Source: Phycisphaerales bacterium
GTDB lineage: Bacteria; Planctomycetota; Phycisphaerae; Phycisphaerales; UBA1924
Assembly (NCBI GenBank): GCA_020831775.1
Contig: JAFIFZ010000015.1
Location: 1-64,000 of the forward strand
Direction of reading: 5' to 3'
DNA: 64,000 nt
This document shows positions 1-64,000 of the stretch, in pieces. Position numbers and translations under genes: made by a program. Within the stretch, counting starts at the first letter, position 1; every line of letters begins with the position of its first letter. The notes beneath the pieces are model-generated. The model ran no database searches. It saw nothing but the letters and a program-made list of their open reading frames with translations, and was not told the origin of the DNA.

Positions 1-142
1 AACCCCTCCGCCCCCACCCCCCGCACAACCCAACCCGCTCAAAACACCCCCCCCCCCCGCCGCGGCACGCGGGGCCCCCCCGACACCCCCCGCCCCTACT
101 CGGGGCGATCGATTGTGAAGCATCCGAAAGCGAGCCATCGCG
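1..142. other. C-rich leader region upstream of ileS
   Basis: No gene is seen here. The plus strand is dominated by cytosine runs, including 12 consecutive C at 47-58 and several runs of 4-7 C on either side, so the minus strand carries many G-runs. This may be the promoter and leader region of ileS, but no clear -35/-10 pair or strong ribosome binding site was found. Such homopolymer runs are also a frequent place for assembly length errors. Confidence 0.5.
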
Positions 143-3058
143 ATGTCCGACGCCGTGCAGAAACCCAAGAACGCCTACAAGCAGACGCTGAACCTGCCCA
201 AGACGGCCTTCCCGATGAAGGCCAACCTCGTGCAGAACGAGCCCGCCAGCGAGAAGCGCTGGAACGAGGCCGGGCTGTACAAGAAGCTAATCGAGGGCCG
301 GGCCAGCGCGGAGGGCTTCGTCTTCCACGACGGCCCCCCCTACGCCAACGGTTCGATCCACCTCGGGCACCTGATGAACAAGTGCCTGAAGGATTTCGTT
401 GTGCGCACGCAGGCGCTGCTCGGGCGCAATTGCCCGTTCGTGCCGGGGTGGGACTGCCACGGCCTGCCGATCGAGCACAAAGTCCTGACCGAGATGATCG
501 AGTCGGGCAAGGCCTCCAAGCTCGAATCGCTCGACGAGGACAACCGTCGCCTTGCGATCCGCGGGGCCTGCAAGAACTACGCCGAGAAGTACCAGAAGGT
601 GCAGGCGGGGCAGATGCAGCGTCTGCTCACGCTCGCCGACTACGACGATCCGTACCTGACCATGCACCCGGCGTACGAGGCGTCGGTGCTGGAGGTGCTG
701 GCGGGCATGGTCGAGAAGGGGCTGGTTTACCGCGCCCGCAAGGCGGTGCACTGGTCGATCGCCAACGAGACGGCGCTCGCCGAGGCGGAGCTTGAGTACC
801 AGGAGCGCGAGGACATCTCCGTCTTTGTCGACTTCGAGGCCGAGAACGCCGCGGCGGTCTACGAGGCCTTCGGCGTCGCCGAGGACGACCGCCCGGGCAT
901 GACCCCGAGCTTCATGATCTGGACAACCACGCCCTGGACGCTCCCGGCAAACCTCGCGCTGGCGGTCAACCCCCGCTACACCTACGCGCTGGTGCAGGTC
1001 GACGGGAATCTGACGGTGCTGGCCGAGGATCTGGTCGAACAGGTGACCAAGGCCGCCAAGGCCGAGGATGTCCGCGTGCTGGCGACCGTGGGCGGCGAAA
1101 AGCTGCTCGGCCTGCGCTACCGGCACCCGCTCAGAGACACGCCCCCGGCGCCAGACGAGGCCGAGGCCTCGCGCGTGAACCCGGACAAGGTCTGGTCGGT
1201 CGTCGCGGCGGACTATGTCACGCTCGAAGACGGCACGGGCCTCGTCCACACCGCGCCCGGCCACGGCGCCGAGGACTACCAGACCGGCCTGCGTGAAGGG
1301 CTCCCCGTCTACTGCCCCGTGCTCGAAAACGGGACCTACGACGAGAGCGTGCCCGAGTGGCTGCGCGGCATGAGCGTCTGGGAGGCCAACGAGCAGGTCA
1401 CCGAACACCTGCGCGACAGCGGGCATCTGTTCCACGACAACAAGTTCATGCACTCGTACCCCCACGACTGGCGGAGCAAGACGCCGGTGATCTTCAGAGC
1501 CACCGAGCAGTGGTTCGTCGGCGTCGACCAGGCTTATGAGGTCGGGGGAGAGCGGGCGACTCTGCGCGAGCGGGCGATGCGGGCGATCGACCCCGCGAGC
1601 CCGGACGCGGTGAGGTTCATCCCCGAGTGGGGCCGCAATCGGATGCGCGGCATGCTCGAGTCGCGCCCGGACTGGTGCATCAGCCGCCAGCGGGCGTGGG
1701 GCCTGCCGATCCCCGCCTTCCACACCCCGAGCGGCGAGACGCTGATGACCGGCGCAACCGTCCGCGCCGTTGCCGAAGCGGTACGCCAGCGCGGGTCAGA
1801 CGCGTGGTTCAGAGAGTCGCCGGCGGAACTGCTCGCGGGCTACGACCCGGCCTCGGACCCCGACGCGCCGGCCGATGTCGACCTGTCGAAGCTGAAGAAG
1901 GGCGGGGACATCCTCGATGTCTGGTTCGAGTCGGGCTGCTCGTGGAACGCCGTGATGCGCCAGCGTTCTGAGGGCCGCGATTACCCGATCGAGCTGTACC
2001 TGGAAGGCTCGGACCAGCACCGCGGCTGGTTCCAGGTCTCGCTCTTGTGCGCACTGGCGGAGACCGGCCAACCGCCCTTCAAGGCGGTGCTGACGCACGG
2101 GTTCATGGTCGACAAGGACGGGCACAAGCTCAGCAAGAGCAAAGGGCACACGATCGAGGCCCTGTTCAAGGATCACGGGGCGGATGTGCTCCGCTGGTGG
2201 GTCAGCTCGCTGAGCTACGAGGGGGATGTGAAGGTCGACGAGGCGTTCTTCAAGCTCGCGGGCGAGAGCTACCGCAAGGTACGCAACACGCTGCGCTTCC
2301 TCCTGAGCAATCTCAGCGACTTCGACCCGGCCAAGGACAAGGTGGCGCTCGACTCCATCCACCCCACCTCACCAGATAAGTGGGTGCTGGGCGAGTACGA
2401 GAAGGTTCGGGCGGGCGTCCGCAAGGCGATGAAGGACTACCAGTTCGCCAGGGCGCACAAGGCGCTGTTCGATTTCTGCAACGACACGCTGAGCGCAGTG
2501 TATCTCGCGGCCGTCAAGGACCGGCTCTACTGCGACAAGCCCGACGCGCCGCGGCGCAGGCGGACGCAGACGGCGATCTACGAGATCGCAAGCGGGCTGT
2601 GCAGGCTGCTGGCGCCGGTGCTCTGCCACACGGCCGACGAGGCGTGGCGCGAGCTCCGATCGCTCTCGGGCGACAACGACGCGTGCGTGCATCTGGAGAC
2701 CTTCCCCGAGGCGCTCGATGTCAAGCCCAGCGAGGCGTGGCCGGCGCTGATGGAGCTTCGCGACAGGGCGCTGGCGGCGATGGAGAAGGCCAAGGCCGGC
2801 GGCATCGAGAACCCGCTGGACGCGGCGCTCACACTGCCCGACCCGGAAGGGAAGTTCGGCGGCTTCGAGCACGACGACCTGGCGGACCTCCTGGGCGTCA
2901 GCCGCATCGCGCTCAAGGCCGATGGCGAGATCGAGGTGCAGGACCTGCGGGAGGAGCCCCGCTGCGAGCGGAGCTGGAAGCGGACGCCCGATGTCCGCGA
3001 GCGTTCCGACGGGGGTGTGCTTTCAGAACGCGACGCGCAGGCCGTGGGTGTGGAGTAG
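143..3058 (+). CDS. ileS: Isoleucyl-tRNA synthetase
   Basis: Class Ia aminoacyl-tRNA synthetase that charges tRNA-Ile in the cytoplasm. The HIGH-type signature is HLGH at about residues 73-76 and the KMSKS loop is KLSKS at 662-666. Between them lies the CP1 editing domain with the TTTPWTLPAN stretch. The anticodon-binding helical domain follows. At 971 aa the length is normal for bacterial IleRS. The C-terminal zinc finger, normally two CxxC pairs, is degenerate: Cys941 is followed by CERSW instead of CxRCW, and the second pair reads SERD where CxRC is expected, so only one of four cysteines remains. The gene stands alone, with a C-rich leader in front and a two-component pair downstream. The ATG at 143 fits the normal N-terminus (LNLPKTAFPMKANL), although the ribosome binding site is weak. 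Confidence 0.97.
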   Translation: MSDAVQKPKNAYKQTLNLPKTAFPMKANLVQNEPASEKRWNEAGLYKKLIEGRASAEGFVFHDGPPYANGSIHLGHLMNKCLKDFVVRTQALLGRNCPFVPGWDCHGLPIEHKVLTEMIESGKASKLESLDEDNRRLAIRGACKNYAEKYQKVQAGQMQRLLTLADYDDPYLTMHPAYEASVLEVLAGMVEKGLVYRARKAVHWSIANETALAEAELEYQEREDISVFVDFEAENAAAVYEAFGVAEDDRPGMTPSFMIWTTTPWTLPANLALAVNPRYTYALVQVDGNLTVLAEDLVEQVTKAAKAEDVRVLATVGGEKLLGLRYRHPLRDTPPAPDEAEASRVNPDKVWSVVAADYVTLEDGTGLVHTAPGHGAEDYQTGLREGLPVYCPVLENGTYDESVPEWLRGMSVWEANEQVTEHLRDSGHLFHDNKFMHSYPHDWRSKTPVIFRATEQWFVGVDQAYEVGGERATLRERAMRAIDPASPDAVRFIPEWGRNRMRGMLESRPDWCISRQRAWGLPIPAFHTPSGETLMTGATVRAVAEAVRQRGSDAWFRESPAELLAGYDPASDPDAPADVDLSKLKKGGDILDVWFESGCSWNAVMRQRSEGRDYPIELYLEGSDQHRGWFQVSLLCALAETGQPPFKAVLTHGFMVDKDGHKLSKSKGHTIEALFKDHGADVLRWWVSSLSYEGDVKVDEAFFKLAGESYRKVRNTLRFLLSNLSDFDPAKDKVALDSIHPTSPDKWVLGEYEKVRAGVRKAMKDYQFARAHKALFDFCNDTLSAVYLAAVKDRLYCDKPDAPRRRRTQTAIYEIASGLCRLLAPVLCHTADEAWRELRSLSGDNDACVHLETFPEALDVKPSEAWPALMELRDRALAAMEKAKAGGIENPLDAALTLPDPEGKFGGFEHDDLADLLGVSRIALKADGEIEVQDLREEPRCERSWKRTPDVRERSDGGVLSERDAQAVGVE

Positions 3059-3205
3059 CAGCCCGATCTGTGAAGGTGGCACGGGTCGATTCTCGGACCC
3101 TACCGATGCCTCCGCGAAACGCGCCGCCCGCCCGAACGGGTGTTGCGACGGGGCATCGGTTGTGCCGGGGCATCATCGCCCTTGAGGCGGGCGTGGCTCG
3201 GGCCG

Positions 3206-4075
3206 ATGGTCCGGGGTATGCACCATCCTCAGAACAACCCGGACCCCGATCAGCCGCGCCGTCCGCTGCCCAACGCGATCATCCGCAAGGCCGATCCGGG
3301 CGATCAGACGGAGTTTCTGGGGGCGCTCGCCCACGAGCTCAACGGGCTGCTCGACGGCTCGATGCGTTCGCTCGCCCTGGCGATGCGTCAGCTCGCCAAG
3401 GCGGAAGAGGCGGCGGCCGGGACTGATGCTTCCAGCGAGCCTCCCGCCGAGGCGGGCGCTCTGGAGTCGGCCCAGGAGCGGCTGGCGACGGTGCAGCAAT
3501 CGCTGGACCGGATGTCGGACCTCGTGCACGCCGCGATGACCAGCGCCGCGACCTCGATCGGTTCGGCGCTCGTGCCCGGGGGCAAGCCGGTGGCGCTGGC
3601 GGAGGCGATCCGGCACGCGATCGAGGTCGTACAGCCGGGCGACAAGCCTGGGCTGAAGATCGATCTCCAGATCGGCGAGGGGGCGAGGAAAGCCTCGGCG
3701 GGCGCGCTGTACGCCGTGGTGCTGAACGGTCTGCGCAACGCGGCCGAGTCGATCGCCAGCGCCGGGGGCGAGGGGACGATCCGCGTGCGGGCCGCTCTGG
3801 CTTCGGGCGAGAGCGAGAACGGCGACATCCTGATCGAGATCGAGGACGACGGGCCCGGACTGCCGCCGGGGATCGAGCCCTCGGATCTGTTCCTGCTGGG
3901 TGTTGGCACGCGGGGCTCTGGGATCGGGCTTTCGCTGTGTGCGAAGGTGATCGGCGAGATGGGCGGGACGATCTCGATAGCCGCGGGTTCTGGCGGGAGT
4001 CGCCGCCCGGGGGCGCTCCTGCGTGTGCGTTGCCCGGCGCCGGCCGAGCCTTCCGACACGATCGGGGGCGCGTAA
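3206..4075 (+). CDS. Soluble sensor histidine kinase (NtrB-like)
   Basis: Sensor kinase of a two-component system, 289 aa from the ATG at 3206 (a second ATG lies at 3218). The phosphoacceptor region is ALAHELNGLLDG with His43. The ATPase domain has the N-box around Asn178 (NAAES), the G1 box DDGPGLP at 214-220 and the G2 box GTRGSGIGLSL near 234-244. There is no signal peptide, membrane segment or recognisable PAS domain, so it should be cytoplasmic; the input is unknown. The stop is followed after 3 nt by the start of an NtrC-family regulator, its obvious partner. An in-frame GTG at 3140 would only add a low-complexity stretch. Confidence 0.88.
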   Translation: MVRGMHHPQNNPDPDQPRRPLPNAIIRKADPGDQTEFLGALAHELNGLLDGSMRSLALAMRQLAKAEEAAAGTDASSEPPAEAGALESAQERLATVQQSLDRMSDLVHAAMTSAATSIGSALVPGGKPVALAEAIRHAIEVVQPGDKPGLKIDLQIGEGARKASAGALYAVVLNGLRNAAESIASAGGEGTIRVRAALASGESENGDILIEIEDDGPGLPPGIEPSDLFLLGVGTRGSGIGLSLCAKVIGEMGGTISIAAGSGGSRRPGALLRVRCPAPAEPSDTIGGA

Positions 4076-4078
4076 GGC

Positions 4079-5506
4079 ATGGCCGAGGACCGTCCCCGTG
4101 TGCTGGTGGTCGACAACGACCCGATCGTCGCCGAATCGCTCGCCGAGTTTCTCTCACAGGAGGGGTACCGGGCGTCGACCGCGTGCGGCGGCGAGGAGGC
4201 GCTGCGCGCCATCGCGGCCGGCGTCGAGGAGAGCTCGCCCTTCCAGGTCGTCCTCAGCGATGTCTCGATGCCCGGGATGGACGGGATGGAGCTCTTGCGG
4301 AAGGTGCGTGAGCGCCACCCGTCGCTGGCGTTCGTGGTGATGACCGGGTACGGGGCGATCGAGTCGGCGGTCGAGGCGCTGCGTGCCGGGGCGAGCGACT
4401 ACCTGACCAAGCCGATCGTCGACGCGGAGCTGCGCGTCGCGATGGAGCGGGCGATGCGCGAGCAGGCGCTGCGCGTCGAAAACACGACCCTGCGGCGGAG
4501 GCTCGACAAGCACGAGGGCTTCGAGAACATCGTCGGGGCCGATCACCGGATGCGCAGGGTGTTCGAACTGGTCGAGGCGGTGGCGCCCAGCCGCACGACC
4601 GTGCTGATGACCGGCGAGAGCGGGACGGGCAAGAGCCTGATCGCGCGTGAGATCCACCGGCGCAGCCCCCGCAAGAACAAGCCGTTCGTCGAGCTCGCGT
4701 GCGGGTCGATCCCCGAGACCTTGCTGGAGAGCGAGCTGTTCGGGCATGTCAAGGGCGCGTTTACCGGCGCGCACGCGGACAAACAGGGCCGGTTCCAGGC
4801 CGCCGACGGCGGGTCGCTCTTTCTCGACGAGATCAACTCCGCGAGCCCGGGCATGCAGCTGAAGCTGCTGCGCGTTTTGCAGGAACGGCGGTTCGAGCCT
4901 GTCGGGTCTTCTGAGAGCATCGAGGTCGATGTGCGCGTCGTGCTGGCGAGCAACCAGGCGCTGGAAGACCTCGTCGCCGACGGGCGGTTCCGCCAGGACC
5001 TGTACTACCGCATCAATGTGGTGAAGATCGACCTGCCGCCCCTGCGCGATCGGGTGGGCGACATCCCGCTGCTCGCCGAGCGGATGCTGGCCGAGTTTTC
5101 AGGCGAACTGAGCAAGCAGCTCGTCGGCTTCTCCGGCGAGGCGATGCACGCGCTGCGTCGGTACCCGTTCCCGGGCAATGTGCGTGAGCTGCGCAACGCG
5201 GTGGAGCGTGCGGCGGTGCTCAGCCGTTCGCCGACGATCCAGCTCGGGGACTTGCCGCAGACGATCAGCGGGGGCGACTCGCCGCTGGCCGACCGCATCA
5301 CGGAGGCGGACGACAGGGCGTGGGAGCCGATGCCGCTGGCCGAGGCGCTGCGCGAGCCGGAGCGGAAGATCATCCTCAAGGCTTTGGAGGCGAACGACTG
5401 GAACCGCCAGCAGACCGCCGACGAGCTGGAGATCAACCGCACGACGCTGTACAAGAAGATGAAGCAGTTGAACATCGACGCCCCGCCGGACCGCAGGGCG
5501 GGGTGA
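4079..5506 (+). CDS. Sigma-54-dependent response regulator (NtrC family)
   Basis: Bacterial enhancer-binding protein that drives RpoN-dependent transcription when phosphorylated by the kinase encoded just upstream. The receiver domain is at residues 1-120, with phosphoacceptor Asp61 in LSDVSMPGMDG. Its N-terminal acidic pair reads DN (VVDNDP) rather than DD. The AAA+ domain has Walker A GESGTGKS at 179-186, the sigma-54 contact loop GAFTGA at 226-231 and Walker B GGSLFLDE ending at 251. A Fis-type helix-turn-helix is at the C-terminus (DWNRQQTADELEINRTTLYK). At 475 aa the length is typical. Target promoters are not evident in the window. Confidence 0.95.
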   Translation: MAEDRPRVLVVDNDPIVAESLAEFLSQEGYRASTACGGEEALRAIAAGVEESSPFQVVLSDVSMPGMDGMELLRKVRERHPSLAFVVMTGYGAIESAVEALRAGASDYLTKPIVDAELRVAMERAMREQALRVENTTLRRRLDKHEGFENIVGADHRMRRVFELVEAVAPSRTTVLMTGESGTGKSLIAREIHRRSPRKNKPFVELACGSIPETLLESELFGHVKGAFTGAHADKQGRFQAADGGSLFLDEINSASPGMQLKLLRVLQERRFEPVGSSESIEVDVRVVLASNQALEDLVADGRFRQDLYYRINVVKIDLPPLRDRVGDIPLLAERMLAEFSGELSKQLVGFSGEAMHALRRYPFPGNVRELRNAVERAAVLSRSPTIQLGDLPQTISGGDSPLADRITEADDRAWEPMPLAEALREPERKIILKALEANDWNRQQTADELEINRTTLYKKMKQLNIDAPPDRRAG

Positions 5507-5536
5507 TCGGCGGAGCCGAGACGGCCCAGCTCTCTT

Positions 5537-5610
5537 GGTGGCCCAGCTCTCCGAGCTGGGCGCTCGACACACCTTCCGAGCCGCTCAGGTCGGAAACCTG
5601 AGCCACCAGG
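5537..5610. repeat. REP-like double hairpin (inverted pair), probable terminator
   Basis: Two related stem-loops face each other. The left unit has stem CCCAGCTC (5542-5549) with GAGCTGGG (5553-5560). The right unit has stem GCTCAGGT (5583-5590) with ACCTGAGC (5596-5603). The flanks GGTGGC on the left and GCCACC on the right are also inverted, so the whole 74 bp is an imperfect palindrome. It lies between the converging ends of the NtrC-like and TPR genes. The layout resembles REP/BIME or small MITE-like intergenic repeats, and it could also end transcription on both strands. Confidence 0.6.
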
Positions 5611-5621
5611 GATCCCTGCGA

Positions 5622-6665
5622 TTACCGCCCCGCTTCATCCCGCAGACGCATCAGCATCGACCTGGCGCCCTCGTCACCCGCCTGCACGGCTCTGGTCGCG
5701 TAGAAGATCGCGTTGTCGAGATCGCCCGCACGCTCGAAGAGCTCGGCGGTCTCGATGGCCAGGCCCGCGTTGTCGGGTTGGTCGTCGGAGGCGTCTGAAT
5801 AGAGCCATGCGGCGTCTTCGTGGCGCCCGAGCCGCCCGTAGGCGGCCTTGACGATCCGCAGCACATCGGGGCGTCGGAGGCCGGCGCCCGAGAGGCCCGA
5901 GAGCAGCTCGATGGAGCGCTCCGGCTCGCGCATCAGCAGGGCGTCGGCCTCGATCACGCGCCAGTTCGCCTCGGCGGGCTCGAGCTCGCGGGCTTTGGCG
6001 ATGTACTGGATGGCGGCGGTCCGCTCGCCCTTGCGGCGGGAGATCTCCGCGAGCATCCCCCACGCCTTGGCGAGCTCGGGATCGAGGCTGCGGGCGACGG
6101 TGAGCGTCGCGACCGCCTCGCTGTTGCGCCCGAGGTTCATCTGCACCGCCCCGAGGTTCAGGGCGTACTCGGCGTTGTCGGGGTCGAGCTTCAGGGCCCG
6201 CTCGAAGTGCTCGGCGGCACGCTCCATGTGCCCGCCCGACGACGAGACCATGCCCGCGAAGTACTCGATCTCCGCGCCACCGTGCCCCCGCTCGATGAGC
6301 GTCATGTACTGGGCGTGGGCGCCGTCGTAGTCGCGGACGGCTTGCAGGGCCTCGGCGTAGTGCAGGCGGATGTCCGGGTCGTCGGGGTACTGGCGTGAGG
6401 CGGAGGCGAGGACGAGCCTCGCCCGCTCGTAGTCCTGCTCGGCGATGAGGGCCTGCAGCGTGTTGGCCAGGGCCTCGACCGTCTCTGGTGGGGCGTCGCC
6501 GACGCGGGGGGTGACCGCCTCGGCCGTCGGGCCCTCGGCGTTGGCGTTGGAGGGCGATCGCCCCGAGACCAGGACGATCGCGAGGGCGACGCCGACGAGG
6601 GCGGTTGCGAGGATCCCGGCGGCGACGAGGCCGCCGGTACTGCGGCTTGGTTGGTCTGTGCTCAT
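5622..6665 (-). CDS. Membrane-anchored TPR protein
   Basis: Protein of 347 aa from the ATG at 6665. A short N-terminal cytoplasmic tail precedes one hydrophobic segment (about residues 12-34, GLVAAGILATALVGVALAIV), then a linker, and the rest is a chain of tetratricopeptide-type helices with repeats such as EHFERALKLDPDNAEYALNLGAV. TPR arrays act as protein-protein scaffolds; no enzymatic motif is visible. It is divergent from valS, with 124 bp between the two starts, and converges on the NtrC-like gene. Longer in-frame extensions upstream run into the valS leader and have no coding character, so the start just before the membrane helix was preferred. Specific function unknown. Confidence 0.8.
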   Translation of the reverse strand: MSTDQPSRSTGGLVAAGILATALVGVALAIVLVSGRSPSNANAEGPTAEAVTPRVGDAPPETVEALANTLQALIAEQDYERARLVLASASRQYPDDPDIRLHYAEALQAVRDYDGAHAQYMTLIERGHGGAEIEYFAGMVSSSGGHMERAAEHFERALKLDPDNAEYALNLGAVQMNLGRNSEAVATLTVARSLDPELAKAWGMLAEISRRKGERTAAIQYIAKARELEPAEANWRVIEADALLMREPERSIELLSGLSGAGLRRPDVLRIVKAAYGRLGRHEDAAWLYSDASDDQPDNAGLAIETAELFERAGDLDNAIFYATRAVQAGDEGARSMLMRLRDEAGR

Positions 6666-6789
6666 TACGGCAACGATATCGGCCCGACTACCATGCCGGT
6701 TCCGCGGGATCGGCCGATTACCCCCCGATTGCCGCGGCGGGCCGGCGGATCGGCCCGAGACCGAACGCATGACAAACGGAGCGTTGCGC

Positions 6790-9700
6790 ATGACAGGCCC
6801 GGGGGAGATGCCCAAGACCTATTCGCCCGAGGCGCACGAGGGGTCGATCCGGGAGCGCTGGGAAGCCTCCGGCGCGTTCCACGCCGACCCTGCGCGCGTG
6901 CTGAGCGGGGAGAAGCCGGCGTACGCGATCCTAATCCCCCCGCCCAATGTCACCGCGGCCCTGCACCTCGGGCACGCGCTGAACAACACGCTGCAGGACA
7001 TCCTCGCGCGAGCCCACAGAATGAAGGGGTTCGAGACGCTCTGGATGCCCGGCACCGACCACGCGGGCATCGCGACCCAGACCGTCGTCGACAAGCGGCT
7101 CCAGACCGATCGCAAGCCGGCGCTCAAGGAACACAAGGAGATGGAGGCCCGGGGCGAGCCGGGTCGCGAACGCTTTATCGCGCTCGTGAAGGCGTGGAAG
7201 GACCAGTACGAGGCACGCATCACCGACCAGCTCAAGAAGATGGGCTGCTCGTGCGACTGGGACCGCCAGCGTTTCACGATGGACGAGACCTGCGCCCGTG
7301 CCGTGCGCGAGGCCTTCTTCCGGCTGTTCAAGGACGGGCTGATCTACCGCGGCAAGCGCCTGGTCAACTGGGACCCGGTCAGCCAGACCGCCCTCGCCGA
7401 CGACGAGGTCGAGATGAAGGAGGTCGACGGCGCGTTCTACTACCTGCGCTATCCCCTCTTCCGCGTCGACGCCGCCGCGGCCGGCGGGCTCGCGCCGAAC
7501 GCCTGCGCCTCGATGCGCAACCTGCCCGATGACTCGTACCAGCCCGTCACCTGGTCGGAGCTCGCGGCCCGGGGCTATCCCGGCGCCGACGAACGGCCCG
7601 ACGACGAGCCGGCGTGGATCACCGTCGCGACGACCCGCCCCGAGACCTATCTCGGCGACACGGGCGTGGCGATCCACCCCAGAGACCCCAGGGCCAAGGC
7701 GCTCGACGGGCTGAGGGCGGAGCTGCCGCTGGTCGGGCGACTGGTGCCGATCGTGCGCGACGACTATGTGGTGCTGCCTGCGGACATGGCCGAACTGGCG
7801 GGAGTCGAGATCGATCCGGCATCGGAAGCCAAGTCGAAGATGGCGACGGGCTTCCTGAAAGTCACGCCGGCGCACGACCCCAACGACTGGGCGATCGGCG
7901 AACGCCACAAGCTTGAGGTCGTCAATGTCCTCGCCCCCGATGCGTCGGTCAGCGACCGGCACGGCTGGGACCGAGAGCCCCGCGGCGAAGGGGGCGAGGT
8001 CTTCCTCGAACTCTCCCGCGAAGAGGCTCGCAAGAAGGTCGTCGACGAGTTCAAGGCGAGAACGATCGGCAACGAACCGCTGCTGGAGAAAGTGACCCCC
8101 AACAAGCACAGCGTGGGGCACAGCTACCGCAGCCACGCGCCGATCGAGCCGTACCTGTCGGACCAGTGGTATGTCAAGGTGACCGACGACCGCCTGCGGG
8201 GCGAGGCGCAGCGGGCGCTGGCGAGGGAGCAGCGGAGCGATGGCTCGTTGCAGGAGTTTCCGGAGACATATCCCGCAAGCAGTCACAGTGCAGATCACTC
8301 AAATGACAGTTCTGGCGACGGCTCGATGCACTTCCACCCATCCCGCTACGCCAAGACCTACGAAACCTGGCACGACAACCTCCGGGACTGGTGCATCAGC
8401 CGCCAGCTCTGGTGGGGGCATCGGATCCCGGTGTGGACCCGATCGAGAACCCAGAAGCTCGCGCCCGGTGCAACTCCGCTTCAGGAGGGGTTTCACGAAG
8501 GTCTCCCGACTCATTTGGACTTCCTGGACGAAGAACAGAACGCCGCTGTCGAGATCAGGAATTTCCAGTCGCAACGGGATGATGTTCAAACCGACACGAT
8601 CGAGATCTGCGTTCCGCCTGACCGTGCGGATATCGAAGCCTCGCTCGAATCCCACGGCTTCGTCCAAGACCCCGATGTCCTCGACACCTGGTTCAGCTCC
8701 GCGCTCTGGCCGCTCTCGACGATGGGCTGGCCGGGCGAGGGCGTGCCAGCGATCGCGCCCGAGACCATCGACCCCGACGACCCGGGGGCCATCCGGTCGG
8801 TCTGGGTCAAGCGTGTCGGCTCGTTCCGCAGCTTCATCGGCGAGGAGAACACCCGCAGCGGCGAGCTGATCCAACGCCTGCTCAACTTCCGCGACATCGA
8901 CCCGGCGCGAGCCCTGAAGTACCAGCTCTTCGACGCCTCGGACCTGTCGACGCCGCTGAGCGATACAAACGCGATCGCCGAGGCGGAGGACCTCGTCTGT
9001 GCTGTGGGTGTCCGCCGGACCGGCGAGTTCCGCACGCAGAACTTCGGCGTGATGGATATCGAGAGCTGGCTGGGCGAGCACGGGTTCACCCGCGTGCAGG
9101 GCTCGCCCGAGCCCGGCCTGCTCGACGCGTTCAACCCGACCAGCGTGCTCTGCACGGCCCGCGAGATCATCACGCTCTGGGTCTCGCGGATGACGATGTT
9201 CAACCGCTACTTCCTGGCCGAGGGCGAGAAATCCGGCCCGATCCCCTTCCGCGATGTCTTCATCCACGCAATGATCCAGGACGGCGAGGGACGCAAAATG
9301 TCCAAGAGCCTCGGCAATGGGGTCGACCCGCTGGACATCATCCACTCCCACGGCGCCGACGCCATGCGCTTCACGCTCTGCCAGATGACCACGCAGACGC
9401 AGGATGTCCGCATGCCCGTCGTCAAAGACCCCGAGTCCGGCAAGAACACGAGCCCCAAGTTCGACAACGGACGAAACTTCTGCAACAAGCTCTGGAACGC
9501 CTCGCGCTTCACGATGTCGATGCTCGGGGGCGACGCGCCCGCGGGAGGACGGGTCGAGCCGGCCTCGCTCTCGCTGGCGGACCGCTGGATGCTCGGTCGC
9601 CTGGCGAGCGCAATCGAGACGGTCGATCGCTGCCTGCAGAGCTACGAGTTCAGCCAGTACGCCCAGACGGTCTACGACCTGGTCTGGCGCGACTTCTGCG

Positions 9701-10419
9701 ACTGGTACCTCGAAGCGATCAAGCCGACCATCGGCTCAGACGACTCGCAGCGGGCGGTGCTGAGAAGCGTCTTCGACGCGATCCTGCGCCTGCTGCACCC
9801 GATCGCGCCGTTCATCACCGAGGCGATCTTCGAGCGGGTCAGCACGCTGCCCTCGCGCGAGGTCGCGGGCCTGACGCTCGCCGAGCCGGAGGTCGGCGGG
9901 CTGCTCTGCCGCGCCGGGTGGCCGGTTGTCAACGCCTCGCTGCTGGACCGGCAGGCCGAGGCGGACTTCGAGTTGATGCGCGGCATCGTCTCGGCCGTCC
10001 GCGAGGTCCGCGCCCAGCACAAGGTCGCGCCCAAGCGGGCGGTGACATTGCACCTGCCCAAGGAACTGCTCGACACGCTGGAGCGCACCGGCGCGACGGC
10101 GCTGGTCCGCACGCTCGCGAATGTCGGCGCCGTCACCGACAGCGAGCCCCCGGGGCCTTCGGTCGAGTGTCTCATCGAGGGACGCAACGCGCGCCTGAGC
10201 GATCTGGCCGACGAGGTCGACGCCGACGCGGAACGCGATCGCCTGCACAAACAGATCGCCGACCTTCGCAAGTCGATCGGTGCGCTGGAGGGCCGCCTGG
10301 CCAACCCGGGCTACGCCAACAAGGCGCCCGCCCACCTCGTGCAGCAGACGCGCGACCAGCTCGACGACGCCAAGGCGGAGCTGCACGCCGCCCAGAGCGC
10401 CCTGGAAAGACTCGGATGA
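6790..10419 (+). CDS. valS: Valyl-tRNA synthetase (unusually long)
   Basis: Class Ia synthetase that charges tRNA-Val. HIGH-type motif HLGH at residues 60-63, KMSKS at 836-840, editing domain in between, anticodon domain, and the C-terminal coiled-coil arm (LADEVDADAERDRLHKQIAD) diagnostic of ValRS. At 1209 aa it is far longer than the usual 880-950. Most of the excess lies between HIGH and KMSKS: a Ser/His/Asp-rich stretch near residues 480-515 and an insert of roughly 110 residues (about 667-780) between LSTMGWPG and FNPTSVL. The start at 6790 has GGAG at 6778-6781; an ATG at 6769 is also in frame, and one at 6808 lies close behind. The stop overlaps the next gene by ATGA. Confidence 0.95.
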   Translation: MTGPGEMPKTYSPEAHEGSIRERWEASGAFHADPARVLSGEKPAYAILIPPPNVTAALHLGHALNNTLQDILARAHRMKGFETLWMPGTDHAGIATQTVVDKRLQTDRKPALKEHKEMEARGEPGRERFIALVKAWKDQYEARITDQLKKMGCSCDWDRQRFTMDETCARAVREAFFRLFKDGLIYRGKRLVNWDPVSQTALADDEVEMKEVDGAFYYLRYPLFRVDAAAAGGLAPNACASMRNLPDDSYQPVTWSELAARGYPGADERPDDEPAWITVATTRPETYLGDTGVAIHPRDPRAKALDGLRAELPLVGRLVPIVRDDYVVLPADMAELAGVEIDPASEAKSKMATGFLKVTPAHDPNDWAIGERHKLEVVNVLAPDASVSDRHGWDREPRGEGGEVFLELSREEARKKVVDEFKARTIGNEPLLEKVTPNKHSVGHSYRSHAPIEPYLSDQWYVKVTDDRLRGEAQRALAREQRSDGSLQEFPETYPASSHSADHSNDSSGDGSMHFHPSRYAKTYETWHDNLRDWCISRQLWWGHRIPVWTRSRTQKLAPGATPLQEGFHEGLPTHLDFLDEEQNAAVEIRNFQSQRDDVQTDTIEICVPPDRADIEASLESHGFVQDPDVLDTWFSSALWPLSTMGWPGEGVPAIAPETIDPDDPGAIRSVWVKRVGSFRSFIGEENTRSGELIQRLLNFRDIDPARALKYQLFDASDLSTPLSDTNAIAEAEDLVCAVGVRRTGEFRTQNFGVMDIESWLGEHGFTRVQGSPEPGLLDAFNPTSVLCTAREIITLWVSRMTMFNRYFLAEGEKSGPIPFRDVFIHAMIQDGEGRKMSKSLGNGVDPLDIIHSHGADAMRFTLCQMTTQTQDVRMPVVKDPESGKNTSPKFDNGRNFCNKLWNASRFTMSMLGGDAPAGGRVEPASLSLADRWMLGRLASAIETVDRCLQSYEFSQYAQTVYDLVWRDFCDWYLEAIKPTIGSDDSQRAVLRSVFDAILRLLHPIAPFITEAIFERVSTLPSREVAGLTLAEPEVGGLLCRAGWPVVNASLLDRQAEADFELMRGIVSAVREVRAQHKVAPKRAVTLHLPKELLDTLERTGATALVRTLANVGAVTDSEPPGPSVECLIEGRNARLSDLADEVDADAERDRLHKQIADLRKSIGALEGRLANPGYANKAPAHLVQQTRDQLDDAKAELHAAQSALERLG

Positions 10420-11507
10420 GCCGCGACCGACCCCCGCTCCGTGCCCGAATCGGCGCCGCACTCCGCGTCGCGCCCGCGGCTTTGTGCGCCCTGGCGCTTC
10501 TTTCGTGCGCGGGCGAAAGCGAGCCGGGGCGGCTAGCGGCCAACGCCTCGCCCCCCGAGACGGTGCCCTTCGCCTTCGACCCGGTCGAGTCCGAAGAAGC
10601 GTGGACGCACTCGGGCATCCGGGGCAGGATGATCACGACCGCTGGCTACCGCATCTACACCACCGAGAGCAGCACGCTGCTGCTGCGGCGGATCCCGGTG
10701 TTTCTCGAGCTCGCGATGGAGCGGTACACCCAGATCAGCGGGCTCGACCGGCCGGACCGCCGCCTTGAGACCTATGTGCTGGCCAGCCGCCCGCAGTGGG
10801 CGGCGTTGACGCGACAGTTCACCGGCGAGCGGGCGTCGACCTACCTGCAGATCCGCGCCGGGGGATTCGCCGAGGGCGGGCGGGCGTTGCTGTTCGACAT
10901 CGGCTCGCGTGGAACCTTCGCCGTCGCGGCCCATGAGGGGTGGCACCAGTTCACCCAGTCGGTGCTGCGCAACCCGCTGCCGATCTGGCTGGAAGAAGGC
11001 CTCGGCGCGTACATGGAGGGGTACCGCTGGAACCCCCGATCGCCCGAGCAGCCGAACTTTCTGCCCTGGAGCAATGTCGAACGCTTCGACCGCCTGCGCG
11101 ATCTGGTCAGCGCCGGGCGGTTCGTGCCGCTCCCGGACCTCCTGGTCCGCCGGCCCCAGGACCTGCTGACGGCGTACTCCAACGAGGACGCGCTGGACTA
11201 CTACGCGCAGGTCTGGGCGCTGGCGCACATGTTCTTCGAGGGTGATAGCGGGCGCTACGCGCCGGGATTGCAACGGCTGATCGCCGACGCTTCAACGGGC
11301 GATCTCTACCGCGAGATCACTGAACGGTCCGGGCGGCGGGCGGCGCAGATCTACGCTTCACGCCGCACCGGCTCGACGGTCTTTGAGCTGTACTTCGACA
11401 GCGACCTCGACGGCGCCTCGCGTCTGTACGAGGCGTTCGTCGCCGAGATCGTCTCGACGGGCGGGCGCGACCGCATCGTCGCGGGCCAGTCGCCGATCGG
11501 ACGCTGA
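10416..11507 (+). CDS. Lipoprotein zinc metallopeptidase-like protein (DUF1570-type gluzincin)
   Basis: Exported 363-aa protein with a lipoprotein signal: basic N-terminus, hydrophobic stretch and lipobox LLSC. The centre holds a zincin helix HEGWH (HExxH) followed by the downstream Glu motif WLEEGLGAYMEG, which is the gluzincin arrangement of two His and one Glu ligand with the first Glu as general base. This pattern matches the DUF1570 family common in planctomycetes. It probably acts in the periplasm or on the outer membrane; the substrate is unknown. The start codon overlaps the valS stop (ATGA), so it is translationally coupled to a tRNA synthetase with no obvious functional link. A second HExxH protein of similar type is encoded at 52722-54098. 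Confidence 0.78.
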   Translation: MSRDRPPLRARIGAALRVAPAALCALALLSCAGESEPGRLAANASPPETVPFAFDPVESEEAWTHSGIRGRMITTAGYRIYTTESSTLLLRRIPVFLELAMERYTQISGLDRPDRRLETYVLASRPQWAALTRQFTGERASTYLQIRAGGFAEGGRALLFDIGSRGTFAVAAHEGWHQFTQSVLRNPLPIWLEEGLGAYMEGYRWNPRSPEQPNFLPWSNVERFDRLRDLVSAGRFVPLPDLLVRRPQDLLTAYSNEDALDYYAQVWALAHMFFEGDSGRYAPGLQRLIADASTGDLYREITERSGRRAAQIYASRRTGSTVFELYFDSDLDGASRLYEAFVAEIVSTGGRDRIVAGQSPIGR

Positions 11508-11538
11508 GGCACACCAGCGCCCGGCCCATCGGCGCACG

Positions 11539-11562
11539 AAAAAACCCCGGCCGGTGCCGGGG
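11539..11562 (-). terminator. Rho-independent terminator
   Basis: On the minus strand a GC stem (CCCCGGC at 11545-11551 with GCCGGGG at 11556-11562, 4-nt loop) is followed by six T (A-run 11539-11544 on plus). It ends the PEP-CTERM-like gene and lies just beyond the converging lipoprotein gene. Confidence 0.85.
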
Positions 11563-11587
11563 CTTTCGAGGTCGTGAAGAATCGTTT

Positions 11588-12463
11588 TCAGCGACGGCGG
11601 CGCACGGCGCAGAGGCCGGCGAGGCCGAAGAGGGCCGCGCCCGCCGGGGCGGGAACGATCGTGAAGAACTGCTGACCGGCGACCTGGTTCAGGTCGCGGA
11701 CATCGGCGCCGAGATTGCCCAGCCCGCCGACGCCGGCGAGGAACTGGTTGGACAAGAACCCGGCGTCGCCGCTGGTGATGAACGCGGTGACCTTCACCTC
11801 GCCCGAGAGCGAGCCGAAGAAGGCGGCCATATCGATCTCGAACTCCCAGCCGGTGTCGGCGGTCAGCGCGTCGGCGGCCGAGTCGCCGTCAACACCCAGA
11901 ACATTCGAGTTGTCCCAGCCGAAGCTGACACCGGCGCCGCCGGCGGCGTTGGCGATCGGCAGGTCGGCAGGTCCGCCGCCCGACCAGACGCTCTGGGCGG
12001 TCTTGTCGAGGAGGTTGAAGGCGTTGACACCGAAGAAGCCGCTGCCGACTTCGATGCGAAGGCCGTGGTTGGGCGCAAAGCCGGCGTCGAAGGTGAGGCC
12101 GGCCATGTTGTTGATCTCGTTGAACCCGCCGTCGACATTGTCGTTGGCCAGGACATTCTGACCGCCGGCCATCGAGTCGAAGAAGATCCAGAACTTGTTG
12201 AAGTTGCCTTCGAGGTTGCCGGTCATCGAGAGGCGGAGGGTGCCGCCGTCGATCACGCCCCATGCAGCGTTCAGCTCGCTGCCGCCGGCGGAGTCCTGCC
12301 CGCCGCCGGTCGCGTTGCCGAAGCCCGTCGGGGTGTCCTGAACGGTCAGCAGGGGCATGCCCCTTGCCGCCGCGTCGGCCGCGATGTTCTGGCCGTCGAG
12401 CAACTGTCCTGAAGCGACCCCGGCAAGGACCGCTACGACGCACACACCCATGCATTTGTGCAT
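11588..12463 (-). CDS. Exported protein with PEP-CTERM-like sorting tail
   Basis: Secreted 291-aa protein. The N-terminus has a signal peptide ending near ASGQ. The body is Gly/Asn/Asp rich and beta-strand-like, with no recognised catalytic motif. The C-terminus shows the tripartite exosortase signal: VPAP, a hydrophobic helix (GAALFGLAGLCAV) and RRRR. Such proteins are cleaved by an exosortase and delivered to the envelope or exopolysaccharide; no exosortase gene is in this window. The ATG at 12463 is preceded on the minus strand by AGGGAG with good spacing. It is a single-gene unit with its own terminator. Confidence 0.82.
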   Translation of the reverse strand: MHKCMGVCVVAVLAGVASGQLLDGQNIAADAAARGMPLLTVQDTPTGFGNATGGGQDSAGGSELNAAWGVIDGGTLRLSMTGNLEGNFNKFWIFFDSMAGGQNVLANDNVDGGFNEINNMAGLTFDAGFAPNHGLRIEVGSGFFGVNAFNLLDKTAQSVWSGGGPADLPIANAAGGAGVSFGWDNSNVLGVDGDSAADALTADTGWEFEIDMAAFFGSLSGEVKVTAFITSGDAGFLSNQFLAGVGGLGNLGADVRDLNQVAGQQFFTIVPAPAGAALFGLAGLCAVRRRR

Positions 12464-12676
12464 GTCTTGTCTCCCTCACATTGTCCGCTGCGATTGGTGT
12501 CTCTCTCCGCGTCGGAGGGCTCGCAGCACCCGATCCAACGCACGCCGCGACAGCGCGGCGACACACAATGCTACCACAACCGGGTGGTGCGTAAAAGCGG
12601 AATTTGATCACAAACAGATAACAATCAAACGGCTCGGGTTATCCGCGAGAGACCGGAGCCCGCTGTCGGTCTTGCT

Positions 12677-14662
12677 TCAGTTTCGGGAGAGCTCGGGGGT
12701 GTTGTCGGGCGGGACGCCCATGTAGCCCAGCGACCGCTCCAGCACCCGCCGAGCGACGGGGCCGGCGACCCAGGAGCCGTAGTGGCGGCGCTGGCGGACG
12801 CGGTCGGGGCCGGGGTCGTCGATGACGACCAGGACCGCGAGCCGGGGCTGTTCGAGCGGGGCCCCGGCGATGAAGCTGGAGTTGAACTGGCCCTCGAAGT
12901 ACGCCCTGGCCCATCGCGGACGCCGGTAGCCCTCGGGCGTCGGGGGAAGGGGGATGTTCGCGGTGCCGGACTTGCCGAACATGCGGTATTGCCAGCCGTC
13001 CTCGGGGCGGCCGGGGATCGGGACGCCCCGCTCCATGTTCTGGACGGTGCGTTCCATGGTTCGCCTTGCAAGCGTAGCGACATCGGCGTCGAGCACGCGT
13101 TCGACCACGATCGGGTCGGGGGCGCCGGGGCTTGCGCTCTCGGTCAGGCGGACGACTGGCAGGGTGCCCGCGAGATCGCCCGGACGGGCGAAAGCGCAGA
13201 ACGCGCGGACCATCTGGATCGGTGTCACCGCGACCTCGTACCCGAAGGCGACGGAGGTGTGGGTGTACTTGTTCCACCTCGACAGCGGGGTCATGATCCC
13301 CGGCGATTCGCCCGGCAGCCCGATGCCAGTGCGCTGGCCGAAACCGAAGCGACGCATCAGCCCGTGGAGCTGGCGGTCGCTCATCCGCTCGGAGGCTTTG
13401 ACCATCCCGATGTTCGATGAGTGGACGAGGACATCCGCCCAGGACATCTGGTCGCGTCGGGTGACATCCTCGATGCGCCTGCCGTAGGAGGTGCGCCAGC
13501 GCCCGCCGTGGGTCTGGAAGATCTCTTCGGGGTCGGCCAGGCCGAGCTCGGTGACGCCCGCCCAGACGAACGGCTTAAAGGTCGAGCCCGGCTCGTAGAC
13601 ATCCTCAACACAGCGGTTGCGCGCCATCGCTGGGTGCGGGACGCTCGCCCGCGGCATCGCGATGTAGCGTTGGCGCGACTCGGGGGCCTCGGGCTCTTCG
13701 GATCGGGGCGTGCCCGCGGGGACCCAGGGGTACTCGACCGCGTCTTCGACCTCACGCACGATGTCGACCATCGCCAGCACGCCGCCGGTGTAGGTGTCGA
13801 CGAGCACGAGCCTCCCGCCCGCGGCGTTCGCCAACTCGACCCCCTGCGACAACTCCTCGTAGGCGATGCGCTGCAGCTCGAGGTCGAGCGAGAGCCTGAC
13901 GGTGCGTCCGGACTCGCCGGGGCGCCAGCCCCGGGGGTGGACCCACATCGGCTTGTTATCGGCGTCTCGCACGAAGCGGATCGCCCCGTCGCGCTGGCGG
14001 AGCGAAGGCTCCAGCGCGTGCTCGGCGCCGAGGCGGCCCTCGTGCTCGAAGCCGACGAGCCCGACGATCGACGCGACAAACTCACCGCCGGGATAGACGC
14101 GGTCCTGGCGCCGCTCCAGATGCACACCTTTGAGCTCCAGCGCACGGACCCTGGCTTCTTGCTCGGGGGTGAGCAGGCCGTGGAAGGCGATGTAGCGGAT
14201 GGGCCGCGGCGCCCGTCCCTCGCTGGCGGCGACCTCGGCGCGGTCGTCATTAGCGAAGACGGCCCGCATCAGGCGTTCGCCGATCTCGTGGGCGGGGCGA
14301 TCGATCGCCTCGGACAGCTCGATGATGGTCCAGTCGAACTCCTCGGGCGTGTGCTCTCTCATGGCCCAAGGGTCGAGGAAGACGCGGAAGCCGGGCGTGC
14401 TCGTCGCCAGCACCCGCCCCCGCCGGTCGTGGATCTCGCCCCGCCAGGCGGGCACCGGGAGGCTGGCCTGGCGCTGCTGCACCGCCGAGGCGAGCTCGTC
14501 GCCCGGGGCGATCTGGAGCTGGCCGACGCGGAAGAGCAGCGCAAAGAGCACAAGCGCGATGCAGACCATCGACGAGACGCCGAAGAACGCCGTACGCCCG
14601 TGCAACCACGCCGGTCCGGCGTCGGGAGAGCTGTCGCCGGACTGTGGCTCCAGCCCGCTCAC
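12677..14662 (-). CDS. ftsI: Penicillin-binding protein, transpeptidase (FtsI/PBP2 type)
   Basis: Class B PBP that cross-links peptidoglycan on the periplasmic side. An N-terminal membrane helix (AFFGVSSMVCIALVLFALL) is followed by the PBP dimerisation domain and the transpeptidase domain with all three active-site motifs: STFK (nucleophile Ser360), SSN (Ser415) and KSGT (Lys564). 661 aa. The GTG start overlaps the stop of the ftsL-like gene (GTGA at 14659-14662). The order rsmH, LysM, ftsL-like, ftsI matches a division/cell-wall cluster, which favours FtsI over the elongation PBP2. Planctomycetes generally lack FtsZ, so the division role here is inferred from context. Confidence 0.9.
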   Translation of the reverse strand: MSGLEPQSGDSSPDAGPAWLHGRTAFFGVSSMVCIALVLFALLFRVGQLQIAPGDELASAVQQRQASLPVPAWRGEIHDRRGRVLATSTPGFRVFLDPWAMREHTPEEFDWTIIELSEAIDRPAHEIGERLMRAVFANDDRAEVAASEGRAPRPIRYIAFHGLLTPEQEARVRALELKGVHLERRQDRVYPGGEFVASIVGLVGFEHEGRLGAEHALEPSLRQRDGAIRFVRDADNKPMWVHPRGWRPGESGRTVRLSLDLELQRIAYEELSQGVELANAAGGRLVLVDTYTGGVLAMVDIVREVEDAVEYPWVPAGTPRSEEPEAPESRQRYIAMPRASVPHPAMARNRCVEDVYEPGSTFKPFVWAGVTELGLADPEEIFQTHGGRWRTSYGRRIEDVTRRDQMSWADVLVHSSNIGMVKASERMSDRQLHGLMRRFGFGQRTGIGLPGESPGIMTPLSRWNKYTHTSVAFGYEVAVTPIQMVRAFCAFARPGDLAGTLPVVRLTESASPGAPDPIVVERVLDADVATLARRTMERTVQNMERGVPIPGRPEDGWQYRMFGKSGTANIPLPPTPEGYRRPRWARAYFEGQFNSSFIAGAPLEQPRLAVLVVIDDPGPDRVRQRRHYGSWVAGPVARRVLERSLGYMGVPPDNTPELSRN

Positions 14663-14946
14663 AGCGCCGGGTCCTCGGCGGTGTCACGATCGGGCTTGGC
14701 TGGCGTGGCGGACCTGACGATCGGGCGCACCGGGCCGAGGGTTTCGACCTTCGAGGCGACGAGTTCGGGGCGGGTCTTCTCGGCGATCTTCGCCCGAAGG
14801 CGGGTGAGTTCGTCGTCGAGCTCTTGGACCTGCAGACGCGTGGCGGTCATCTCGTGGGCGATCTGGATGTGCTGCTGGCGCACCGCGAGCACCCCCGCCC
14901 CGATGAGCGCCATCCCGAAGATCAGCATGAGCAACTTGGCCAGCAC
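14659..14946 (-). CDS. FtsL-like bitopic membrane protein
   Basis: Small 95-aa protein with one N-terminal transmembrane helix (LLMLIFGMALIGAGVLAV) followed by a short coiled coil (about residues 25-60). This is the size and topology of the divisome protein FtsL, and its place directly before ftsI in a cluster with rsmH is the classical position of ftsL. Sequence conservation of FtsL is very low, so the call rests on topology and position. The start is GTG at 14946; an in-frame ATG six codons later would also keep the membrane helix. It overlaps ftsI by 4 bp, implying coupled translation. Confidence 0.72.
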   Translation of the reverse strand: MLAKLLMLIFGMALIGAGVLAVRQQHIQIAHEMTATRLQVQELDDELTRLRAKIAEKTRPELVASKVETLGPVRPIVRSATPAKPDRDTAEDPAL

Positions 14947-14974
14947 GCGCCCGTTCGCCTCCCGTCGTTGCGTG

Positions 14975-16123
14975 TCAGTTGCCGGGCAGGCGGATGGTCA
15001 TGCCCACGCGGATCATGTCCGCGTCGTCGAGCACGCCGCGGTTGAGGTCCAAGATCTCCTGCATCCGCGAGACGGTGCCGAGCTCCCGCGAAGCGATACG
15101 GCTCAGCGAGTCGCCCTCGCGGACGGTGTAGCTCCGCGTGCCGCTGGTCGCCGGGGGGGGTGACTGCGTCTGCGTGCTGTGACCCGAAGCCGAAGCCGCG
15201 GCCCGACCGGGCAGACGGATCTGCATGCCGACCGTCACGCCCCCGTCGCCCGGGATGACATCGGTATTGGCGTTGAGGATCTCGCGCCAGCGCCCGCCGT
15301 CGCCGAGCTCGCGCTGGGCGATCCGCCAGAGGGTGTCGCCTTCGACGACGGTGTACCGGCGTCCCCAGCTCTCCTGCCCCGCCTCGGCCCGACGCTGGGT
15401 CTGGGCTTGGGCTTGGGTCTGGCTCGGCTGGGTGCGGGTCTCGGGCTCCGTCCTCGCGGCCGTTTCCGTCGCCGGGGCGGCCCTCGGGATGACCAGTCGC
15501 ATGCCGACACCGATCGCCCCGTCGGCGTTGACCTGCGAGGCGTTGGCCCGCTGGATGTCGCGCCATCGGGCGGCGCTGCCGAGGTGGCGTTGTGCGATCT
15601 CGCCGAGCGTTTCCCCGGCGGTCACGATGTGCAGGATCGGGGGCCCGTCCTCGACCGGGGGGCTGGCCCGCCTCTCCTCGGAGGACTCGGGGCGGGCGCG
15701 GTCCGGATCGGGCTCGCGCTGGACAATGCGGGGCTGCTCGGCGTCAGGCGCAGGGCGAGACGCGCCTCGCTCGGGCTCGCGGCGTTGGGTTGCTTCCTCG
15801 TTGGAAGGCTGCGATCGCGTCACGCCGACCAGCGGCGCAGGTCCGGCATCGAGCGTCGTGGACGACCCGCCACGGCTGAGCGGGGGAGGCTCGGCCATCG
15901 CGCGCCGGCCCGACTCGAGCGGGGGCATCACGATCGGGGGCGCCAAAGCGGCGTCGCCGGCGGTGAGGTCCGCCAGTTCGTCCCGTCCGTCGTCTGAAAG
16001 GTGATCGCTCACCAGCACCCCGACCACGAGGATCGCGATGAAGCCGATGAGTAACGCGAGCTTGGTTTCCCGGTCCACGATGCGGCGTCCCTGCCTGCCG
16101 GTGGATGGCATCTGAAGGTTCAT
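14975..16123 (-). CDS. Membrane-anchored protein with three LysM domains
   Basis: 382-aa protein. One membrane helix lies at residues 21-39, then a disordered Pro/Glu/Arg-rich linker (about 50-160), then three LysM modules at about 163-213, 255-306 and 331-380, joined by Gln/Thr/Pro-rich spacers. LysM modules bind N-acetylglucosamine in peptidoglycan or chitin-like glycans, so this protein probably tethers the inner membrane to the cell wall. No catalytic domain is visible. It lies between rsmH and the ftsL-like gene, 28 nt before the latter. ATG 16123 has GAAGGGG upstream; the open frame continues far 5' but that part is antisense to rsmH and sppA. Confidence 0.85.
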   Translation of the reverse strand: MNLQMPSTGRQGRRIVDRETKLALLIGFIAILVVGVLVSDHLSDDGRDELADLTAGDAALAPPIVMPPLESGRRAMAEPPPLSRGGSSTTLDAGPAPLVGVTRSQPSNEEATQRREPERGASRPAPDAEQPRIVQREPDPDRARPESSEERRASPPVEDGPPILHIVTAGETLGEIAQRHLGSAARWRDIQRANASQVNADGAIGVGMRLVIPRAAPATETAARTEPETRTQPSQTQAQAQTQRRAEAGQESWGRRYTVVEGDTLWRIAQRELGDGGRWREILNANTDVIPGDGGVTVGMQIRLPGRAAASASGHSTQTQSPPPATSGTRSYTVREGDSLSRIASRELGTVSRMQEILDLNRGVLDDADMIRVGMTIRLPGN

Positions 16124-16224
16124 GGCTTGGCCCCTTCGGTCCGGCCCTGGACTCCGGGGTACCCGCCTCTTGCTCTCAATCACGACTGTGTATGGATCGG
16201 ACAGATGCCCGCTCCGGCCTGATT

Positions 16225-17226
16225 CTACAGCGAGGATCCCTCTCCCGCTGCACCCGACATCCCTGCCGCAAGCCGTAAACCGCGGAGTTTCGCCGATCTC
16301 GACCTCGGGTTCCGCTCGACTTCGCCTTCCGAAGGCCGGACCACGCCCCGCGCGATCTCCTCGGCCAGCCCCCGCGAGACCAACTCGGCGAACGCCCGCT
16401 TGACGGGCCGGTCCTCCAGCGAGTGGAACGAGATCACCGCGACCCTCGCCCCGGGCGAGAGCCAGCCCACCGCGCCCCCCACCGCCGCGGGCGCACGGGA
16501 GATCGCGCTCAGCAGCGATTCCAGACTCCCCAACTCGTCGTTGACGGCGATGCGGATCGCCTGGAAGGTTTTCGTGGCCGGGTCGATGCTCTTTCCGGAT
16601 CGCCTGCCCCGCTCCGGTCGTCCGCCCCCCAAGGCCTCCCGGACGATGGCGGCGAGGTCGGCCGTGGTGCTGACCCGCTCTTCGGCTCTGGCTCTGACGA
16701 TCGCCGCGGCAATGCGTCTGGCCGACCGCTCCTCCCCGTAGCGGAAGATCAGGTCCGCCAGTTCGCGTTCGGGCCACGAGTTGACGATCTCCTCGGCGGT
16801 GATCTCGGCCGACCGGTCGAGGCGCATGTCCAGCGGCCCTCCGGATCGAAAGCTCATCCCCCGCTCCGGATCGTCCATCTGGCTGGAGGCAAAGCCGAGG
16901 TCGGCCAGCAGCATGTCCGCCGCGATGCCCCGCTCGCCGAGGGTTCTGGGCAGGTCGGCAAAGTTGGCCCTGAGGGCGAGGATCGTCGGGCAGGGCAAGC
17001 CCGCTTCGGCGCAGTCGGCCCGCACCCGGGCCTCGGCCTTGGTCAGATTCTCGGGATCGAGGTCGTTGAGCACGAGCGTGCCGCCCGCCCCGAGCCGCTG
17101 AGCGACCGCGGAGGCGTGACCGCCCAGGCCGGCCGTGGCGTCGGCGAAGACCTCGCCCTCGCGCGGATCGAGCATCGCGAGCGTCTCGTCGAGCAGCACC
17201 GGGATGTGCGAGGGTCGGTCGGGCAC
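16225..17226 (-). CDS. rsmH: 16S rRNA (cytosine1402-N4)-methyltransferase
   Basis: RsmH (MraW) methylates C1402 in the 16S rRNA decoding centre using S-adenosylmethionine and is a standard member of the dcw cluster. Visible signatures: N-terminal HIPVLLDE, SAM-binding DATAGLGGHA, the SSQMDDPERGMSF loop, ISFHSLEDRPVKRAF and the terminal NPRSRSAKLR. 333 aa is near the family's usual length. The start is GTG 17226 (VPDRPSHIPV); further upstream sequence is not conserved and would overlap sppA. It is divergent from sppA (55 bp between starts), and the LysM gene follows after about 100 bp. Confidence 0.95.
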   Translation of the reverse strand: MPDRPSHIPVLLDETLAMLDPREGEVFADATAGLGGHASAVAQRLGAGGTLVLNDLDPENLTKAEARVRADCAEAGLPCPTILALRANFADLPRTLGERGIAADMLLADLGFASSQMDDPERGMSFRSGGPLDMRLDRSAEITAEEIVNSWPERELADLIFRYGEERSARRIAAAIVRARAEERVSTTADLAAIVREALGGGRPERGRRSGKSIDPATKTFQAIRIAVNDELGSLESLLSAISRAPAAVGGAVGWLSPGARVAVISFHSLEDRPVKRAFAELVSRGLAEEIARGVVRPSEGEVERNPRSRSAKLRGLRLAAGMSGAAGEGSSL

Positions 17227-17281
17227 GCCGAGAGCGTATCGCCCCGTCGCCCGCGAACACGGGGCGAAATAGACTCGACGC

Positions 17282-18283
17282 ATGAATGCAGCGCGTTTCG
17301 TGGTGGCCTTGATCGTCTTCTCGCAGTTCCTGGTCTTGGCGGGGTGCTCCCCGATCCGCTTCCGCGTGACGATCGGGCCCGACGACGAACGCCTCGAAGA
17401 GACGGTCGTCCTGGCCGACCCACGCCCGGGCCGCGACAAGGTCGCGATGATTGACCTGTCCGGACTGATCGTCGACCGTCGCCCGCCGGGCCTGCTCGCC
17501 CCGGGTGAGAACCCCGTCGACGCCTTCCTCGCCGCGCTGAACAAGGCCGAGGAGGACCCCCGAGTGCGGGCCGTCCTCGTCCGCATCAACTCGCCGGGCG
17601 GGACCGTCTCGGCCAGCGACATTCTCTACGAAGAGCTGCGGCTGTTCAGCGACCGCACCGGCAAGCCGGTCGTCGCCCACCTCGGCGAGATCGCCGCCAG
17701 CGGCGGGTACTACATCGCGCTGGGCGCCGACACCATCGTCGCGCACCCATCGGGCGTGACCGGTTCGATCGGCGTGATCATCCCGACGATCAATCTCGCC
17801 GACGGGCTCGGGCGGATCGGGATCACGGGACGGTCGGTCGTCAGCGGGCCCAACAAGAACATCGCCAGCCCGATCGAGCCGGCGCAGGAGGAGCACTACC
17901 GCATCCTGCAGTCGATGGTCGACGAGATGCACGGGCGCTTTGTCGAGAAGGTCCGCAGCCGGCGACCGGGCATGGACCCCGCCGAACTCGCGGGTGCGAC
18001 CGACGGACGGGTCTTCACCGGCTCGCGGGCCGTGGAGCTCGGGCTGGCGGACCGCACCGGCGGGCTTCGAGAGGCGTTCGAGGAAGCCAAGTCTCGGGCC
18101 GGGATCGAGCGGGCGAGCCTCGTGAAGTACCACGCCGAGGGCCGGACGCTGCGCACGCCCTACGCGACGGGGCCTGCGCCATCCGCGTCAGACGGCGCGT
18201 TCTTCGAGGTGAGGATGGGCGCCGGGGCGGGCGAGCTCTCGCCCGGGCGGGCGTACTTCGTGTGGCCTCAGGCGGTGCGCTGA
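17282..18283 (+). CDS. sppA: Signal peptide peptidase SppA (S49), predicted lipoprotein
   Basis: Serine protease of the S49 family that degrades leftover signal peptides and membrane fragments. The short form of 333 aa has one S49 domain. Ser140 lies in IAASGGYY and the general-base Lys192 in SGPNKNIASP; their 52-residue spacing equals the known Ser/Lys dyad spacing of Bacillus SppA. The N-terminus is a lipoprotein signal with lipobox LAGC (Cys22) rather than the usual uncleaved transmembrane anchor. It is divergent from rsmH and followed by a Skp/OmpH-like gene, so both may serve envelope protein quality control. Confidence 0.9.
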   Translation: MNAARFVVALIVFSQFLVLAGCSPIRFRVTIGPDDERLEETVVLADPRPGRDKVAMIDLSGLIVDRRPPGLLAPGENPVDAFLAALNKAEEDPRVRAVLVRINSPGGTVSASDILYEELRLFSDRTGKPVVAHLGEIAASGGYYIALGADTIVAHPSGVTGSIGVIIPTINLADGLGRIGITGRSVVSGPNKNIASPIEPAQEEHYRILQSMVDEMHGRFVEKVRSRRPGMDPAELAGATDGRVFTGSRAVELGLADRTGGLREAFEEAKSRAGIERASLVKYHAEGRTLRTPYATGPAPSASDGAFFEVRMGAGAGELSPGRAYFVWPQAVR

Positions 18284-18485
18284 GCCTTTGCGGCGGCATG
18301 TTTCGGGGTTTATTCGCATCTTTGTGGATCGAGCACCCCCGCCACCTAGACTGAATTGACCGGTATCAGCGACGGCGGAGGCGCGAACAGTCACGCGCCG
18401 GGGCCGTACGCAGCAGCGTCATCGGATCGCCCTCCTCGAAAGCAGGAACCGCAGGGCACGGACGCACAGACAGGAGTATTGAAGA

Positions 18486-19142
18486 ATGAAGACCAAGCTC
18501 GCCGCCATCATGGTCGGAGGATCGCTCGCCGTTGCAGGGCTCGCGGTTTCGCAGTTCAGCACGGCCGGCGCGAGCGCCCGCACCGCGCCCGAGTCGGCGC
18601 GTGTCGCGACGCTCGATGTGTTTGCGATCGTTGATCGAGTGCTGATGAACGAGGAGAACCAGCAGGCGATGATGGGGCTCCAGAACCGCGTCAACGAGGA
18701 GCTCAACGAGATCGACGAGCGCGTACGCGGCCTCCAGGCCCAACTCAACGAGTTGCCAGAGGAGAGCCCCGAGCGCTTCCAGATCATCCAGGAGGGTCAG
18801 ATGATCCTCCAGCAGCGTGAGGAGCTCTACAACAGCGCCGTCGAGCAGCTCGACGCGCAGCGCGCAGAGCTCGCCGCAGACGCCTACGAGCAGATCCACA
18901 AGGCCGCGAACGAGCTCGCCAACAACAACGGGTACACCCATGTCATCGCGACACGCGGCGGCCCCGAGAACATCGACCGTCGCGCGATCAACGCTGTCGT
19001 GCAGGAGATCACCCTCCGCCCGATGCTCGCATTTCCCAAGAGCGACGACATCACCGAGCGCGTCATGAAGCAGCTCGGCATCGACCCCGACGCGGAGGTC
19101 GAGACCGAGATGATGGAAATGGCGCCGCCCTTCGGCGGGTGA
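18486..19142 (+). CDS. Periplasmic chaperone, Skp/OmpH family-like
   Basis: 218-aa exported protein. A signal peptide (residues 1-30) is followed by ATLDVFAIVDRVL, the start of an OmpH/Skp fold, then a long charged coiled-coil region (about 55-130) and a C-terminal strand region (YTHVIATRGG). Skp proteins trimerise and hold unfolded outer-membrane proteins in the periplasm. AGGAG at 18473-18477 gives a well-placed ribosome binding site. Upstream, TTGTGG (18322-18327) and TAGACT (18347-18352) could form a weak promoter with 19-bp spacing; this is tentative. The transcript probably ends at the hairpin at 19231. Confidence 0.82.
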   Translation: MKTKLAAIMVGGSLAVAGLAVSQFSTAGASARTAPESARVATLDVFAIVDRVLMNEENQQAMMGLQNRVNEELNEIDERVRGLQAQLNELPEESPERFQIIQEGQMILQQREELYNSAVEQLDAQRAELAADAYEQIHKAANELANNNGYTHVIATRGGPENIDRRAINAVVQEITLRPMLAFPKSDDITERVMKQLGIDPDAEVETEMMEMAPPFGG

Positions 19143-19144
19143 GG

Positions 19145-19211
19145 GACCGTCTTCTCGCCGGCCTCCGCCGGCTGAAAGGACAGTCTTCACGCCGGCCTCC
19201 GCCGGCTAAAA
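19145..19211 (+). repeat. Tandem pair of 33-bp hairpin repeats
   Basis: Two nearly identical 33-bp units (19145-19177 and 19179-19211), each with the hairpin GCCGGC-CTCC-GCCGGC flanked by a GTCTTC box on the left and an A-rich end on the right. They lie between the skp-like stop and its terminator. They look like a small intergenic repeat family or a 3' RNA-stabilising structure. Confidence 0.65.
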
Positions 19212-19230
19212 AAGCCCACGCGTAACGCGC

Positions 19231-19259
19231 ACCGGCGGCCTTCGGGCCGCCGGTTTTTT
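19231..19259 (+). terminator. Rho-independent terminator with UUCG loop
   Basis: Ten-base-pair perfect stem ACCGGCGGCC / GGCCGCCGGT closed by a TTCG tetraloop (19241-19244) and followed by a T-run. It serves the skp-like gene. The converging lipB ends at 19266. Confidence 0.93.
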
Positions 19260-19265
19260 CTGCGC

Positions 19266-19979
19266 TCAGGCGCCGGCAGCGGAGATGCTCTCGCCGAGCA
19301 ACGCTTCGAGGCGTTCGCCGAGTGATTCCCGCACCCGGCCGATCGGGGGCGAGCCTTCGCCGAGCTGCTCCTTCAGGCTCGTGACGGGTCTGCCGTGCAG
19401 CCCGCAGGGGACGATCAGCCCGAAGTGCGAGAGGTCCGGCTCGACATTGAGCGCCAACCCGTGCAGGGTGATCCACCGGCGCACGCGGACGCCCAAGGCG
19501 CAGATCTTCGCGTCAATCGCGTGGGGGCCGCCATGGCCGGGGGGGATCCAGACGCCGGTGGCGCCTTCGTCTCGCTGCGCGGGCAGGCCGAACCCCGCGA
19601 GCGTCTCGATCACCGCCCGCTCCATCAGGCGCATGTGGTCGTGCAGGCGCAGGCCGACGGCCCTGAGGTCGATGATCGGGTAGCAGACGATCTGGCCCGG
19701 ACCGTGGTAAGTGACATCCCCGCCCCGGTCGGTCGCCTCGATCGCGACGCCCGCGGCGGCGAGCGCCTCGGGGCCCGCAAGCACATGGCCCGGGGCGTCG
19801 GCGCGTTTGGTGACCGTGATGACCGGATTGTGCTCGACAAAGAGCAGGCGACCGGGCACAGGCGAGCCCGACTCGCGGGCCGCCAGCACCTCCGCGTGAT
19901 GGCGCAGTTGCTCCCCGTACGCCTCGGCGTAGGACATCCGCCCAAGATCGACGATCGGGATGCGTGGCGGTTCGGGCAT
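19266..19979 (-). CDS. lipB: Octanoyl-[acyl-carrier-protein] transferase LipB
   Basis: LipB transfers octanoate from acyl carrier protein to lipoyl domains of 2-oxoacid dehydrogenases and glycine cleavage H protein, the first step of endogenous lipoate synthesis. Clear signatures: RGGDVTYHGPGQ near residues 85-96, DAKICALGVRVRRW with Lys158, and PCGLHGRPVTSL with catalytic Cys192 (Cys/Lys dyad). 237 aa is typical. The ATG at 19979 gives the usual N-terminus; lpxA starts divergently 58 bp away. lipA is not in the window. Confidence 0.95.
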   Translation of the reverse strand: MPEPPRIPIVDLGRMSYAEAYGEQLRHHAEVLAARESGSPVPGRLLFVEHNPVITVTKRADAPGHVLAGPEALAAAGVAIEATDRGGDVTYHGPGQIVCYPIIDLRAVGLRLHDHMRLMERAVIETLAGFGLPAQRDEGATGVWIPPGHGGPHAIDAKICALGVRVRRWITLHGLALNVEPDLSHFGLIVPCGLHGRPVTSLKEQLGEGSPPIGRVRESLGERLEALLGESISAAGA

Positions 19980-20037
19980 GCGGCCAATGCTATGGACAGT
20001 GCCCCGGCCGCCCTCGCAAAGCCCTACACTGGGCCCC

Positions 20038-20841
20038 ATGGCGGAGGTCCATCCAAGCGCGGTCGTGTCTCGGGAGGCGGAGCTCGCTGCGGATGTCCGC
20101 GTCGGCCCGAACTGTGTTATCGAAGGCCCGGTTCGGCTCGGGCCGGGCGTGCACCTGATCGCGGGCGTGCACCTGTTCGGCAGGGTGTCGATCGGCGAGG
20201 GAACGGTCTGCTACCCCGGGGCCTGCATCGGGTTCCCGCCGCAGGACTTCAAGTTCACTGTGGGGATGCGGAGCGCCGGGGTCGAGGTGGGCGCTGGGTG
20301 CCTGATCCGCGAGCACGCGACGGTGCACGGGGCGAGCAACGACCACACGCCGACAAAGATCGGCAACAAAGTCTTCATGATGGTCAACACGCATGTCGGC
20401 CACGACGCGTCGGTGGGCGACCACTGCGTGCTGGTGAACAACTCGGCGATCGCCGGGCACTGCGTGATCGGCGAGCGTGTGAACTTCGGCGGGGCGGCGA
20501 TCATCCACCAGCACTGCCGCGTCGGACGCCTTGCGATGATCTCGGGCGGCTCGGGCTTCTCGGCCGACTGCCCTCCGTTCATGATCCTCTCGGGGCGGAA
20601 CAACCTCGTGGGGATCAACATCGTTGGCCTGAAGCGCAACGGGTTCTCCGTCGAGGAAATCTCCACGCTCCGCCAGATGTTCCGGAGGCTGTTCCGCCAG
20701 CCCTCTTCGCGCGATCGGTTGCTCGAAGAGCTCGACGCAGGCGCGAAGACCTGTCCCCCGCTCGGCGAGGTGGCCGACTTCGTTCGGGAGAGCAAGCGAG
20801 GCATCTGCCCAGGCTCCGGGCGCAGGCCGCGCAATGTTTGA
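20038..20841 (+). CDS. lpxA: UDP-N-acetylglucosamine O-acyltransferase LpxA
   Basis: Catalyses the first step of lipid A synthesis, acylation of UDP-GlcNAc. 267 aa with left-handed beta-helix hexapeptide repeats throughout the N-terminal two thirds. The catalytic region reads THVGHDASVG with His119 and His122, followed by the C-terminal helical domain (RNNLVGINIVGLKRNGFS). Start ATG 20038. Its presence supports an LPS-bearing outer membrane. Family alternatives such as LpxD are less likely because of the short N-terminus and the GINIVGLKR motif. It is followed closely by a metallo-hydrolase gene. Confidence 0.93.
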   Translation: MAEVHPSAVVSREAELAADVRVGPNCVIEGPVRLGPGVHLIAGVHLFGRVSIGEGTVCYPGACIGFPPQDFKFTVGMRSAGVEVGAGCLIREHATVHGASNDHTPTKIGNKVFMMVNTHVGHDASVGDHCVLVNNSAIAGHCVIGERVNFGGAAIIHQHCRVGRLAMISGGSGFSADCPPFMILSGRNNLVGINIVGLKRNGFSVEEISTLRQMFRRLFRQPSSRDRLLEELDAGAKTCPPLGEVADFVRESKRGICPGSGRRPRNV

Positions 20842-20872
20842 ACCCGGCACGGACGGGGAAGGAACCCCACGC

Positions 20873-21712
20873 ATGCGAACCGCCCAGACACCCCCGCCCG
20901 CCGCGAGACTCTGCGTCCTGGCCAGCGGCTCGCGGGCCAACTGCTCCGTGCTCGAGATCGATGTTGACAGCCGCAGACGCGTCTGCCTGATCGACGCGGG
21001 GCTGAGCCCGGGCAAAACGACCAAGGCGCTCAATGCGATCGGCCTCTCGGTTTCCGAGGTCACCGATGTCTTCGTGACGCACCTGGACATGGACCACTTC
21101 CATTCCGGGTGGGCGCGCCAGCGCCGTTTGCCCGGTGTCCTGCGGCTGCACAAGCGCCATGTCTCACGGGCCGACCGCCTCGGGCTGCTCAGCCAGAAGA
21201 CGCTGCCTTTCGATGACGGGCCGGTCGAGCTCGGGCGTCCGGGCGAGTTGCCGTTCGCCATCATCGAGCCGGTACTGCTCAGCCACGACAGCGACGGGTG
21301 CGCCGCGTTCAGATTCACCTTCCGGGGGGAGCGCTCGCTCGGCTTTGCGACCGATCTGGGGCGGGTGACGCGCAAGCTGACCGACCACCTGGCGGGCGTG
21401 GATGTGCTGGCAATCGAGTCGAACTACTGCCCGGTGATGCAGCGCAACTCGGACCGTCCCGAGTTCCTCAAGCGCCGGATCATGGGCGGGTCGGGGCACC
21501 TCTCCAACCAGGAGGCCGCCGAGGCGGTCGCGCAGATCCGCCCCCGCGAGCATGTCGTCTTTCTGCACCTCTCGCAGCAGTGCAACGACCCGGGCGCCGT
21601 CGCTTCGATGCACGAGGGAGCCGACTACGGGTTCACCATCGCCGAGCAGCACGAACCGACACGCTGGATCGGCGTCGGCGAGCACGCGATGGCGGAGCGG
21701 CTCTTCCCGTGA
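20873..21712 (+). CDS. Metallo-beta-lactamase-fold hydrolase (YycJ-like)
   Basis: 279-aa cytoplasmic protein with a metallo-beta-lactamase fold. The N-terminus LCVLASGSRANCS is typical of the YycJ/WalJ subfamily, and LIDAGLSP follows. The metal motif is THLDMDH, that is HxDxDH rather than the usual HxHxDH; the HxDxDH form is known from ComEC-like members. Further ligand positions are LSHDS and FATDLG. Probably a nuclease or phosphodiesterase; substrate unknown. The start at 20873 has GGGAAGGA upstream; an ATG at 20834 overlapping the lpxA stop is also in frame. The stop overlaps the next gene by GTGA. Confidence 0.78.
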   Translation: MRTAQTPPPAARLCVLASGSRANCSVLEIDVDSRRRVCLIDAGLSPGKTTKALNAIGLSVSEVTDVFVTHLDMDHFHSGWARQRRLPGVLRLHKRHVSRADRLGLLSQKTLPFDDGPVELGRPGELPFAIIEPVLLSHDSDGCAAFRFTFRGERSLGFATDLGRVTRKLTDHLAGVDVLAIESNYCPVMQRNSDRPEFLKRRIMGGSGHLSNQEAAEAVAQIRPREHVVFLHLSQQCNDPGAVASMHEGADYGFTIAEQHEPTRWIGVGEHAMAERLFP

Positions 21713-22548
21713 GCGAGGCCCGCCTGCCCGCGGCAGAGGCGGAGCAGGCCTCGGGCCCGGGCGCGATCCTCAGACGCTTCCTGGGCATGAGGCGGTCGTT
21801 CGTGGTCGATCGTGTCCGGTACCGGGAGCGTCAGGCGACGCCGCTGCGTCGGGCGTTCTCGCCCAGCGGGCCCGGCCACAAGGACTTTGATGTCTTGTTT
21901 CCTTCGGGCGAGAGCATGCGGATCAGGGCCACGCCCTCGCGCCGGTACGCGGACATCGCCGGCGTGCCAGAGCAACGCCACGCCCAGCTCATCGAGAGCC
22001 TGATCGCGCCGGGCATGCGGATCTGCTGCCTGCACTGCAGAACCGGGTGGGTCGGGGCGGTCGCGGCGATCTCCGCCGGACCCTCCGGGGCGGTCTTCGC
22101 CTGCGACCGGGACCACGAATCGATCCGCTACGCCCGACGCCGTTACCCGCTGGAGAACATCGCCTTCGAGATCGGGGGCGAGGAACTGCTGGCGGGCGAG
22201 CTCGACGGGGCCTTCGACGCTGCGATCGCCCTGGGCAACCCCGCAACGGACGCCCCCCGACGCAGCACGCGGGGCGTCGAGGTTGCCGAGCACCCCCTCG
22301 ACGAGCTCTGGAGGGTCGTCCGCCCCGGGGGCTGGGTGCTCTTCCGGGCCGACGGGGCGGCGGGCTCGCTCCTCCTGGCCGACTCCGACCGCCCGCCACC
22401 GCCAGAACTCCTGGGCGAGCCCGGGACCGAGGCTCGTGCCGTGCTCCTCCGCAAGGCCGCCGAGGAGCCCCGCCAGGGCGATCGCGGGGCCCACGGGGCC
22501 GATGATGCGGGAGACAATGAGGACGATCCATCCGCCGGGCGCTGGTGA
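21709..22548 (+). CDS. Methyltransferase-like protein with degenerate SAM motif
   Basis: 279-aa protein starting at a GTG that overlaps the preceding stop. Residues about 100-220 resemble a class I SAM methyltransferase Rossmann fold: a strand with CLHCRTGWVGAVAA in the place of motif I (normally VLDLGCGTG), an acidic strand end (FACDRDHESIRYARRR), and WRVVRPGGWVLFRADG, the typical late motif of small-molecule methyltransferases. The motif I glycines are partly lost, so SAM binding is uncertain. The C-terminal 40 residues are polar and probably disordered. It seems to be part of the lpxA operon. No substrate can be named. Confidence 0.6.
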   Translation: MSEARLPAAEAEQASGPGAILRRFLGMRRSFVVDRVRYRERQATPLRRAFSPSGPGHKDFDVLFPSGESMRIRATPSRRYADIAGVPEQRHAQLIESLIAPGMRICCLHCRTGWVGAVAAISAGPSGAVFACDRDHESIRYARRRYPLENIAFEIGGEELLAGELDGAFDAAIALGNPATDAPRRSTRGVEVAEHPLDELWRVVRPGGWVLFRADGAAGSLLLADSDRPPPPELLGEPGTEARAVLLRKAAEEPRQGDRGAHGADDAGDNEDDPSAGRW

Positions 22549-22616
22549 ACCTTCCTATCGTGCCGATCAGCTTCCGCACGACGCCGAGGCACAGCGAACC
22601 GATTGAAACAGATCCG

Positions 22617-23003
22617 ATGACAAGACCAGCAGCCAAGAGCCCCGAACGAAGCGCAGATATCCGTCGTTTCGCCGAAGAATCGGCCCGACTGCTCAAAGAC
22701 GACAAGTGCGAGGATGTGGTCCTGCTCGATGTCCGGGGCGTCTCGCCGATGACCGACTTCATTCTCATCGGGACGGGCACCAGCGATCGCCAGATGCGAT
22801 CGGCGATGAACCACCTCGAAGAGCTCGCGGCCGAACAGGGCGTGCCCCCCTACCGGCGAGGGACCGACGAGGACGCGATCTGGCTCGTCTGCGATTTCAT
22901 CGACCTGGTCGTCCATCTGTTCGAGCCCAACGCCCGTGCGCACTACGACATCGAGTCGCTCTGGCACGACGCCAAGCCGGTCGCCTGGGAACGGGAAGGC
23001 TGA
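22617..23003 (+). CDS. rsfS: Ribosomal silencing factor RsfS (Iojap)
   Basis: RsfS binds ribosomal protein uL14 and blocks joining of the subunits when nutrients are scarce. The 128-aa sequence shows the family core: DVRGVSPMTDFILIGTGTSDRQMRSA, then DFIDLVVHLFEPNARAHYDIESLW. Start ATG 22617; in-frame GTG 22545 would add an unconserved stretch. aroB begins 5 bp after the stop. Confidence 0.95.
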   Translation: MTRPAAKSPERSADIRRFAEESARLLKDDKCEDVVLLDVRGVSPMTDFILIGTGTSDRQMRSAMNHLEELAAEQGVPPYRRGTDEDAIWLVCDFIDLVVHLFEPNARAHYDIESLWHDAKPVAWEREG

Positions 23004-23008
23004 TCGCC

Positions 23009-24205
23009 GTGCAAGCCGCCGGATCCCAGGGCGCTTCTCCGGGGGCTCGGGCCGTGCTGGTCCGCGCCGGCGGGGCTTCCTACAGCGTGCGTGTTGGCTC
23101 CGGGCTGCTCGGACTGGTCGGGCCGGCCTGCCGTGAGATGTTCGCGGGCTCGCAACGCGCATTCGTGATTGCCGACGCCGGTGTGCCTGGGGCGATCGTC
23201 GACGGCGCGGCAAAGTCGCTGGCCGATGCCGGCTTCGGCGTGGGCCGCACGGCGATCGCGCCGAGCGAGCAAGCCAAGTCGCTGGAAACGCTCGGCGTAT
23301 TGCTGGGCGAGCTGCTCGCTTCGGGCCATGAGCGGAGCGACCCGGTCGTTGCGATCGGGGGCGGGATCGCCGGGGATGTTGCGGGGTTCGCGGCCGCGAG
23401 CTACCGGCGGGGCTGCCCGGTCGTGCAGTGCCCCACCACCCTGCTCTCGATGGTCGACGCGAGCGTCGGGGGCAAGACCGGCGTGAACCTGGTCCACCCC
23501 GGGACGGGACGCCTGCTGAAGAACATGGTCGGCGTGTTCCACCAGCCCTCGCTGGTGCTGGCCGACACCGATGCGCTGGCGTCGCTGCCCGAGCGGGTCT
23601 ACCGCGCCGGGCTCGGCGAGTGCGTCAAGCACGCCCTGCTCTCGGCCCCATTCGGCGACGCGGACCTCCTGGCGTGGACGGAGCGAAACGCGTCGGCGAT
23701 CGCCCGGCGCGAGCCGGCGATCATGCCCGAACTGATCGCCCGCAATGTGGGCGTGAAGGCGGCGGTCGTGGCGACGGACGAGCGCGAAACAGCCTCCAGC
23801 GGCGGGCGCGCCCTCCTCAACCTCGGGCACACCTTCGCCCACGCGATCGAGACGATCGGGCGCCTTTCCCCGACCGGCCGCCCTGAGGATGCGCCGCTCA
23901 TGCACGGCGAGGCGGTGGCGTTGGGGCTGGTCGCTGCGTGCGAGGCGGGGAGCCAACTCGGCCTGACTGCCCCGGGCCTGACCGACCGTGTGCGCACACT
24001 GCTGAAGACCATCGGCCTCCCGACGGGCGTCGCCGGCCTGCCCGATGCGGCGTCGATTCTGGAGGACATGCGCGCCGACAAGAAGGCCCGCGGCGGGAAG
24101 CTCCGCATCGTCGTGCCCACCACCACCGGCGCGTGCGCGACGGCGGACGCCCCCCCGGAAGCGGCCCTGATCCGGGGGCTGTCGGCGATCGGGCTGCGGT
24201 CATAA
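23009..24205 (+). CDS. aroB: 3-dehydroquinate synthase
   Basis: Second enzyme of the shikimate pathway: cyclises DAHP to 3-dehydroquinate using NAD and a divalent metal. Seen: GGGIAGDVAGFAAASYRRG (NAD-binding glycine region), PTTLLSMVDASVGGKTGVN (substrate loop), metal ligands in GECVKHALL, NLGHTFAHAIE and HGEAVALGL. 398 aa; the N-terminus is slightly longer than usual. The start is GTG 23009, directly after rsfS, so the two are probably co-transcribed. Confidence 0.95.
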   Translation: MQAAGSQGASPGARAVLVRAGGASYSVRVGSGLLGLVGPACREMFAGSQRAFVIADAGVPGAIVDGAAKSLADAGFGVGRTAIAPSEQAKSLETLGVLLGELLASGHERSDPVVAIGGGIAGDVAGFAAASYRRGCPVVQCPTTLLSMVDASVGGKTGVNLVHPGTGRLLKNMVGVFHQPSLVLADTDALASLPERVYRAGLGECVKHALLSAPFGDADLLAWTERNASAIARREPAIMPELIARNVGVKAAVVATDERETASSGGRALLNLGHTFAHAIETIGRLSPTGRPEDAPLMHGEAVALGLVAACEAGSQLGLTAPGLTDRVRTLLKTIGLPTGVAGLPDAASILEDMRADKKARGGKLRIVVPTTTGACATADAPPEAALIRGLSAIGLRS

Positions 24206-24232
24206 ACAGGCGTATTGCCCGGGTTTTGTTGA

Positions 24233-24247
24233 ACAAACAATGTTTGT
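24233..24247. promoter_or_regulatory. 15-bp palindrome upstream of the ParA-CBM48 operon
   Basis: ACAAACAATGTTTGT is a perfect palindrome around a central A, in an unusually AT-rich patch of the 204-bp gap between aroB and the ParA-like gene. The position suits an operator or a ParB/parS-like site, but it matches no consensus I can name. The rest of the gap shows no gene. Confidence 0.35.
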
Positions 24248-24409
24248 GCGGTTGTACTAAGAAAGTGCGTAGAAACGCCCGCAGCGCTTGAATCCTCAAG
24301 GGTTTGCGCACCTGCACCCGATAACGCAGCGACCAGAGAATGACATTGTTCCAGGGATGCGGGCGGCCCATGCCGTTCGGCGGACCGCGATGCCCATGGA
24401 GGGCCTGTC

Positions 24410-25816
24410 GTGCGGACGATTGCGATCATCAACCAGAAGGGCGGTTGCGGCAAGACCACGACCGCCATCAGCCTCGCGGGGATCTTCGCCCGATTAGGGG
24501 CGCGGACGCTCCTGGTCGATGTCGATCCCCAATCGCACTGCGCCGCGGGGCTGGCGATTCCCGAGCAGCGGATCGACCTGGACATCGGCGACGCGATGCT
24601 CGCCGACCCGGAGAAGTTTGACGAGGAGCGACTGCTCTGGCGCGTGACTCGGAACCTTGATCTTGCGCCGAGCCGCACGCGGATCGCGGGGCTCGAAGCC
24701 TCGCGGGGCGGGCTGGCGGACGCGGAGGACAAGGAGCTGCGGCTTTCGCGCGTGCTGGAAAGATTGGCCCCCAGGTACGATGTCTGCCTGATCGACTGCT
24801 CGCCCTCGATCGGCCTGCTGGCGTACAACGCGATCAGCGCCGCCGACGCGGCGCTCATCCCCGTCGAGACGAGTTTCTTCAGCCTGCAGGGCGCGACGCG
24901 TCAGGTGTCGGCGATCCGTTCGCTGGCCAAGCGGATGGAGAGCCGCATCACGACCTGGATCCTGCCGACAATCCATGATCCCTCCAGCCCGCTCGCGAAG
25001 GACCTGCTGTCGGAGCTGCGCAAACGGTTCGGTCAACGGGTTGCTCCTGTGACGGTGCGTCGCGACGAGGCGTTGCGTGAGTCGGTCTCGTTCGGGCAGC
25101 CGATCATCGACTACGCCCCCGCCTCTGTCGGGGCGACGGACTACCGGTCGCTGGCGCTCTGGCTGGCGGATGTGCTGAAGATTTCGATCGACCGTGCGGC
25201 GGTCGAGGCCGCGCCGGAGCCGACGCAGGCGCCGGTCCGGGCTGCGCCGCCCGAGCCTGCCGAGGCGTCTGTGAGCGGGGAGGCGCTGGAACGGATGGAG
25301 ACGAAGCCGAACGGCGCGGGGCTGAGCCGCGCCGAGGATCTGACGCGTCGCGCCCAGGCGCTGCAGCGTCGTCTGCAGGGCATCGGCACACCTGTCCGCA
25401 TCGCAGAGGACGAGGGCGACGGGGCTCGCGTGGGCGGGCGTCCGTTGAGCGACACGCTTCGGCGCCTGTACGGCGCTCGCGCCACCGCCTCGGGCGTGCT
25501 GTTCGTGCAGCCCGCGACGATCGGCGAGCGTGTGTGCGTGGCCGGCGGCTTCAACGGCTGGTCCGACACCGACGCCCCGATGAGGCTGAACGAAGAGATG
25601 GGCGTGTTCGAGCTGTGCCTGACACTCCCGGCGGGCAGGCACGAGTACCGGCTGGTTGTTGACGGGCGATGGGGCCCGGACAAGTACAACCCGCTGACGG
25701 CGAACAACCCGTTCGGCGAGCCCAACAGCGTTGTGGTCGTGCATGAGCGTCCCGTCCCGGCGGTCTTGAAGCGACCCTCGGGATCTCTGTGCGTGGCTGA
25801 GGAGCAGCGACGATGA
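24410..25816 (+). CDS. ParA-family ATPase fused to a glycogen-binding (AMPK/CBM48-type) domain
   Basis: 468 aa. The N-terminal 250 residues are a ParA/Soj-type ATPase: deviant Walker A KGGCGKTTT at 10-18, DVDPQ switch, Walker B-like strand VCLIDCSPS near 125-133 and PVETSFFSLQG. Such ATPases form dynamic patterns on nucleoid or membrane to position DNA or cellular cargo. After an Ala/Pro-rich linker (about 250-350), residues about 360-446 form a carbohydrate-binding module like that of AMP-kinase beta subunits: AGGFNGW (Trp), HEYRLVVDGRW (Trp) and NPFGEPNSVVVV (Asn), the residues that contact glycogen in that family. GTG start with GGAGGG at 24398-24403. The stop overlaps the next gene by ATGA. 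No ParB gene adjoins. Confidence 0.85.
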   Translation: MRTIAIINQKGGCGKTTTAISLAGIFARLGARTLLVDVDPQSHCAAGLAIPEQRIDLDIGDAMLADPEKFDEERLLWRVTRNLDLAPSRTRIAGLEASRGGLADAEDKELRLSRVLERLAPRYDVCLIDCSPSIGLLAYNAISAADAALIPVETSFFSLQGATRQVSAIRSLAKRMESRITTWILPTIHDPSSPLAKDLLSELRKRFGQRVAPVTVRRDEALRESVSFGQPIIDYAPASVGATDYRSLALWLADVLKISIDRAAVEAAPEPTQAPVRAAPPEPAEASVSGEALERMETKPNGAGLSRAEDLTRRAQALQRRLQGIGTPVRIAEDEGDGARVGGRPLSDTLRRLYGARATASGVLFVQPATIGERVCVAGGFNGWSDTDAPMRLNEEMGVFELCLTLPAGRHEYRLVVDGRWGPDKYNPLTANNPFGEPNSVVVVHERPVPAVLKRPSGSLCVAEEQRR

Positions 25817-27096
25817 GCGAAGCGCCCCACCTGTCGTTCCGCCCGGCGGAGCCGGACGAAACCCCGTTGACCCCCACCGCTCCGATCGGTCGGATCGAGG
25901 AGCCCGACGACGGGGAGTACGACGCGCTGGCGGATCTGTTCCTCGGCGATCGCCCGAAAACGCGGGCGGTGACGCCGCCGATGCCGGCGATGACCGCTCG
26001 CGGCCCGAGCGCCAGGGCGAGGCTCGAAGCGGTGGTGCTCGGCAATCTGCCGGTGCTCGCCGGGGCGTGGCTGCGCCAGTACGCTGATGCGCGCGCGAGA
26101 GTTTGCGGCGGGCCGGCGGCGCTGGTGCGTTGCCAGCCGGGCTCGGTCAGTGTCGAACTCGTCGGCCCTGGCGCTGCCGGCATTGATGCGCGTGCGGACG
26201 GGCTTGAGGACGCGCTGAGGATTGCCGCGGGGTGCGACGCGATCGTGCTGCGGCTTGAAGAAACACAGGCGGCGTCTGCGCCCGCGATGGAGCGTCTCGA
26301 CGCGGTGACGCTGCTGACGGGCGCTGATGATGCGGCGCTGGTCTCGGGGTATCGCACGCTCAAGGGCCTGGCGGGCGTCTTGGGCGAGAGCGCCACGGGG
26401 CTGCGGGTCGCGTGGATGGGTGTGAACGACGAACGGGCGTCGGCCGCATCGGCGCGGCTTTCGGGGGCCTGCGGAACCTTCCTCGGGCGCGAACTGGAAA
26501 CCTCGGCGGTCTGCCCGCGCGTCGACGCGGTCGAGGCTGTCACGCTCTACCGGGGCTCGCAGGATTTCGATACCGAGCGGCTGCTCTCGATCCTGAACGA
26601 GCGCCCGGCCCCCCGCCAGAGCGGTCAGACTGCGCAAACGGCGCGGATCGCGGACGACGCAGAAACCGAAGCGGCGTCGGCCGCAGAGCCGCTGCGTGCG
26701 GAGGTGAAGCCCGTGCATCGCTCGCCGGATCCCTTCGTGCTGCTGGAAGGGATCGAGCGGCTGCGTTTCTCGTGCCCGGACGCGCCGGGCGTTGCGCTCG
26801 GAGCCGACAGCGAGGGACGGCTGGTGCTCGTCGCCGAGGCGATGGGCGATCAATCGATCGGCGAGTCGGTGCGTGCGCTCTCGGCGGCTTCGGTGTGGTC
26901 GGTCAAGCAGTCGGCGTTGATCCGGCTCGCGTCGTCGCGCGTCACTGCGCTCGATGGGGCGAGCCCGCCCCGGCGCGTGCTGATGACCGATCGGCCCCGC
27001 GAGGCGCGTCCCTTGCTCGACGGCGAGGTCTCGGTGTATCTTCTGAGCCCGGCCCGACCCGCGGCGGATTCGTCGTGGGCGTGCGTCGAGCTCTGA
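25813..27096 (+). CDS. ParA/MinD-like protein lacking a P-loop (partner of ParA-CBM48)
   Basis: 427 aa, no family recognised with certainty. The N-terminal 70 residues are acidic and Pro-rich (DDGEYDALADLFLGD). Residues about 75-260 follow the order of elements of a MinD/FlhG fold: a strand-loop-helix where the P-loop should be (VVLGNLPVLAGAWLRQYA, without the GKT/S signature), a Walker B-like strand DAIVLRL, LLTGADDAALVSGYRTLK, then RVAWMGVND and FLGRELE. It thus looks like a nucleotide-independent ParA homologue. A further alpha/beta region of about 130 residues ends the protein. It starts inside the ParA-CBM48 stop (ATGA), so the two are made together and probably interact. Confidence 0.6.
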   Translation: MSEAPHLSFRPAEPDETPLTPTAPIGRIEEPDDGEYDALADLFLGDRPKTRAVTPPMPAMTARGPSARARLEAVVLGNLPVLAGAWLRQYADARARVCGGPAALVRCQPGSVSVELVGPGAAGIDARADGLEDALRIAAGCDAIVLRLEETQAASAPAMERLDAVTLLTGADDAALVSGYRTLKGLAGVLGESATGLRVAWMGVNDERASAASARLSGACGTFLGRELETSAVCPRVDAVEAVTLYRGSQDFDTERLLSILNERPAPRQSGQTAQTARIADDAETEAASAAEPLRAEVKPVHRSPDPFVLLEGIERLRFSCPDAPGVALGADSEGRLVLVAEAMGDQSIGESVRALSAASVWSVKQSALIRLASSRVTALDGASPPRRVLMTDRPREARPLLDGEVSVYLLSPARPAADSSWACVEL

Positions 27097-27202
27097 ACGA
27101 ACCGGTGTGATCGCGATCTGAGCGGTTGTTCGGTCGGTCGGGTTCGGCGGCCGCGTGTGTGTCGTTCTGTGTTCGATCGCCCTGAACCTCCCGGAACCCT
27201 TT

Positions 27203-28069
27203 ATGACCTCTCTGCCGTTGCGTTTGAGCCTCGTGCTCGTGGCTGTGCTATTTGTCGCCAGTCCCTCGATTGCTGAAGCGGATTCGGCGATGGAGGCGAG
27301 GCGTTCGATGCTCGACCGTCCGGGGTCGCTCGTGATCGCCGGGGGGAGCGGGCTTGGCGACGAGATCTTCGGGGCGTTCCGTGATCTTGCGGGCTTCGGC
27401 CCGGCGTCGGTGGTGGTGATCCCGACGGCCAGCGATCGGGCGGACCGCGAGGATTACGACCAGACCCTGATCCGCCAGTGGCGGGCGCGCGGGTTCGAGT
27501 GGGTGACGGTGCTGCACACCCGCGACAGGGAAGAGGCCGACACGGAGGCATTCGCTTCGGCGATCGCACGGACCGACGCCGTCTGGTTCGGGGGCGGGCA
27601 GCAGTCGAGGCTCGCGCAGTCGTACCTGGGCACGAAGGTCGAGGCGGAACTGCACAAGCTGCTGGAGCGGGGCGGCGTGGTCGGCGGGAGCTCCGCGGGT
27701 GCCGCGATCCAATCGGGCGTGATGATCACCGGGGGCAACCCCGAAGCGCGCGTGGGCGAGGGGATCGACCTCTTGCGCGGGTGCGTGGTCGATCAGCATT
27801 TCTCGGAGCGCAATCGCCAGCCGAGGCTCCGCGGCGTGATCGAGGCCAGGCCGGGGTTGCTGGGCATCGGGATCGACGAACGGACGGCGCTGGTCGTCCG
27901 CGTGCGCGATGGGCGGGTCGTCGGCGAGGTGGTCGGGGCCGCGGGGGTGCACCTGATGCTCGCCGATGGCTCGGGCGAAGTGCGCGAGACGAGCCTGGAT
28001 CCCGGCGATCGGCTCGATGTCGTGGCGGGCGAGCGGATCGAAGCCGCGGCGCCGGCCTCGGCCGACTGA
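27203..28069 (+). CDS. Exported cyanophycinase-like peptidase (S51)
   Basis: 288-aa protein with a signal peptide (LRLSLVLVAVLFVASPSIAEA). The mature part is an S51 serine hydrolase of the cyanophycinase branch: VIAGGSG at the N-terminus, VWFGGGQQSRL, nucleophile elbow GGSSAGAA, DQHFSERNRQPRL and GIGIDERTAL. Cyanophycinases cut cyanophycin (multi-L-arginyl-poly-aspartate) to beta-Asp-Arg dipeptides; exported members act on external polymer or related isopeptides. No cyanophycin synthetase is in the window. ATG 27203 precedes the signal peptide. It converges on the next gene with only 2 bp between stops. Confidence 0.85.
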   Translation: MTSLPLRLSLVLVAVLFVASPSIAEADSAMEARRSMLDRPGSLVIAGGSGLGDEIFGAFRDLAGFGPASVVVIPTASDRADREDYDQTLIRQWRARGFEWVTVLHTRDREEADTEAFASAIARTDAVWFGGGQQSRLAQSYLGTKVEAELHKLLERGGVVGGSSAGAAIQSGVMITGGNPEARVGEGIDLLRGCVVDQHFSERNRQPRLRGVIEARPGLLGIGIDERTALVVRVRDGRVVGEVVGAAGVHLMLADGSGEVRETSLDPGDRLDVVAGERIEAAAPASAD

Positions 28070-28071
28070 GG

Positions 28072-29715
28072 TCAGCGGCCGGAGCGATCGCGGGGGCCGA
28101 GTCGTCTTCGGAGTTGGTCTTCGTAGAGCGATTGGGGGACGAGCGTTGCGCCTTGGCCGATCCCTTCGACGAAGTCTTCGGGGCTTGTGTCGCGGGCTGG
28201 GTGCGGGCCCGAGCCCGGGACGAGGACGGGGCGTGTGCGCACGCCGGTCGCCTCGCCCTGGGTGCCGATGACATACCCCCAGCCGAACTGGCGGCTGTCG
28301 ACGACGACGCCCGCCCTGGGGTGGGCCGCCTCGCCGATGGTGTTCCAGAAGACCGATTGCGTGGTTGGGTGGCCGTGGACGATGGTGCCCCACGGGCGGT
28401 AGCGGGCTTCGAGCCAGTCGCGGTTGACGGTGACGGCGTCGAAGAGGTTGGCGGGGCTGAGGTGCATGTGGAAGTCGCTGGCGAGCATCGCGTCCTCGGC
28501 GCGGCTGCGGTGGACGACATTGCCGCTGGTCCAGAGGGATTTGAAGCTGAAGTTGTGTCGGGCGTGGGTGACACGGGTGTCGGTGACGAGGCAGTCGCTG
28601 CCGGAGAAGGTGATGCCGTAGCCGTTGCCGCCGGCACCTTTGTACTGCGGCTTCTGAACGACGCAGCCGGTGACGGTGATGTTGCGCGACATGTGCAAGA
28701 GGAAGCCGTTGGAGACCATGTGGATGTCGTTCTCGTTGGTCTCGAGGCGGGCGGTGTGGATGTCGCGGATCCAACCGTTGACGGTGTGGTAGAAGGTGAT
28801 GAGATGGGCGCCGTGAACTTCGTGGGCGGCCGTGCCTTCTTCGCGGAAGTCGTTGGCGGCGAAGCCTTCGCCCGGGTGCTCGACCATGCCGATGGAGAAC
28901 GATTCGAGGCCGACCTGCTCGAGGTGCGGGGCGGTGCGCTGCAGGCGAGCGTTGTCGCGGGTGGGGAGCGGGTAGCGCGGGGGGATGTCGATCTCGATGT
29001 TCAGACCGTCGCTGCTGACGCGGGCGACGCGCCGGTAGAAGGCGACAGCGCCCATGCGGGGATTCCAGAGGCCTGTCATGTCGTGGTCGGCGATGAAGTC
29101 GTCGGTTGCATCGGCGAGGAGGACGATCCAGTCGCCGGCTTCGACGCCCGCGGACTTGGCGAGGCGGACGCGGGTTGCGCGGTTTTCGGCGTCGACAGCG
29201 AGCGGGACGGGCTCCCCCGCTGCGCGGAGCCAGACGCGGGAGGGTGTGTTTGGTGGCGCGACGCGGATGACATCGCGCTGACGCATGTTCGGATCGGTGT
29301 TGATGATGGTGGTCGCCTCGGGTCCGGCGCCTCGGAGGACGACGCCGCTGCGCGTGATGTGCAGCGCGGCCCGCTCGCCCTCTGGCGGTGCGACGCGGAA
29401 GGTCCCGGGCCCGAGGAGAACGACGCCCCCGCCATTCTCGCCGACACGGTCGAGCGCCTCTTGGATGCGGGCGGTGTCGTCGCCTTCGTCGTCGGTGGCT
29501 TGCAGCGTGACGGTCGCGGGCGAATCAGCGGGCGGGAGCGGGCGTTGGCCCGACTCGTAGCCGGCGTAGGAGAAGTCGTGCAGGAAGCGGCCCTCGGCGT
29601 CGGTGTGCTGCGGCGTCCAGTTGATCGGGTAGACCTCGCTGCGCCAGGGCGAGGCGTTTGCGAACGCGACGGGAACACAGAAAAACACAACGAGCAGTTT
29701 GGTGTGTCTTGGCAT
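28072..29715 (-). CDS. Exported right-handed beta-helix protein (pectate-lyase superfamily)
   Basis: 547 aa with a signal peptide (LLVVFFCVPVAFANA). The stretch DDTARIQEALDRVGENGGGVVLLGPGTFRV is the common start of pectate-lyase-type beta-helix proteins; later repeats such as NITVTGCVVQKP, GITFSGSDCLVTDTRVTHARHNFSFKSLW form helix turns. This fold is used by polysaccharide lyases and glycosidases (pectin, alginate and others), so an envelope or extracellular role in polysaccharide breakdown is likely; the substrate cannot be told. Asp/His/Arg residues in HMHLSP and DSRQFGWGY might be catalytic but I cannot assign them. Confidence 0.75.
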   Translation of the reverse strand: MPRHTKLLVVFFCVPVAFANASPWRSEVYPINWTPQHTDAEGRFLHDFSYAGYESGQRPLPPADSPATVTLQATDDEGDDTARIQEALDRVGENGGGVVLLGPGTFRVAPPEGERAALHITRSGVVLRGAGPEATTIINTDPNMRQRDVIRVAPPNTPSRVWLRAAGEPVPLAVDAENRATRVRLAKSAGVEAGDWIVLLADATDDFIADHDMTGLWNPRMGAVAFYRRVARVSSDGLNIEIDIPPRYPLPTRDNARLQRTAPHLEQVGLESFSIGMVEHPGEGFAANDFREEGTAAHEVHGAHLITFYHTVNGWIRDIHTARLETNENDIHMVSNGFLLHMSRNITVTGCVVQKPQYKGAGGNGYGITFSGSDCLVTDTRVTHARHNFSFKSLWTSGNVVHRSRAEDAMLASDFHMHLSPANLFDAVTVNRDWLEARYRPWGTIVHGHPTTQSVFWNTIGEAAHPRAGVVVDSRQFGWGYVIGTQGEATGVRTRPVLVPGSGPHPARDTSPEDFVEGIGQGATLVPQSLYEDQLRRRLGPRDRSGR

Positions 29716-29836
29716 GATCGGCAGCGTATCCGCGGGCGATTTGGCTTGTCGACCGGCTAGAGATCGGTCGGTGTTTCGGTTCTGTTGGATCGATCGCTTG
29801 CGGTTTGCCTTCGCGGTGATTATGTTGAGAAGTCTC

Positions 29837-29944
29837 TAGAATTGAAACGGGGGTGAACGATGTCTGCCGGCCCGCACGGTGCGGGCGGCTGGTCTCTGTT
29901 CACCGCCCGCAGCTTTGATGACGCCTCAGGCGTCAGGATCGAAG
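29837..29944 (+). promoter_or_regulatory. Structured leader with mutually exclusive hairpins
   Basis: TAGAAT (29837-29842) is a good -10 candidate without a matching -35. Downstream, GCCCGC (29870-29875) can pair with GCGGGC (29881-29886), but the same GCGGGCGG (29881-29888) can instead pair with CCGCCCGC (29903-29910). A third hairpin, TGACGCC-TCA-GGCGTCA (29919-29935), ends just before the start codon at 29945. The arrangement could be a regulatory leader, or simply chance in GC-rich DNA. Confidence 0.3.
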
Positions 29945-31579
29945 ATGACCGGAAGAATGGTGGCTCGTGCTCGACTTTTGGCGGCGGGCTTTGTTGCGTG
30001 TGCCGTCGGGACGGCCGCTCTTGCGGGCGGGTCCGCCGAGAACGGGTTCGACCCGGGGACGCCCGAGGACCGCGAGGCGCTGTTCGACTTCCTGCTCAAG
30101 AGCACGATGGAGTGGGACGCGTTCGCCTCGCTGCCCAACCACCCGTACTACCGGGCGCACCCGAAGGGGATCGATGTCGCCGCGGAGATCGAGAAGTACC
30201 GCAAGGAACTGATCAACGCGGACACCGACGAGAAGTTGTGGTTCGCGCTCATCAAGATCTCCAACACGCGGAAGGACACGCATCTGCGTGTCTCGACGAT
30301 CGAGGAGGGGCTCCGGGTCTCGGAGAAGCAGCAACGACGCCTAGAAGCCCCCATCCGCTTCGCCGTTGATTTCTCCGACGCGGAAAACCCGTTCTTCTTC
30401 GTCAGCGACTTCGGCGAGGGCGTGAACACGCGCGTTGGCGACAAGGTGCTGCGCATCAACGGGATGGACGCCGCCGAGTATGTCGAACGCCGACGTCCCT
30501 ACCACCGCTACTCGACCAACAACCACTACCTCTGGAGGTTGGGGTACGACATCTCGCGGATGGTCGACTTTGTGCCGCACGATGAGTTCTACGGCGACTC
30601 GCTGCGTCTTCGGCTGCAGCGGGCCGACGGCCGGGCGTACAACCTCGATCTTCCCTATCAGCGTCGCGGCTCGGTCGAGTGGCGGGGCTACGCCGAGCGT
30701 CGGTACCCGGGGTTCTCGCTTGTCGAGGGCATGTCGGACTTTGAGACCTATTCGCTGTACATGCCCGACGATCGCTCGCTGCCGGTGGTGCTGCTGCAGT
30801 GGTACGGGTTCCGGGCCGACCTGCCCGAGGCGATGGATCGGCTGATGGAGTACGCGGAGGAGCACGATCTGCTGGACCATCATGTGATCGTCGACGCGAC
30901 GCGCAGCCGCGGTGGATCGCGCGGAGCGTACGCGGTGCAGCGTTTGCAGCCGCGACCGTTCCGGACGACTTTCGGCAACCTGATGGTGAGCGACGCTTCG
31001 AAGCGTTGGGTGGACAATCGGATCCGGAGCATCCGGCGGACGGGCTCTGCGGCCGAGACGGTCGACGGGGGCAACTGGCTGCTCGAATGGCTCGAAGACG
31101 ATGTGCAGAAGGCGTTCGACGCCGGGATGCGGTACACCAACAACGTGCCGTTCAAGGGAGCGCACCTGCCCAAGTGGGCGGACGGGATCATCGACCCCGC
31201 CGATGTGCATTTCCGCGGGAAGATGACCGTCTGGCTTGCGCCCTGGAGCGGCTCGCACCTGGATCAGTTCGCGTCGCAGGTGGTCGACAACGACCTGGCG
31301 CATGTGATGGGGATGTCGTCGGGCGGCTTCAGCAACACCTGGCAGACGACCGAGACGCTGCGCTTTCCGACCAGCGGGCGGCCGATCGTCGACTACCAGT
31401 GGTCGCTTGGGCACTCGATCCGGCCAAACGGGGAGATCCTGCAGTACAACCCCGCCGAGGTGCACGAGTACATCCCGCAGACGCGGGAGAACTTCCTTGA
31501 CTACCACGCGGATCTTTTGCGCCGGACGCTGGATCGGCTTGGGCTCGGCGCTGCAGAGGTCGAGGCCTCCGCCCGCTGA
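29945..31579 (+). CDS. Exported S41-like peptidase / tail-specific protease homologue
   Basis: 544 aa from ATG 29945 (ATG 29957 is an alternative). A signal peptide ends near AALAGG. A helical N-terminal domain is followed by a PDZ-like segment (TRVGDKVLRINGMDAAEYV, residues about 155-175) and then an S41-like core: VVLLQWYGF, VIVDATRSRGGSRG in the place of the usual DLRxNxGG, and GMSSGGFSNTW, where the Ser nucleophile would be. Catalytic residues are therefore plausible but not certain. Probably a periplasmic protease. It runs in the same direction as the D-aminoacylase-like gene 54 bp downstream, and the two may be co-transcribed. Confidence 0.65.
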   Translation: MTGRMVARARLLAAGFVACAVGTAALAGGSAENGFDPGTPEDREALFDFLLKSTMEWDAFASLPNHPYYRAHPKGIDVAAEIEKYRKELINADTDEKLWFALIKISNTRKDTHLRVSTIEEGLRVSEKQQRRLEAPIRFAVDFSDAENPFFFVSDFGEGVNTRVGDKVLRINGMDAAEYVERRRPYHRYSTNNHYLWRLGYDISRMVDFVPHDEFYGDSLRLRLQRADGRAYNLDLPYQRRGSVEWRGYAERRYPGFSLVEGMSDFETYSLYMPDDRSLPVVLLQWYGFRADLPEAMDRLMEYAEEHDLLDHHVIVDATRSRGGSRGAYAVQRLQPRPFRTTFGNLMVSDASKRWVDNRIRSIRRTGSAAETVDGGNWLLEWLEDDVQKAFDAGMRYTNNVPFKGAHLPKWADGIIDPADVHFRGKMTVWLAPWSGSHLDQFASQVVDNDLAHVMGMSSGGFSNTWQTTETLRFPTSGRPIVDYQWSLGHSIRPNGEILQYNPAEVHEYIPQTRENFLDYHADLLRRTLDRLGLGAAEVEASAR

Positions 31580-31633
31580 GTTTGCCCGCTGTCGCGTTCC
31601 GGAGCCCAGTTTTCTCCTTTTGCTGGAAGACCG

Positions 31634-33397
31634 ATGCTGAAGACCTTCCCGATCGCGTTGCTCGCCGCCTTGTTGCTCGTCGTTCCGCTCTCGCAATCGG
31701 TCGCGGCGGAGGCGCCGGACTTTGACATCCTGATCAAGAACGGGCGTGTGCTCGACGGGACGGGCAACCCCGAGTTCCGCGCCGACATCGGCGTGCGGGG
31801 GGACACGATCGTCGCGATCAGTCGTAACCTGCACGGGGCGACGGCCCATCGCGTGATCGACGCGACGGGGCTGTTTGTCACGCCCGCGTTCATCGACATG
31901 CACTCGCACGCGGACCGGTACATGGTGCTGCCCAACACCGAGGTCCGCAAGGCGAAGGCGGCGATCCTCCAAGGCGTCGCGACGGTGGTCGGCGGCCCGG
32001 ACGGGCGGACGCCCCGCTTCCCGCTGGGAGCCGAGATCGGCGCGTACGAGTCGCGCGGGATCGGGCTGAATGTCGTGGCGATGGCCGGGCACGGGAACAT
32101 TCGGTCGGAGGTGATGGGCGACGACTACGAGCGCCACGCCACGCCCGAAGAGCTCGAAGCGATGAAGCGACTGCTGCGCGAGCAGCTTGAGGCCGGCGCG
32201 TGGGGCCTGGGTACAGGGCTGGAGTACCGGCCCGGGCGGTTCAGCCATCCCGACGAGGTGATCGAGCTTTGCCGCGTCGTGGCCGAGTACGGCGGCTTCC
32301 ACTTCTCGCACATGCGCTCGGCGGGACGGCTGCCCAAGTGGCAGCTCCCGAGCATGGTCGAGGGATGGCCGCTGGACGGTCAGGACGCGCTCGTCGAGAT
32401 CATCCGCATCGCCGAGGAGACGGGGATCCCGTCGATCGCTTCGCATGTGAAGGCCAAGGGGCGGATGGCTTGGGGGCGCGCGCTCAACGACATCATCCTC
32501 GTGGAACTCGCCCGCGCGCAGGGGCACCCCGTCTACCTCGACCAATATCCCTACGAGGGGCACTCGGGCGCGCCCGCGGTGGTGGTCCCCTACTGGGCTT
32601 TGGTCGCAGAGAATGTCGACACCTCGGGCGGGCTGGACAGCCCGGTGTTCCGCCAGAGCGGCGTCTTTGACAACTTCCGCGAGCACCTGCGGCGTAATCT
32701 CGACGACCCCGAGACTCGCGAGAAGCTGCGGATCGATACCGAGTACGCAATCGACTACAACGGCGGGCCGGACCGCATCATCATCACCGAGTTCCCCGAC
32801 GAGAGCCTGCGGGGCAAGACGCTGCGGGACGCCGCGGACCGCTGGGAGATCACGCCCGAGGAGGCGGTGTGGGAGCTCTCGCTGCGCGGGTTCGAGGACC
32901 GGCCGCAGGGCGCGATGCTGCGCCCGCTCTCATCGCACCGCAAGGATGTCGACCTGTACATGCAGCAGGAGTACACGATGACCTCGTCGGACGCGAGGCT
33001 TGTGGCTGGCCCGGGGACGCACCCCCGCCACTACGGCGCGTTCGCACGGAAGATCGGGCACTATGTCCGCGATCGCGGGGTGATCAGCCTTGCCTTCGCC
33101 GTCCGTTCTTCCAGCGGCCTGCCGGCGCAGGTGATCGGGCTGCCCGACCGCGGTCTGCTCCGCGAGGGGTACAAGGCGGACATCCTCGTCTTCGACTTCG
33201 ACACCTTCGGCGACCGCTCGACCCCGCTGGAGCCTGAGGCCTACGCCGAGGGCATCGAGTACATGCTCGTCAACGGCGAGCTGACGATCGACGGGGGCGA
33301 GTTCCAGGGCCTGCTCGCGGGCCGCGTGCTGCTGCGGCATGAACTGCAGACGACGCCGCAGCGCGTGCGGACGCAGCGAGGCACGACCGAGGATTGA
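31634..33397 (+). CDS. Exported N-acyl-D-amino-acid deacylase-like amidohydrolase
   Basis: 587 aa with a signal peptide (IALLAALLLVVPLSQSVAAEA). The amidohydrolase-3 / D-aminoacylase layout is clear: LIKNGRVLDGTGNP, metal-binding DMHSHAD with His90 and His92, GVATVVGGPDG, HMRSAG, ASHVKAKG, and a C-terminal sandwich domain ending VNGELTIDGGEF. In classical D-aminoacylases a Cys ligand sits in a GNCG motif; here the equivalent is GPDG, so the metal site differs. It probably removes acyl groups from D-amino acids or cleaves related N-acyl dipeptides, perhaps from peptidoglycan, in the periplasm. The neighbouring S41-like gene suggests a peptide scavenging pair. Confidence 0.8.
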   Translation: MLKTFPIALLAALLLVVPLSQSVAAEAPDFDILIKNGRVLDGTGNPEFRADIGVRGDTIVAISRNLHGATAHRVIDATGLFVTPAFIDMHSHADRYMVLPNTEVRKAKAAILQGVATVVGGPDGRTPRFPLGAEIGAYESRGIGLNVVAMAGHGNIRSEVMGDDYERHATPEELEAMKRLLREQLEAGAWGLGTGLEYRPGRFSHPDEVIELCRVVAEYGGFHFSHMRSAGRLPKWQLPSMVEGWPLDGQDALVEIIRIAEETGIPSIASHVKAKGRMAWGRALNDIILVELARAQGHPVYLDQYPYEGHSGAPAVVVPYWALVAENVDTSGGLDSPVFRQSGVFDNFREHLRRNLDDPETREKLRIDTEYAIDYNGGPDRIIITEFPDESLRGKTLRDAADRWEITPEEAVWELSLRGFEDRPQGAMLRPLSSHRKDVDLYMQQEYTMTSSDARLVAGPGTHPRHYGAFARKIGHYVRDRGVISLAFAVRSSSGLPAQVIGLPDRGLLREGYKADILVFDFDTFGDRSTPLEPEAYAEGIEYMLVNGELTIDGGEFQGLLAGRVLLRHELQTTPQRVRTQRGTTED

Positions 33398-33422
33398 GCC
33401 AGGCTTGATCCAGCGTTGATCG

Positions 33423-34109
33423 CTAACCGGCGCCGGGCTGGACCGTGTCCGGGTCGGACGCGGCATCCGGCGTCCAGCCGACGATGTTGCCGATGAGGGT
33501 CTCGTTGCCGATCTTGGCGTCCCAGATCATTTCCAGTCGGCCGAGGATCTCGGTCGGGTCGGCGGCGAGGGATCCGAGGAAGGCAGGCAGGCTCGGCGCG
33601 AGCAGTTCGTCGCAGTCCATGACCGGGTCGAGCATGACGGTGAAGATGCGGCCGGCGAGGGGCTCGCCGTTGTACTCGCCGTCGAAGAAGTAGATCAGGG
33701 TGGTGCCCTCGGCCTCGATCGTGCCGATCGCGGCCCACTCGCCGGCGTCGTAGAAGCCGGGGTAGCACTCCTTGAGTACTTCAATATCCAAGTTAACTTC
33801 GGCGAGCTTGTCCCACTTGGCGATCGGAAGCAACTCGACGACGGGGCAGAACAAATGTGCACTGCCTTGTTCGGAAAGAATGAAGAGCTTCACGCCGTCG
33901 TGGGCCTCGTAGAGCCTGACCAGCTCTTCGTGCTCGGGCATGCCCTTGGCCAGCGCCTTGAGCTTGCCGAGGTCCTTCTCGCTCGCCGGCTTGCCGAGCT
34001 TGTGGGGCGAGGGCAGCACGACACGCTTCGGTTTGTCATTGACATACATCTCGAACGCGAGCCCCGGGGCTGGGACGGCGAGCAGTCTTTGGAACGATGG
34101 GATGGGCAT
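33423..34109 (-). CDS. SUKH/SMI1-KNR4-like protein (tandem paralogue A)
   Basis: 228-aa cytoplasmic protein, no signal. It shares the start MPIPS-x-Q-x-LLA-x-PAPGL, the middle (LVRLYEAHDGVKLF, VELLPIAKW) and the strand LIYFFDGEYNGEPLAG with the neighbouring gene at 34202-34885, so the two are tandem duplicates. The pattern of a small acidic alpha/beta protein with a YEAHDG motif is like SMI1/KNR4 (SUKH) proteins, many of which are immunity proteins against polymorphic toxins. No toxin gene adjoins. GTGGAG sits 8 nt before the ATG. It converges with the D-aminoacylase-like gene. Confidence 0.65.
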   Translation of the reverse strand: MPIPSFQRLLAVPAPGLAFEMYVNDKPKRVVLPSPHKLGKPASEKDLGKLKALAKGMPEHEELVRLYEAHDGVKLFILSEQGSAHLFCPVVELLPIAKWDKLAEVNLDIEVLKECYPGFYDAGEWAAIGTIEAEGTTLIYFFDGEYNGEPLAGRIFTVMLDPVMDCDELLAPSLPAFLGSLAADPTEILGRLEMIWDAKIGNETLIGNIVGWTPDAASDPDTVQPGAG

Positions 34110-34201
34110 CGGCCAGACTCCACTTGAATTGACCCATGAACACGATCTTGCAGATCGGCGCGCGAGGATGACCCCGGGCGCGGAAAAGCAAATCTCTCGG
34201 C

Positions 34202-34885
34202 TTACCCGGTCCAATCCGAGAAGCCCGGATGCGTCGTGATGTCTTCGGCGTGACTGATGACATCGCCGATTAAGTCGTCGCCCTTGTCGTTGAGCTGCCA
34301 GACGAGACTGATCTTTCCGATCAAATCCGCGGGGTCTTCCGCCACGGCATCGAGCAGGGCTTCGAAGCTCTCCGCCAACTCTTCATCGGCACCGAGAATC
34401 GGGTCGAGTGAGAGGGTGAAGACTTCTCCGGCAACAGACTCTCCGTCCCTTTCCCCGTTGAAAAAGTAGACCAGAACCGTCTTGCCGCTGGCGAACAGCC
34501 CGATGATCCGCCACGATCCGGAGGCATACATCGGGAAGGCCGAGAGCGACTCCATCTCTTCCTCGCTCTTGTACTCCATCGAGCTGACGGCCCACATCGA
34601 GATCGGCAGCAGATGCACCGCAGCGAACGGCAAACCGTTCGTGCCGTCCCACATCAGGTAGAGCTGGAGCCCGTTGTGACGCTCGTAGACCTTTTCAAGC
34701 GTCGCGTGCGCTGGATCACCACCGGTCAGCTGCCGGAGCGTCCGGAGCTCGGCTGGCGAGGCCGGGCCACCGAGCAAGTGCGGCGTCTGGCGAGCGATCT
34801 GCGCGTCACCGTCGATATCGTCAACTTCAAACACGAGCCCCGGCGCCGGGGCGGCGAGCAGTTTTTGGATCGATGGGATGGGCAA
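34202..34885 (-). CDS. SUKH/SMI1-KNR4-like protein (tandem paralogue B)
   Basis: 227 aa, paralogue of the gene at 33423-34109 with the same N-terminus (MPIPSIQKLLAAPAPGL), a YERHNGLQLY motif, VHLLPISMW and LVYFFNGERDGESVAG. The start is TTG 34885: it aligns exactly with the paralogue's ATG and is preceded by GAGGAG with 8 nt spacing. 92 bp separate the two genes. Function as for its twin: possibly a SUKH-type immunity or binding protein; the match is by pattern only. Confidence 0.65.
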   Translation of the reverse strand: MPIPSIQKLLAAPAPGLVFEVDDIDGDAQIARQTPHLLGGPASPAELRTLRQLTGGDPAHATLEKVYERHNGLQLYLMWDGTNGLPFAAVHLLPISMWAVSSMEYKSEEEMESLSAFPMYASGSWRIIGLFASGKTVLVYFFNGERDGESVAGEVFTLSLDPILGADEELAESFEALLDAVAEDPADLIGKISLVWQLNDKGDDLIGDVISHAEDITTHPGFSDWTG

Positions 34886-34914
34886 TGATACATCTCCTCA
34901 CTGCATGACCTTGA

Positions 34915-35310
34915 TTATCCAAACAACCCGATCCGCAGAATAAACGCCGCGATCAATGGGCGCACCACCAGAAAGTGGAGACCGACTGTGATGCCGCTCG
35001 CGAGTGCAGCGTCGTAGCCGTAGTTTCCGCGGGTCCTACAGACCGACACCACAGCGATCGCGCCAGTCACAACGCCGACGGGCCAGAGCACCAGGGCCAG
35101 CCACGCCCAAGATTTCAGCCGGTCGGCCAGTTCGCGCTCGGCTCGCTCGTCGGGGTCCGCCGGCGTGCGTTCGGCGATGAAGAGGATGGTCGCCCCCGGG
35201 TGGTTGCGTTCGATGATCGCCCTCGCCGCGGCCTCGTTTTCGGCCTGGACTCGTTCGTAGCGTTCCTCGCCGGTGAACTTGGCTTCGAACTTGACCGTGT
35301 ACCAGCGCAT
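34915..35310 (-). CDS. Small membrane protein, unknown function
   Basis: 131 aa. The first 65 residues are soluble and charged (RWYTVKFEAKFTGEERYERVQAENEAAARAII), predicted to be a small alpha/beta domain. Two hydrophobic segments follow (SWAWLALVLWPVGVVTGAIAVVSV and ASGITVGLHFLVVRPLIAAFIL). No family was recognised. It lies 29 bp upstream of the SUKH-like pair on the same strand and could be in one operon with it. Confidence 0.6.
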   Translation of the reverse strand: MRWYTVKFEAKFTGEERYERVQAENEAAARAIIERNHPGATILFIAERTPADPDERAERELADRLKSWAWLALVLWPVGVVTGAIAVVSVCRTRGNYGYDAALASGITVGLHFLVVRPLIAAFILRIGLFG

Positions 35311-35442
35311 CGGCCTTCCCCCGTATCCACCCCGGGCCGGGCCGGGCGTTTCTCCCAGTGCGGACCCCTAGTGTCGGGGGTCCTCGCAATGAATCCGGGG
35401 CCGGCGGCATCGCACGCACCCCGGGCCGCGAAAGCATACCAG

Positions 35443-37218
35443 ATGGCCGATCAGACGCAACCAGACCCCGGACGGACGCACGGCCGAAAGCTCGGCGGCA
35501 TCGTCCACACCTACCTCGGCTACGACCCCGTCAAGTTCCCTTCCCCCACCACGCCCCCGCCGGATGTGGCCGGGGCGGCGATGGAGCACATGCTCCGCTA
35601 CGGCTCCACCCGCGACCTGACGCCCGAGGAGCTCGCCGAGGCGGTCGAGATCGATCCCTCCCAGATCGCCGGCCTTGGCCCGAGCCTCGACGCGCTGATC
35701 GAGATGCTGCTGGAGCGCAAGCGGAAGATCCTGGAGACCTACGAGACCACGGCCGCACGCCGGGCCGCCCTCGACGCCTTCCGCAAGCAAGGCGAGGCGA
35801 TCGATCCGCCCAAGGAACTGCGGAGCGAGTTCCGCCAGGCCCTCTCCAGCGGCGTGATCCGCCACCTGACCGCCCTGTGGTACAGCGCCGAGCGGGCTTA
35901 CCCCAAGTTCGCCTCGCAACTGCTGCGCCTGCGCGAGACGCTCGGCGAGCGGTACGAGGTCGAGCAGCTCGCGGCCAAGTACGACTTTGTCGGGCGCGAG
36001 GAGATGACTGTCGAGAAGGCGCTGGAGGTCAAGGAAGAGCTCGAAGAGATCGACCGCCTGCTCGAACAGCTCCGCGAGGCGCGCAAGAACGCGAAGGTCG
36101 GTCTGGTGGACATGGAGGCGTTGCGCCGGTTCGCCGACGAAGCGAACGTGGGCGAGCTTGAGGGCATGCGTCGGCGGGTCGAAGAGTACCTGCGCCAGCA
36201 GGCGGAGCTGCAGGGCGTCGAGCAGGCTGCCGAGGGTTTCCGGCTCGGGCCGCGGGCGTACGCGCTGTTTCAGGGCCGGATCCTCGAGGAGATCTTCGGG
36301 AACATGCAGGCCGCGAGGTCCGGGCGTCACACCGGACCGATCGAGGGCGAGGGCGCCGTCGAGTTGCCCTCGACGCGGGGCTACGAGTTCGGCGACTCGG
36401 TGACGCACATGGACGCGCCGCAGTCGTTCATCAACGCCCTGCTGCGCGAGGCTGGCGAGCGCGAGCGGACGGGGGAAGCCGGGGCGGACTCAGCGAGACA
36501 GGCCGGACGCGTCAACCTCCGACCCGAAGACATCGAGATCCACCGCACACGCAACAACCCCAAGTGCGCCACCTGCGTGCTGATGGACATGTCCGGCTCG
36601 ATGCGTTACGGCGGGCTGTATGTCCAGGCCAAAAAGATGGCCCTCGCCCTCGACGGGCTGATCAAGAGCGAGTACCCGGGCGACTTCCTGCGATTCATCG
36701 AGGTGTACTCGATCGCCAAGGTGCGGTCTGCGGGCGAGGTGGCGACGCTGCTCCCCAAGCCGGTGACAATCCACGATCCGGTCGTACGGCTGCGTGCGGA
36801 CCTGTCGGACCCAACGATCACCGAGGCAATGCTGCCCCCCCACTTCACCAACATCCAGCACGGGATGCAGCTCGCCCGCCAACTTCTGGCGGCCCAGGAC
36901 ACGCCGAACCGGCAGATCGTGCTCATCACCGACGGACTGCCGACGGCGCACTTCGAGGCGGAGCAGCTCTTCCTGCTCTACCCGCCCGACCCGCGGACAG
37001 AAGACGCGACGATGCGTGAGGCGTTCGCGTGCGTGCGCGAGAACATCACGATCAACATCTTCCTGCTGCCGAGCTGGTCGCAGAGCGAGGACGACATCCA
37101 GTTCGCCCACCGCCTGGCCGAGCCGACGAAGGGGCGCGTCTTCTTCACCGCTGGCGGGGACCTGGACCGCTATGTCCTCTGGGACTATGTGAACCAGCGG
37201 AAGGCGATCATCGGCTAG
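35443..37218 (+). CDS. VWA-domain protein
   Basis: 591 aa, cytoplasmic. The N-terminal half is helical and charged, with a coiled-coil-like stretch (VEKALEVKEELEEIDRLLEQ). The C-terminal von Willebrand A domain has a complete MIDAS: DMSGS at 382-386, the Thr site in FTNIQHGMQLA and the Asp in LITDGLPT. VWA proteins of this type bind a metal and a protein partner, often a MoxR-type AAA ATPase; none is encoded next to it. ATG 35443 is preferred; ATG 35389 is also in frame. It converges with the next gene with 6 bp between stops. Confidence 0.8.
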   Translation: MADQTQPDPGRTHGRKLGGIVHTYLGYDPVKFPSPTTPPPDVAGAAMEHMLRYGSTRDLTPEELAEAVEIDPSQIAGLGPSLDALIEMLLERKRKILETYETTAARRAALDAFRKQGEAIDPPKELRSEFRQALSSGVIRHLTALWYSAERAYPKFASQLLRLRETLGERYEVEQLAAKYDFVGREEMTVEKALEVKEELEEIDRLLEQLREARKNAKVGLVDMEALRRFADEANVGELEGMRRRVEEYLRQQAELQGVEQAAEGFRLGPRAYALFQGRILEEIFGNMQAARSGRHTGPIEGEGAVELPSTRGYEFGDSVTHMDAPQSFINALLREAGERERTGEAGADSARQAGRVNLRPEDIEIHRTRNNPKCATCVLMDMSGSMRYGGLYVQAKKMALALDGLIKSEYPGDFLRFIEVYSIAKVRSAGEVATLLPKPVTIHDPVVRLRADLSDPTITEAMLPPHFTNIQHGMQLARQLLAAQDTPNRQIVLITDGLPTAHFEAEQLFLLYPPDPRTEDATMREAFACVRENITINIFLLPSWSQSEDDIQFAHRLAEPTKGRVFFTAGGDLDRYVLWDYVNQRKAIIG

Positions 37219-37224
37219 CTTCGC

Positions 37225-38193
37225 TCAGCGCATCCTTCGCAGCGAGGCGCTCTGGCGGATGTTCACCCGCTGCTCGCCCGGGTCTTCCAGAGCGCGGGAC
37301 GGGTCGAGCAGGACGCCGTCGACCGTGAACGACCAGTCGATGTTCGACTTCTGCTCGACGATCTGGCCCGCTTCGAGGTCGAAGACCGTTTCGCCCGAGT
37401 GCGTGGCATCGTTGATGCGGATGCCCATCGCGCCGTCCAGTCCGCCCGCCAGCCGGATAGACATCCTGCCCTCGGAGTTGATTCGGGCTCGCCCGCCGGC
37501 AGGGCGTCCTCGGAGCGTGTGGCGCGTCTCCTCGACGATTCTGCCGATGGGGCCGATCGAGTGCTCGACCCGTGCGTCCCAGGACGAGCCGGGCGTGACG
37601 GATTGCCTTGGGATCACGCGGAAGGACTGCTCGATCTGCGAGCGGTAATCCCCGCCGCCTGCGCCGGCGGAGAGGCCGGGCATGCCCGAAATGTCCAGCT
37701 CTGCGAACATCGCGTTGAAGAGGTCGTCGCCGCCCCGGGCGTCGGTGATGGTCCCGTCGTGCGTGATCGCAAACGAGACCTTCTGGCCGACCATGCGTGC
37801 GAAGGGGCGGACGAGCCTGTGCGACTCGGCCTCGCGGTGCGGGCTTCGTGTTCGCTGATCGGAGTCGTACTGGACGCGGCCCTCTTCCGGGTCGTCCGCG
37901 TCGATGACCACGCGGGTGATGGTGCGCTCGACGAATGATTCTTCCTCGTCGGAGCGGACGACCTTCTCGGTGAACTCGATGCGTCGGTTCCACCTGCGGG
38001 TCTTGGCGTCGCGTGTACCGGCGCCCATCTCCTGAGTCATCTCCTCAACCATCTCGAAGCGGGTCTCGCGCCCTTCGGGCCAGCGCCAGCGCATGTCGAC
38101 GCCGCCGCGTTGGGCGAGGGCGTCGCCGGCGAGCAACGAGGTCAAAAAGATCGAGAGGACGAGAAACACTGCAGTCGGTGGGACGGTCCGCAT
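37225..38193 (-). CDS. Secreted protein, DUF6263-like, unknown function
   Basis: 322 aa with a signal peptide (AVFLVLSIFLTSLLAGDALAQ). The mature part starts with WRWPEGRETRFEMVEEMTQEM, which is the usual beginning of a family of exported proteins with repeated beta strands seen in planctomycetes; no catalytic residues are evident. ATG 38193 has AAGGAG with 8 nt spacing. The long in-frame extension upstream has no coding character. Confidence 0.6.
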   Translation of the reverse strand: MRTVPPTAVFLVLSIFLTSLLAGDALAQRGGVDMRWRWPEGRETRFEMVEEMTQEMGAGTRDAKTRRWNRRIEFTEKVVRSDEEESFVERTITRVVIDADDPEEGRVQYDSDQRTRSPHREAESHRLVRPFARMVGQKVSFAITHDGTITDARGGDDLFNAMFAELDISGMPGLSAGAGGGDYRSQIEQSFRVIPRQSVTPGSSWDARVEHSIGPIGRIVEETRHTLRGRPAGGRARINSEGRMSIRLAGGLDGAMGIRINDATHSGETVFDLEAGQIVEQKSNIDWSFTVDGVLLDPSRALEDPGEQRVNIRQSASLRRMR

Positions 38194-38603
38194 CGTGGTC
38201 TCCTTGAGCGGGGGTTGAGGGTTTGGACGCCTCCGCCCCAAGCGGGGTTCCCGAAAATATCGGATCTTTGCCCGGATCTGATGCCGAATAGCCGTGGTTG
38301 TCCATGGGTTCCGGGCCCCCCAGGCGAGGCCCCCACTCCCGGACGACTCGCCAAAACCGGGTGGCCTGAAGGGTGGGGCAGAGCGGCAAAACCGCCCGAA
38401 CAGGCGCCCCGCCGCTGTGGAGCGACACGCCGGGGCAAGGGGGCCGGTGTCCCATTGCTTCCGCTGAACTCCCTTGATGCTGAAGGGCCCGCCGCCTCTT
38501 TCCGATTGGCCGGTTCCGGGCGGGGTGGTCGCGGTGGCCCCCCTCAGCCCGGGATAACGCGGGGTCGGGCTGCGCACCGACCGGATCAGAAAGGAACGGG
38601 GCT
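38194..38603. other. 410-bp intergenic region before the chemoreceptors
   Basis: No gene is supported. The first 100 bases are comparatively AT-rich (GAAAATATCGGATCTTTG near 38252) and could hold promoters for both flanking genes, which point away from each other. The rest is GC-rich with no clear hairpin terminator or RNA gene. AAGGA just before 38604 is the ribosome binding site of the first chemoreceptor. Confidence 0.5.
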
Positions 38604-40352
38604 ATGACACGCCTGTTCGGTTCGCTCGGTCTCTCGACCAAGATCATTGCCGTGGTCACCACGGTGCTGGTAGTTGTAGTGGGTGTGAATTACGCGGTGT
38701 TCATCGATGGATACGACGACCTCGGGGAGCAGCTCTTGCTCGAGAAGGCGACGGCGTTCACCGCGATTATCGACGAGGTGCAAGCCAACGGGGTGGCACA
38801 GTTGGACGAAGGAATCATCGACCGCGAAGCTCTGCTGGAGAGAGCGAAGGAGAGAGAGCGTGCCGGAGTGGCTCTGCGAAACACCGAATACTTCAACTCG
38901 ATTCCACTCGTATCCGCTTGGCGAACAGGCGAACGATCCGCGCGTGCGCAAAACTTCGATTTTCGGGTTGTGTCGTTCAACGCAAGGTTCGATGACCATC
39001 GCCCGCAGCGCGGCACGATGAGCGCTGACCTGCTGAGCGAATTGGAGCGACAGGTCGCCGCCGGAGGCCAGAACATGGTCAGCCGGTACGACGCATCGAG
39101 CAACAGCATGTATGTGCTCCGGTCGCTGCATGTGCACCCGTCGGCGATCGCGTACGGCCACCCGCTGCTGACCGACGCCGAGGTCCAGGCCGGCAACAAC
39201 TCCGGCCGGGCGGTCGACGGCGCCTACGAACTGGTGATCCCGCTGGACGATCTGGACGCGACGGTCGCTGGCTTTACCAGCCGCGCCGCGATGATGACGG
39301 TGCCGCTGGTGGTCGTCGCGCTCGCGGGCTTCGTCTGGATCCTCCGCGTGCTGCTGACGCGCCCGATCAACTCGATGGTCACGATGGTCCGCGACATCGC
39401 CGAGGGTGAGGGCGATCTGACCAAGCGTCTGAACCTCGAGCGCAAGGACGAGATCGGCCAGCTTGCCGGCTGGTTCGACACCTTCATGCAGCGCCTGCAG
39501 ACGCTGATCGGCGATGTGGCCGGCGCGACGCGTGAGGTCGCTTCCGCCTCGACGGAGATCGCCGCGTCGAGCGAGGAGCTCGCCACCGGCATCAACGAGC
39601 AGGACGCCCAGATCACCCAGATCTCCGCCGCGATGGAGGAGATGTCCGCCAGCGTCGTCGAGGTCGCCCGCAAGAGCGCCGACGCCGCCAAGAACGCCGA
39701 CGAATCCGGCAAGATCGCCCACGAGGGCGGCGAGGTTGTCGGCCGGACGATCGAGGGGATGCACGGCATCCGCGACGCGGTCTCCGACTCGGCCGACTCT
39801 GTCGCCGAGCTTGGCAAGAAGGGCGAGCAGATCGGGCAGATCGTCGCGGTCATCAACGACATCGCCGATCAGACCAACCTCCTGGCCCTCAACGCCGCGA
39901 TCGAGGCGGCACGCGCCGGCGAGCACGGTCGTGGCTTCGCAGTCGTCGCCGACGAGGTGCGCAAGCTCGCCGAGCGCACCCAGCGAGCGACCGAGGAGAT
40001 CGGGGACTCGATCCAGATCATCCAGGTCGAGACCAAGCAGGCTGTCGAGCGGATGAACATCGGCTCCGAGCAGGTCAAGACCGGCGCCGACCTGGCAACG
40101 CAGGCCGGCGACAGCCTCCAGCGGATCGTCACCAGCGCCTCGGATGTCGCCGCGATGATCCAGACCATCGCCGCCGCGGCCGAGCAGCAGGCCGCCACCA
40201 GCGAAGAGGTCAGCAAGAGCATCGAGTCGATCTCGGCGGTGACGCGCCAGTCGTCCGAAGGCGTCGGCCAGGCCGCGACCGCCGCCGCCCAGCTCAGCTC
40301 CAAGGCGGAGCAGCTCCAGGCGCTGGTCGGACGGTTCAAGATCGCTGACTGA
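38604..40352 (+). CDS. Methyl-accepting chemotaxis protein, heme motif lost
   Basis: 582-aa chemoreceptor. TM1 about residues 12-34, periplasmic sensor about 35-225 of the DUF3365/Tll0287-like type, TM2 ([22 protein letters not shown]), HAMP ([20 protein letters not shown]), then the long cytoplasmic signalling hairpin with the conserved tip [20 protein letters not shown] that binds CheA/CheW. The sensor domain lacks the CxxCH heme motif present in its neighbour: at the same residue numbers (180-185) it reads SAIAYG instead of SCMMCH. It therefore should not bind covalent heme. No CheR-tether pentapeptide at the C-terminus. Tandem paralogue at 40673. Confidence 0.93.
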
Positions 40353-40388
40353 CGCGGTCTTCGAGCACGAACTCCTCGTCTCTCTCCA

Positions 40389-40418
40389 CGGCGGGCTCCG
40401 AACGGGGCTCGCCGTTTT
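40389..40418 (+). terminator. Rho-independent terminator of the first chemoreceptor gene
   Basis: Ten-pair stem (CGGCGGGCTC 40389-40398 with GGGCTCGCCG 40405-40414, two G-T pairs) and TTTT. It separates the two receptor genes into independent transcripts. Confidence 0.8.
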
Positions 40419-40672
40419 CATTCTCTCTCGCTTTTGGACGCGGGCGAACAGCGATTGCTGGCTCTCAGGGATACAGGACTCCGCAATCCGGTCGGCCACA
40501 CCGGAAGGGGGAGTCGCAGAATGGCGAGCCCCCCGCCTATTGCCAAGAAGAATGCCGCAACGGACAAGTATTTTGATAACACGATGTCATTGTTCGCAAT
40601 CCACTCTCCGATGCGACTGCACCGAGACGGCGTCGGGTCCGTCGCCGCTCGGCAGCACATTGAGGTCTACGC
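40419..40672 (+). other. Intergenic region with probable promoter of the second chemoreceptor
   Basis: No gene. The stretch 40540-40610 is clearly AT-richer than the surroundings (for example AAGTATTTTGATAACAC) and is the likely promoter area, but no confident -35/-10 pair could be fixed. GAGGT 7 nt before 40673 is the ribosome binding site. Confidence 0.4.
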
Positions 40673-42454
40673 ATGTCCGGTTTCATCCGCTCGCTCGGGC
40701 TGTCGACAAAGATCATTCTGGCGTCCGTTGCGATCCTTGCGATCGCGATCGGCGTGAACTATGCGGTATTTACAAAGGGCTACCGCGCCGACAGCGAACA
40801 ACTGCTCATGGAAAAGGCGGCCGCGTTCACGGCGGTCGCCGACCAGGCCAAGGACTACGCGGGCAGGCTGATCGCCGAGGGCGCATTCGACATGGAAACA
40901 CTGCTCTCCGAGGCCAGGCAACAGATCAGCGAGGGGCGTTCTTACCGAGACACGCGGTTCTTCAACACCATCCCGGTCGTTGTCGGCTGGTCCACCGCGG
41001 AGGAAGCGGCCGTCGTCGAGGGGATCGACTTCCGCGTCGCGGCCTTCGATGCACGCAACAAAGACAACGAACCGGAGCCGGGGAGCTTCCGCGCCTCGCT
41101 GCTGCGCGATCTCGAGTCGCAGGTCGCAAGGGGCGGCCAAGACCACCTCGGGAGAATCAACACAGAGACCAACACGCTGCATTACATGCGCGCCATCCGT
41201 CTCGGTCAGTCGTGCATGATGTGCCACGGCGACCCCGGAGTGCACGGCGGCGACGCGCAGGGGCGCGACCTCCTCGGCTTCCGCATGGAGGGCTGGAAGG
41301 TCGGGGACACCCACGGCGCCTACGAGATCGCCATGCCCCTCGACGGGCTCGACGCGCAGGTGGCGGGCTTCATGATGCGTGGGGCCGCGTTCACCGTCCC
41401 CGTCATCGTCGTCGCGGTCGCCGGCTTTGTCTTCGTCCTCGGTCGGTTGCTCACCCGCCCGATCAATTCCATGGTCGCGATGGTCCGCGACATCGCCGAG
41501 GGTGAGGGCGATCTGACCAAGCGCCTGAGCATCAATCGCGAGGACGAGATCGGCCAGCTCGCCAAGTGGTTCGACACCTTCATGGACCGTCTGCAGAAGC
41601 TGATCGGAGAGGTCGCCGGCACCACCCGCGAGGTCGCCTCGGCATCGACGGAAATCGCCGCATCCAGCGAACAGCTCGCAACGGGGATCGATCAGCAGGA
41701 AACGCAGATCACCCAGATCTCCGCCGCGATGGAGGAGATGTCCGCCAGCGTCGTCGAGGTCGCCCGCAAGAGCGCCGACGCTGCGAGAAACGCCGAGGAC
41801 TCGGGCAGTGCCGCGTCCGAGGGCGGCGAGATCGTCAGCAGAACGATCACCGAGATCAACTCGATCAGCGAGGCCGTCTCAGCATCGGCCGCCTCGGTCT
41901 CGGAACTGGGCCGCAAGGGCGAACAGATCGGGCAGATCGTCCGCGTCATCAACGACATCGCGGATCAGACCAATCTCCTGGCCCTCAACGCGGCGATCGA
42001 GGCCGCCAGGGCCGGCGAGCACGGGCGCGGCTTCGCGGTCGTGGCGGACGAAGTGCGAAAGCTCGCAGAACGAACCCAACGGGCGACCGAAGAGATCGGC
42101 GAGTCGATCGCCACCATCCAGTGCGAGACCGAGCAGGCCGTCCAGCGAATGAACACCGGGACCACGCAGGTCGAGTCCGGCGTCCGCATGGCTTCGGAGG
42201 CGGGCAAGAGCTTAGAGCGGATCGTCTCGACCGCGTCGGATGTCGCAATGATGATCCAGACCATCGCCGCCGCGGCCGAAGAGCAGGCCGCCACCAGCGA
42301 ACAGGTCAGCAAGAGTATCGAGTCGATCTCGGCGGTGACACGCCAATCCAGCGAAGGCATCGGCCAGGCCTCGATGGCCGCGGCCCAACTCTCGGCCAAG
42401 GCCGAACACCTCCAGGCCCTCGTCGGCCGCTTCAAGATCGAAAACCGCGCCTAA
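40673..42454 (+). CDS. Methyl-accepting chemotaxis protein with c-type heme sensor (DUF3365-like)
   Basis: 593-aa chemoreceptor with the same layout as its tandem paralogue: TM1 (about 12-30), periplasmic sensor, TM2, HAMP and signalling hairpin. The sensor contains [10 protein letters not shown] with Cys181, Cys184 and His185, a CxxCH covalent heme site placed as in DUF3365 domains, followed by the domain's conserved DGAYE-like end ([20 protein letters not shown]). It may sense redox state, oxygen or nitric oxide and direct motility through CheA. The cytoplasmic parts of the two receptors are nearly identical while the sensors differ, as expected after duplication and divergence. cheA/cheW are not in the window. 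Confidence 0.93.
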
Positions 42455-42474
42455 ACCGCGCGTGGACGAGAAGC

Positions 42475-42512
42475 ACAGCGGGAGGCTCACTTCAGTGAGC
42501 CTCCCGCTGTTT
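42475..42512 (+). terminator. Rho-independent terminator of the second chemoreceptor gene
   Basis: Sixteen-pair perfect stem (42475-42490 with 42495-42510) closed by TTCA and followed by TT. Very stable, although the T-run is short. Confidence 0.85.
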
Positions 42513-42599
42513 GACTACGGAGTCGATCCATTTTCTCTTTCCTGCTGATCGCGAGCTCGACCGGCCGATGGCGGCGGACGGCGGAATCCCAAATCAGCC

Positions 42600-43943
42600 A
42601 TGGAGCACTGCACTCGGCCCCCCGTCCCGGTACACTCGCCGCCCGTGGCAAGTCAGCAGAGCGGGAACCTCCTCAAAGCGCTCGGTCCGGGCATCCTCTT
42701 CGCCGGGGCCGCGATCGGTGTCTCGCACCTTGTGCAGTCGACACGCTCGGGGGCCATCTACGGGCTGACGCTCTTGCCCCTGATCATCCTCGTCCACCTG
42801 CTCAAGCTCCCGGCGATGCTGGCGGGGCCGAGGTACGCCGCGGCCACCGGGACCTCCCTCCTCGAGGCCTACCGGCGCCAAGGCCGCTACACCCTCGCGA
42901 TCTTCGCTGTGATCGTGGCGGGGACGGCCTTTGCGATCGTCGCCGCGATCTCGATGGTGACCGCGGCGATCTTCAAGGCCGCGGTGCTCGTGCCCGTCTT
43001 CGGCGCGGCGGACGCGGAGCTTGCGTGGGTCTGCGCCGGGCTGCTGGGCGTCGGGGCGTGCATCCTCGCGGCCGGGGGCTTCGCCTGGCTCGACAGGGTG
43101 ATGAAGGCGCTCATGGTCGTGATGCTGGCGACGACGATGGTCGCCGCGGGCGCCGTGCTGCCCCGGATCGATTTCTCGATCTCGCTCGAGTGGCCTTCGG
43201 GTGTGACCGGCGCGGCGTCGATGGTGTTCATCGTCGCGCTGATCGGCTGGATGCCGGCGCCGCTCGACATCACGGTCTGGAACTCGCTCTGGACGATCGC
43301 CCGCTCCAAGCGCACCGGCACGAGCCCGACGGCCCGCGTCTGTCGCGCCGAGTTTCTGATCGGGTTCGGCCTCTGCCTGCTGCTGGCGTGCGCGTTCGCG
43401 GTGCTGGGATCGGTGGTGATGCGCCAGAACGGGGTCGAACCCTCGCCCTCACCCGCGGCGTTTGTCGCCCAGCTCTTCTCCCTGTACGAGAGCGTTTTCG
43501 GCCCGTGGTTCACGCCCGTGATCGGGGCGAGCGCGCTGGCGGTGATGTTTTCGACGCTGCTGACGGTGCTCGACGCGCTGCCGCGGAGCATCGTCGTGCT
43601 GGTCGCGAGGTTCGGCGGCCCTGAGCGCCCGTGGGACGAGGGCGCCACGAGGGATCTGTCGCGCACAACAGGCTATTGGATCGCGATGGCGGCGATCGTG
43701 ATCGGGGCGATGCTGCTGGTCGGCCGCTTCCGCGAGAGCATGACAGGGCTGGTCGACCTGGCGACCACGCTGAGCTTCCTCGGCACGCCCCTGCTGGCAT
43801 GGTTCAACCATCGCGCGATGACGGCGCCAGAAGTGCCCGAGGCCTTCAGACCCGCCCGAATCACTCGGGCGGTGAGCCTCGCGGGGGTGGTGTTCTTTGC
43901 CGGCTTTGCCGTGGTTTTTCTCTGGTCTCGCTTCGGCATCTAA
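42600..43943 (+). CDS. NRAMP-family-related metal transporter
   Basis: 447-aa inner-membrane protein with about 11 transmembrane helices and the NRAMP layout. The start of TM1 reads LGPGILFAGAAIGVSHLVQS: the LGPG is kept, but the metal-binding DPGN of classical NRAMP is replaced by GVSH. In TM6 the usual MPH region reads GWMPAPLDI. This matches a divergent NRAMP branch whose substrate is not settled; manganese, iron or another divalent ion can only be guessed. ATG 42600 is the annotated start; GTG 42645 would give the shorter N-terminus MASQQSGNLLKALGPG and is a real alternative. Confidence 0.82.
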   Translation: MEHCTRPPVPVHSPPVASQQSGNLLKALGPGILFAGAAIGVSHLVQSTRSGAIYGLTLLPLIILVHLLKLPAMLAGPRYAAATGTSLLEAYRRQGRYTLAIFAVIVAGTAFAIVAAISMVTAAIFKAAVLVPVFGAADAELAWVCAGLLGVGACILAAGGFAWLDRVMKALMVVMLATTMVAAGAVLPRIDFSISLEWPSGVTGAASMVFIVALIGWMPAPLDITVWNSLWTIARSKRTGTSPTARVCRAEFLIGFGLCLLLACAFAVLGSVVMRQNGVEPSPSPAAFVAQLFSLYESVFGPWFTPVIGASALAVMFSTLLTVLDALPRSIVVLVARFGGPERPWDEGATRDLSRTTGYWIAMAAIVIGAMLLVGRFRESMTGLVDLATTLSFLGTPLLAWFNHRAMTAPEVPEAFRPARITRAVSLAGVVFFAGFAVVFLWSRFGI

Positions 43944-43998
43944 CTCGCTACAGGCGCGACTACCATCGACCCGGCCGGACCGGGGGCCGGGGAGCCAC

Positions 43999-45171
43999 AT
44001 GGCACACGCCGAGATCCGAAATCGAGTCTTTGTCGGCCTCGCACTGGTCGCGGTTGTGGCCGGCGCGACTTTGCTGTACTTCGTCCTGGGGCGAAATCGG
44101 ACAGACCATGCGGCCCCCGAGACGGTGCGTCCCGTTCTGGCGGTCCGAGTCGAGCGCCCCCGCGAAGAACTAGCGACCTATCCCGCTCGCGTTCGCGCCA
44201 GGCAGGAACTGACCCTCGAGTTCGAGGTGCCCGGCGTGGTGCGCGGTCTCCCGATCACCCGAGGTCAGCGGGTCGGCGAGGGCGACACCCTCGCCGAGCT
44301 CGACCTCCGCGACTTCCGGAGCCGGCGCACGGCGAGTATCGCCCGCCACGAACAGGCGGAGATCGAGCTGAGAGCGATCACTTCCGCCGCCGAGCGGGGG
44401 GCGGCCACGCAGATGGAGACGACACGTGCGAAGACCGCCGTCGACCTCGCAAAGGCCGAGCGCGAACTCGCGGAAAAGGCGTTCGAGGACGCGACGCTAT
44501 CGGCGCCGTTGGACGGGCTTGTCTCGGACATTTACATCGATCTGCACCAGCCGATCCGCCCTGGCCAGCGCGTGCTGCGTCTGCTCGATATCTCTGCGAT
44601 CCGAATCGAGGTCAATGTGCACGAGTCTCGCGTCGCCTTTGCTCGCAACTATGAAGACAGAGTCAGGCACGCGGTGCGATTCGATTTTCTTCCCGGGGAA
44701 GAGTTCGACGCGGAGCTGATCGAGTACACGACCGAGGCGGCGCGGACCACCCAGACTTTCGTCGCGATTCTGGAGATGGTCCCTCCCGAGGAGGCGGTGA
44801 TCCTGCCGGGGATGACCGCGACCGTGATCGAGTACGCCTCGGAGTCGGAGGGTGACGGTGGGCCCGTGGTCGTGCCGCCCGAGGCGATCTGGATCGACGG
44901 GGAGGGCAACCGCTTCGTTTGGGCGCTGGAAGAGGGCGTTGATGGCACGGCGACCGCCCGTCGTCTTTCGGTGAGAACCGGCACCATCCTGCCCGCGGGC
45001 GTGGAATTGGTCGAAGGCCCCGAGCCAGGCACGCTCATTGCGACCGCCGGCCTGCGCGAACTCCGCGAGGGACAGCGGGTCCGTCCGGTTGAAGGGAGTC
45101 ATCGGCCCGCGCCCGCCGCCGAACGCCCGGAAGCGGACCGCGATCAGCGGCCCGAGGCGGGGCGGCGTTGA
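43999..45171 (+). CDS. RND efflux periplasmic adaptor (membrane fusion protein)
   Basis: 390-aa HlyD/AcrA-type adaptor. An N-terminal membrane segment (VFVGLALVAVVAGATLLYFVLG) is followed by a lipoyl half-motif (LEFEVPGVVRGLPITRGQRVGEGDTLAELD), an alpha-helical hairpin rich in Ala/Glu/Arg (about 105-165), the second half-motif (LSAPLDGLVSDIYIDLHQPI), a beta-barrel and a membrane-proximal domain. It would bridge the RND pump encoded next to an outer-membrane channel; no channel gene is in the window. GGGGAG precedes ATG 43999. The stop overlaps the pump start (TTGA). Confidence 0.92.
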   Translation: MAHAEIRNRVFVGLALVAVVAGATLLYFVLGRNRTDHAAPETVRPVLAVRVERPREELATYPARVRARQELTLEFEVPGVVRGLPITRGQRVGEGDTLAELDLRDFRSRRTASIARHEQAEIELRAITSAAERGAATQMETTRAKTAVDLAKAERELAEKAFEDATLSAPLDGLVSDIYIDLHQPIRPGQRVLRLLDISAIRIEVNVHESRVAFARNYEDRVRHAVRFDFLPGEEFDAELIEYTTEAARTTQTFVAILEMVPPEEAVILPGMTATVIEYASESEGDGGPVVVPPEAIWIDGEGNRFVWALEEGVDGTATARRLSVRTGTILPAGVELVEGPEPGTLIATAGLRELREGQRVRPVEGSHRPAPAAERPEADRDQRPEAGRR

Positions 45172-48100
45172 ACATCGCCGAGCTCTCCATCCGATATCGC
45201 ACCGTCGTTGTCGCGATCACGCTGGCGATGCTCGGCGCGGGCATCTGGTCGTACCAATCTATGGGCCGGCTGGAAGATCCCGAGTACACGATCAAGCAAG
45301 CCCTGATCATCACCCACTACCCGGGCGCGTCGGCGTCGGAGGTTGCCGGCGAAGTCACCGACAAAATCGAGTCGGCGGTGCAGAGGATGGGCCAGCTCGA
45401 ACGAGTCACAAGCCTCTCCGAGCCGGGCCGCTCGACCGTGACCGTCCGGATCCGCGACCGGTACACCAGCCGGGACCTCCCGCAGATCTGGGACGAGCTC
45501 CGCCGGCGTGTCGCCGACGCCGAACGCGATCTGCCGCCGGGCGCGTCGGCCCCGATCGTCGTCGACGACTATGGAGACGTCTACGGCGTTTTCTACGCGG
45601 TGTACGGCGACGGTTTCAGCTTCGCCGAGTTGAAGGACCACGCCAGCATGCTCCGACGGGAGCTCCTGCAGGTCGAGGATGTCGGCAAGGTCACGCTGTA
45701 TGCCGACCAGCAGGAGACGGTCTTTGTCGAGTTTTCGCGCGAGAGGCTCGCGGAGCTGGGCGTGCCGCCGTCGGCGCTGTACGCCTCACTCGAGGGGCGC
45801 AATCTGGCCGCGCCGGCGGGTCGGGTGCTGGCCGGTGAGCGCCGGATCCGCATCGATCCATCCGGGCAGTTCACCGCCGCCGAGGACATCGGCGAGCTGA
45901 TGGTCCTGCACGGAGAGCTCGCCGGCGCTCGCCTCTACCTCGGCGATGTCGCCGAGATCAGGCGGGGCTACCGCGATCCGCCGACAAGCCTGATGAGGTT
46001 CAACGGACGTCCGGCGATCGGGATCGGGATCTCGACGGTCGAGGGCGGCAACGCCGTCCGCATGGGCAGGGCGGTCGATCGACGCGTCAGAGAGCTGCAG
46101 GCCCAGACACCCGTCGGCATCGAGATCGGACTGATCGCCCACCAGTCGACCGCCGTGACCCAAGCCGTCCGCGGGTTCTTTCTCAGTCTGACTCAGGCGC
46201 TGGTGATCGTCATCCTCGTGCTGATTTTCACGATGGGGCTTCGGAGCGGCGTGCTGATCGGCGTTGTGCTGCTGCTCACCATCGCCGGCACCTTCGCGCT
46301 GATGAAGTCAACGGGATTGATGCTCGAACGCGTCAGCCTCGGCGCTCTCATCATCGCGCTCGGCATGCTCGTCGACAACACCATCGTCGTCGTCGAAGGC
46401 GCACAGGTGAATCTCAGGCGCGGGCTCGGCAAGATCGAGGCGATCTCCCGTGTCGTCAGACAGACCGCAAAGCCTCTGCTCGGGGCCACGCTGGTCGCGG
46501 CGCTCGCGTTCGCGGCGATCGGGCTCTCGCGCGACGCGACCGGTGAATACACCCGCTCGCTTTTCTTTGTTGTCAGCTATTCGCTGCTCCTGAGCTGGGT
46601 GCTGGCGGTGACCCTCACGCCGGTCTTGTGCTGGTGGTGGCTCGGTGCGCCCAAGCAGACCGAAGACGACCCGCACGCCGGCAGAATCTACCGGGCGTAC
46701 CGCTCGCTGCTCAGCTGGGCGCTCCGCTACAGGGTTGTGACGCTCGGGGGCATGGCGGTGCTCCTGTTGCTCTCGGTCGCGGGTTTCGCGGCGGTCGACC
46801 GGAGTTTCTTCCCGCCCTCGACGAGAGCGCAGTTCATGGTGCACATGTGGATGCCCCAGGGAACGGCGATCGAACGCACCGACAAGGCCGCCGCCGAGAT
46901 CGCCAGCGAGGTCGGGCGCCTCGCCGGCGTGACGGATGTCTCCGAGTTCGTCGGCGCCGGCGCCCCCCGCTTCCTCCTGACCTACACCCCAGAGGACCCC
47001 GTCCCGACCTACGCCATGCTGCTCGTGGGCGTCGAGAACGACCGATCGATCGACGCGCTGATGGCCGAGATCAGGTCGAGCATCCGCGAGAGCCACCCGC
47101 AGGTCGAAGCTCTGCCGCGACGATTCTCGCTCGGGCCGGGCCAGCTCCAGAAGATCCAGGTCAGGCTCCGAGGCCCCGAACCCGACGAGCTTCAACGCCT
47201 GGCCTCACGCGTCAGGGCGGAGTTCGAGACCGACCCCGACATCGTCGACATCCGCGACGACTGGCGTGAGCGCACGCTCGTGCTCCGGCCTGTGATCAAC
47301 GAGATGCAAGCTCGGGACGCGGGGCTGACCAGGCGCGACATCGCCAGGGCGATGCTCTATCACACAGAGGGCGTTCTCGTCGGAGTCTACCGAGACGACG
47401 GCAGCCTACTGCCGATCATCGCCCGCCCCCCGGCCGGTGAACGCCAGGAAGTCGCCGATGTCCGCGACGCACAGATCTGGAGCCCCGCCGCCGGCAGACG
47501 CATCCCGATGAGACAGGTCGTCGGCGCGTTCACCACCGAGAGCGAACACACGATCATCCGCCGGCGCGACCGTCTGCCGACGCTGACAGTTATGGCCGAT
47601 TCGCGAACCAGCTCCAGCCGCGCCGTCGAGCGGCTCTCCCCCGCGATCGACGCGATCGACCTTCCTCCCGGCTACACGCTCTCGTGGGGCGGCGAGCGCG
47701 AGGACTCACGCGATGCGCAGCGGGCGCTGCTCTCGCGGTTCCCGCTCGTCGGTGTGCTGATGGTGCTGGTGGTGGTCGCGATGTTCAACGCCGTCAGGCC
47801 GCCGCTGATTGTCTTCGCGACCGTTCCGCTCGCGCTGATCGGTGTAACGCTGGGCCTGCTCATGACGGGCCAGCCCTTCGGCTTCATGGCCCTGCTCGGC
47901 TTTATGAGCCTCTCGGGCATGCTGATCAAGAACGCGGTGGTGCTCCTCGATGAGCTGGAACTGCGGACCGCCGACGCCAAGGACCGCCTGAGCGCGATTG
48001 TCGACGCGGGGGTCAGCCGGATGCGCCCGGTCGTGCTCGCGGCCCTCACCACAGTGCTGGGCATGATCCCGCTGCTTGGCGACGACTTCTTCGTCTCGAT

Positions 48101-48203
48101 GGCGGTGACGATCATGAGCGGGCTGGCGTTCGCGACGGTCCTGACGCTCTTTGTCGTACCGGTCATGTACGCATTGGTCTACCGAATCGCCCGGACATCC
48201 TGA
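45168..48203 (+). CDS. RND-family efflux transporter permease
   Basis: 1011-aa inner-membrane pump of the AcrB/HAE type, driven by protons. Twelve membrane helices with two large periplasmic loops. TM4 carries GMLVDNTIVVVE with the proton-relay Asp. N-terminus MNIAELSIRYRTVVVAI and the HYPGASASEVAGEVTDKIE motif of the porter domain are typical. Start TTG 45168 lies inside the adaptor stop codon, so translation depends on the upstream gene. The substrate (drugs, metals or lipids) cannot be told. The shorter MFP-RND pair without TolC resembles the MdtB/MexF-like groups of environmental bacteria. Confidence 0.93.
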   Translation: MNIAELSIRYRTVVVAITLAMLGAGIWSYQSMGRLEDPEYTIKQALIITHYPGASASEVAGEVTDKIESAVQRMGQLERVTSLSEPGRSTVTVRIRDRYTSRDLPQIWDELRRRVADAERDLPPGASAPIVVDDYGDVYGVFYAVYGDGFSFAELKDHASMLRRELLQVEDVGKVTLYADQQETVFVEFSRERLAELGVPPSALYASLEGRNLAAPAGRVLAGERRIRIDPSGQFTAAEDIGELMVLHGELAGARLYLGDVAEIRRGYRDPPTSLMRFNGRPAIGIGISTVEGGNAVRMGRAVDRRVRELQAQTPVGIEIGLIAHQSTAVTQAVRGFFLSLTQALVIVILVLIFTMGLRSGVLIGVVLLLTIAGTFALMKSTGLMLERVSLGALIIALGMLVDNTIVVVEGAQVNLRRGLGKIEAISRVVRQTAKPLLGATLVAALAFAAIGLSRDATGEYTRSLFFVVSYSLLLSWVLAVTLTPVLCWWWLGAPKQTEDDPHAGRIYRAYRSLLSWALRYRVVTLGGMAVLLLLSVAGFAAVDRSFFPPSTRAQFMVHMWMPQGTAIERTDKAAAEIASEVGRLAGVTDVSEFVGAGAPRFLLTYTPEDPVPTYAMLLVGVENDRSIDALMAEIRSSIRESHPQVEALPRRFSLGPGQLQKIQVRLRGPEPDELQRLASRVRAEFETDPDIVDIRDDWRERTLVLRPVINEMQARDAGLTRRDIARAMLYHTEGVLVGVYRDDGSLLPIIARPPAGERQEVADVRDAQIWSPAAGRRIPMRQVVGAFTTESEHTIIRRRDRLPTLTVMADSRTSSSRAVERLSPAIDAIDLPPGYTLSWGGEREDSRDAQRALLSRFPLVGVLMVLVVVAMFNAVRPPLIVFATVPLALIGVTLGLLMTGQPFGFMALLGFMSLSGMLIKNAVVLLDELELRTADAKDRLSAIVDAGVSRMRPVVLAALTTVLGMIPLLGDDFFVSMAVTIMSGLAFATVLTLFVVPVMYALVYRIARTS

Positions 48204-48228
48204 GCGAGACCTGCGGGCGCATGAACCG

Positions 48229-48264
48229 AAAAAAGGCCGGCCTCGGATCGCTCCAAGGCCGGCC
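48229..48264 (-). terminator. Rho-independent terminator
   Basis: On the minus strand a nine-pair stem (AGGCCGGCC type, arms 48235-48243 and 48256-48264) is followed by six T (A-run 48229-48234). It ends the beta-propeller gene and lies 25 bp beyond the RND stop. Confidence 0.88.
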
Positions 48265-48321
48265 CCCCGTTCAAACCTATGTTGGCTTGGATCGTCGACC
48301 ACTTGATCCATCTCGGAGTGG

Positions 48322-49371
48322 TCAGTCGCAGCCCGCCGCGAACGCGCTGAGGAACGCGAAGAAGTCGTCGGCGTCGATCACGCCGTCGTTGTTGAAATCG
48401 GCGCGGCACTCGACCGAGTCGGACAGCACAAGCACTGTGATCGGACTATTGTTCAAGCCACCCGCATTGTTCTCGACAGCGACTCCCAGGAACGACCCCG
48501 GTTGTCCGCCGGCGTCCGTGCCCCTATATCGGAGCACACGCCCATTGCCGCCGGTGCTCGCCACAAGCAATGTACGCTGCGGATCGTCCGCCGATGGGTG
48601 GAACGCCATGTAGTGCGGCAGATCTAACCCTCCGCTCGCCGACGGAATGAAGACCGAGGGTGTGAGCGTGACCGGGGCCACACGGATCACCGAGTTCGTG
48701 TTGCTGCTGGCCACATACATGTACCCGTCGCCGTCGAACAGCAGGCCTCGTGGGCCCGCGATCGGCACCTGACTCTGCGTCACCACCTCGTCGATGAACT
48801 CCCCCGTCGTCCCATCGAAGCGAAGCACACTGTTTGTAGCAGAGCTGGCGACATACAGGTGGCCGTCGGGGCCGAACGCGAGACCCTTCGGCCGATTGAG
48901 CCCACCCGTGCCCCCGCCCGTGCTGTTGGGAACGAACTGGTTTGAAGCCCCGGTCGCCGGGTTGTATCGGATGATCCTGTTGTTGCCGCGGCTGCTGACA
49001 TAGAGCCAGCCATCGGGGCCGAAGGTCATCCCCTCTGGATTGCTCAGCCCCCCGAAGCCCGGAGTCACAAAGGTGTCCAGAAAGAATCCTTCCTTGGCGT
49101 TGTACCTCAAGACAGAACCATTTCCACGGCTGGCGATGTAAAGCCTGCCGTCGGGTCCGATCACCATCTCGCGCGGATCGCTCAACGGGGAGATCCCGGC
49201 GCCGATGAAGTGGTCAAGCGCCTGGCCGGTCGACTCGGTGAACCTGACAACCTTGCTCCCTGTGTCGGCCACAAGGATCTCGCTCTGGGCGAGCGCCTGC
49301 CCGCCGAACCCGATCACCGCACCGGACACCAACGCCACGAACTTCTGCTCGGACCCAAACCGCTTCAACAT
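48322..49371 (-). CDS. Exported NHL/SMP-30-like beta-propeller with dockerin-like tail
   Basis: 349 aa with a signal peptide (ALVSGAVIGFGGQALAQ). Six blades of the NHL type repeat as GPDGRLYIASRGNGSVLRYN, GPDGWLYVSSRGNNRIIRYN, GPDGHLYVASSATNSVLRF and GDGYMYVASSNTNSVIRV. The C-terminus CRADFNNDGVIDADDFFAF is an EF-hand/dockerin-like calcium-binding tail ending in GCD, common on exported planctomycete proteins and probably a sorting or anchoring element. Function unknown; propellers of this kind bind ligands or partner proteins. ATG 49371 has AGGAG with 8 nt spacing. Confidence 0.85.
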   Translation of the reverse strand: MLKRFGSEQKFVALVSGAVIGFGGQALAQSEILVADTGSKVVRFTESTGQALDHFIGAGISPLSDPREMVIGPDGRLYIASRGNGSVLRYNAKEGFFLDTFVTPGFGGLSNPEGMTFGPDGWLYVSSRGNNRIIRYNPATGASNQFVPNSTGGGTGGLNRPKGLAFGPDGHLYVASSATNSVLRFDGTTGEFIDEVVTQSQVPIAGPRGLLFDGDGYMYVASSNTNSVIRVAPVTLTPSVFIPSASGGLDLPHYMAFHPSADDPQRTLLVASTGGNGRVLRYRGTDAGGQPGSFLGVAVENNAGGLNNSPITVLVLSDSVECRADFNNDGVIDADDFFAFLSAFAAGCD

Positions 49372-49621
49372 GACCGTACTCCTGCTCTGCTAGCCCGGGC
49401 CGATTCGCTCGGGCGACCAAGGATCTGTTCTGGATCTGATCGCATAAACGATCAACCCACGCACATACATCAGAAGACGCGCTTTCTGGGCGGGCCTCCG
49501 TTTGCTATCTTGGCGATCTGACGGGCTGTTCAGGGCCCGCCCGTTCATCCGTACTCAAGCACAAGCGCATTTCGCGGGCGGGTGAGGAAACGCAGCGAGG
49601 AAAGTTTCAGCGATTTTTGCG

Positions 49622-50197
49622 ATGCAGCAGCGCGGATCACAAACCCACGGGTCGGCGGAGGAGGTCTTCCTCCGCGTTCTTGAGGAGCTTCGGAAGATCG
49701 CATCCGACTTCTTCCGCGCCGAAGGCCCGGGCCACACCCTCCAGCCGACCGCCGTCATCAACGAACTCTGGCTCAGGCTCGCCGATCGGACCGACCTCTC
49801 ATTCCAGAGCGATCAGGCCTTCATGGCGTACGCGTCCAGAGCATTCCGCCATGTCCTGATCGACCACGCCAGGCGAAAGAACGCCGAACGGCGAGGCGGC
49901 GGCCGCCGACGCGTGCTGCAAATCGGCGATTTCCAAGCCCCCTATTCGGGGCCCGGACTGGCGATCGAGGTGGCCGATGTGCTGATTCAGTTTGAAAAGG
50001 AAGATCCGCGTGCCGCCCGAGTCGTTGAATTGCGCTTCTTCGGGGGAATGAGCGAGGAGGAGATCGCCGACGTGCTGGGTGTCAGCACCCGGACAGTTCG
50101 AAACGACTGGGCCTTTGCCCGGGCATCGCTGGCGGAAAAGCTCGGTGAAGATGAACCCGACGAGCACAAACGACCGGACCAAACGACTCTTCCTTGA
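49622..50197 (+). CDS. ECF-type RNA polymerase sigma factor
   Basis: 191 aa. Region 2 (QPTAVINELWLRLADRTD ... FMAYASRAFRHVLIDHARRK) and region 4 (ELRFFGGMSEEEIADVLGVSTRTVRNDWAFARASL) are clear. LIDHARRKNAERRGG is the hallmark of the sigma group often found beside Ser/Thr kinases in planctomycetes. The last 46 bases overlap the kinase gene, so the two are translated together. No anti-sigma factor is adjacent; the kinase may control sigma activity. Confidence 0.92.
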   Translation: MQQRGSQTHGSAEEVFLRVLEELRKIASDFFRAEGPGHTLQPTAVINELWLRLADRTDLSFQSDQAFMAYASRAFRHVLIDHARRKNAERRGGGRRRVLQIGDFQAPYSGPGLAIEVADVLIQFEKEDPRAARVVELRFFGGMSEEEIADVLGVSTRTVRNDWAFARASLAEKLGEDEPDEHKRPDQTTLP

Positions 50198-52373
50198 GGC
50201 CCGCGAGTTGTCAGAGCCCGAACAGGAGCGGTTCGTCAGGCGAGCCGCCGGCGAGGACCATCCGCTCGCCGAGCGCGTCCTGAGGCTCCTGAGGGCCGAC
50301 CGTTCCGCGGCGGCCGAAGCGATCGACACCCCGGCGATCGATCTCACCGAGCTCCGGCGTGCCGCTCGACCGAGCCCTGGCGAAATCCCACCTCTGGGCG
50401 ACAAGTACACGCCCGTCCGCCTCATCGGCTGCGGCGGCGCCGGCGATGTCTACCTGTACGAGCAGACCCGCCCCATCCGCAGGCCCGTGGCGATCAAACT
50501 GCTCCGTCCGGCCGTGGTCTCGGGCACCGGCGCCGACCGCCTCAGACGCGAGGCTCGCCTCCTGGCCGGGCTCGACCACCCCGGCATCGCCCGCCTGCTC
50601 GATGTCGGCGAAGCCGCGGACGGACGACCGTTCATCGTCATGGAGTTTGTCGACGGCCCGCCCATCGACCGCGACTGCATCAAGCACGAGACCACACTGC
50701 CCGACCGCCTCGCCCTCTTCCGCGAGCTCTGCGACGCCGTACACCACGCCCACCAGCGAGGCGTCATCCACCGCGACATCAAGCCCGCAAATGTGCTGGT
50801 CGAACGCACGGGAGGCCGCCCCCGCGTCCGCCTGGTCGACCTCGGGGTCGCGAGGCTGATCGACGACGGGCTGAGCACCGGCCCAAGCCTGACGATGGCC
50901 GGCGCGGTCGTCGGCTCGTTCGGCTTCATGAGCCCCGAGCAACGGCGTGGCGAGCGGGCCGACACACGGAGTGATGTCTACGCCCTCGGGGTCCTGCTCT
51001 ACTGCCTGCTGACAGAATCGCTGCCCCCCGCGCAGGCGCCGGCCGACCAGCGTGCCCTCGCGCAGACCTCGCCCGAGACCAAGCTCTTGCGGGGCGAGCT
51101 CGGCACGATCATCGCCCACGCGATGGCGCCGAAGCAGGATGATCGGTACGAAACCGTCCGCGAGCTCGACGAAGACATCCGAAGACACCTGAACCACGAG
51201 CCGATCCTCGCCCGAGGGCCGGGCGCCCTCTACACAACGACGAAGTTTCTCCGGCGACACTGGGCCGCCAGCGTCGCAGCGGCCCTCGCCATCACCACCG
51301 CGATCACCGCGCTTGTGCTGATCAACATTTCAAGGATCGAGACGATCCACGCCCACGCCGAGGCCGAAGCCCAGTACGCCGAGGCCCGCCGGATCTCCAA
51401 CTACTTCCTGCGCGATGTCGTCACACGGCTCTACCGCGTCCCCGGCGCGCAGGAGATCCAGCTCGATCTGCTCAACGAGCTGCTTCGCCAGATCGAGGAC
51501 TTCCTCCACAGCAGGCCCGACGACCCGGATCTGCTCGACGATTACGCGGAGACCCTGTACGCGCTCGCCGATGTGCTGAGCATCACACCCGGTGAGTGGA
51601 ACACCGCAAAAGACTGCATCCAACGAGCATTGGATGTGCGCCTCCAGCTCGTCGAACTCCAACCGGACAACCCCGACTACCTGATGAAGCTCGGTGTCGC
51701 ATACGCACGCCGCGGCGACTTCGTCCGCCCCGCGGGCGTCTCCGGCTGGTACTCGCCGGAGATCGCCGCAGAAATGCTCGGGTACTACGACAAGACGCTC
51801 GACATCGACAGGCGGCTCGTCGCCATCGACCCCGATTCTCGCAGATACCGCGACAACCTCTACTGGAGCTACGACCGAATCGCGAGCCTCCTGTTCAACG
51901 GCGGCGACCCCGACGCGATCCGATGGGCCAACGAGGCGATGACCGTCGCGGAAGAACTCAACCGCCGTCACCCAGACCACTACCTGTCCGCCTTCGCCCT
52001 CTCCAAGGCCCACATCACACTCGGTAGGATTCTCCACAGAGCAGGAGAGCACGAGCGGGCCGAGCCTCACTTTGAACTCGCCGCCGAGCACGCCGAACGC
52101 CTCAACTCGGTCTACCCCAACTCGTGGTACTTCCTTCGCCACCTCACTCATGTCTACAGCGACATCCACAGGAACGCCGCAGCGGTCGGCGACCACGAAC
52201 GCGCGCACGCCGCGTTGGAGCGTCGGGTCGAGATCACCGAGTCGCTCGACGCAGCAGATCCGAGCGGGAGATGGAGCACCGAGGTCGTCAAGGCGCAGAC
52301 CGACCTCCAAAGATTCAATGAAGAGCGCCCGCAAGGCGAGGCCTGCCGCGGGGCCGACGGCGGACTAGACTAA
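50151..52373 (+). CDS. Membrane Ser/Thr protein kinase with TPR-like extracytoplasmic domain
   Basis: 740 aa. Hanks-type kinase at about residues 80-350: glycine loop GCGGAGDVY, VAIKLL lysine, HRDIKPANVL catalytic loop, VDLGVAR in the DFG position (DLG), GFMSPEQRRGE and SDVYALGVLLY. A transmembrane helix at about 370-392 is followed by about 345 residues of helical repeats (LAEQQ-type TPR pattern, for example EHERAEPHFELAAEHAERL). It probably senses a signal outside the cytoplasm and phosphorylates cytoplasmic targets, the partly overlapping ECF sigma factor being the first candidate. ATG 50151 lies inside the sigma gene, other frame. Confidence 0.9.
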   Translation: MNPTSTNDRTKRLFLEARELSEPEQERFVRRAAGEDHPLAERVLRLLRADRSAAAEAIDTPAIDLTELRRAARPSPGEIPPLGDKYTPVRLIGCGGAGDVYLYEQTRPIRRPVAIKLLRPAVVSGTGADRLRREARLLAGLDHPGIARLLDVGEAADGRPFIVMEFVDGPPIDRDCIKHETTLPDRLALFRELCDAVHHAHQRGVIHRDIKPANVLVERTGGRPRVRLVDLGVARLIDDGLSTGPSLTMAGAVVGSFGFMSPEQRRGERADTRSDVYALGVLLYCLLTESLPPAQAPADQRALAQTSPETKLLRGELGTIIAHAMAPKQDDRYETVRELDEDIRRHLNHEPILARGPGALYTTTKFLRRHWAASVAAALAITTAITALVLINISRIETIHAHAEAEAQYAEARRISNYFLRDVVTRLYRVPGAQEIQLDLLNELLRQIEDFLHSRPDDPDLLDDYAETLYALADVLSITPGEWNTAKDCIQRALDVRLQLVELQPDNPDYLMKLGVAYARRGDFVRPAGVSGWYSPEIAAEMLGYYDKTLDIDRRLVAIDPDSRRYRDNLYWSYDRIASLLFNGGDPDAIRWANEAMTVAEELNRRHPDHYLSAFALSKAHITLGRILHRAGEHERAEPHFELAAEHAERLNSVYPNSWYFLRHLTHVYSDIHRNAAAVGDHERAHAALERRVEITESLDAADPSGRWSTEVVKAQTDLQRFNEERPQGEACRGADGGLD

Positions 52374-52455
52374 ACGGGTTTCCGTCAGGAATCAGTCCGG
52401 CCCCACAGACGGAACCGATCAGGACCGACCGCCGAGAGCACGCGGGTGATCGAAG

Positions 52456-52528
52456 TGGAGCGGACCGGACTCGAACCGGCAACTTCCAGCTTGCAAAGCT
52501 GGCACTCTACCAATTGAGTTACCGCCCC
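52456..52528 (-). tRNA. tRNA-Ala (anticodon UGC)
   Basis: Minus-strand cloverleaf of 73 nt. Acceptor stem GGGGCGG with CCGCTCC including the G3:U70 pair that identifies alanine tRNAs, D-arm ACTC-loop-GAGT, anticodon stem CCAGC/GCTGG with loop TTTGCAA (anticodon TGC), T-arm GCCGG-TTCGAGT-CCGGT, discriminator A. CCA is not encoded. The rest of the 348-bp gap between the kinase and the next gene holds nothing recognisable. Confidence 0.97.
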
Positions 52529-52721
52529 AGACGGGGAATCGGAGTGTAGCCGGGCTCTCGTCCGTGATCACCGCGGCGACTCGGCCCACAGCGGCCGCCG
52601 GCCCGAGAACCTCAGCCCGCCAGACCCCGCAACCCAACCAGCCCGCAACGACGACCCGCCCCCTCCCCCCAGGATCGGGAGGAGGCTGGGGGGCGAGAAG
52701 CGACACGCCGATCCCGGGGGC

Positions 52722-54098
52722 ATGGACGACGCCCAGAACGCCCACAACCCGGTCTCGTTCAGGACGCTCGTCCTGATGCTCCTGCTCCTCGTCACCGTGC
52801 TGGTCCGGCCCGGATCGGCGCTGGCGATCGGGGAAGGCAGACAGGGCGTCAGCCCGGCCGAGGCGTTCCAGGAAGCCCGACGAGCCCTTCGCTCAGGGGA
52901 GGAGCGGGACGCCGTCGAGCTCTTCAGGATCGCCTGGACCGATCCCGAGCACCGGAGGGCCGCTGCCCAGGCCCTGCGGGACATGGAGCTGGCCGGCCGG
53001 TTCCGCCCGCTGCCCGACGAATCAAAGCTGCGTCTGTTGCTGCAGGAGCTTGATCCGGGCTTCTCGCGCCACGAGACGCGGAACTTTGTCATCCTGTCGG
53101 ACCTGCCCGCTTCCCGTGTGCGCACGATCGGCACGGACATGGAGCGGGCCCGCGACGAGCTGATGATGCTCGGAAATCGCCTCTCCCTCTCGCCAATCCC
53201 GCACGCCGAGAAGCTCGTCGCGATCATCTTCGAGCAGCACGCGGCCTACGCCTCGTTCGCCGCCCGCGTCGACAACATCGACCCGGGCTGGATCGCCGGG
53301 TACTACACGCTGGGCGCAAACCGCGTCGTGCTCTACGACGATCTCACCGGCCCCGCGTACACGCGAGCCGTCGAGGATGTGCAGCGCAGGCACCAGTCCT
53401 TCAAGCAGCCCAAGGTCCGCGAGATCGGTGAGGCCCCCGACGCGATCGCCGTCGCAGAGGCCTCGCGCCGGGCTGCCAGCCTCCGCGAAACGCTCCGCAG
53501 CCGCGCCGAGACCTACTTCGTCGCCAAGTCCGTCCACGAAACGGTGCACCTCCTGGCGTTCAACACGGGAATCCAGCGCCCGGACCGGGTCTACCCCCTG
53601 TGGCTGAGCGAGGGGCTCGCGCTGAGCTTCGAGACCGATCGGACCGACCGTCCCTTCGGCCCGGCCCACCCGTTTGCAGAGCGGGAAGAGGCGCTCGCCG
53701 AGGGGTTCGAGAACGGGCGCTTGCTCGACTGGGACCGGGTTGTCGCGTTCCTCGCCCCGCCCTCCGACCAGGGCGAGATCGACCTCTTCTACGCCCAGAG
53801 CTACGCGCTCTTTTCGCACCTGGCCCAGCGTCGGCCCGAGCAGCTCGGCGCGTACTTCCGGGCGATCGAACTCCTCCGCTGGGGCATCCGCAGCGAGGAA
53901 CAGGCCCTCGCCCTTTTCACGGCGCATTTCGGACGCCCGGCCGATGTCGCGGCGGGATTCATGGCCGGGGGAAGCGAGGCCCGCTACGCCAACAGGCAGC
54001 CCTCGGGCCGTCGGCCCGACCGCGCCGGCGTCGGCGCCGAGGCTGTCGGTCAGCGTCGCGAGGCCGAGGGCCCGCTACCCTCCGCCGGGCGGCGCTGA
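52722..54098 (+). CDS. Exported HExxH protein of DUF1570 type
   Basis: 458 aa with a signal peptide (RTLVLMLLLLVTVLVRPGSALA). A short helical N-terminal domain (EAFQEARRALRSGEERDAVELF) precedes the region SVHETVHLLAF (HExxH) and WLSEGLALSFE, the third ligand Glu, as in gluzincin-type proteins of the DUF1570 group. The Ala-rich tail after residue 410 is low complexity. Probably a periplasmic metallopeptidase; substrate unknown. The OM-barrel gene follows after 27 bp. ATG 52722 is chosen because it is followed directly by the signal peptide. Confidence 0.78.
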   Translation: MDDAQNAHNPVSFRTLVLMLLLLVTVLVRPGSALAIGEGRQGVSPAEAFQEARRALRSGEERDAVELFRIAWTDPEHRRAAAQALRDMELAGRFRPLPDESKLRLLLQELDPGFSRHETRNFVILSDLPASRVRTIGTDMERARDELMMLGNRLSLSPIPHAEKLVAIIFEQHAAYASFAARVDNIDPGWIAGYYTLGANRVVLYDDLTGPAYTRAVEDVQRRHQSFKQPKVREIGEAPDAIAVAEASRRAASLRETLRSRAETYFVAKSVHETVHLLAFNTGIQRPDRVYPLWLSEGLALSFETDRTDRPFGPAHPFAEREEALAEGFENGRLLDWDRVVAFLAPPSDQGEIDLFYAQSYALFSHLAQRRPEQLGAYFRAIELLRWGIRSEEQALALFTAHFGRPADVAAGFMAGGSEARYANRQPSGRRPDRAGVGAEAVGQRREAEGPLPSAGRR

Positions 54099-54125
54099 AA
54101 AGCATCGCGACCGCCCGGAGGTCAG

Positions 54126-55112
54126 ATGCACACCAAGAGCCGACGAATCGTGGCCGCCACAGCCTGCGCCCTGACCGCGACGCAAGCCCTCGCCGAGCCG
54201 CCCGACCAGGATCTCCCGACCGAAGCGCACGAGAGCGAGGCCTCCGAAGCGATCCAGGAGCTCACCGGCCGCCCGCCGCTGGTGACCTTCTCCGTCTCGG
54301 CCCGGGGCGACCACCGCTTCAAGGCCGATTTCAAGGACGGCGACGGCGACATGAGCGTCACGCGGGTCCGGGGCGACCTCGGCGTCGGCTTTGTCCTCGA
54401 TGAACGAACGAGGCTCGGCCTCGCCTTCGGGCACGAGCAGTCACGCTACCGCTTCGGCGACTTCGGTCTGCTGCAGGGCGTCGAACGCCCGCTCAGAGAC
54501 GCGCACACCACCGACTTCGGCGCCCGCCTCAGCCGCCAGTTCGACGAGCACTGGGGCGCCATCATCGGCGCACGCGTCGAGTTCTCCGGCGAGTCCGGCG
54601 CCGACCTCGACGACTCGGCGACGTACGGCGGCCTGGGCATCGTCACCTACCGCTTCAGCGAGACGCTGACCGTCGGCGCCGGTGTCGCGGTCTCCACACG
54701 CCTGGAAGACAACACCCTGGTGATCCCGATCGTGCTCGTGGATGTCCAGATCTCCGACCGCCTGAGCTTCGGCAACCTCGACCCGCGCGCCACGGCCGGC
54801 CTCGGCGTCGGCGCCGCGCTCCGCTACAAGCTCACCGACGAGTGGACCCTCTCCCTCGGTGGCGGCTACCAGCGACGCGAGTACCGCCTGGACAACGCCA
54901 ACACCATCAGCGGCGGCGTCTTCCGCGACAGCGGCTTCCCCATCGTGCTCGACGCGACCTACGCCCCCAACCCCCACTTCTCGATCGGCGCTCGCGCGGG
55001 CGCGATGGTCTGGCACCGAATCGAACTCTTCGACGACGATGGAGACAGCCTGGCCAGAAGCGAACTCGACCCGACACCCTTTGTCGGCTTCGGCGCAACG
55101 GTCAGGTTCTAA
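54126..55112 (+). CDS. Outer-membrane beta-barrel protein
   Basis: 328 aa. Signal peptide (residues 1-23, ending ALAEP). The mature part alternates hydrophobic and polar residues in many short strands (GDHRFKADF, RVRGDLGVGFVLDERTRLGLAFG, TRLEDNTLVIPIVLVDVQ) and ends in VRF with a terminal Phe, the signal recognised by the BAM complex. A transport or adhesion role is possible; no specific family. It is the second gene of a two-gene unit with the preceding HExxH protein. Confidence 0.8.
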   Translation: MHTKSRRIVAATACALTATQALAEPPDQDLPTEAHESEASEAIQELTGRPPLVTFSVSARGDHRFKADFKDGDGDMSVTRVRGDLGVGFVLDERTRLGLAFGHEQSRYRFGDFGLLQGVERPLRDAHTTDFGARLSRQFDEHWGAIIGARVEFSGESGADLDDSATYGGLGIVTYRFSETLTVGAGVAVSTRLEDNTLVIPIVLVDVQISDRLSFGNLDPRATAGLGVGAALRYKLTDEWTLSLGGGYQRREYRLDNANTISGGVFRDSGFPIVLDATYAPNPHFSIGARAGAMVWHRIELFDDDGDSLARSELDPTPFVGFGATVRF

Positions 55113-55153
55113 CCCGACAGATCCGGATCTATATCTAGGTCAGCGACCGAGGA

Positions 55154-56167
55154 TCAGCGCTCCGTCGGAGCCTGTTCCTCGGCGCTCAGCGGTCCATCGC
55201 CCTCACCGAAAGGCGGCGCGTCGACCAGCCTCGCCCTGACGATGCGGGGCGGATCCACCGGACGGTCCTGGGCGCCGACCCTGACGGCCCCGATCCGCCG
55301 GATCACATCCCCGCCCGAGACCGCCTCGGCGAACGAGGTGTACAGCCCGTCGAGCATGCGCGTGCTGTCGCGGCTCAGGCAGACGAACACCTGGCTCCCG
55401 TTGCTGTTCGGATCGCTCGAACGAGCCATCGAGAGCACGCCGAAATCGTGCGGCAACTCGCTCTGCTCCAGATCGATGAAGTAGCCCGGCCCGCCGGTGC
55501 CCGTGCCGGTCGGGTCGCCGACTTGGATCACAAAGCCCGGCCGACCGTCGCGTTCGCCGATCACCCGGTGGAAAACGATGTCGGTGTAGAACCCGCCCTC
55601 GATGAGGTGGCGGAAGTTGTTGACCGTGTTGGGGGCCTGGTCCGGGCGCATCCGGAACTTGATCTCGCCCTCGGTGGTCTCGAAGACCGCGTGCTTCTCG
55701 GTGTAGATCCGCAGGCCGCTGTAGGTCTGCGGCATCGGTCGGAACTGAGGCTGGCCGCCCGGGCCGGGCACCGCGTACACCGGGGTCAAGAGCGGCTGCA
55801 GCACCAACGGCGGGCCGATCTTGGTGTCACCGACGACCAACTGCGCGTAGTGAAGTTCGGGCGACTCGGTCTCCCAGAGATCAGGGAAGAGGCTCGCGAA
55901 GTCGACCCGTCCGGCCGCGACAGAGGCGGTCATCACCGGCTCGTGCTCGTTGTTGTCGCCAAACCTGGCGGCGGCATCGAAGATGTGCACTCGCGCCTCG
56001 CCCTCCAGATCGCCGGGGATCTCGACAGCGACGGGGACCTGGCGGTCCTTGCCGTAGTACAGACGCTCGGGCTGAAGCTGGGCGGCCGCTCCGGCGGTGA
56101 GAGAGAGCAGGAGCGAGGAGGCGACCAAAGACCGACAACGACGGGTGGCGTTCTGGATCAGGCTCAT
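55154..56167 (-). CDS. Periplasmic cyclophilin-type peptidyl-prolyl isomerase
   Basis: 337 aa with a signal peptide (LVASSLLLSLTAGAAAQ). An N-terminal domain of about 150 residues of unknown fold precedes a cyclophilin domain: ETTEGEIKFRMRPDQAPNTVNNFRHLIEGGFY, FHRVIGERDGRPGFVIQVGDP, GVLSMARSSDPNSNGSQVFVCL. The FHRVI and SQVF motifs of the active site are kept (SQxF). It probably helps fold exported proteins. Single gene. Confidence 0.88.
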   Translation of the reverse strand: MSLIQNATRRCRSLVASSLLLSLTAGAAAQLQPERLYYGKDRQVPVAVEIPGDLEGEARVHIFDAAARFGDNNEHEPVMTASVAAGRVDFASLFPDLWETESPELHYAQLVVGDTKIGPPLVLQPLLTPVYAVPGPGGQPQFRPMPQTYSGLRIYTEKHAVFETTEGEIKFRMRPDQAPNTVNNFRHLIEGGFYTDIVFHRVIGERDGRPGFVIQVGDPTGTGTGGPGYFIDLEQSELPHDFGVLSMARSSDPNSNGSQVFVCLSRDSTRMLDGLYTSFAEAVSGGDVIRRIGAVRVGAQDRPVDPPRIVRARLVDAPPFGEGDGPLSAEEQAPTER

Positions 56168-56251
56168 GATGAGACTGTACCACCATGCCGGGTCGAAGGT
56201 GGCGTCCTCCAGGCAGGAGCGTGCTCAGGGATATCGGGTGCTATTGAGAGA

Positions 56252-57169
56252 TCAGTTCGCCCGTCGGCGGCCGTTCGGCTCGCCCGGGTCGTTGTCGTAA
56301 CGCTGGCCCTGGCGCCTGTCGAAAAGGGTCCAGGCGTTTTGCACCGCAGCGGAGGCCATCGCGGCGTCCTGCTGGTCCTGCGACTCGGTGGCCGCGAGAG
56401 AGGGCACAAGCTCGCGGGAGTCGTCGGAGAACCAGAAGACCCCCAGATCGGCCCGAAGAACATTCACACCGTCGTTGTGGTTGATGTCCGACTGCGTCTT
56501 GAGCCCGTCGCTGACCAGCGAAGCGCCGGAGGGGCGGATGCTCCAGAGCATGGGCGTGCCGTTAGGCCCGAGGCCGCGATAGTGGTAATTGCCGACAGTC
56601 CGCTCGCCGGAGTGGTGCCAGAGCTTGAACTCGTCGCTGTATCTCGAGTAGGGGTGGTTCCCTCTGTGTGAGGGGCAATAAAAGACCTTCGGGGCCGGCA
56701 TGTACGAGTAGCCGATCAAGTAGCCCAAGCCGTCCCAGCCGCCGGGGTTGAGCCGGTTGCGGGACTGGGCCATGTCGCTCTCAGAGAGGCGGAGCGTCAT
56801 CATCTCGTTGAGCGGCTGAAAGTTGCCGCCGGCACGGAGGAAGATGCTCGGTGGCATGAATTCCTCGTGGTCGTCGGCGTACATGGCCATGGAGAGGCCG
56901 ATCTGACGCTGGTTCGACGCGCACGAAACCCGCCGGGCCGTTTCCCGCGCGCCCGACAGGGCGGGGATCAGGATGGCCATCAGCAGAGTGACGATCGAGA
57001 TCGAGACGATCAGATCCAGAAGGGTGAAGCCGCGCCGGCCTGCACGGGCTCTCAGCGCGTGCCGATCCGACCCCTCTTGCGACGGGCGGCCACCCCCAAG
57101 TCTGTTCAAGCCGCATCTGTTCACTTCGGAACCCCCGAGCGTTGCAATGAAGACTAACGGGATCTTCAA
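56252..57169 (-). CDS. Prepilin-type protein with N-terminal methylation site
   Basis: 305 aa. After a basic leader, RRGFTLLDLIVSISIVTLLMAILIPAL is the class III prepilin signal: cleavage between Gly and Phe, then a hydrophobic helix, with Asp where the usual Glu5 is found. The globular part contains ISFxDGH-like segments (APKVFYCPSHRGNHPYSRYSDEF, RQIGLSMAMYADDHEEFMPP), the pattern of the H-X9-DG exported pseudopilin-like proteins so abundant in planctomycetes. It may form or decorate an appendage or secretion pseudopilus. No T2SS genes adjoin. The start may lie at an internal GTG (57124); the leader is longer than needed. Confidence 0.82.
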   Translation of the reverse strand: MKIPLVFIATLGGSEVNRCGLNRLGGGRPSQEGSDRHALRARAGRRGFTLLDLIVSISIVTLLMAILIPALSGARETARRVSCASNQRQIGLSMAMYADDHEEFMPPSIFLRAGGNFQPLNEMMTLRLSESDMAQSRNRLNPGGWDGLGYLIGYSYMPAPKVFYCPSHRGNHPYSRYSDEFKLWHHSGERTVGNYHYRGLGPNGTPMLWSIRPSGASLVSDGLKTQSDINHNDGVNVLRADLGVFWFSDDSRELVPSLAATESQDQQDAAMASAAVQNAWTLFDRRQGQRYDNDPGEPNGRRRAN

Positions 57170-57349
57170 GGCGATGCAAGAGCGCAGTTGAGGAAACCAC
57201 GGGTTCCGCTTGCTTATTCGCCTAGGGCTGCCAAGGCCCGAAAACTCCCCAGCGAATGCATGCTACACGGATCCGCAGGCCCGCCGGGAGCGTACAGCAA
57301 GACGATCGCGGAGCGACCTCCGCTCAGTCTCCTCAGGAGCCCTGAACCG

Positions 57350-57922
57350 TTGGCCGACCAAAGAGGACAACTGGATCCCGATTTTGATCTGATGCAGCGC
57401 GTCGCCTCCAACGACGAAACGGCGGTCGGTGAGCTGTACGACCGCTTCAGCTCTCTGGTCTATCGGCTTGCCTACCAGTCGATGCCGACGCGGGCCGAGG
57501 CCGACGACGCGGTGCAGGAGGTCTTTGTCAGGCTCTGGAAGACCGCCGGGCGGTACGACCCCAAGCGTGCGGCTCTGGTGACTTGGGTGATGCTCATCTC
57601 GCGACGCCACCTGGTGGACAAGCTCAGGCGCAAACGGGCCCGGCTCAAGACCGCCTCGCTGGACGAGGCTCCCCAGACGGGCGCCCCGGACCCCTCTCTG
57701 GAGGAATCCGGCATGGAACGCGACGAGCGGTATGCTGCGTTGATGCAACGCATTGAGGCGTTGCCGGAACTACAGAGGACTGTTGTCGTAAGGGCCTACC
57801 TCGGAGGGCAGACCCTCAGACAGATCGGTGAGGAACTGAACACCCCGCTCGGGACCATCAAATCCGCTCTGAGCAGAGCTCTGGTGCGGCTTCGTGAAAG
57901 GTCGTCGGAGGAGTTGGCATGA
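57350..57922 (+). CDS. ECF RNA polymerase sigma factor (RpoE/SigK-like)
   Basis: 190 aa from TTG 57350, which has AGGAG at 57335-57339 and yields a normal N-terminus before DLMQRVASNDETAVGELYDRF. ATG 57260 is in frame but has no ribosome binding site. Region 2 (YDRFSSLVYRLAYQSMPTRAEADDAVQEVFVRLWKTAGRYD) and region 4 (ELQRTVVVRAYLGGQTLRQIGEELNTPLGTIKSALSRALVRLRE) are typical. It is coupled by ATGA (57919-57922) to its probable anti-sigma factor. Confidence 0.88.
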   Translation: MADQRGQLDPDFDLMQRVASNDETAVGELYDRFSSLVYRLAYQSMPTRAEADDAVQEVFVRLWKTAGRYDPKRAALVTWVMLISRRHLVDKLRRKRARLKTASLDEAPQTGAPDPSLEESGMERDERYAALMQRIEALPELQRTVVVRAYLGGQTLRQIGEELNTPLGTIKSALSRALVRLRERSSEELA

Positions 57923-58728
57923 CGACGCAAGAACTGATCGAATCGGCCGTGCTGGACACCATGGGTCTGCTCGACGAAAAAGAACAGGCGGCCTTCGACC
58001 GCGCCTTCGACGCGGCGCCGCCGCAGGTCCAAGCCCATGTCAGGCGTGAGCAGACACGCTTCGCCGACATCGACGCGATCCTGCCGGATGTCGAACCCCC
58101 CGCCGAACTCCGCTCGGCGGTGATCGAGGCGGTACGCGAAGCGATGGCGGACGCGCTGGTCACCGGAGGGCCCGAGGCCGACTCGCTCACCCTCCGCCCC
58201 AGCAAAGGCGTCTCCTCGGCGTGGCGCCTGGGCGCGGTCGCCGCCGTCGCCATCGCGGTCGTCCTCGGCGGCGCAACGCTCCAGATGCAGCAGGAGTACA
58301 CCCAGCTCAACCAGTCGATCCGCAACAACGCGCAGATCGACCAGCTCAACGCGACCTTCGGCACGCGCTTTGTCGAGGACGCCGTCTTCGACACCAGCAC
58401 GCGTCAGATCGCGTTCGTCCCTGCGGCCGACGATGTCTCCGCCCGCGTCTCGATCTTCTACAACCCGGGCTGGAACGCCGTCCGGCTCTTCTGCCGCAAC
58501 CTCGGCAACGAGGAGACCTCCCAGACCTACCGCGTCGCGCTGGTCGACGAGGCGGGGCAAGTCGTCGAGGTCCTCCACCGCTTCCGCCCCGGCCCCGGCT
58601 TCGAGTCGCGCGAGATCCGCGTGAATCTGGCCGAACTGGCTCTCCGCGGCGAGCGTCTCGCCATCCTCGACGACGCGACGGGGGCAGTCCTCATGACCAC
58701 CGCCCCGGGCGCTCTGCGGACCATCTGA
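57919..58728 (+). CDS. Membrane anti-sigma factor (RskA-like)
   Basis: 269 aa. The N-terminal cytoplasmic domain (about 1-100) is charged and helical, of the anti-sigma kind, without a zinc HxxxCxxC motif. A transmembrane helix lies at about 102-121 (AWRLGAVAAVAIAVVLGGAT), followed by an extracytoplasmic domain that resembles the anti-sigma K domain (VSIFYNPGWNAVRLFCRNLGNEETSQTYRVALVDEAG). It would hold the sigma factor at the membrane and release it by regulated proteolysis. Operon with the sigma gene, ended by the hairpin at 58756. Confidence 0.85.
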   Translation: MTTQELIESAVLDTMGLLDEKEQAAFDRAFDAAPPQVQAHVRREQTRFADIDAILPDVEPPAELRSAVIEAVREAMADALVTGGPEADSLTLRPSKGVSSAWRLGAVAAVAIAVVLGGATLQMQQEYTQLNQSIRNNAQIDQLNATFGTRFVEDAVFDTSTRQIAFVPAADDVSARVSIFYNPGWNAVRLFCRNLGNEETSQTYRVALVDEAGQVVEVLHRFRPGPGFESREIRVNLAELALRGERLAILDDATGAVLMTTAPGALRTI

Positions 58729-58755
58729 AGCCTCGCCGGCAATCCATCGAAATAG

Positions 58756-58795
58756 ACGCGTCGGACCCGAACGGTCCGACGCGTACTTCTTTGCT
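58756..58795 (+). terminator. Rho-independent terminator of the sigma/anti-sigma operon
   Basis: Twelve-pair perfect stem (58756-58767 with 58773-58784, loop CGAAC) followed by a T-rich stretch ACTTCTTTGC. Located between two converging genes. Confidence 0.85.
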
Positions 58796-58815
58796 TCTGT
58801 TCTGTCGGCGCCTCG

Positions 58816-61371
58816 TCAGGCCGCGTCGCGACGGCGCTCGTGCGACTGCTCTCTCGGGTCGACCCACTGGGCCTCGTCGAGGAGGATGTCGAGCTTGGTG
58901 CGCAGCTCGTGGTCGCGGCTGGCCTTGGCCATCTTCCGCCAGATCGTCGAGCCGAACATCAGGGTCAGCAACGCGGCGAGGCACACCCCCACCGCCGCGT
59001 ACATCGGGCGACTGGTGTCCAGCGGCTCGCCGGCGACCGGCGTTTCGGCCATGGCGGTGGTGACGCCCACGGCTCGACGCTGCCTGGCGGCGTTGGACTC
59101 TGAGATCAGCGCCCTGGCGATGGTGTCCAGCTCTCGTTCGGTCTGGGCCTTGCCCGGGCCGCGCAGCTCCAACTCCAGACGCCCAGGTTCGACCGAGAGC
59201 TGGGTCATGTTGCGGGTGAGCCGATGGGCGAGCGTTCCGGCCTCGGACCGTTCGATCAGGCCCCGCTGGGTCAGGCGATCGGCGGCCCGCTCAAGGAAAC
59301 GCGGATCGCTCAGCAGCTCCATGTGGTAACGCTGCCACTCGGCTCGTTCCTCGTTGGAGATCCGCCTGCCGTCGGCCTCGGCGACGATGACGGTGCGTGC
59401 GGCGTAGGTCGCGGGCGCCGCCTGGCCGGCGATCATCCACGACAGGGCCGAGAGGGCGAGCAGGGTGACGGCGCTGGCCGCAACGATCCAGGCCGCACTG
59501 GTGCCGGCCCGCTTGGACTCGATCTTCTCACGGAGCTCTTCTGTTTCCCGTCTCGCCGCGAGCACCTCGGCCCGCATCGACAACACTTCCTCGCACTGGG
59601 CGAAGCGCTGGGTGAGCAACTCGCTCGCCTTGCGGATCTTGGCCGACTGGCGGTTGATCAGCTTCTTGCAGAGCTGGAGTCGCTCCCGCCGCCGGCGGAC
59701 CCAATCGTTGCTCGACACGGCGCTGGGGTGGGCGCCGATGTCCGCGCGGGCGCGGTCGAGCCCGGATTCGAGATCGGTAATCCGCTGGTGGGCCTCTTCG
59801 AGCTGGCCCTCGGCGATCTCAAGCCGCTGAGTCAGGTCGTCGCGTTCGTGCTCGGCCTTGACCTTGCCGACGCGGTGCTGCTCTGCGGCTTCGGATTTCT
59901 CCTGCAGCTTCCGGTCCAACGCCGCCAGTTCGCCTGTCAGGCGGTCGACCTCGGCAAAGAGCTGGGCCGTCTGCTCGTCCGCGTCGGTCGAGAGGTGCTC
60001 ACGCTCGCGCGTCGCCCGCTCCAGATCGACCTCGAGCTTCGCGGCGTTGTCGCTCAGCTCGGCGATGCGTGATTCGAGCTCGGCGGCGCGCTGCGAGAGC
60101 GCGTTGCGTTCTTCCTCCAGCGCCCGGCGCTGCTTGCCGAGGTTGGCGGCGGCTTCGGCGGCCTTGGCGTGGTCGGACCTGGCGTGGTCGGCCTCGGCCT
60201 CGGCCTCGGTGACCTTGTAACGCAGCGCCGAGACCTCCGAGCGCAGGGCGTCGGCGTGCTCCTGCATCCGCTCGCGCTCCGCGACGGATTGTTCGAGCTC
60301 CAGACGCAATGTCTCGGCGTCGCCGATCTCGTCGGCCCGTTCTTCCAGCTCGCTCTCTCGTTGGCCGAGTTCGTCGGCGAGGCCGTCCAGCTCGGCCTTG
60401 CGTCCGTCGAGCGCCTCGCGCTCCCGACGCATCTGCTCCTCGAAATCGCTGCGCCGCGTGTCGACGGCTTCGGCCTCGGCTTCCAGCGCCGACTCGCGCC
60501 GGCCGAGCTCCTGGTCGCGCTTGGCAGAGGCTTCTTCCTGCTCGACAACCCCGCGCTCGCGTTCGTCGAGAGCCGCACGCTCCTCATCGCAGCGCTGGCG
60601 GAAGCGACGCTCTTCCTCTTCAAGCTCCGAGACTCGTTCGAGGAGATGGGCCTCTCGTTCGCCCAGCTCCTCGTCGCGCGCCTCGATCGAGCGGCGGCGG
60701 TCTTCGAGCTCGGCCTCGTGGCAGGCGAGCTTTTCTTGCCCGGATTCGATCGACTGCCTGTCACGCGCCAGCGCGTCTTTCGCTTCCTGGAGGGAGGCCC
60801 GCTCGGCGTCGATCGCGCGACGATCCTCGTCCAAGCGGCCGCGGGCCTCATTGAGCTCGGCCTCGGCCTGTTCACGCTCGCCAGCCAGCCGCTCCCGCTC
60901 CTCTTCCAGGGCGCGGCGTTGCTCGGCGAGTTCCTGCTGGAGGGCCTGCACCGATTCCCGCTCGGAGGCGATTTCTTCCCGGACCCGCCCCAGCTCTTCC
61001 TTGCTCGCCTCCTCGGCCTCGAGGAACGAGGTCTCCCGCCGGTCGAGTTCTGCGGCCTGCTCGTCGAGTTCTTGGACCTTGGCCTCCAGCGAAGATCGAC
61101 GCTGGGCCAGCTCGGCCTCGGCCCGCTCGGAGCGGTCGGAGATTTCCTGCTCGAGGGTGTCCAGCACGCGGGATCGCTCGTCGAGCTCTCGCTTGCGATG
61201 GTCGAGGATGGCCATCTCGCGCCGGTGCAGCTCGTGGGCCTTTTTCAGGGCGGTGAGCTGGGCCTCGACATCCGTAATGATGCCGAACAAGTCCTCCGGC
61301 ATCCCGTCGGGCTGGCCCCCGTTGGGGGATTGGGGCCCCGTTTCCGGATTGTGGCGGGATGCTGGGTCCAT
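58816..61371 (-). CDS. Giant coiled-coil protein with C-terminal Wzz-like membrane domain
   Basis: 851 aa. Residues about 30-540 are almost unbroken heptad-type Glu/Arg/Leu-rich coiled coil (repeats such as EEERERLAGEREQAEAELNEAR). A linker (SSNDWVRRRRERLQ) and a shorter helix lead to TM1 (about 623-647, AAWIVAASAVTLLALSALSW), an extracytoplasmic domain of about 140 residues (EWQRYHMELLSDPRFLERAADRL, GPGKAQTERELDTIARALI) and TM2 (about 790-810), an arrangement like polysaccharide co-polymerases (Wzz). The coiled coil would lie in the cytoplasm, unlike in any Wzz known to me. No polysaccharide genes adjoin. Function unknown; a membrane scaffold is possible. Confidence 0.75.
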   Translation of the reverse strand: MDPASRHNPETGPQSPNGGQPDGMPEDLFGIITDVEAQLTALKKAHELHRREMAILDHRKRELDERSRVLDTLEQEISDRSERAEAELAQRRSSLEAKVQELDEQAAELDRRETSFLEAEEASKEELGRVREEIASERESVQALQQELAEQRRALEEERERLAGEREQAEAELNEARGRLDEDRRAIDAERASLQEAKDALARDRQSIESGQEKLACHEAELEDRRRSIEARDEELGEREAHLLERVSELEEEERRFRQRCDEERAALDERERGVVEQEEASAKRDQELGRRESALEAEAEAVDTRRSDFEEQMRREREALDGRKAELDGLADELGQRESELEERADEIGDAETLRLELEQSVAERERMQEHADALRSEVSALRYKVTEAEAEADHARSDHAKAAEAAANLGKQRRALEEERNALSQRAAELESRIAELSDNAAKLEVDLERATREREHLSTDADEQTAQLFAEVDRLTGELAALDRKLQEKSEAAEQHRVGKVKAEHERDDLTQRLEIAEGQLEEAHQRITDLESGLDRARADIGAHPSAVSSNDWVRRRRERLQLCKKLINRQSAKIRKASELLTQRFAQCEEVLSMRAEVLAARRETEELREKIESKRAGTSAAWIVAASAVTLLALSALSWMIAGQAAPATYAARTVIVAEADGRRISNEERAEWQRYHMELLSDPRFLERAADRLTQRGLIERSEAGTLAHRLTRNMTQLSVEPGRLELELRGPGKAQTERELDTIARALISESNAARQRRAVGVTTAMAETPVAGEPLDTSRPMYAAVGVCLAALLTLMFGSTIWRKMAKASRDHELRTKLDILLDEAQWVDPREQSHERRRDAA

Positions 61372-61640
61372 GACTGCGCTGGTCGCCGAGGCCGCGGCGA
61401 GAGGTCCTCCCGGCGTCTATCGGCAGGTCGAATGCTCTGCTGAACCGGACCCCGAAGAGAGCCAATTCAGACCCCTGCATCGGATTGCCCATATCCGGAA
61501 TTTTGCGTGGATTGGCGGAAGAACCGGGAATAGGGCCGTTTCTTTCGATATTCTCAGGTACAGCCGCGAGTCTTGTGGTCGCGGATCCGCACCATCTCGC
61601 CCAGCCGATAACCGGGCGTTGCCAGCAGGAGAACCAGGAC

Positions 61641-62258
61641 ATGAAATCGATCTGTCGCAGAGGAATGAGCACGGCCGCAGCAGTGGCCGGAGTCGTCGGC
61701 GTTCTGGCCCTTGGCGTCGCCGGGTACACGATGCTCTCTGGCGAGTGCGGGCTCAGCGCTTGCACCGTCAAGGAAGACGCCACGGTCCAGACCGTCGCCG
61801 CGTCCAAGAGCTGCTCGAGCTGCGAGAGCAAGGGCGGTTGCGGCAGCGAAGCCGAGGTCGTCCTCGCTTCGGCCGAGAAGTCCGACTGCTCCCAGACCTG
61901 CGGCGGCGAGGTCGCGTCGGGCTGCGACGGCATCTGCGACGATCTGAACAAGAACCAGAGCAAGGTCTTGGCCGCTTCGGCTCCCGCCAAGTCTGACTGC
62001 GCTCAGACCTGCGCTGGCGAGGTCGCTTCGGGCTGCGACGGCGTCTGCGACAGCCTCGACAAGAACCAGGGCAAGGTCTTGGCCGCCTCGGCCTCCGAGG
62101 CCAAGGGCTGCTGCCCGCTGATGGGCGCCGAGGTCGTGACCGCCAGCGCCACCAGCGACTGCGGCTCCAAGTGCGAGGGCGCCAAGAGCTGCTCGGACGA
62201 GAAGAAGTCCGAGTGCAAGAAGGCCGACTGCCCCATGGCCGTCGCCTCCAACGACTGA
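61641..62258 (+). CDS. Exported Cys-rich protein with 37-residue tandem repeats
   Basis: 205 aa, no family recognised. The N-terminal hydrophobic segment (AAAVAGVVGVLALGVAGYTML) is a signal peptide or anchor. The remainder holds about 20 cysteines, mostly as CxxC, CxxxC or CC pairs: SCSSC, the repeated DCxQTCxGEVASGCDGxC, GCCPLMG, DCGSKC. Two tandem copies of a 37-residue unit start near 61878 and 61989 (nearly identical DNA). The many Cys and Lys/Asp residues suggest metal binding or a disulfide-rich exported structure. AGGAG at 61626-61630 precedes ATG 61641. A strong terminator follows, so it is a single-gene unit. Confidence 0.75.
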   Translation: MKSICRRGMSTAAAVAGVVGVLALGVAGYTMLSGECGLSACTVKEDATVQTVAASKSCSSCESKGGCGSEAEVVLASAEKSDCSQTCGGEVASGCDGICDDLNKNQSKVLAASAPAKSDCAQTCAGEVASGCDGVCDSLDKNQGKVLAASASEAKGCCPLMGAEVVTASATSDCGSKCEGAKSCSDEKKSECKKADCPMAVASND

Positions 62259-62284
62259 TCGACCCTCGCAACGCGATCTACACC

Positions 62285-62321
62285 ACACCGGCCGGGGCCA
62301 GCCCCGGCCGGTGTTGTTTTT
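62285..62321 (+). terminator. Rho-independent terminator
   Basis: Long perfect GC stem (CACCGGCCGGGGC 62286-62298 with GCCCCGGCCGGTG 62301-62313) followed by TTGTTTTTGTT. Ends the Cys-rich gene. Confidence 0.93.
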
Positions 62322-62383
62322 GTTCTGACCGTTCCGGTCCCCCTGTTTGACCCCGGGCGACGCGTCGACCACACTCTCGGACC

Positions 62384-63289
62384 ATGAGCCGCATCTTCAT
62401 CGAGACCGAACGGCTCCGTCTCGCCCTGCTGCCCGGGCTCGGGGCGGCGGTCGGCGGTCTGTGGAGGCGGACGGAGGACGGCTCGTGGACGCCCATCCTG
62501 CGGCCGACGCCAGAGAATCCCTCTTCGTTTCTTGAGACCTCGATGTACCTGCTGGCGCCGTGGTCGAACCGTGTGCGGGACGGGCGGTTCCAGTTTGGGG
62601 GGCGTGAGCACCGGCTGGGGATCGACTGGCCGCAGGAAGGATGCGCCATCCACGGGCTCGTGAAGAGCCGTCCCTGGGAGATTCTTGAACGCACGCCGGT
62701 CTCGGCGTGGCTGCAGACCGACTCACGATGGTGGCCAGAGAGCGAAGAAGAGGGCGAGGCGCCGTTCGTCGACCACTTCCACGCCCGCGTGGGGTACGAG
62801 CTGACGGACAACTCGATGGCAGTCCGTCTGGAGCTGCGCCATGTCGGTTCGGTGACGATGCCCTGCGGGATCGGTTTTCACCCGCACTTTGCCGCGCCCG
62901 CTGGGACGATGCTCCGCTGCGGCGTCGAGGCCCGCTACCCGGCCGAGCGTTGCCTGCCGATCGGTCCACCCGCCGAAGACGAGATCACCGAGCACCTCCG
63001 CCGCGGCGTGCCCGTCGAGCCGATCTCACTGGACAACTGCTTCATCGGCTCGGCCGACGGCGCGACGATCACCGGCCTGCAAGGCGGCGTCCGGCTCTCG
63101 TGCTCGCGGTCGCTCACGCACACGGTGATCTACGCTCCGGGCACAGGAGAAGACTTCGTGTGCGTCGAACCGGTCACCATGGCCAACGACGGGTTCAACC
63201 TGCTCGGCAAGGGCTGGCACGACGGCGTGCGGGAGCTCAAGCCGGGCGACACGCTCATCGCCTCGATGAACATCACGCTGATCGACTGA
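62384..63289 (+). CDS. Aldose 1-epimerase / galactose-mutarotase-like protein
   Basis: 301 aa, no signal peptide. Galactose-mutarotase-like fold with the typical residues APWSNRVRDGRF, a catalytic His in AIHG, GIGFHPHF, and FVCVEPVTMANDGFNL (acid/base Glu region). These enzymes interconvert alpha and beta anomers of hexoses; some relatives act on hexose 6-phosphates, so the substrate is open. ATG 62384. It is followed after 22 bp by an EVE-domain gene in the same direction, perhaps one operon. Confidence 0.85.
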   Translation: MSRIFIETERLRLALLPGLGAAVGGLWRRTEDGSWTPILRPTPENPSSFLETSMYLLAPWSNRVRDGRFQFGGREHRLGIDWPQEGCAIHGLVKSRPWEILERTPVSAWLQTDSRWWPESEEEGEAPFVDHFHARVGYELTDNSMAVRLELRHVGSVTMPCGIGFHPHFAAPAGTMLRCGVEARYPAERCLPIGPPAEDEITEHLRRGVPVEPISLDNCFIGSADGATITGLQGGVRLSCSRSLTHTVIYAPGTGEDFVCVEPVTMANDGFNLLGKGWHDGVRELKPGDTLIASMNITLID

Positions 63290-63311
63290 CGATCGGCATC
63301 GGAGCCACACT

Positions 63312-63737
63312 GTGACGACCTATCTCCTCAAAACCGAGCCGGACGACTACAGCTACGACGACCTCGTGAAGGAGAAACGCTGCGAGTGGACCGGCGTGAA
63401 GAACCCCGCGGCGCAGGCGAACATGCGCACGATGAAAAAGGGCGACGAGGCGTTCATCTACCACACGGGAAACGAGAAGGCGATCATCGGCCTGGCCAAG
63501 GTCGTCAGCGACGCGTACCCGGACCCCGACAACCCGGGCGAGCTCACCAGCGGCGAGCCGAAGTTCGTGCTGATCGACCTCGCCCCGTCGAAGAAAGCCA
63601 AGACGCCCGTGACGCTCAAGGCGATCAAGGCCGACGAACGCTTCGCCGACTTCGCGCTCGTCAAGCAGTCGCGCCTGAGCGCGATGCCCGTGCCGAAGGA
63701 CCTCGACAAGCTGCTGCGGAAGATGGCGGGGCTCTGA
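63312..63737 (+). CDS. EVE-domain protein (PUA/YTH-like, modified-base reader)
   Basis: 141 aa, GTG start. N-terminal YLLKTEPDDYSYDDL and CEWTGVKNPAAQANMRTMKKGD, then EAFIYHTGNEKAIIGLAKVV, the standard sequence of stand-alone EVE proteins related to thymocyte nuclear protein 1. EVE domains bind modified nucleobases in DNA or RNA in an aromatic cage and occur in restriction and defence as well as housekeeping roles. No defence genes adjoin, which favours the widespread single-domain housekeeping type. Confidence 0.93.
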   Translation: MTTYLLKTEPDDYSYDDLVKEKRCEWTGVKNPAAQANMRTMKKGDEAFIYHTGNEKAIIGLAKVVSDAYPDPDNPGELTSGEPKFVLIDLAPSKKAKTPVTLKAIKADERFADFALVKQSRLSAMPVPKDLDKLLRKMAGL

Positions 63738-63761
63738 GCGATCCGGGCGCGAGGGCCGGAG

Positions 63762-64000
63762 TCAGGATTCCGAGCCGATCGGCGGCTTCCCGCCGTTGAT
63801 TGTCTGCATCGCGCCGAACCTCGCGGCGTCGCGCCCCTTGATCGACAGGACCGGGATCAGCCCGCAGGAGCGGAGCCGCGCCGACGCTCGCTCGCCGAGG
63901 TACGCCTCAGCGCTGGGCACGACGCGGCCGTCGGGGAGCGCGTGCATCGGCAGGGTGTCGAAGTCGCCGGCGGTCGACGCGTCGAACCCCCAGCCCTGCA
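63762..64000 (-). CDS. C-terminal fragment, probable TssC/VipB-like sheath protein
   Basis: Open frame that enters from beyond position 64000 and ends at 63762. The visible 79 residues include GWGFDASTAGDFDTLPMHAL, then a charged loop, AEAYLGERASARLRSCGLIPVLSIKGRDAARF and MQTINGG. The order LP-x-H, P-x-AE, ER, G-x-x-P-x-LS-x-K-x-RD-x-x-R, Q-x-I resembles the end of TssC, the large sheath subunit of type VI secretion systems and related contractile machines. The match is from memory and the fragment short; the true gene start lies outside the window. Confidence 0.5.
   Translation of the reverse strand, partial: QGWGFDASTAGDFDTLPMHALPDGRVVPSAEAYLGERASARLRSCGLIPVLSIKGRDAARFGAMQTINGGKPPIGSES

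Follow-up and report, generated by a model that had tools for sequence, protein, structure and literature searches.

A ParA-type ATPase with an AMPK/CBM48-type module and an FlhG-like neighbor in the Phycisphaerae

Introduction

ATPases of the ParA/MinD type are responsible for placing chromosomes, carboxysomes, chemotaxis clusters, flagella, and the divisome. As set out in the part of PMC10241942 used here, the known systems are composed of the ATPase, a matrix, and a partner protein that links the ATPase to its cargo.

The glycogen-binding domain of AMP-kinase (AMPK) beta contacts its ligand through a small set of residues. In the portion of PMC9788615 drawn on here, W100 and W133 stack on glucose, K126 and N150 form hydrogen bonds, and L146 and T148 are further contacts. 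In the plant protein PTST, starch binding is lost when the two corresponding tryptophans are replaced by alanine, according to the consulted part of PMC4339375.

Here, we describe a locus of a Phycisphaerales bacterium (contig JAFIFZ010000015.1) in which a ParA-type ATPase and an AMPK/CBM48-type module share one reading frame. The window is the whole stretch of 64,000 nucleotides that was analyzed. The initial annotation, made from the sequence alone, knew of no described system with this fusion. Judged by titles, the open literature on ParA with glycogen or a carbohydrate-binding module (CBM) agrees: none of the titles listed was about such a fusion, most subscription papers being outside the scope of the search.

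Domain architecture of the ParA-CBM protein

The ParA-CBM protein (468 aa) is encoded on the forward strand at 24410-25816 by a single open frame with a GTG start at 24410 and a stop at 25816. The motifs KGGCGKTTT, FNGW, VVDGRW, and NPFGEPN, from which the fusion had been proposed, are all found in the translation, and the joining of a ParA ATPase to a CBM in one frame is borne out by Pfam, PDB sequence matches, and AlphaFold2. In searches of the PDB with the full protein, ParA/Soj chains match residues ~2-250 and AMPK beta chains match residues ~372-445.

Residues 1-255 (24410-25174, forward strand) form the ParA-type deviant Walker A ATPase domain, assigned from its AAA_31 match, the PDB ParA/Soj matches, and conserved ATPase residues. 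In Pfam, residues 2-180 match AAA_31 (E 4e-40) and related ParA families. K10, K15, T16, D37, D39, and D129 are found in all 133 of the ParA domains aligned, so that both the Walker A motif with its signature lysine (KGGxGKTT; K10 and K15) and the Walker A' and B aspartates (D37, D39, and D129) are present in 133/133. Four DNA-binding lysine positions of Helicobacter pylori ParA were mapped by eye; two are basic here (K197 and R218) and two are non-basic (A221 and A238), which makes nucleoid binding by the ParA-CBM protein unsure.

The ATPase domain is followed by a variable linker (25175-25462, forward strand) with a predicted helix at residues 307-324 (RAEDLTRRAQALQRRLQG), recognized by DSSP of the model and from the alignment. 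Several homologues that have lost the CBM end, by eye, in a similar stretch.

The AMPK1_CBM/CBM48 module spans residues 352-447 (25463-25750, forward strand) and is supported by Pfam, the model, PDB matches, and the contact residues W384, R414, W421, and N439. AMPK1_CBM (PF16561) is matched by residues 372-447 with 46 bits (cut-off 26.8), and CBM_48 likewise exceeds its cut-off (24.6 bits vs 22.4). When the C-terminal piece alone was compared with the PDB, AMPK beta was best (1.3e-8), followed by plant glucan phosphatases. This is the single AMPK1_CBM match in the window's genome.

The AlphaFold2 model, built with 28 aligned relatives, has a mean pLDDT of 84. In keeping with the CBM48 fold suggested for the C-terminal region, nine strands are predicted within residues 355-444, there is no helix longer than three residues beyond residue 351, and pLDDT is 94-98 in ten-residue blocks from 351 to 440. 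The module fold rests on the sequence matches and these predicted strands, because the best 50 Foldseek rows for the model are all ParA-type, the first nine being ParA/Soj with 33-37% identity.

Gene neighborhood

The block upstream of the ParA gene (19266-24205) is composed of lipB, an LpxA-like acyltransferase, a metallo-hydrolase, a methyltransferase-like gene, RsfS, and aroB. This lipB-to-aroB block is partly conserved ahead of the ParA gene in near relatives. Ten loci of distant families have neighbors in common only between pairs of loci. The neighborhood was therefore dropped as a clue to the cargo, the upstream block being uninformative on this point. The scan of flanking genes turned up no flagellar, cellulose, or exopolysaccharide synthesis gene. 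On the other side of the locus, the next gene after the partner gene described below encodes a Peptidase S51 family protein (27155-28069), and a pectate-lyase-like protein lies on the reverse strand at 28072-29715 (PF12708, 27.9 vs a cut-off of 27).

Distribution, age, and loss of the fusion

The fusion is widespread in the Phycisphaerae, as the initial annotation had suggested checking. A set of 133 distinct ParA domains was gathered from the class, and the module is in frame in 114 of them and absent from the frame in 19; exact copies were removed and near copies kept, and the choice of loci was partly aimed at short frames, so these proportions are no unbiased sample. Two of the 19 are set aside, one reaching a contig end (L165) and one having the module in a neighboring frame (L175), leaving 17 losses: nine in family f2, seven in f1, and one in f5.

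All 200 relatives searched at 0.001 have a match, Soj-like paralogues included, and many of the matches listed extend to the module end. In a class-wide draw, 265/298 genomes have a match at 1e-30, and many families have matches over the full length. In a draw from the phylum, 15/246 genomes match at 1e-50, and all 15 are within Phycisphaerae. Since many families of the class have the fusion, in genomes that are independent of one another, it is neither chance nor an assembly error.

A quick tree was rooted on two Soj rows, both long-branched. Outside the clade of the window's order, the module is present with its site intact in all rows, and module presence and absence require seven changes on the tree. 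On these sequences, an old origin of the fusion within the class, followed by several losses, is probable, because the intact module occurs in all lineages outside that clade and several changes are needed.

The simplest account of the locus would be a plain second partition ParA with a functionless tail. The window's genome does encode a separate Soj-like ParA paralogue, with 36% identity to the ParA-CBM protein over residues 2-288. This account is nevertheless highly improbable. The ParA-CBM group is split from the two Soj outgroup rows with an SH-aLRT of 97, on long branches, and no ParB gene was found among the flanking genes scanned. None of the best 5000 plasmid records and none of 127 phage records covers 80% of the ParA-CBM protein, and the tail is conserved across the class. 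When the module alone was compared with plasmids, the annotated matches among those listed were GlgB.

The putative sugar site of the module

In the PDB alignment, AMPK W100, W133, K126, and N150 correspond to W384, W421, R414, and N439 of the ParA-CBM protein, and L146 and T148 correspond to F435 and E437. Over the 114 module copies, position 384 is occupied by W in 112, position 414 by R or K in 111, and position 421 by W in 102; position 439 is N in 90 copies and D in 9. The positions of AMPK L146 and T148 are mostly occupied by F or Y and by E, respectively. W384, R/K414, and W421 are kept jointly in 102/114 copies. The glycogen-contact residues that had been picked out in the window alone are thus conserved across the class. 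This conservation argues for a sugar site that has been kept.

Contact residues are decayed in 12 of the 114 copies, and these copies keep the domain nonetheless. Such persistence, together with the rarity of canonical glycogen genes discussed below, would fit a protein-binding Ig-like domain that has lost sugar binding. We consider this quite unlikely, since W384, R414, and W421 rank 7th, 13th, and 16th in conservation among 100 columns, and all of the 12 decayed copies except L012 fall in a single family, f2. Rather, the glucan site looks to be retained across the class, as far as residue identity tells, and to be decaying in one family.

The partner gene

A second gene, here called the partner gene, encodes 427 aa at 25813-27096 on the forward strand and shares four bases with the ParA stop. 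It has no match in Pfam or NCBIfam. In the first 55 loci, among which some genomes are counted twice, the ParA gene is always followed by a homologue. With an iterated profile, a partner was found within 2.5 kb of ParA in 107/128 distinct loci that have at least 1 kb of room.

The predicted partner protein is composed of an N-terminal motif, an FlhG/FleN-like domain that has no P-loop (residues 68-241; 26014-26535, forward strand; profile and fold match), and a C-terminal alpha/beta domain (residues 307-427; 26731-27093, forward strand; model and alignment). The model has a mean pLDDT of 81. A fold search with it returned FlhG first (E 1.9e-5, probability 1.00). Compared with the FlhG structure, it gives Z 11.8 with an rmsd of 3.2 A over 156 residues; FleN gives Z 9.6 and the first other family 8.7, the comparison covering mainly residues 52-242. 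A profile of 23 partner members matched FlhG (1.9e-6) and FleN (about 4e-6) in the PDB, the next match being at 0.21, and it matched the FlhG-type protein of a relative with a probability of 93 (3.9e-7). That FlhG-type protein has SGKGGVGKT where the partner has LGNLPVLAGAW. A GxxxxGK[ST] pattern occurs anywhere in the frame in 1/109 partners (L149). By this evidence from profiles and models, the partner is a pseudo-ATPase of FlhG kinship, because it matches FlhG in profile and fold and carries LGNLPVLAGAW in place of the P-loop. In one clade of CBM-less loci (L049, L050, L052, and L055), the partner's GHLPV segment, which stands where the P-loop would be, is altered as well; the CBM-less L056 keeps LPV.

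The N-terminal motif, YDALADLFLGD (25918-25950, forward strand), was identified from the alignment and the model and lies in a variable region of low confidence. In distant families, it takes the form MADIARLFLD or LSEISHLFLS. A regular expression for LADLFLG-type motifs matched 106/109 partners, about eight of which look false by eye. Three FlhG-type proteins of relatives were translated; MDQAYQLRQLM or LDQASRLRALM lies ahead of the domain in two and is absent from the third. The partner motif occupies a place like that of this FlhG DQAxxLR helix, and our guess is that it descends from that element.

Partner proteins of ParA/MinD ATPases follow a rule of a positively charged, disordered N-terminus, according to the part of PMC10241942 consulted. 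The N-terminus here is of low model confidence and mostly acidic instead: its charge is -4 in the window, and among 106 partners it is negative in 78, zero in 10, and positive in 18, with starts guessed. The pseudo-FlhG gene may therefore not be a partner in the sense of this rule.

No partner was found nearby at 21/128 loci, so the partner is not universal. The CBM site is intact at 20 of these 21 loci. Eighteen are in families f8, f17, f19, f20, f23, and f24, and the rest are in f1, f5, and f6. A profile search of 20 of the 21 genomes gave no match in 8 and weak matches (about 1e-6 to 1e-11) in 11, and in genome G157 a partner-like frame lies ~8 kb away from ParA. Both positive controls (n=2) matched strongly. 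The four weak matches examined are all ParA/MinD-family (MinD/FlhG-type) ATPases; they neighbor an FlhF-like GTPase in three cases (two above the FlhF cut-off and one below) and a sigma-70 factor in one.

The partner is kept in 16 of the 17 module losses and at all 12 of the decayed copies. Read from these sequences, the module is dispensable, because it is lost in 17 cases and decayed in 12 while the ATPase motifs and the partner stay. Together with the partner-less loci, the losses show that ParA with the module exists without the partner and ParA with the partner exists without the module. Module decay is seen almost only where the partner is present, a pattern that kinship alone could cause. 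The linker motif was also considered as a marker of the partner gene. A regular expression found it at 67/107 partner-bearing loci vs 3/21 others, but the expression is not strict and the linker helix is of a different type at some distant loci with the partner, so this marker was dropped.

Alpha-glucan genes

Glycogen genes were examined as a tracer of the module (GlgA, GlgB, phosphorylase, and GH13 in the class genomes, and GH57 in 37 genomes), and this approach was abandoned with a weak excess of GlgB as its only yield. GlgA (TIGR02095) is above its cut-off in 1/298 class genomes (G129), with two more at 278-279 bits vs 328; in control genomes, the same search is above cut-off in 7/14. GlgB (TIGR01515) is above its cut-off in 37/298. 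In the window's genome, GlgA is not above cut-off and GlgB has no match at 1e-80. GlgB occurs in 32/197 genomes with the ParA group (at 1e-50) vs 5/101 without it (odds ratio 3.7, Fisher p 0.005), a test made from hand-copied lists with an arbitrary 1e-50 line and with kinship ignored.

At 1e-10, 252/298 class genomes have a phosphorylase match; the copy in the window's genome is divergent (1.4e-30). Phosphorylase is found also in families f9, f15, and f22, where the ParA-CBM group is mostly missing. Four genomes with an intact site have no phosphorylase candidate (G044, G014, G145, and G147), and GH57 is present in G014. GH57 is above cut-off in 35/37 relatives, the window's genome included, three of them weakly. 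In the window's genome (L203, 6664-15290), GH57 stands not among glycogen genes but amid HglS-like, LptG/LptF-like, and ArnT-like genes, all of which are below their NCBIfam cut-offs. By inspection, GlgA, phosphorylase, GH13, and GH57 have no clear link with module presence or site integrity. Absences are trusted only where no candidate of any kind was found, because PF00128 at 1e-10 misses the GlgB-bearing genomes G025, G084, and G109 and divergent phosphorylases may escape PF00343 at 1e-10. Decay of the site in f2 does not follow phosphorylase loss, the decayed f2 copies of G156, G160, G164, G166, and G170 having a phosphorylase match.

Two further arrangements were seen. A GlgA-like domain (114-138 bits, below cut-off) occurs in frames of 911-1200 aa in 18 listed genomes, including G400, G394, G309, and G413; these frames may encode a different, fused type of glycogen synthase. 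In five genomes (G249, G011, G017, G380, and G413), GlgB and a GH13 frame of ~1100 aa, TreS-like by its size, are no more than about 6 kb apart, an arrangement that suggests a GlgE-type route to alpha-glucan.

Gene content makes some alpha-glucan chemistry likely in many of these cells. Glycogen made by GlgA and GlgB is, on the same grounds, not required for the fusion, because both genes are rare in the class and neither passes its cut-off in the window's genome. The initial annotation had proposed a glycan, such as glycogen granules or an exopolysaccharide machine, as cargo or anchor. The residues at the glucan-contact positions are kept, in favor of that idea, but the counts of GlgA and GlgB give glycogen granules weak support.

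Partitioning of glycogen granules would have ParA space or share out glycogen particles through the module, much as McdA does with carboxysomes. The conserved contact residues, the wide occurrence of GH57 and phosphorylase, and the excess of GlgB alongside the ParA group all fit such a role. We hold it to be unlikely, given the scarcity of GlgA and GlgB, the four intact-site genomes that have no phosphorylase candidate, and the families that have phosphorylase and mostly not ParA. Moreover, in the known systems as described in the consulted part of PMC10241942, the link to the cargo is the partner and not the ATPase.

Proposed mechanism

The reading that we favor, with a probability of roughly 0.45, is a two-gene positioning switch of the ParA type, with the pseudo-FlhG protein as adaptor and a ParA that is anchored to, or responsive to, glucan. 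ATP would drive ParA dimerization on a matrix, either the nucleoid or the partner. The pseudo-FlhG protein would replace ParB or McdB as the adaptor, holding the cargo or setting its release; this role is weakened by an N-terminus that does not have the usual positive charge. The module would bind cytoplasmic alpha-glucan or maltodextrin and thereby anchor the switch or make it responsive to carbohydrate, as in AMP-kinase. The core would be the ATPase and the adaptor, and the module would be an old accessory that most lineages retain and some have lost.

A more specific form of this switch is doubtful. In it, catalytic ParA and a dead FlhG relative would make up an asymmetric ATPase pair, docked by the LADLFLG motif derived from the FlhG-activating helix and anchored or gated by alpha-glucan through the AMPK-type module.

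The pair may instead be a carbohydrate sensor, in which bound alpha-glucan or maltodextrin would alter the ATPase cycle or the contact between ParA and the partner, and the pair would regulate division, the cell cycle, or the envelope, much as glycogen acts on AMP-kinase. In the PDB, the module matches AMPK beta subunits best by sequence, repeated module loss with the core kept fits a regulatory add-on, and FleN, kin of the partner, is named an antiactivator in the PDB. We regard a sensor as possible, if somewhat unlikely.

If the two-gene switch is correct, a ParA with a polysaccharide-binding module, widespread in a class that has been little studied, would tie positioning to the state or storage of carbohydrate. 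The FlhG-derived pseudo-ATPase would then be a new sort of adaptor.

Comparison with known systems

The fusion of ParA to a CBM, with a pseudo-FlhG neighbor, has the deviant Walker A fold and a second gene in the operon in common with ParA/Soj and McdA. It differs from them in its AMPK/CBM48-type tail and in the FlhG-derived pseudo-ATPase neighbor with a mostly acidic N-terminus. BcsQ, the ParA of cellulose synthesis, is the best NCBIfam match of the ParA-CBM protein, but the TIGR03371 cut-off is not reached (105.5 vs 157.85 bits).

The glycogen-binding domain of AMPK beta belongs to the same family as the module and shares the contact residues W, K/R, W, and N. In contrast to AMPK beta, the module is fused to ParA, and most copies have F or Y in place of L146 and E in place of T148. 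The partner resembles FlhG/FleN in profile and in fold, and its short N-terminal helix ahead of the domain may correspond to the DQAxxLR element of two of the three FlhG-type proteins translated. Unlike FlhG/FleN, it has no P-loop, carries an extra C-terminal domain, and is encoded in an operon with ParA after aroB.
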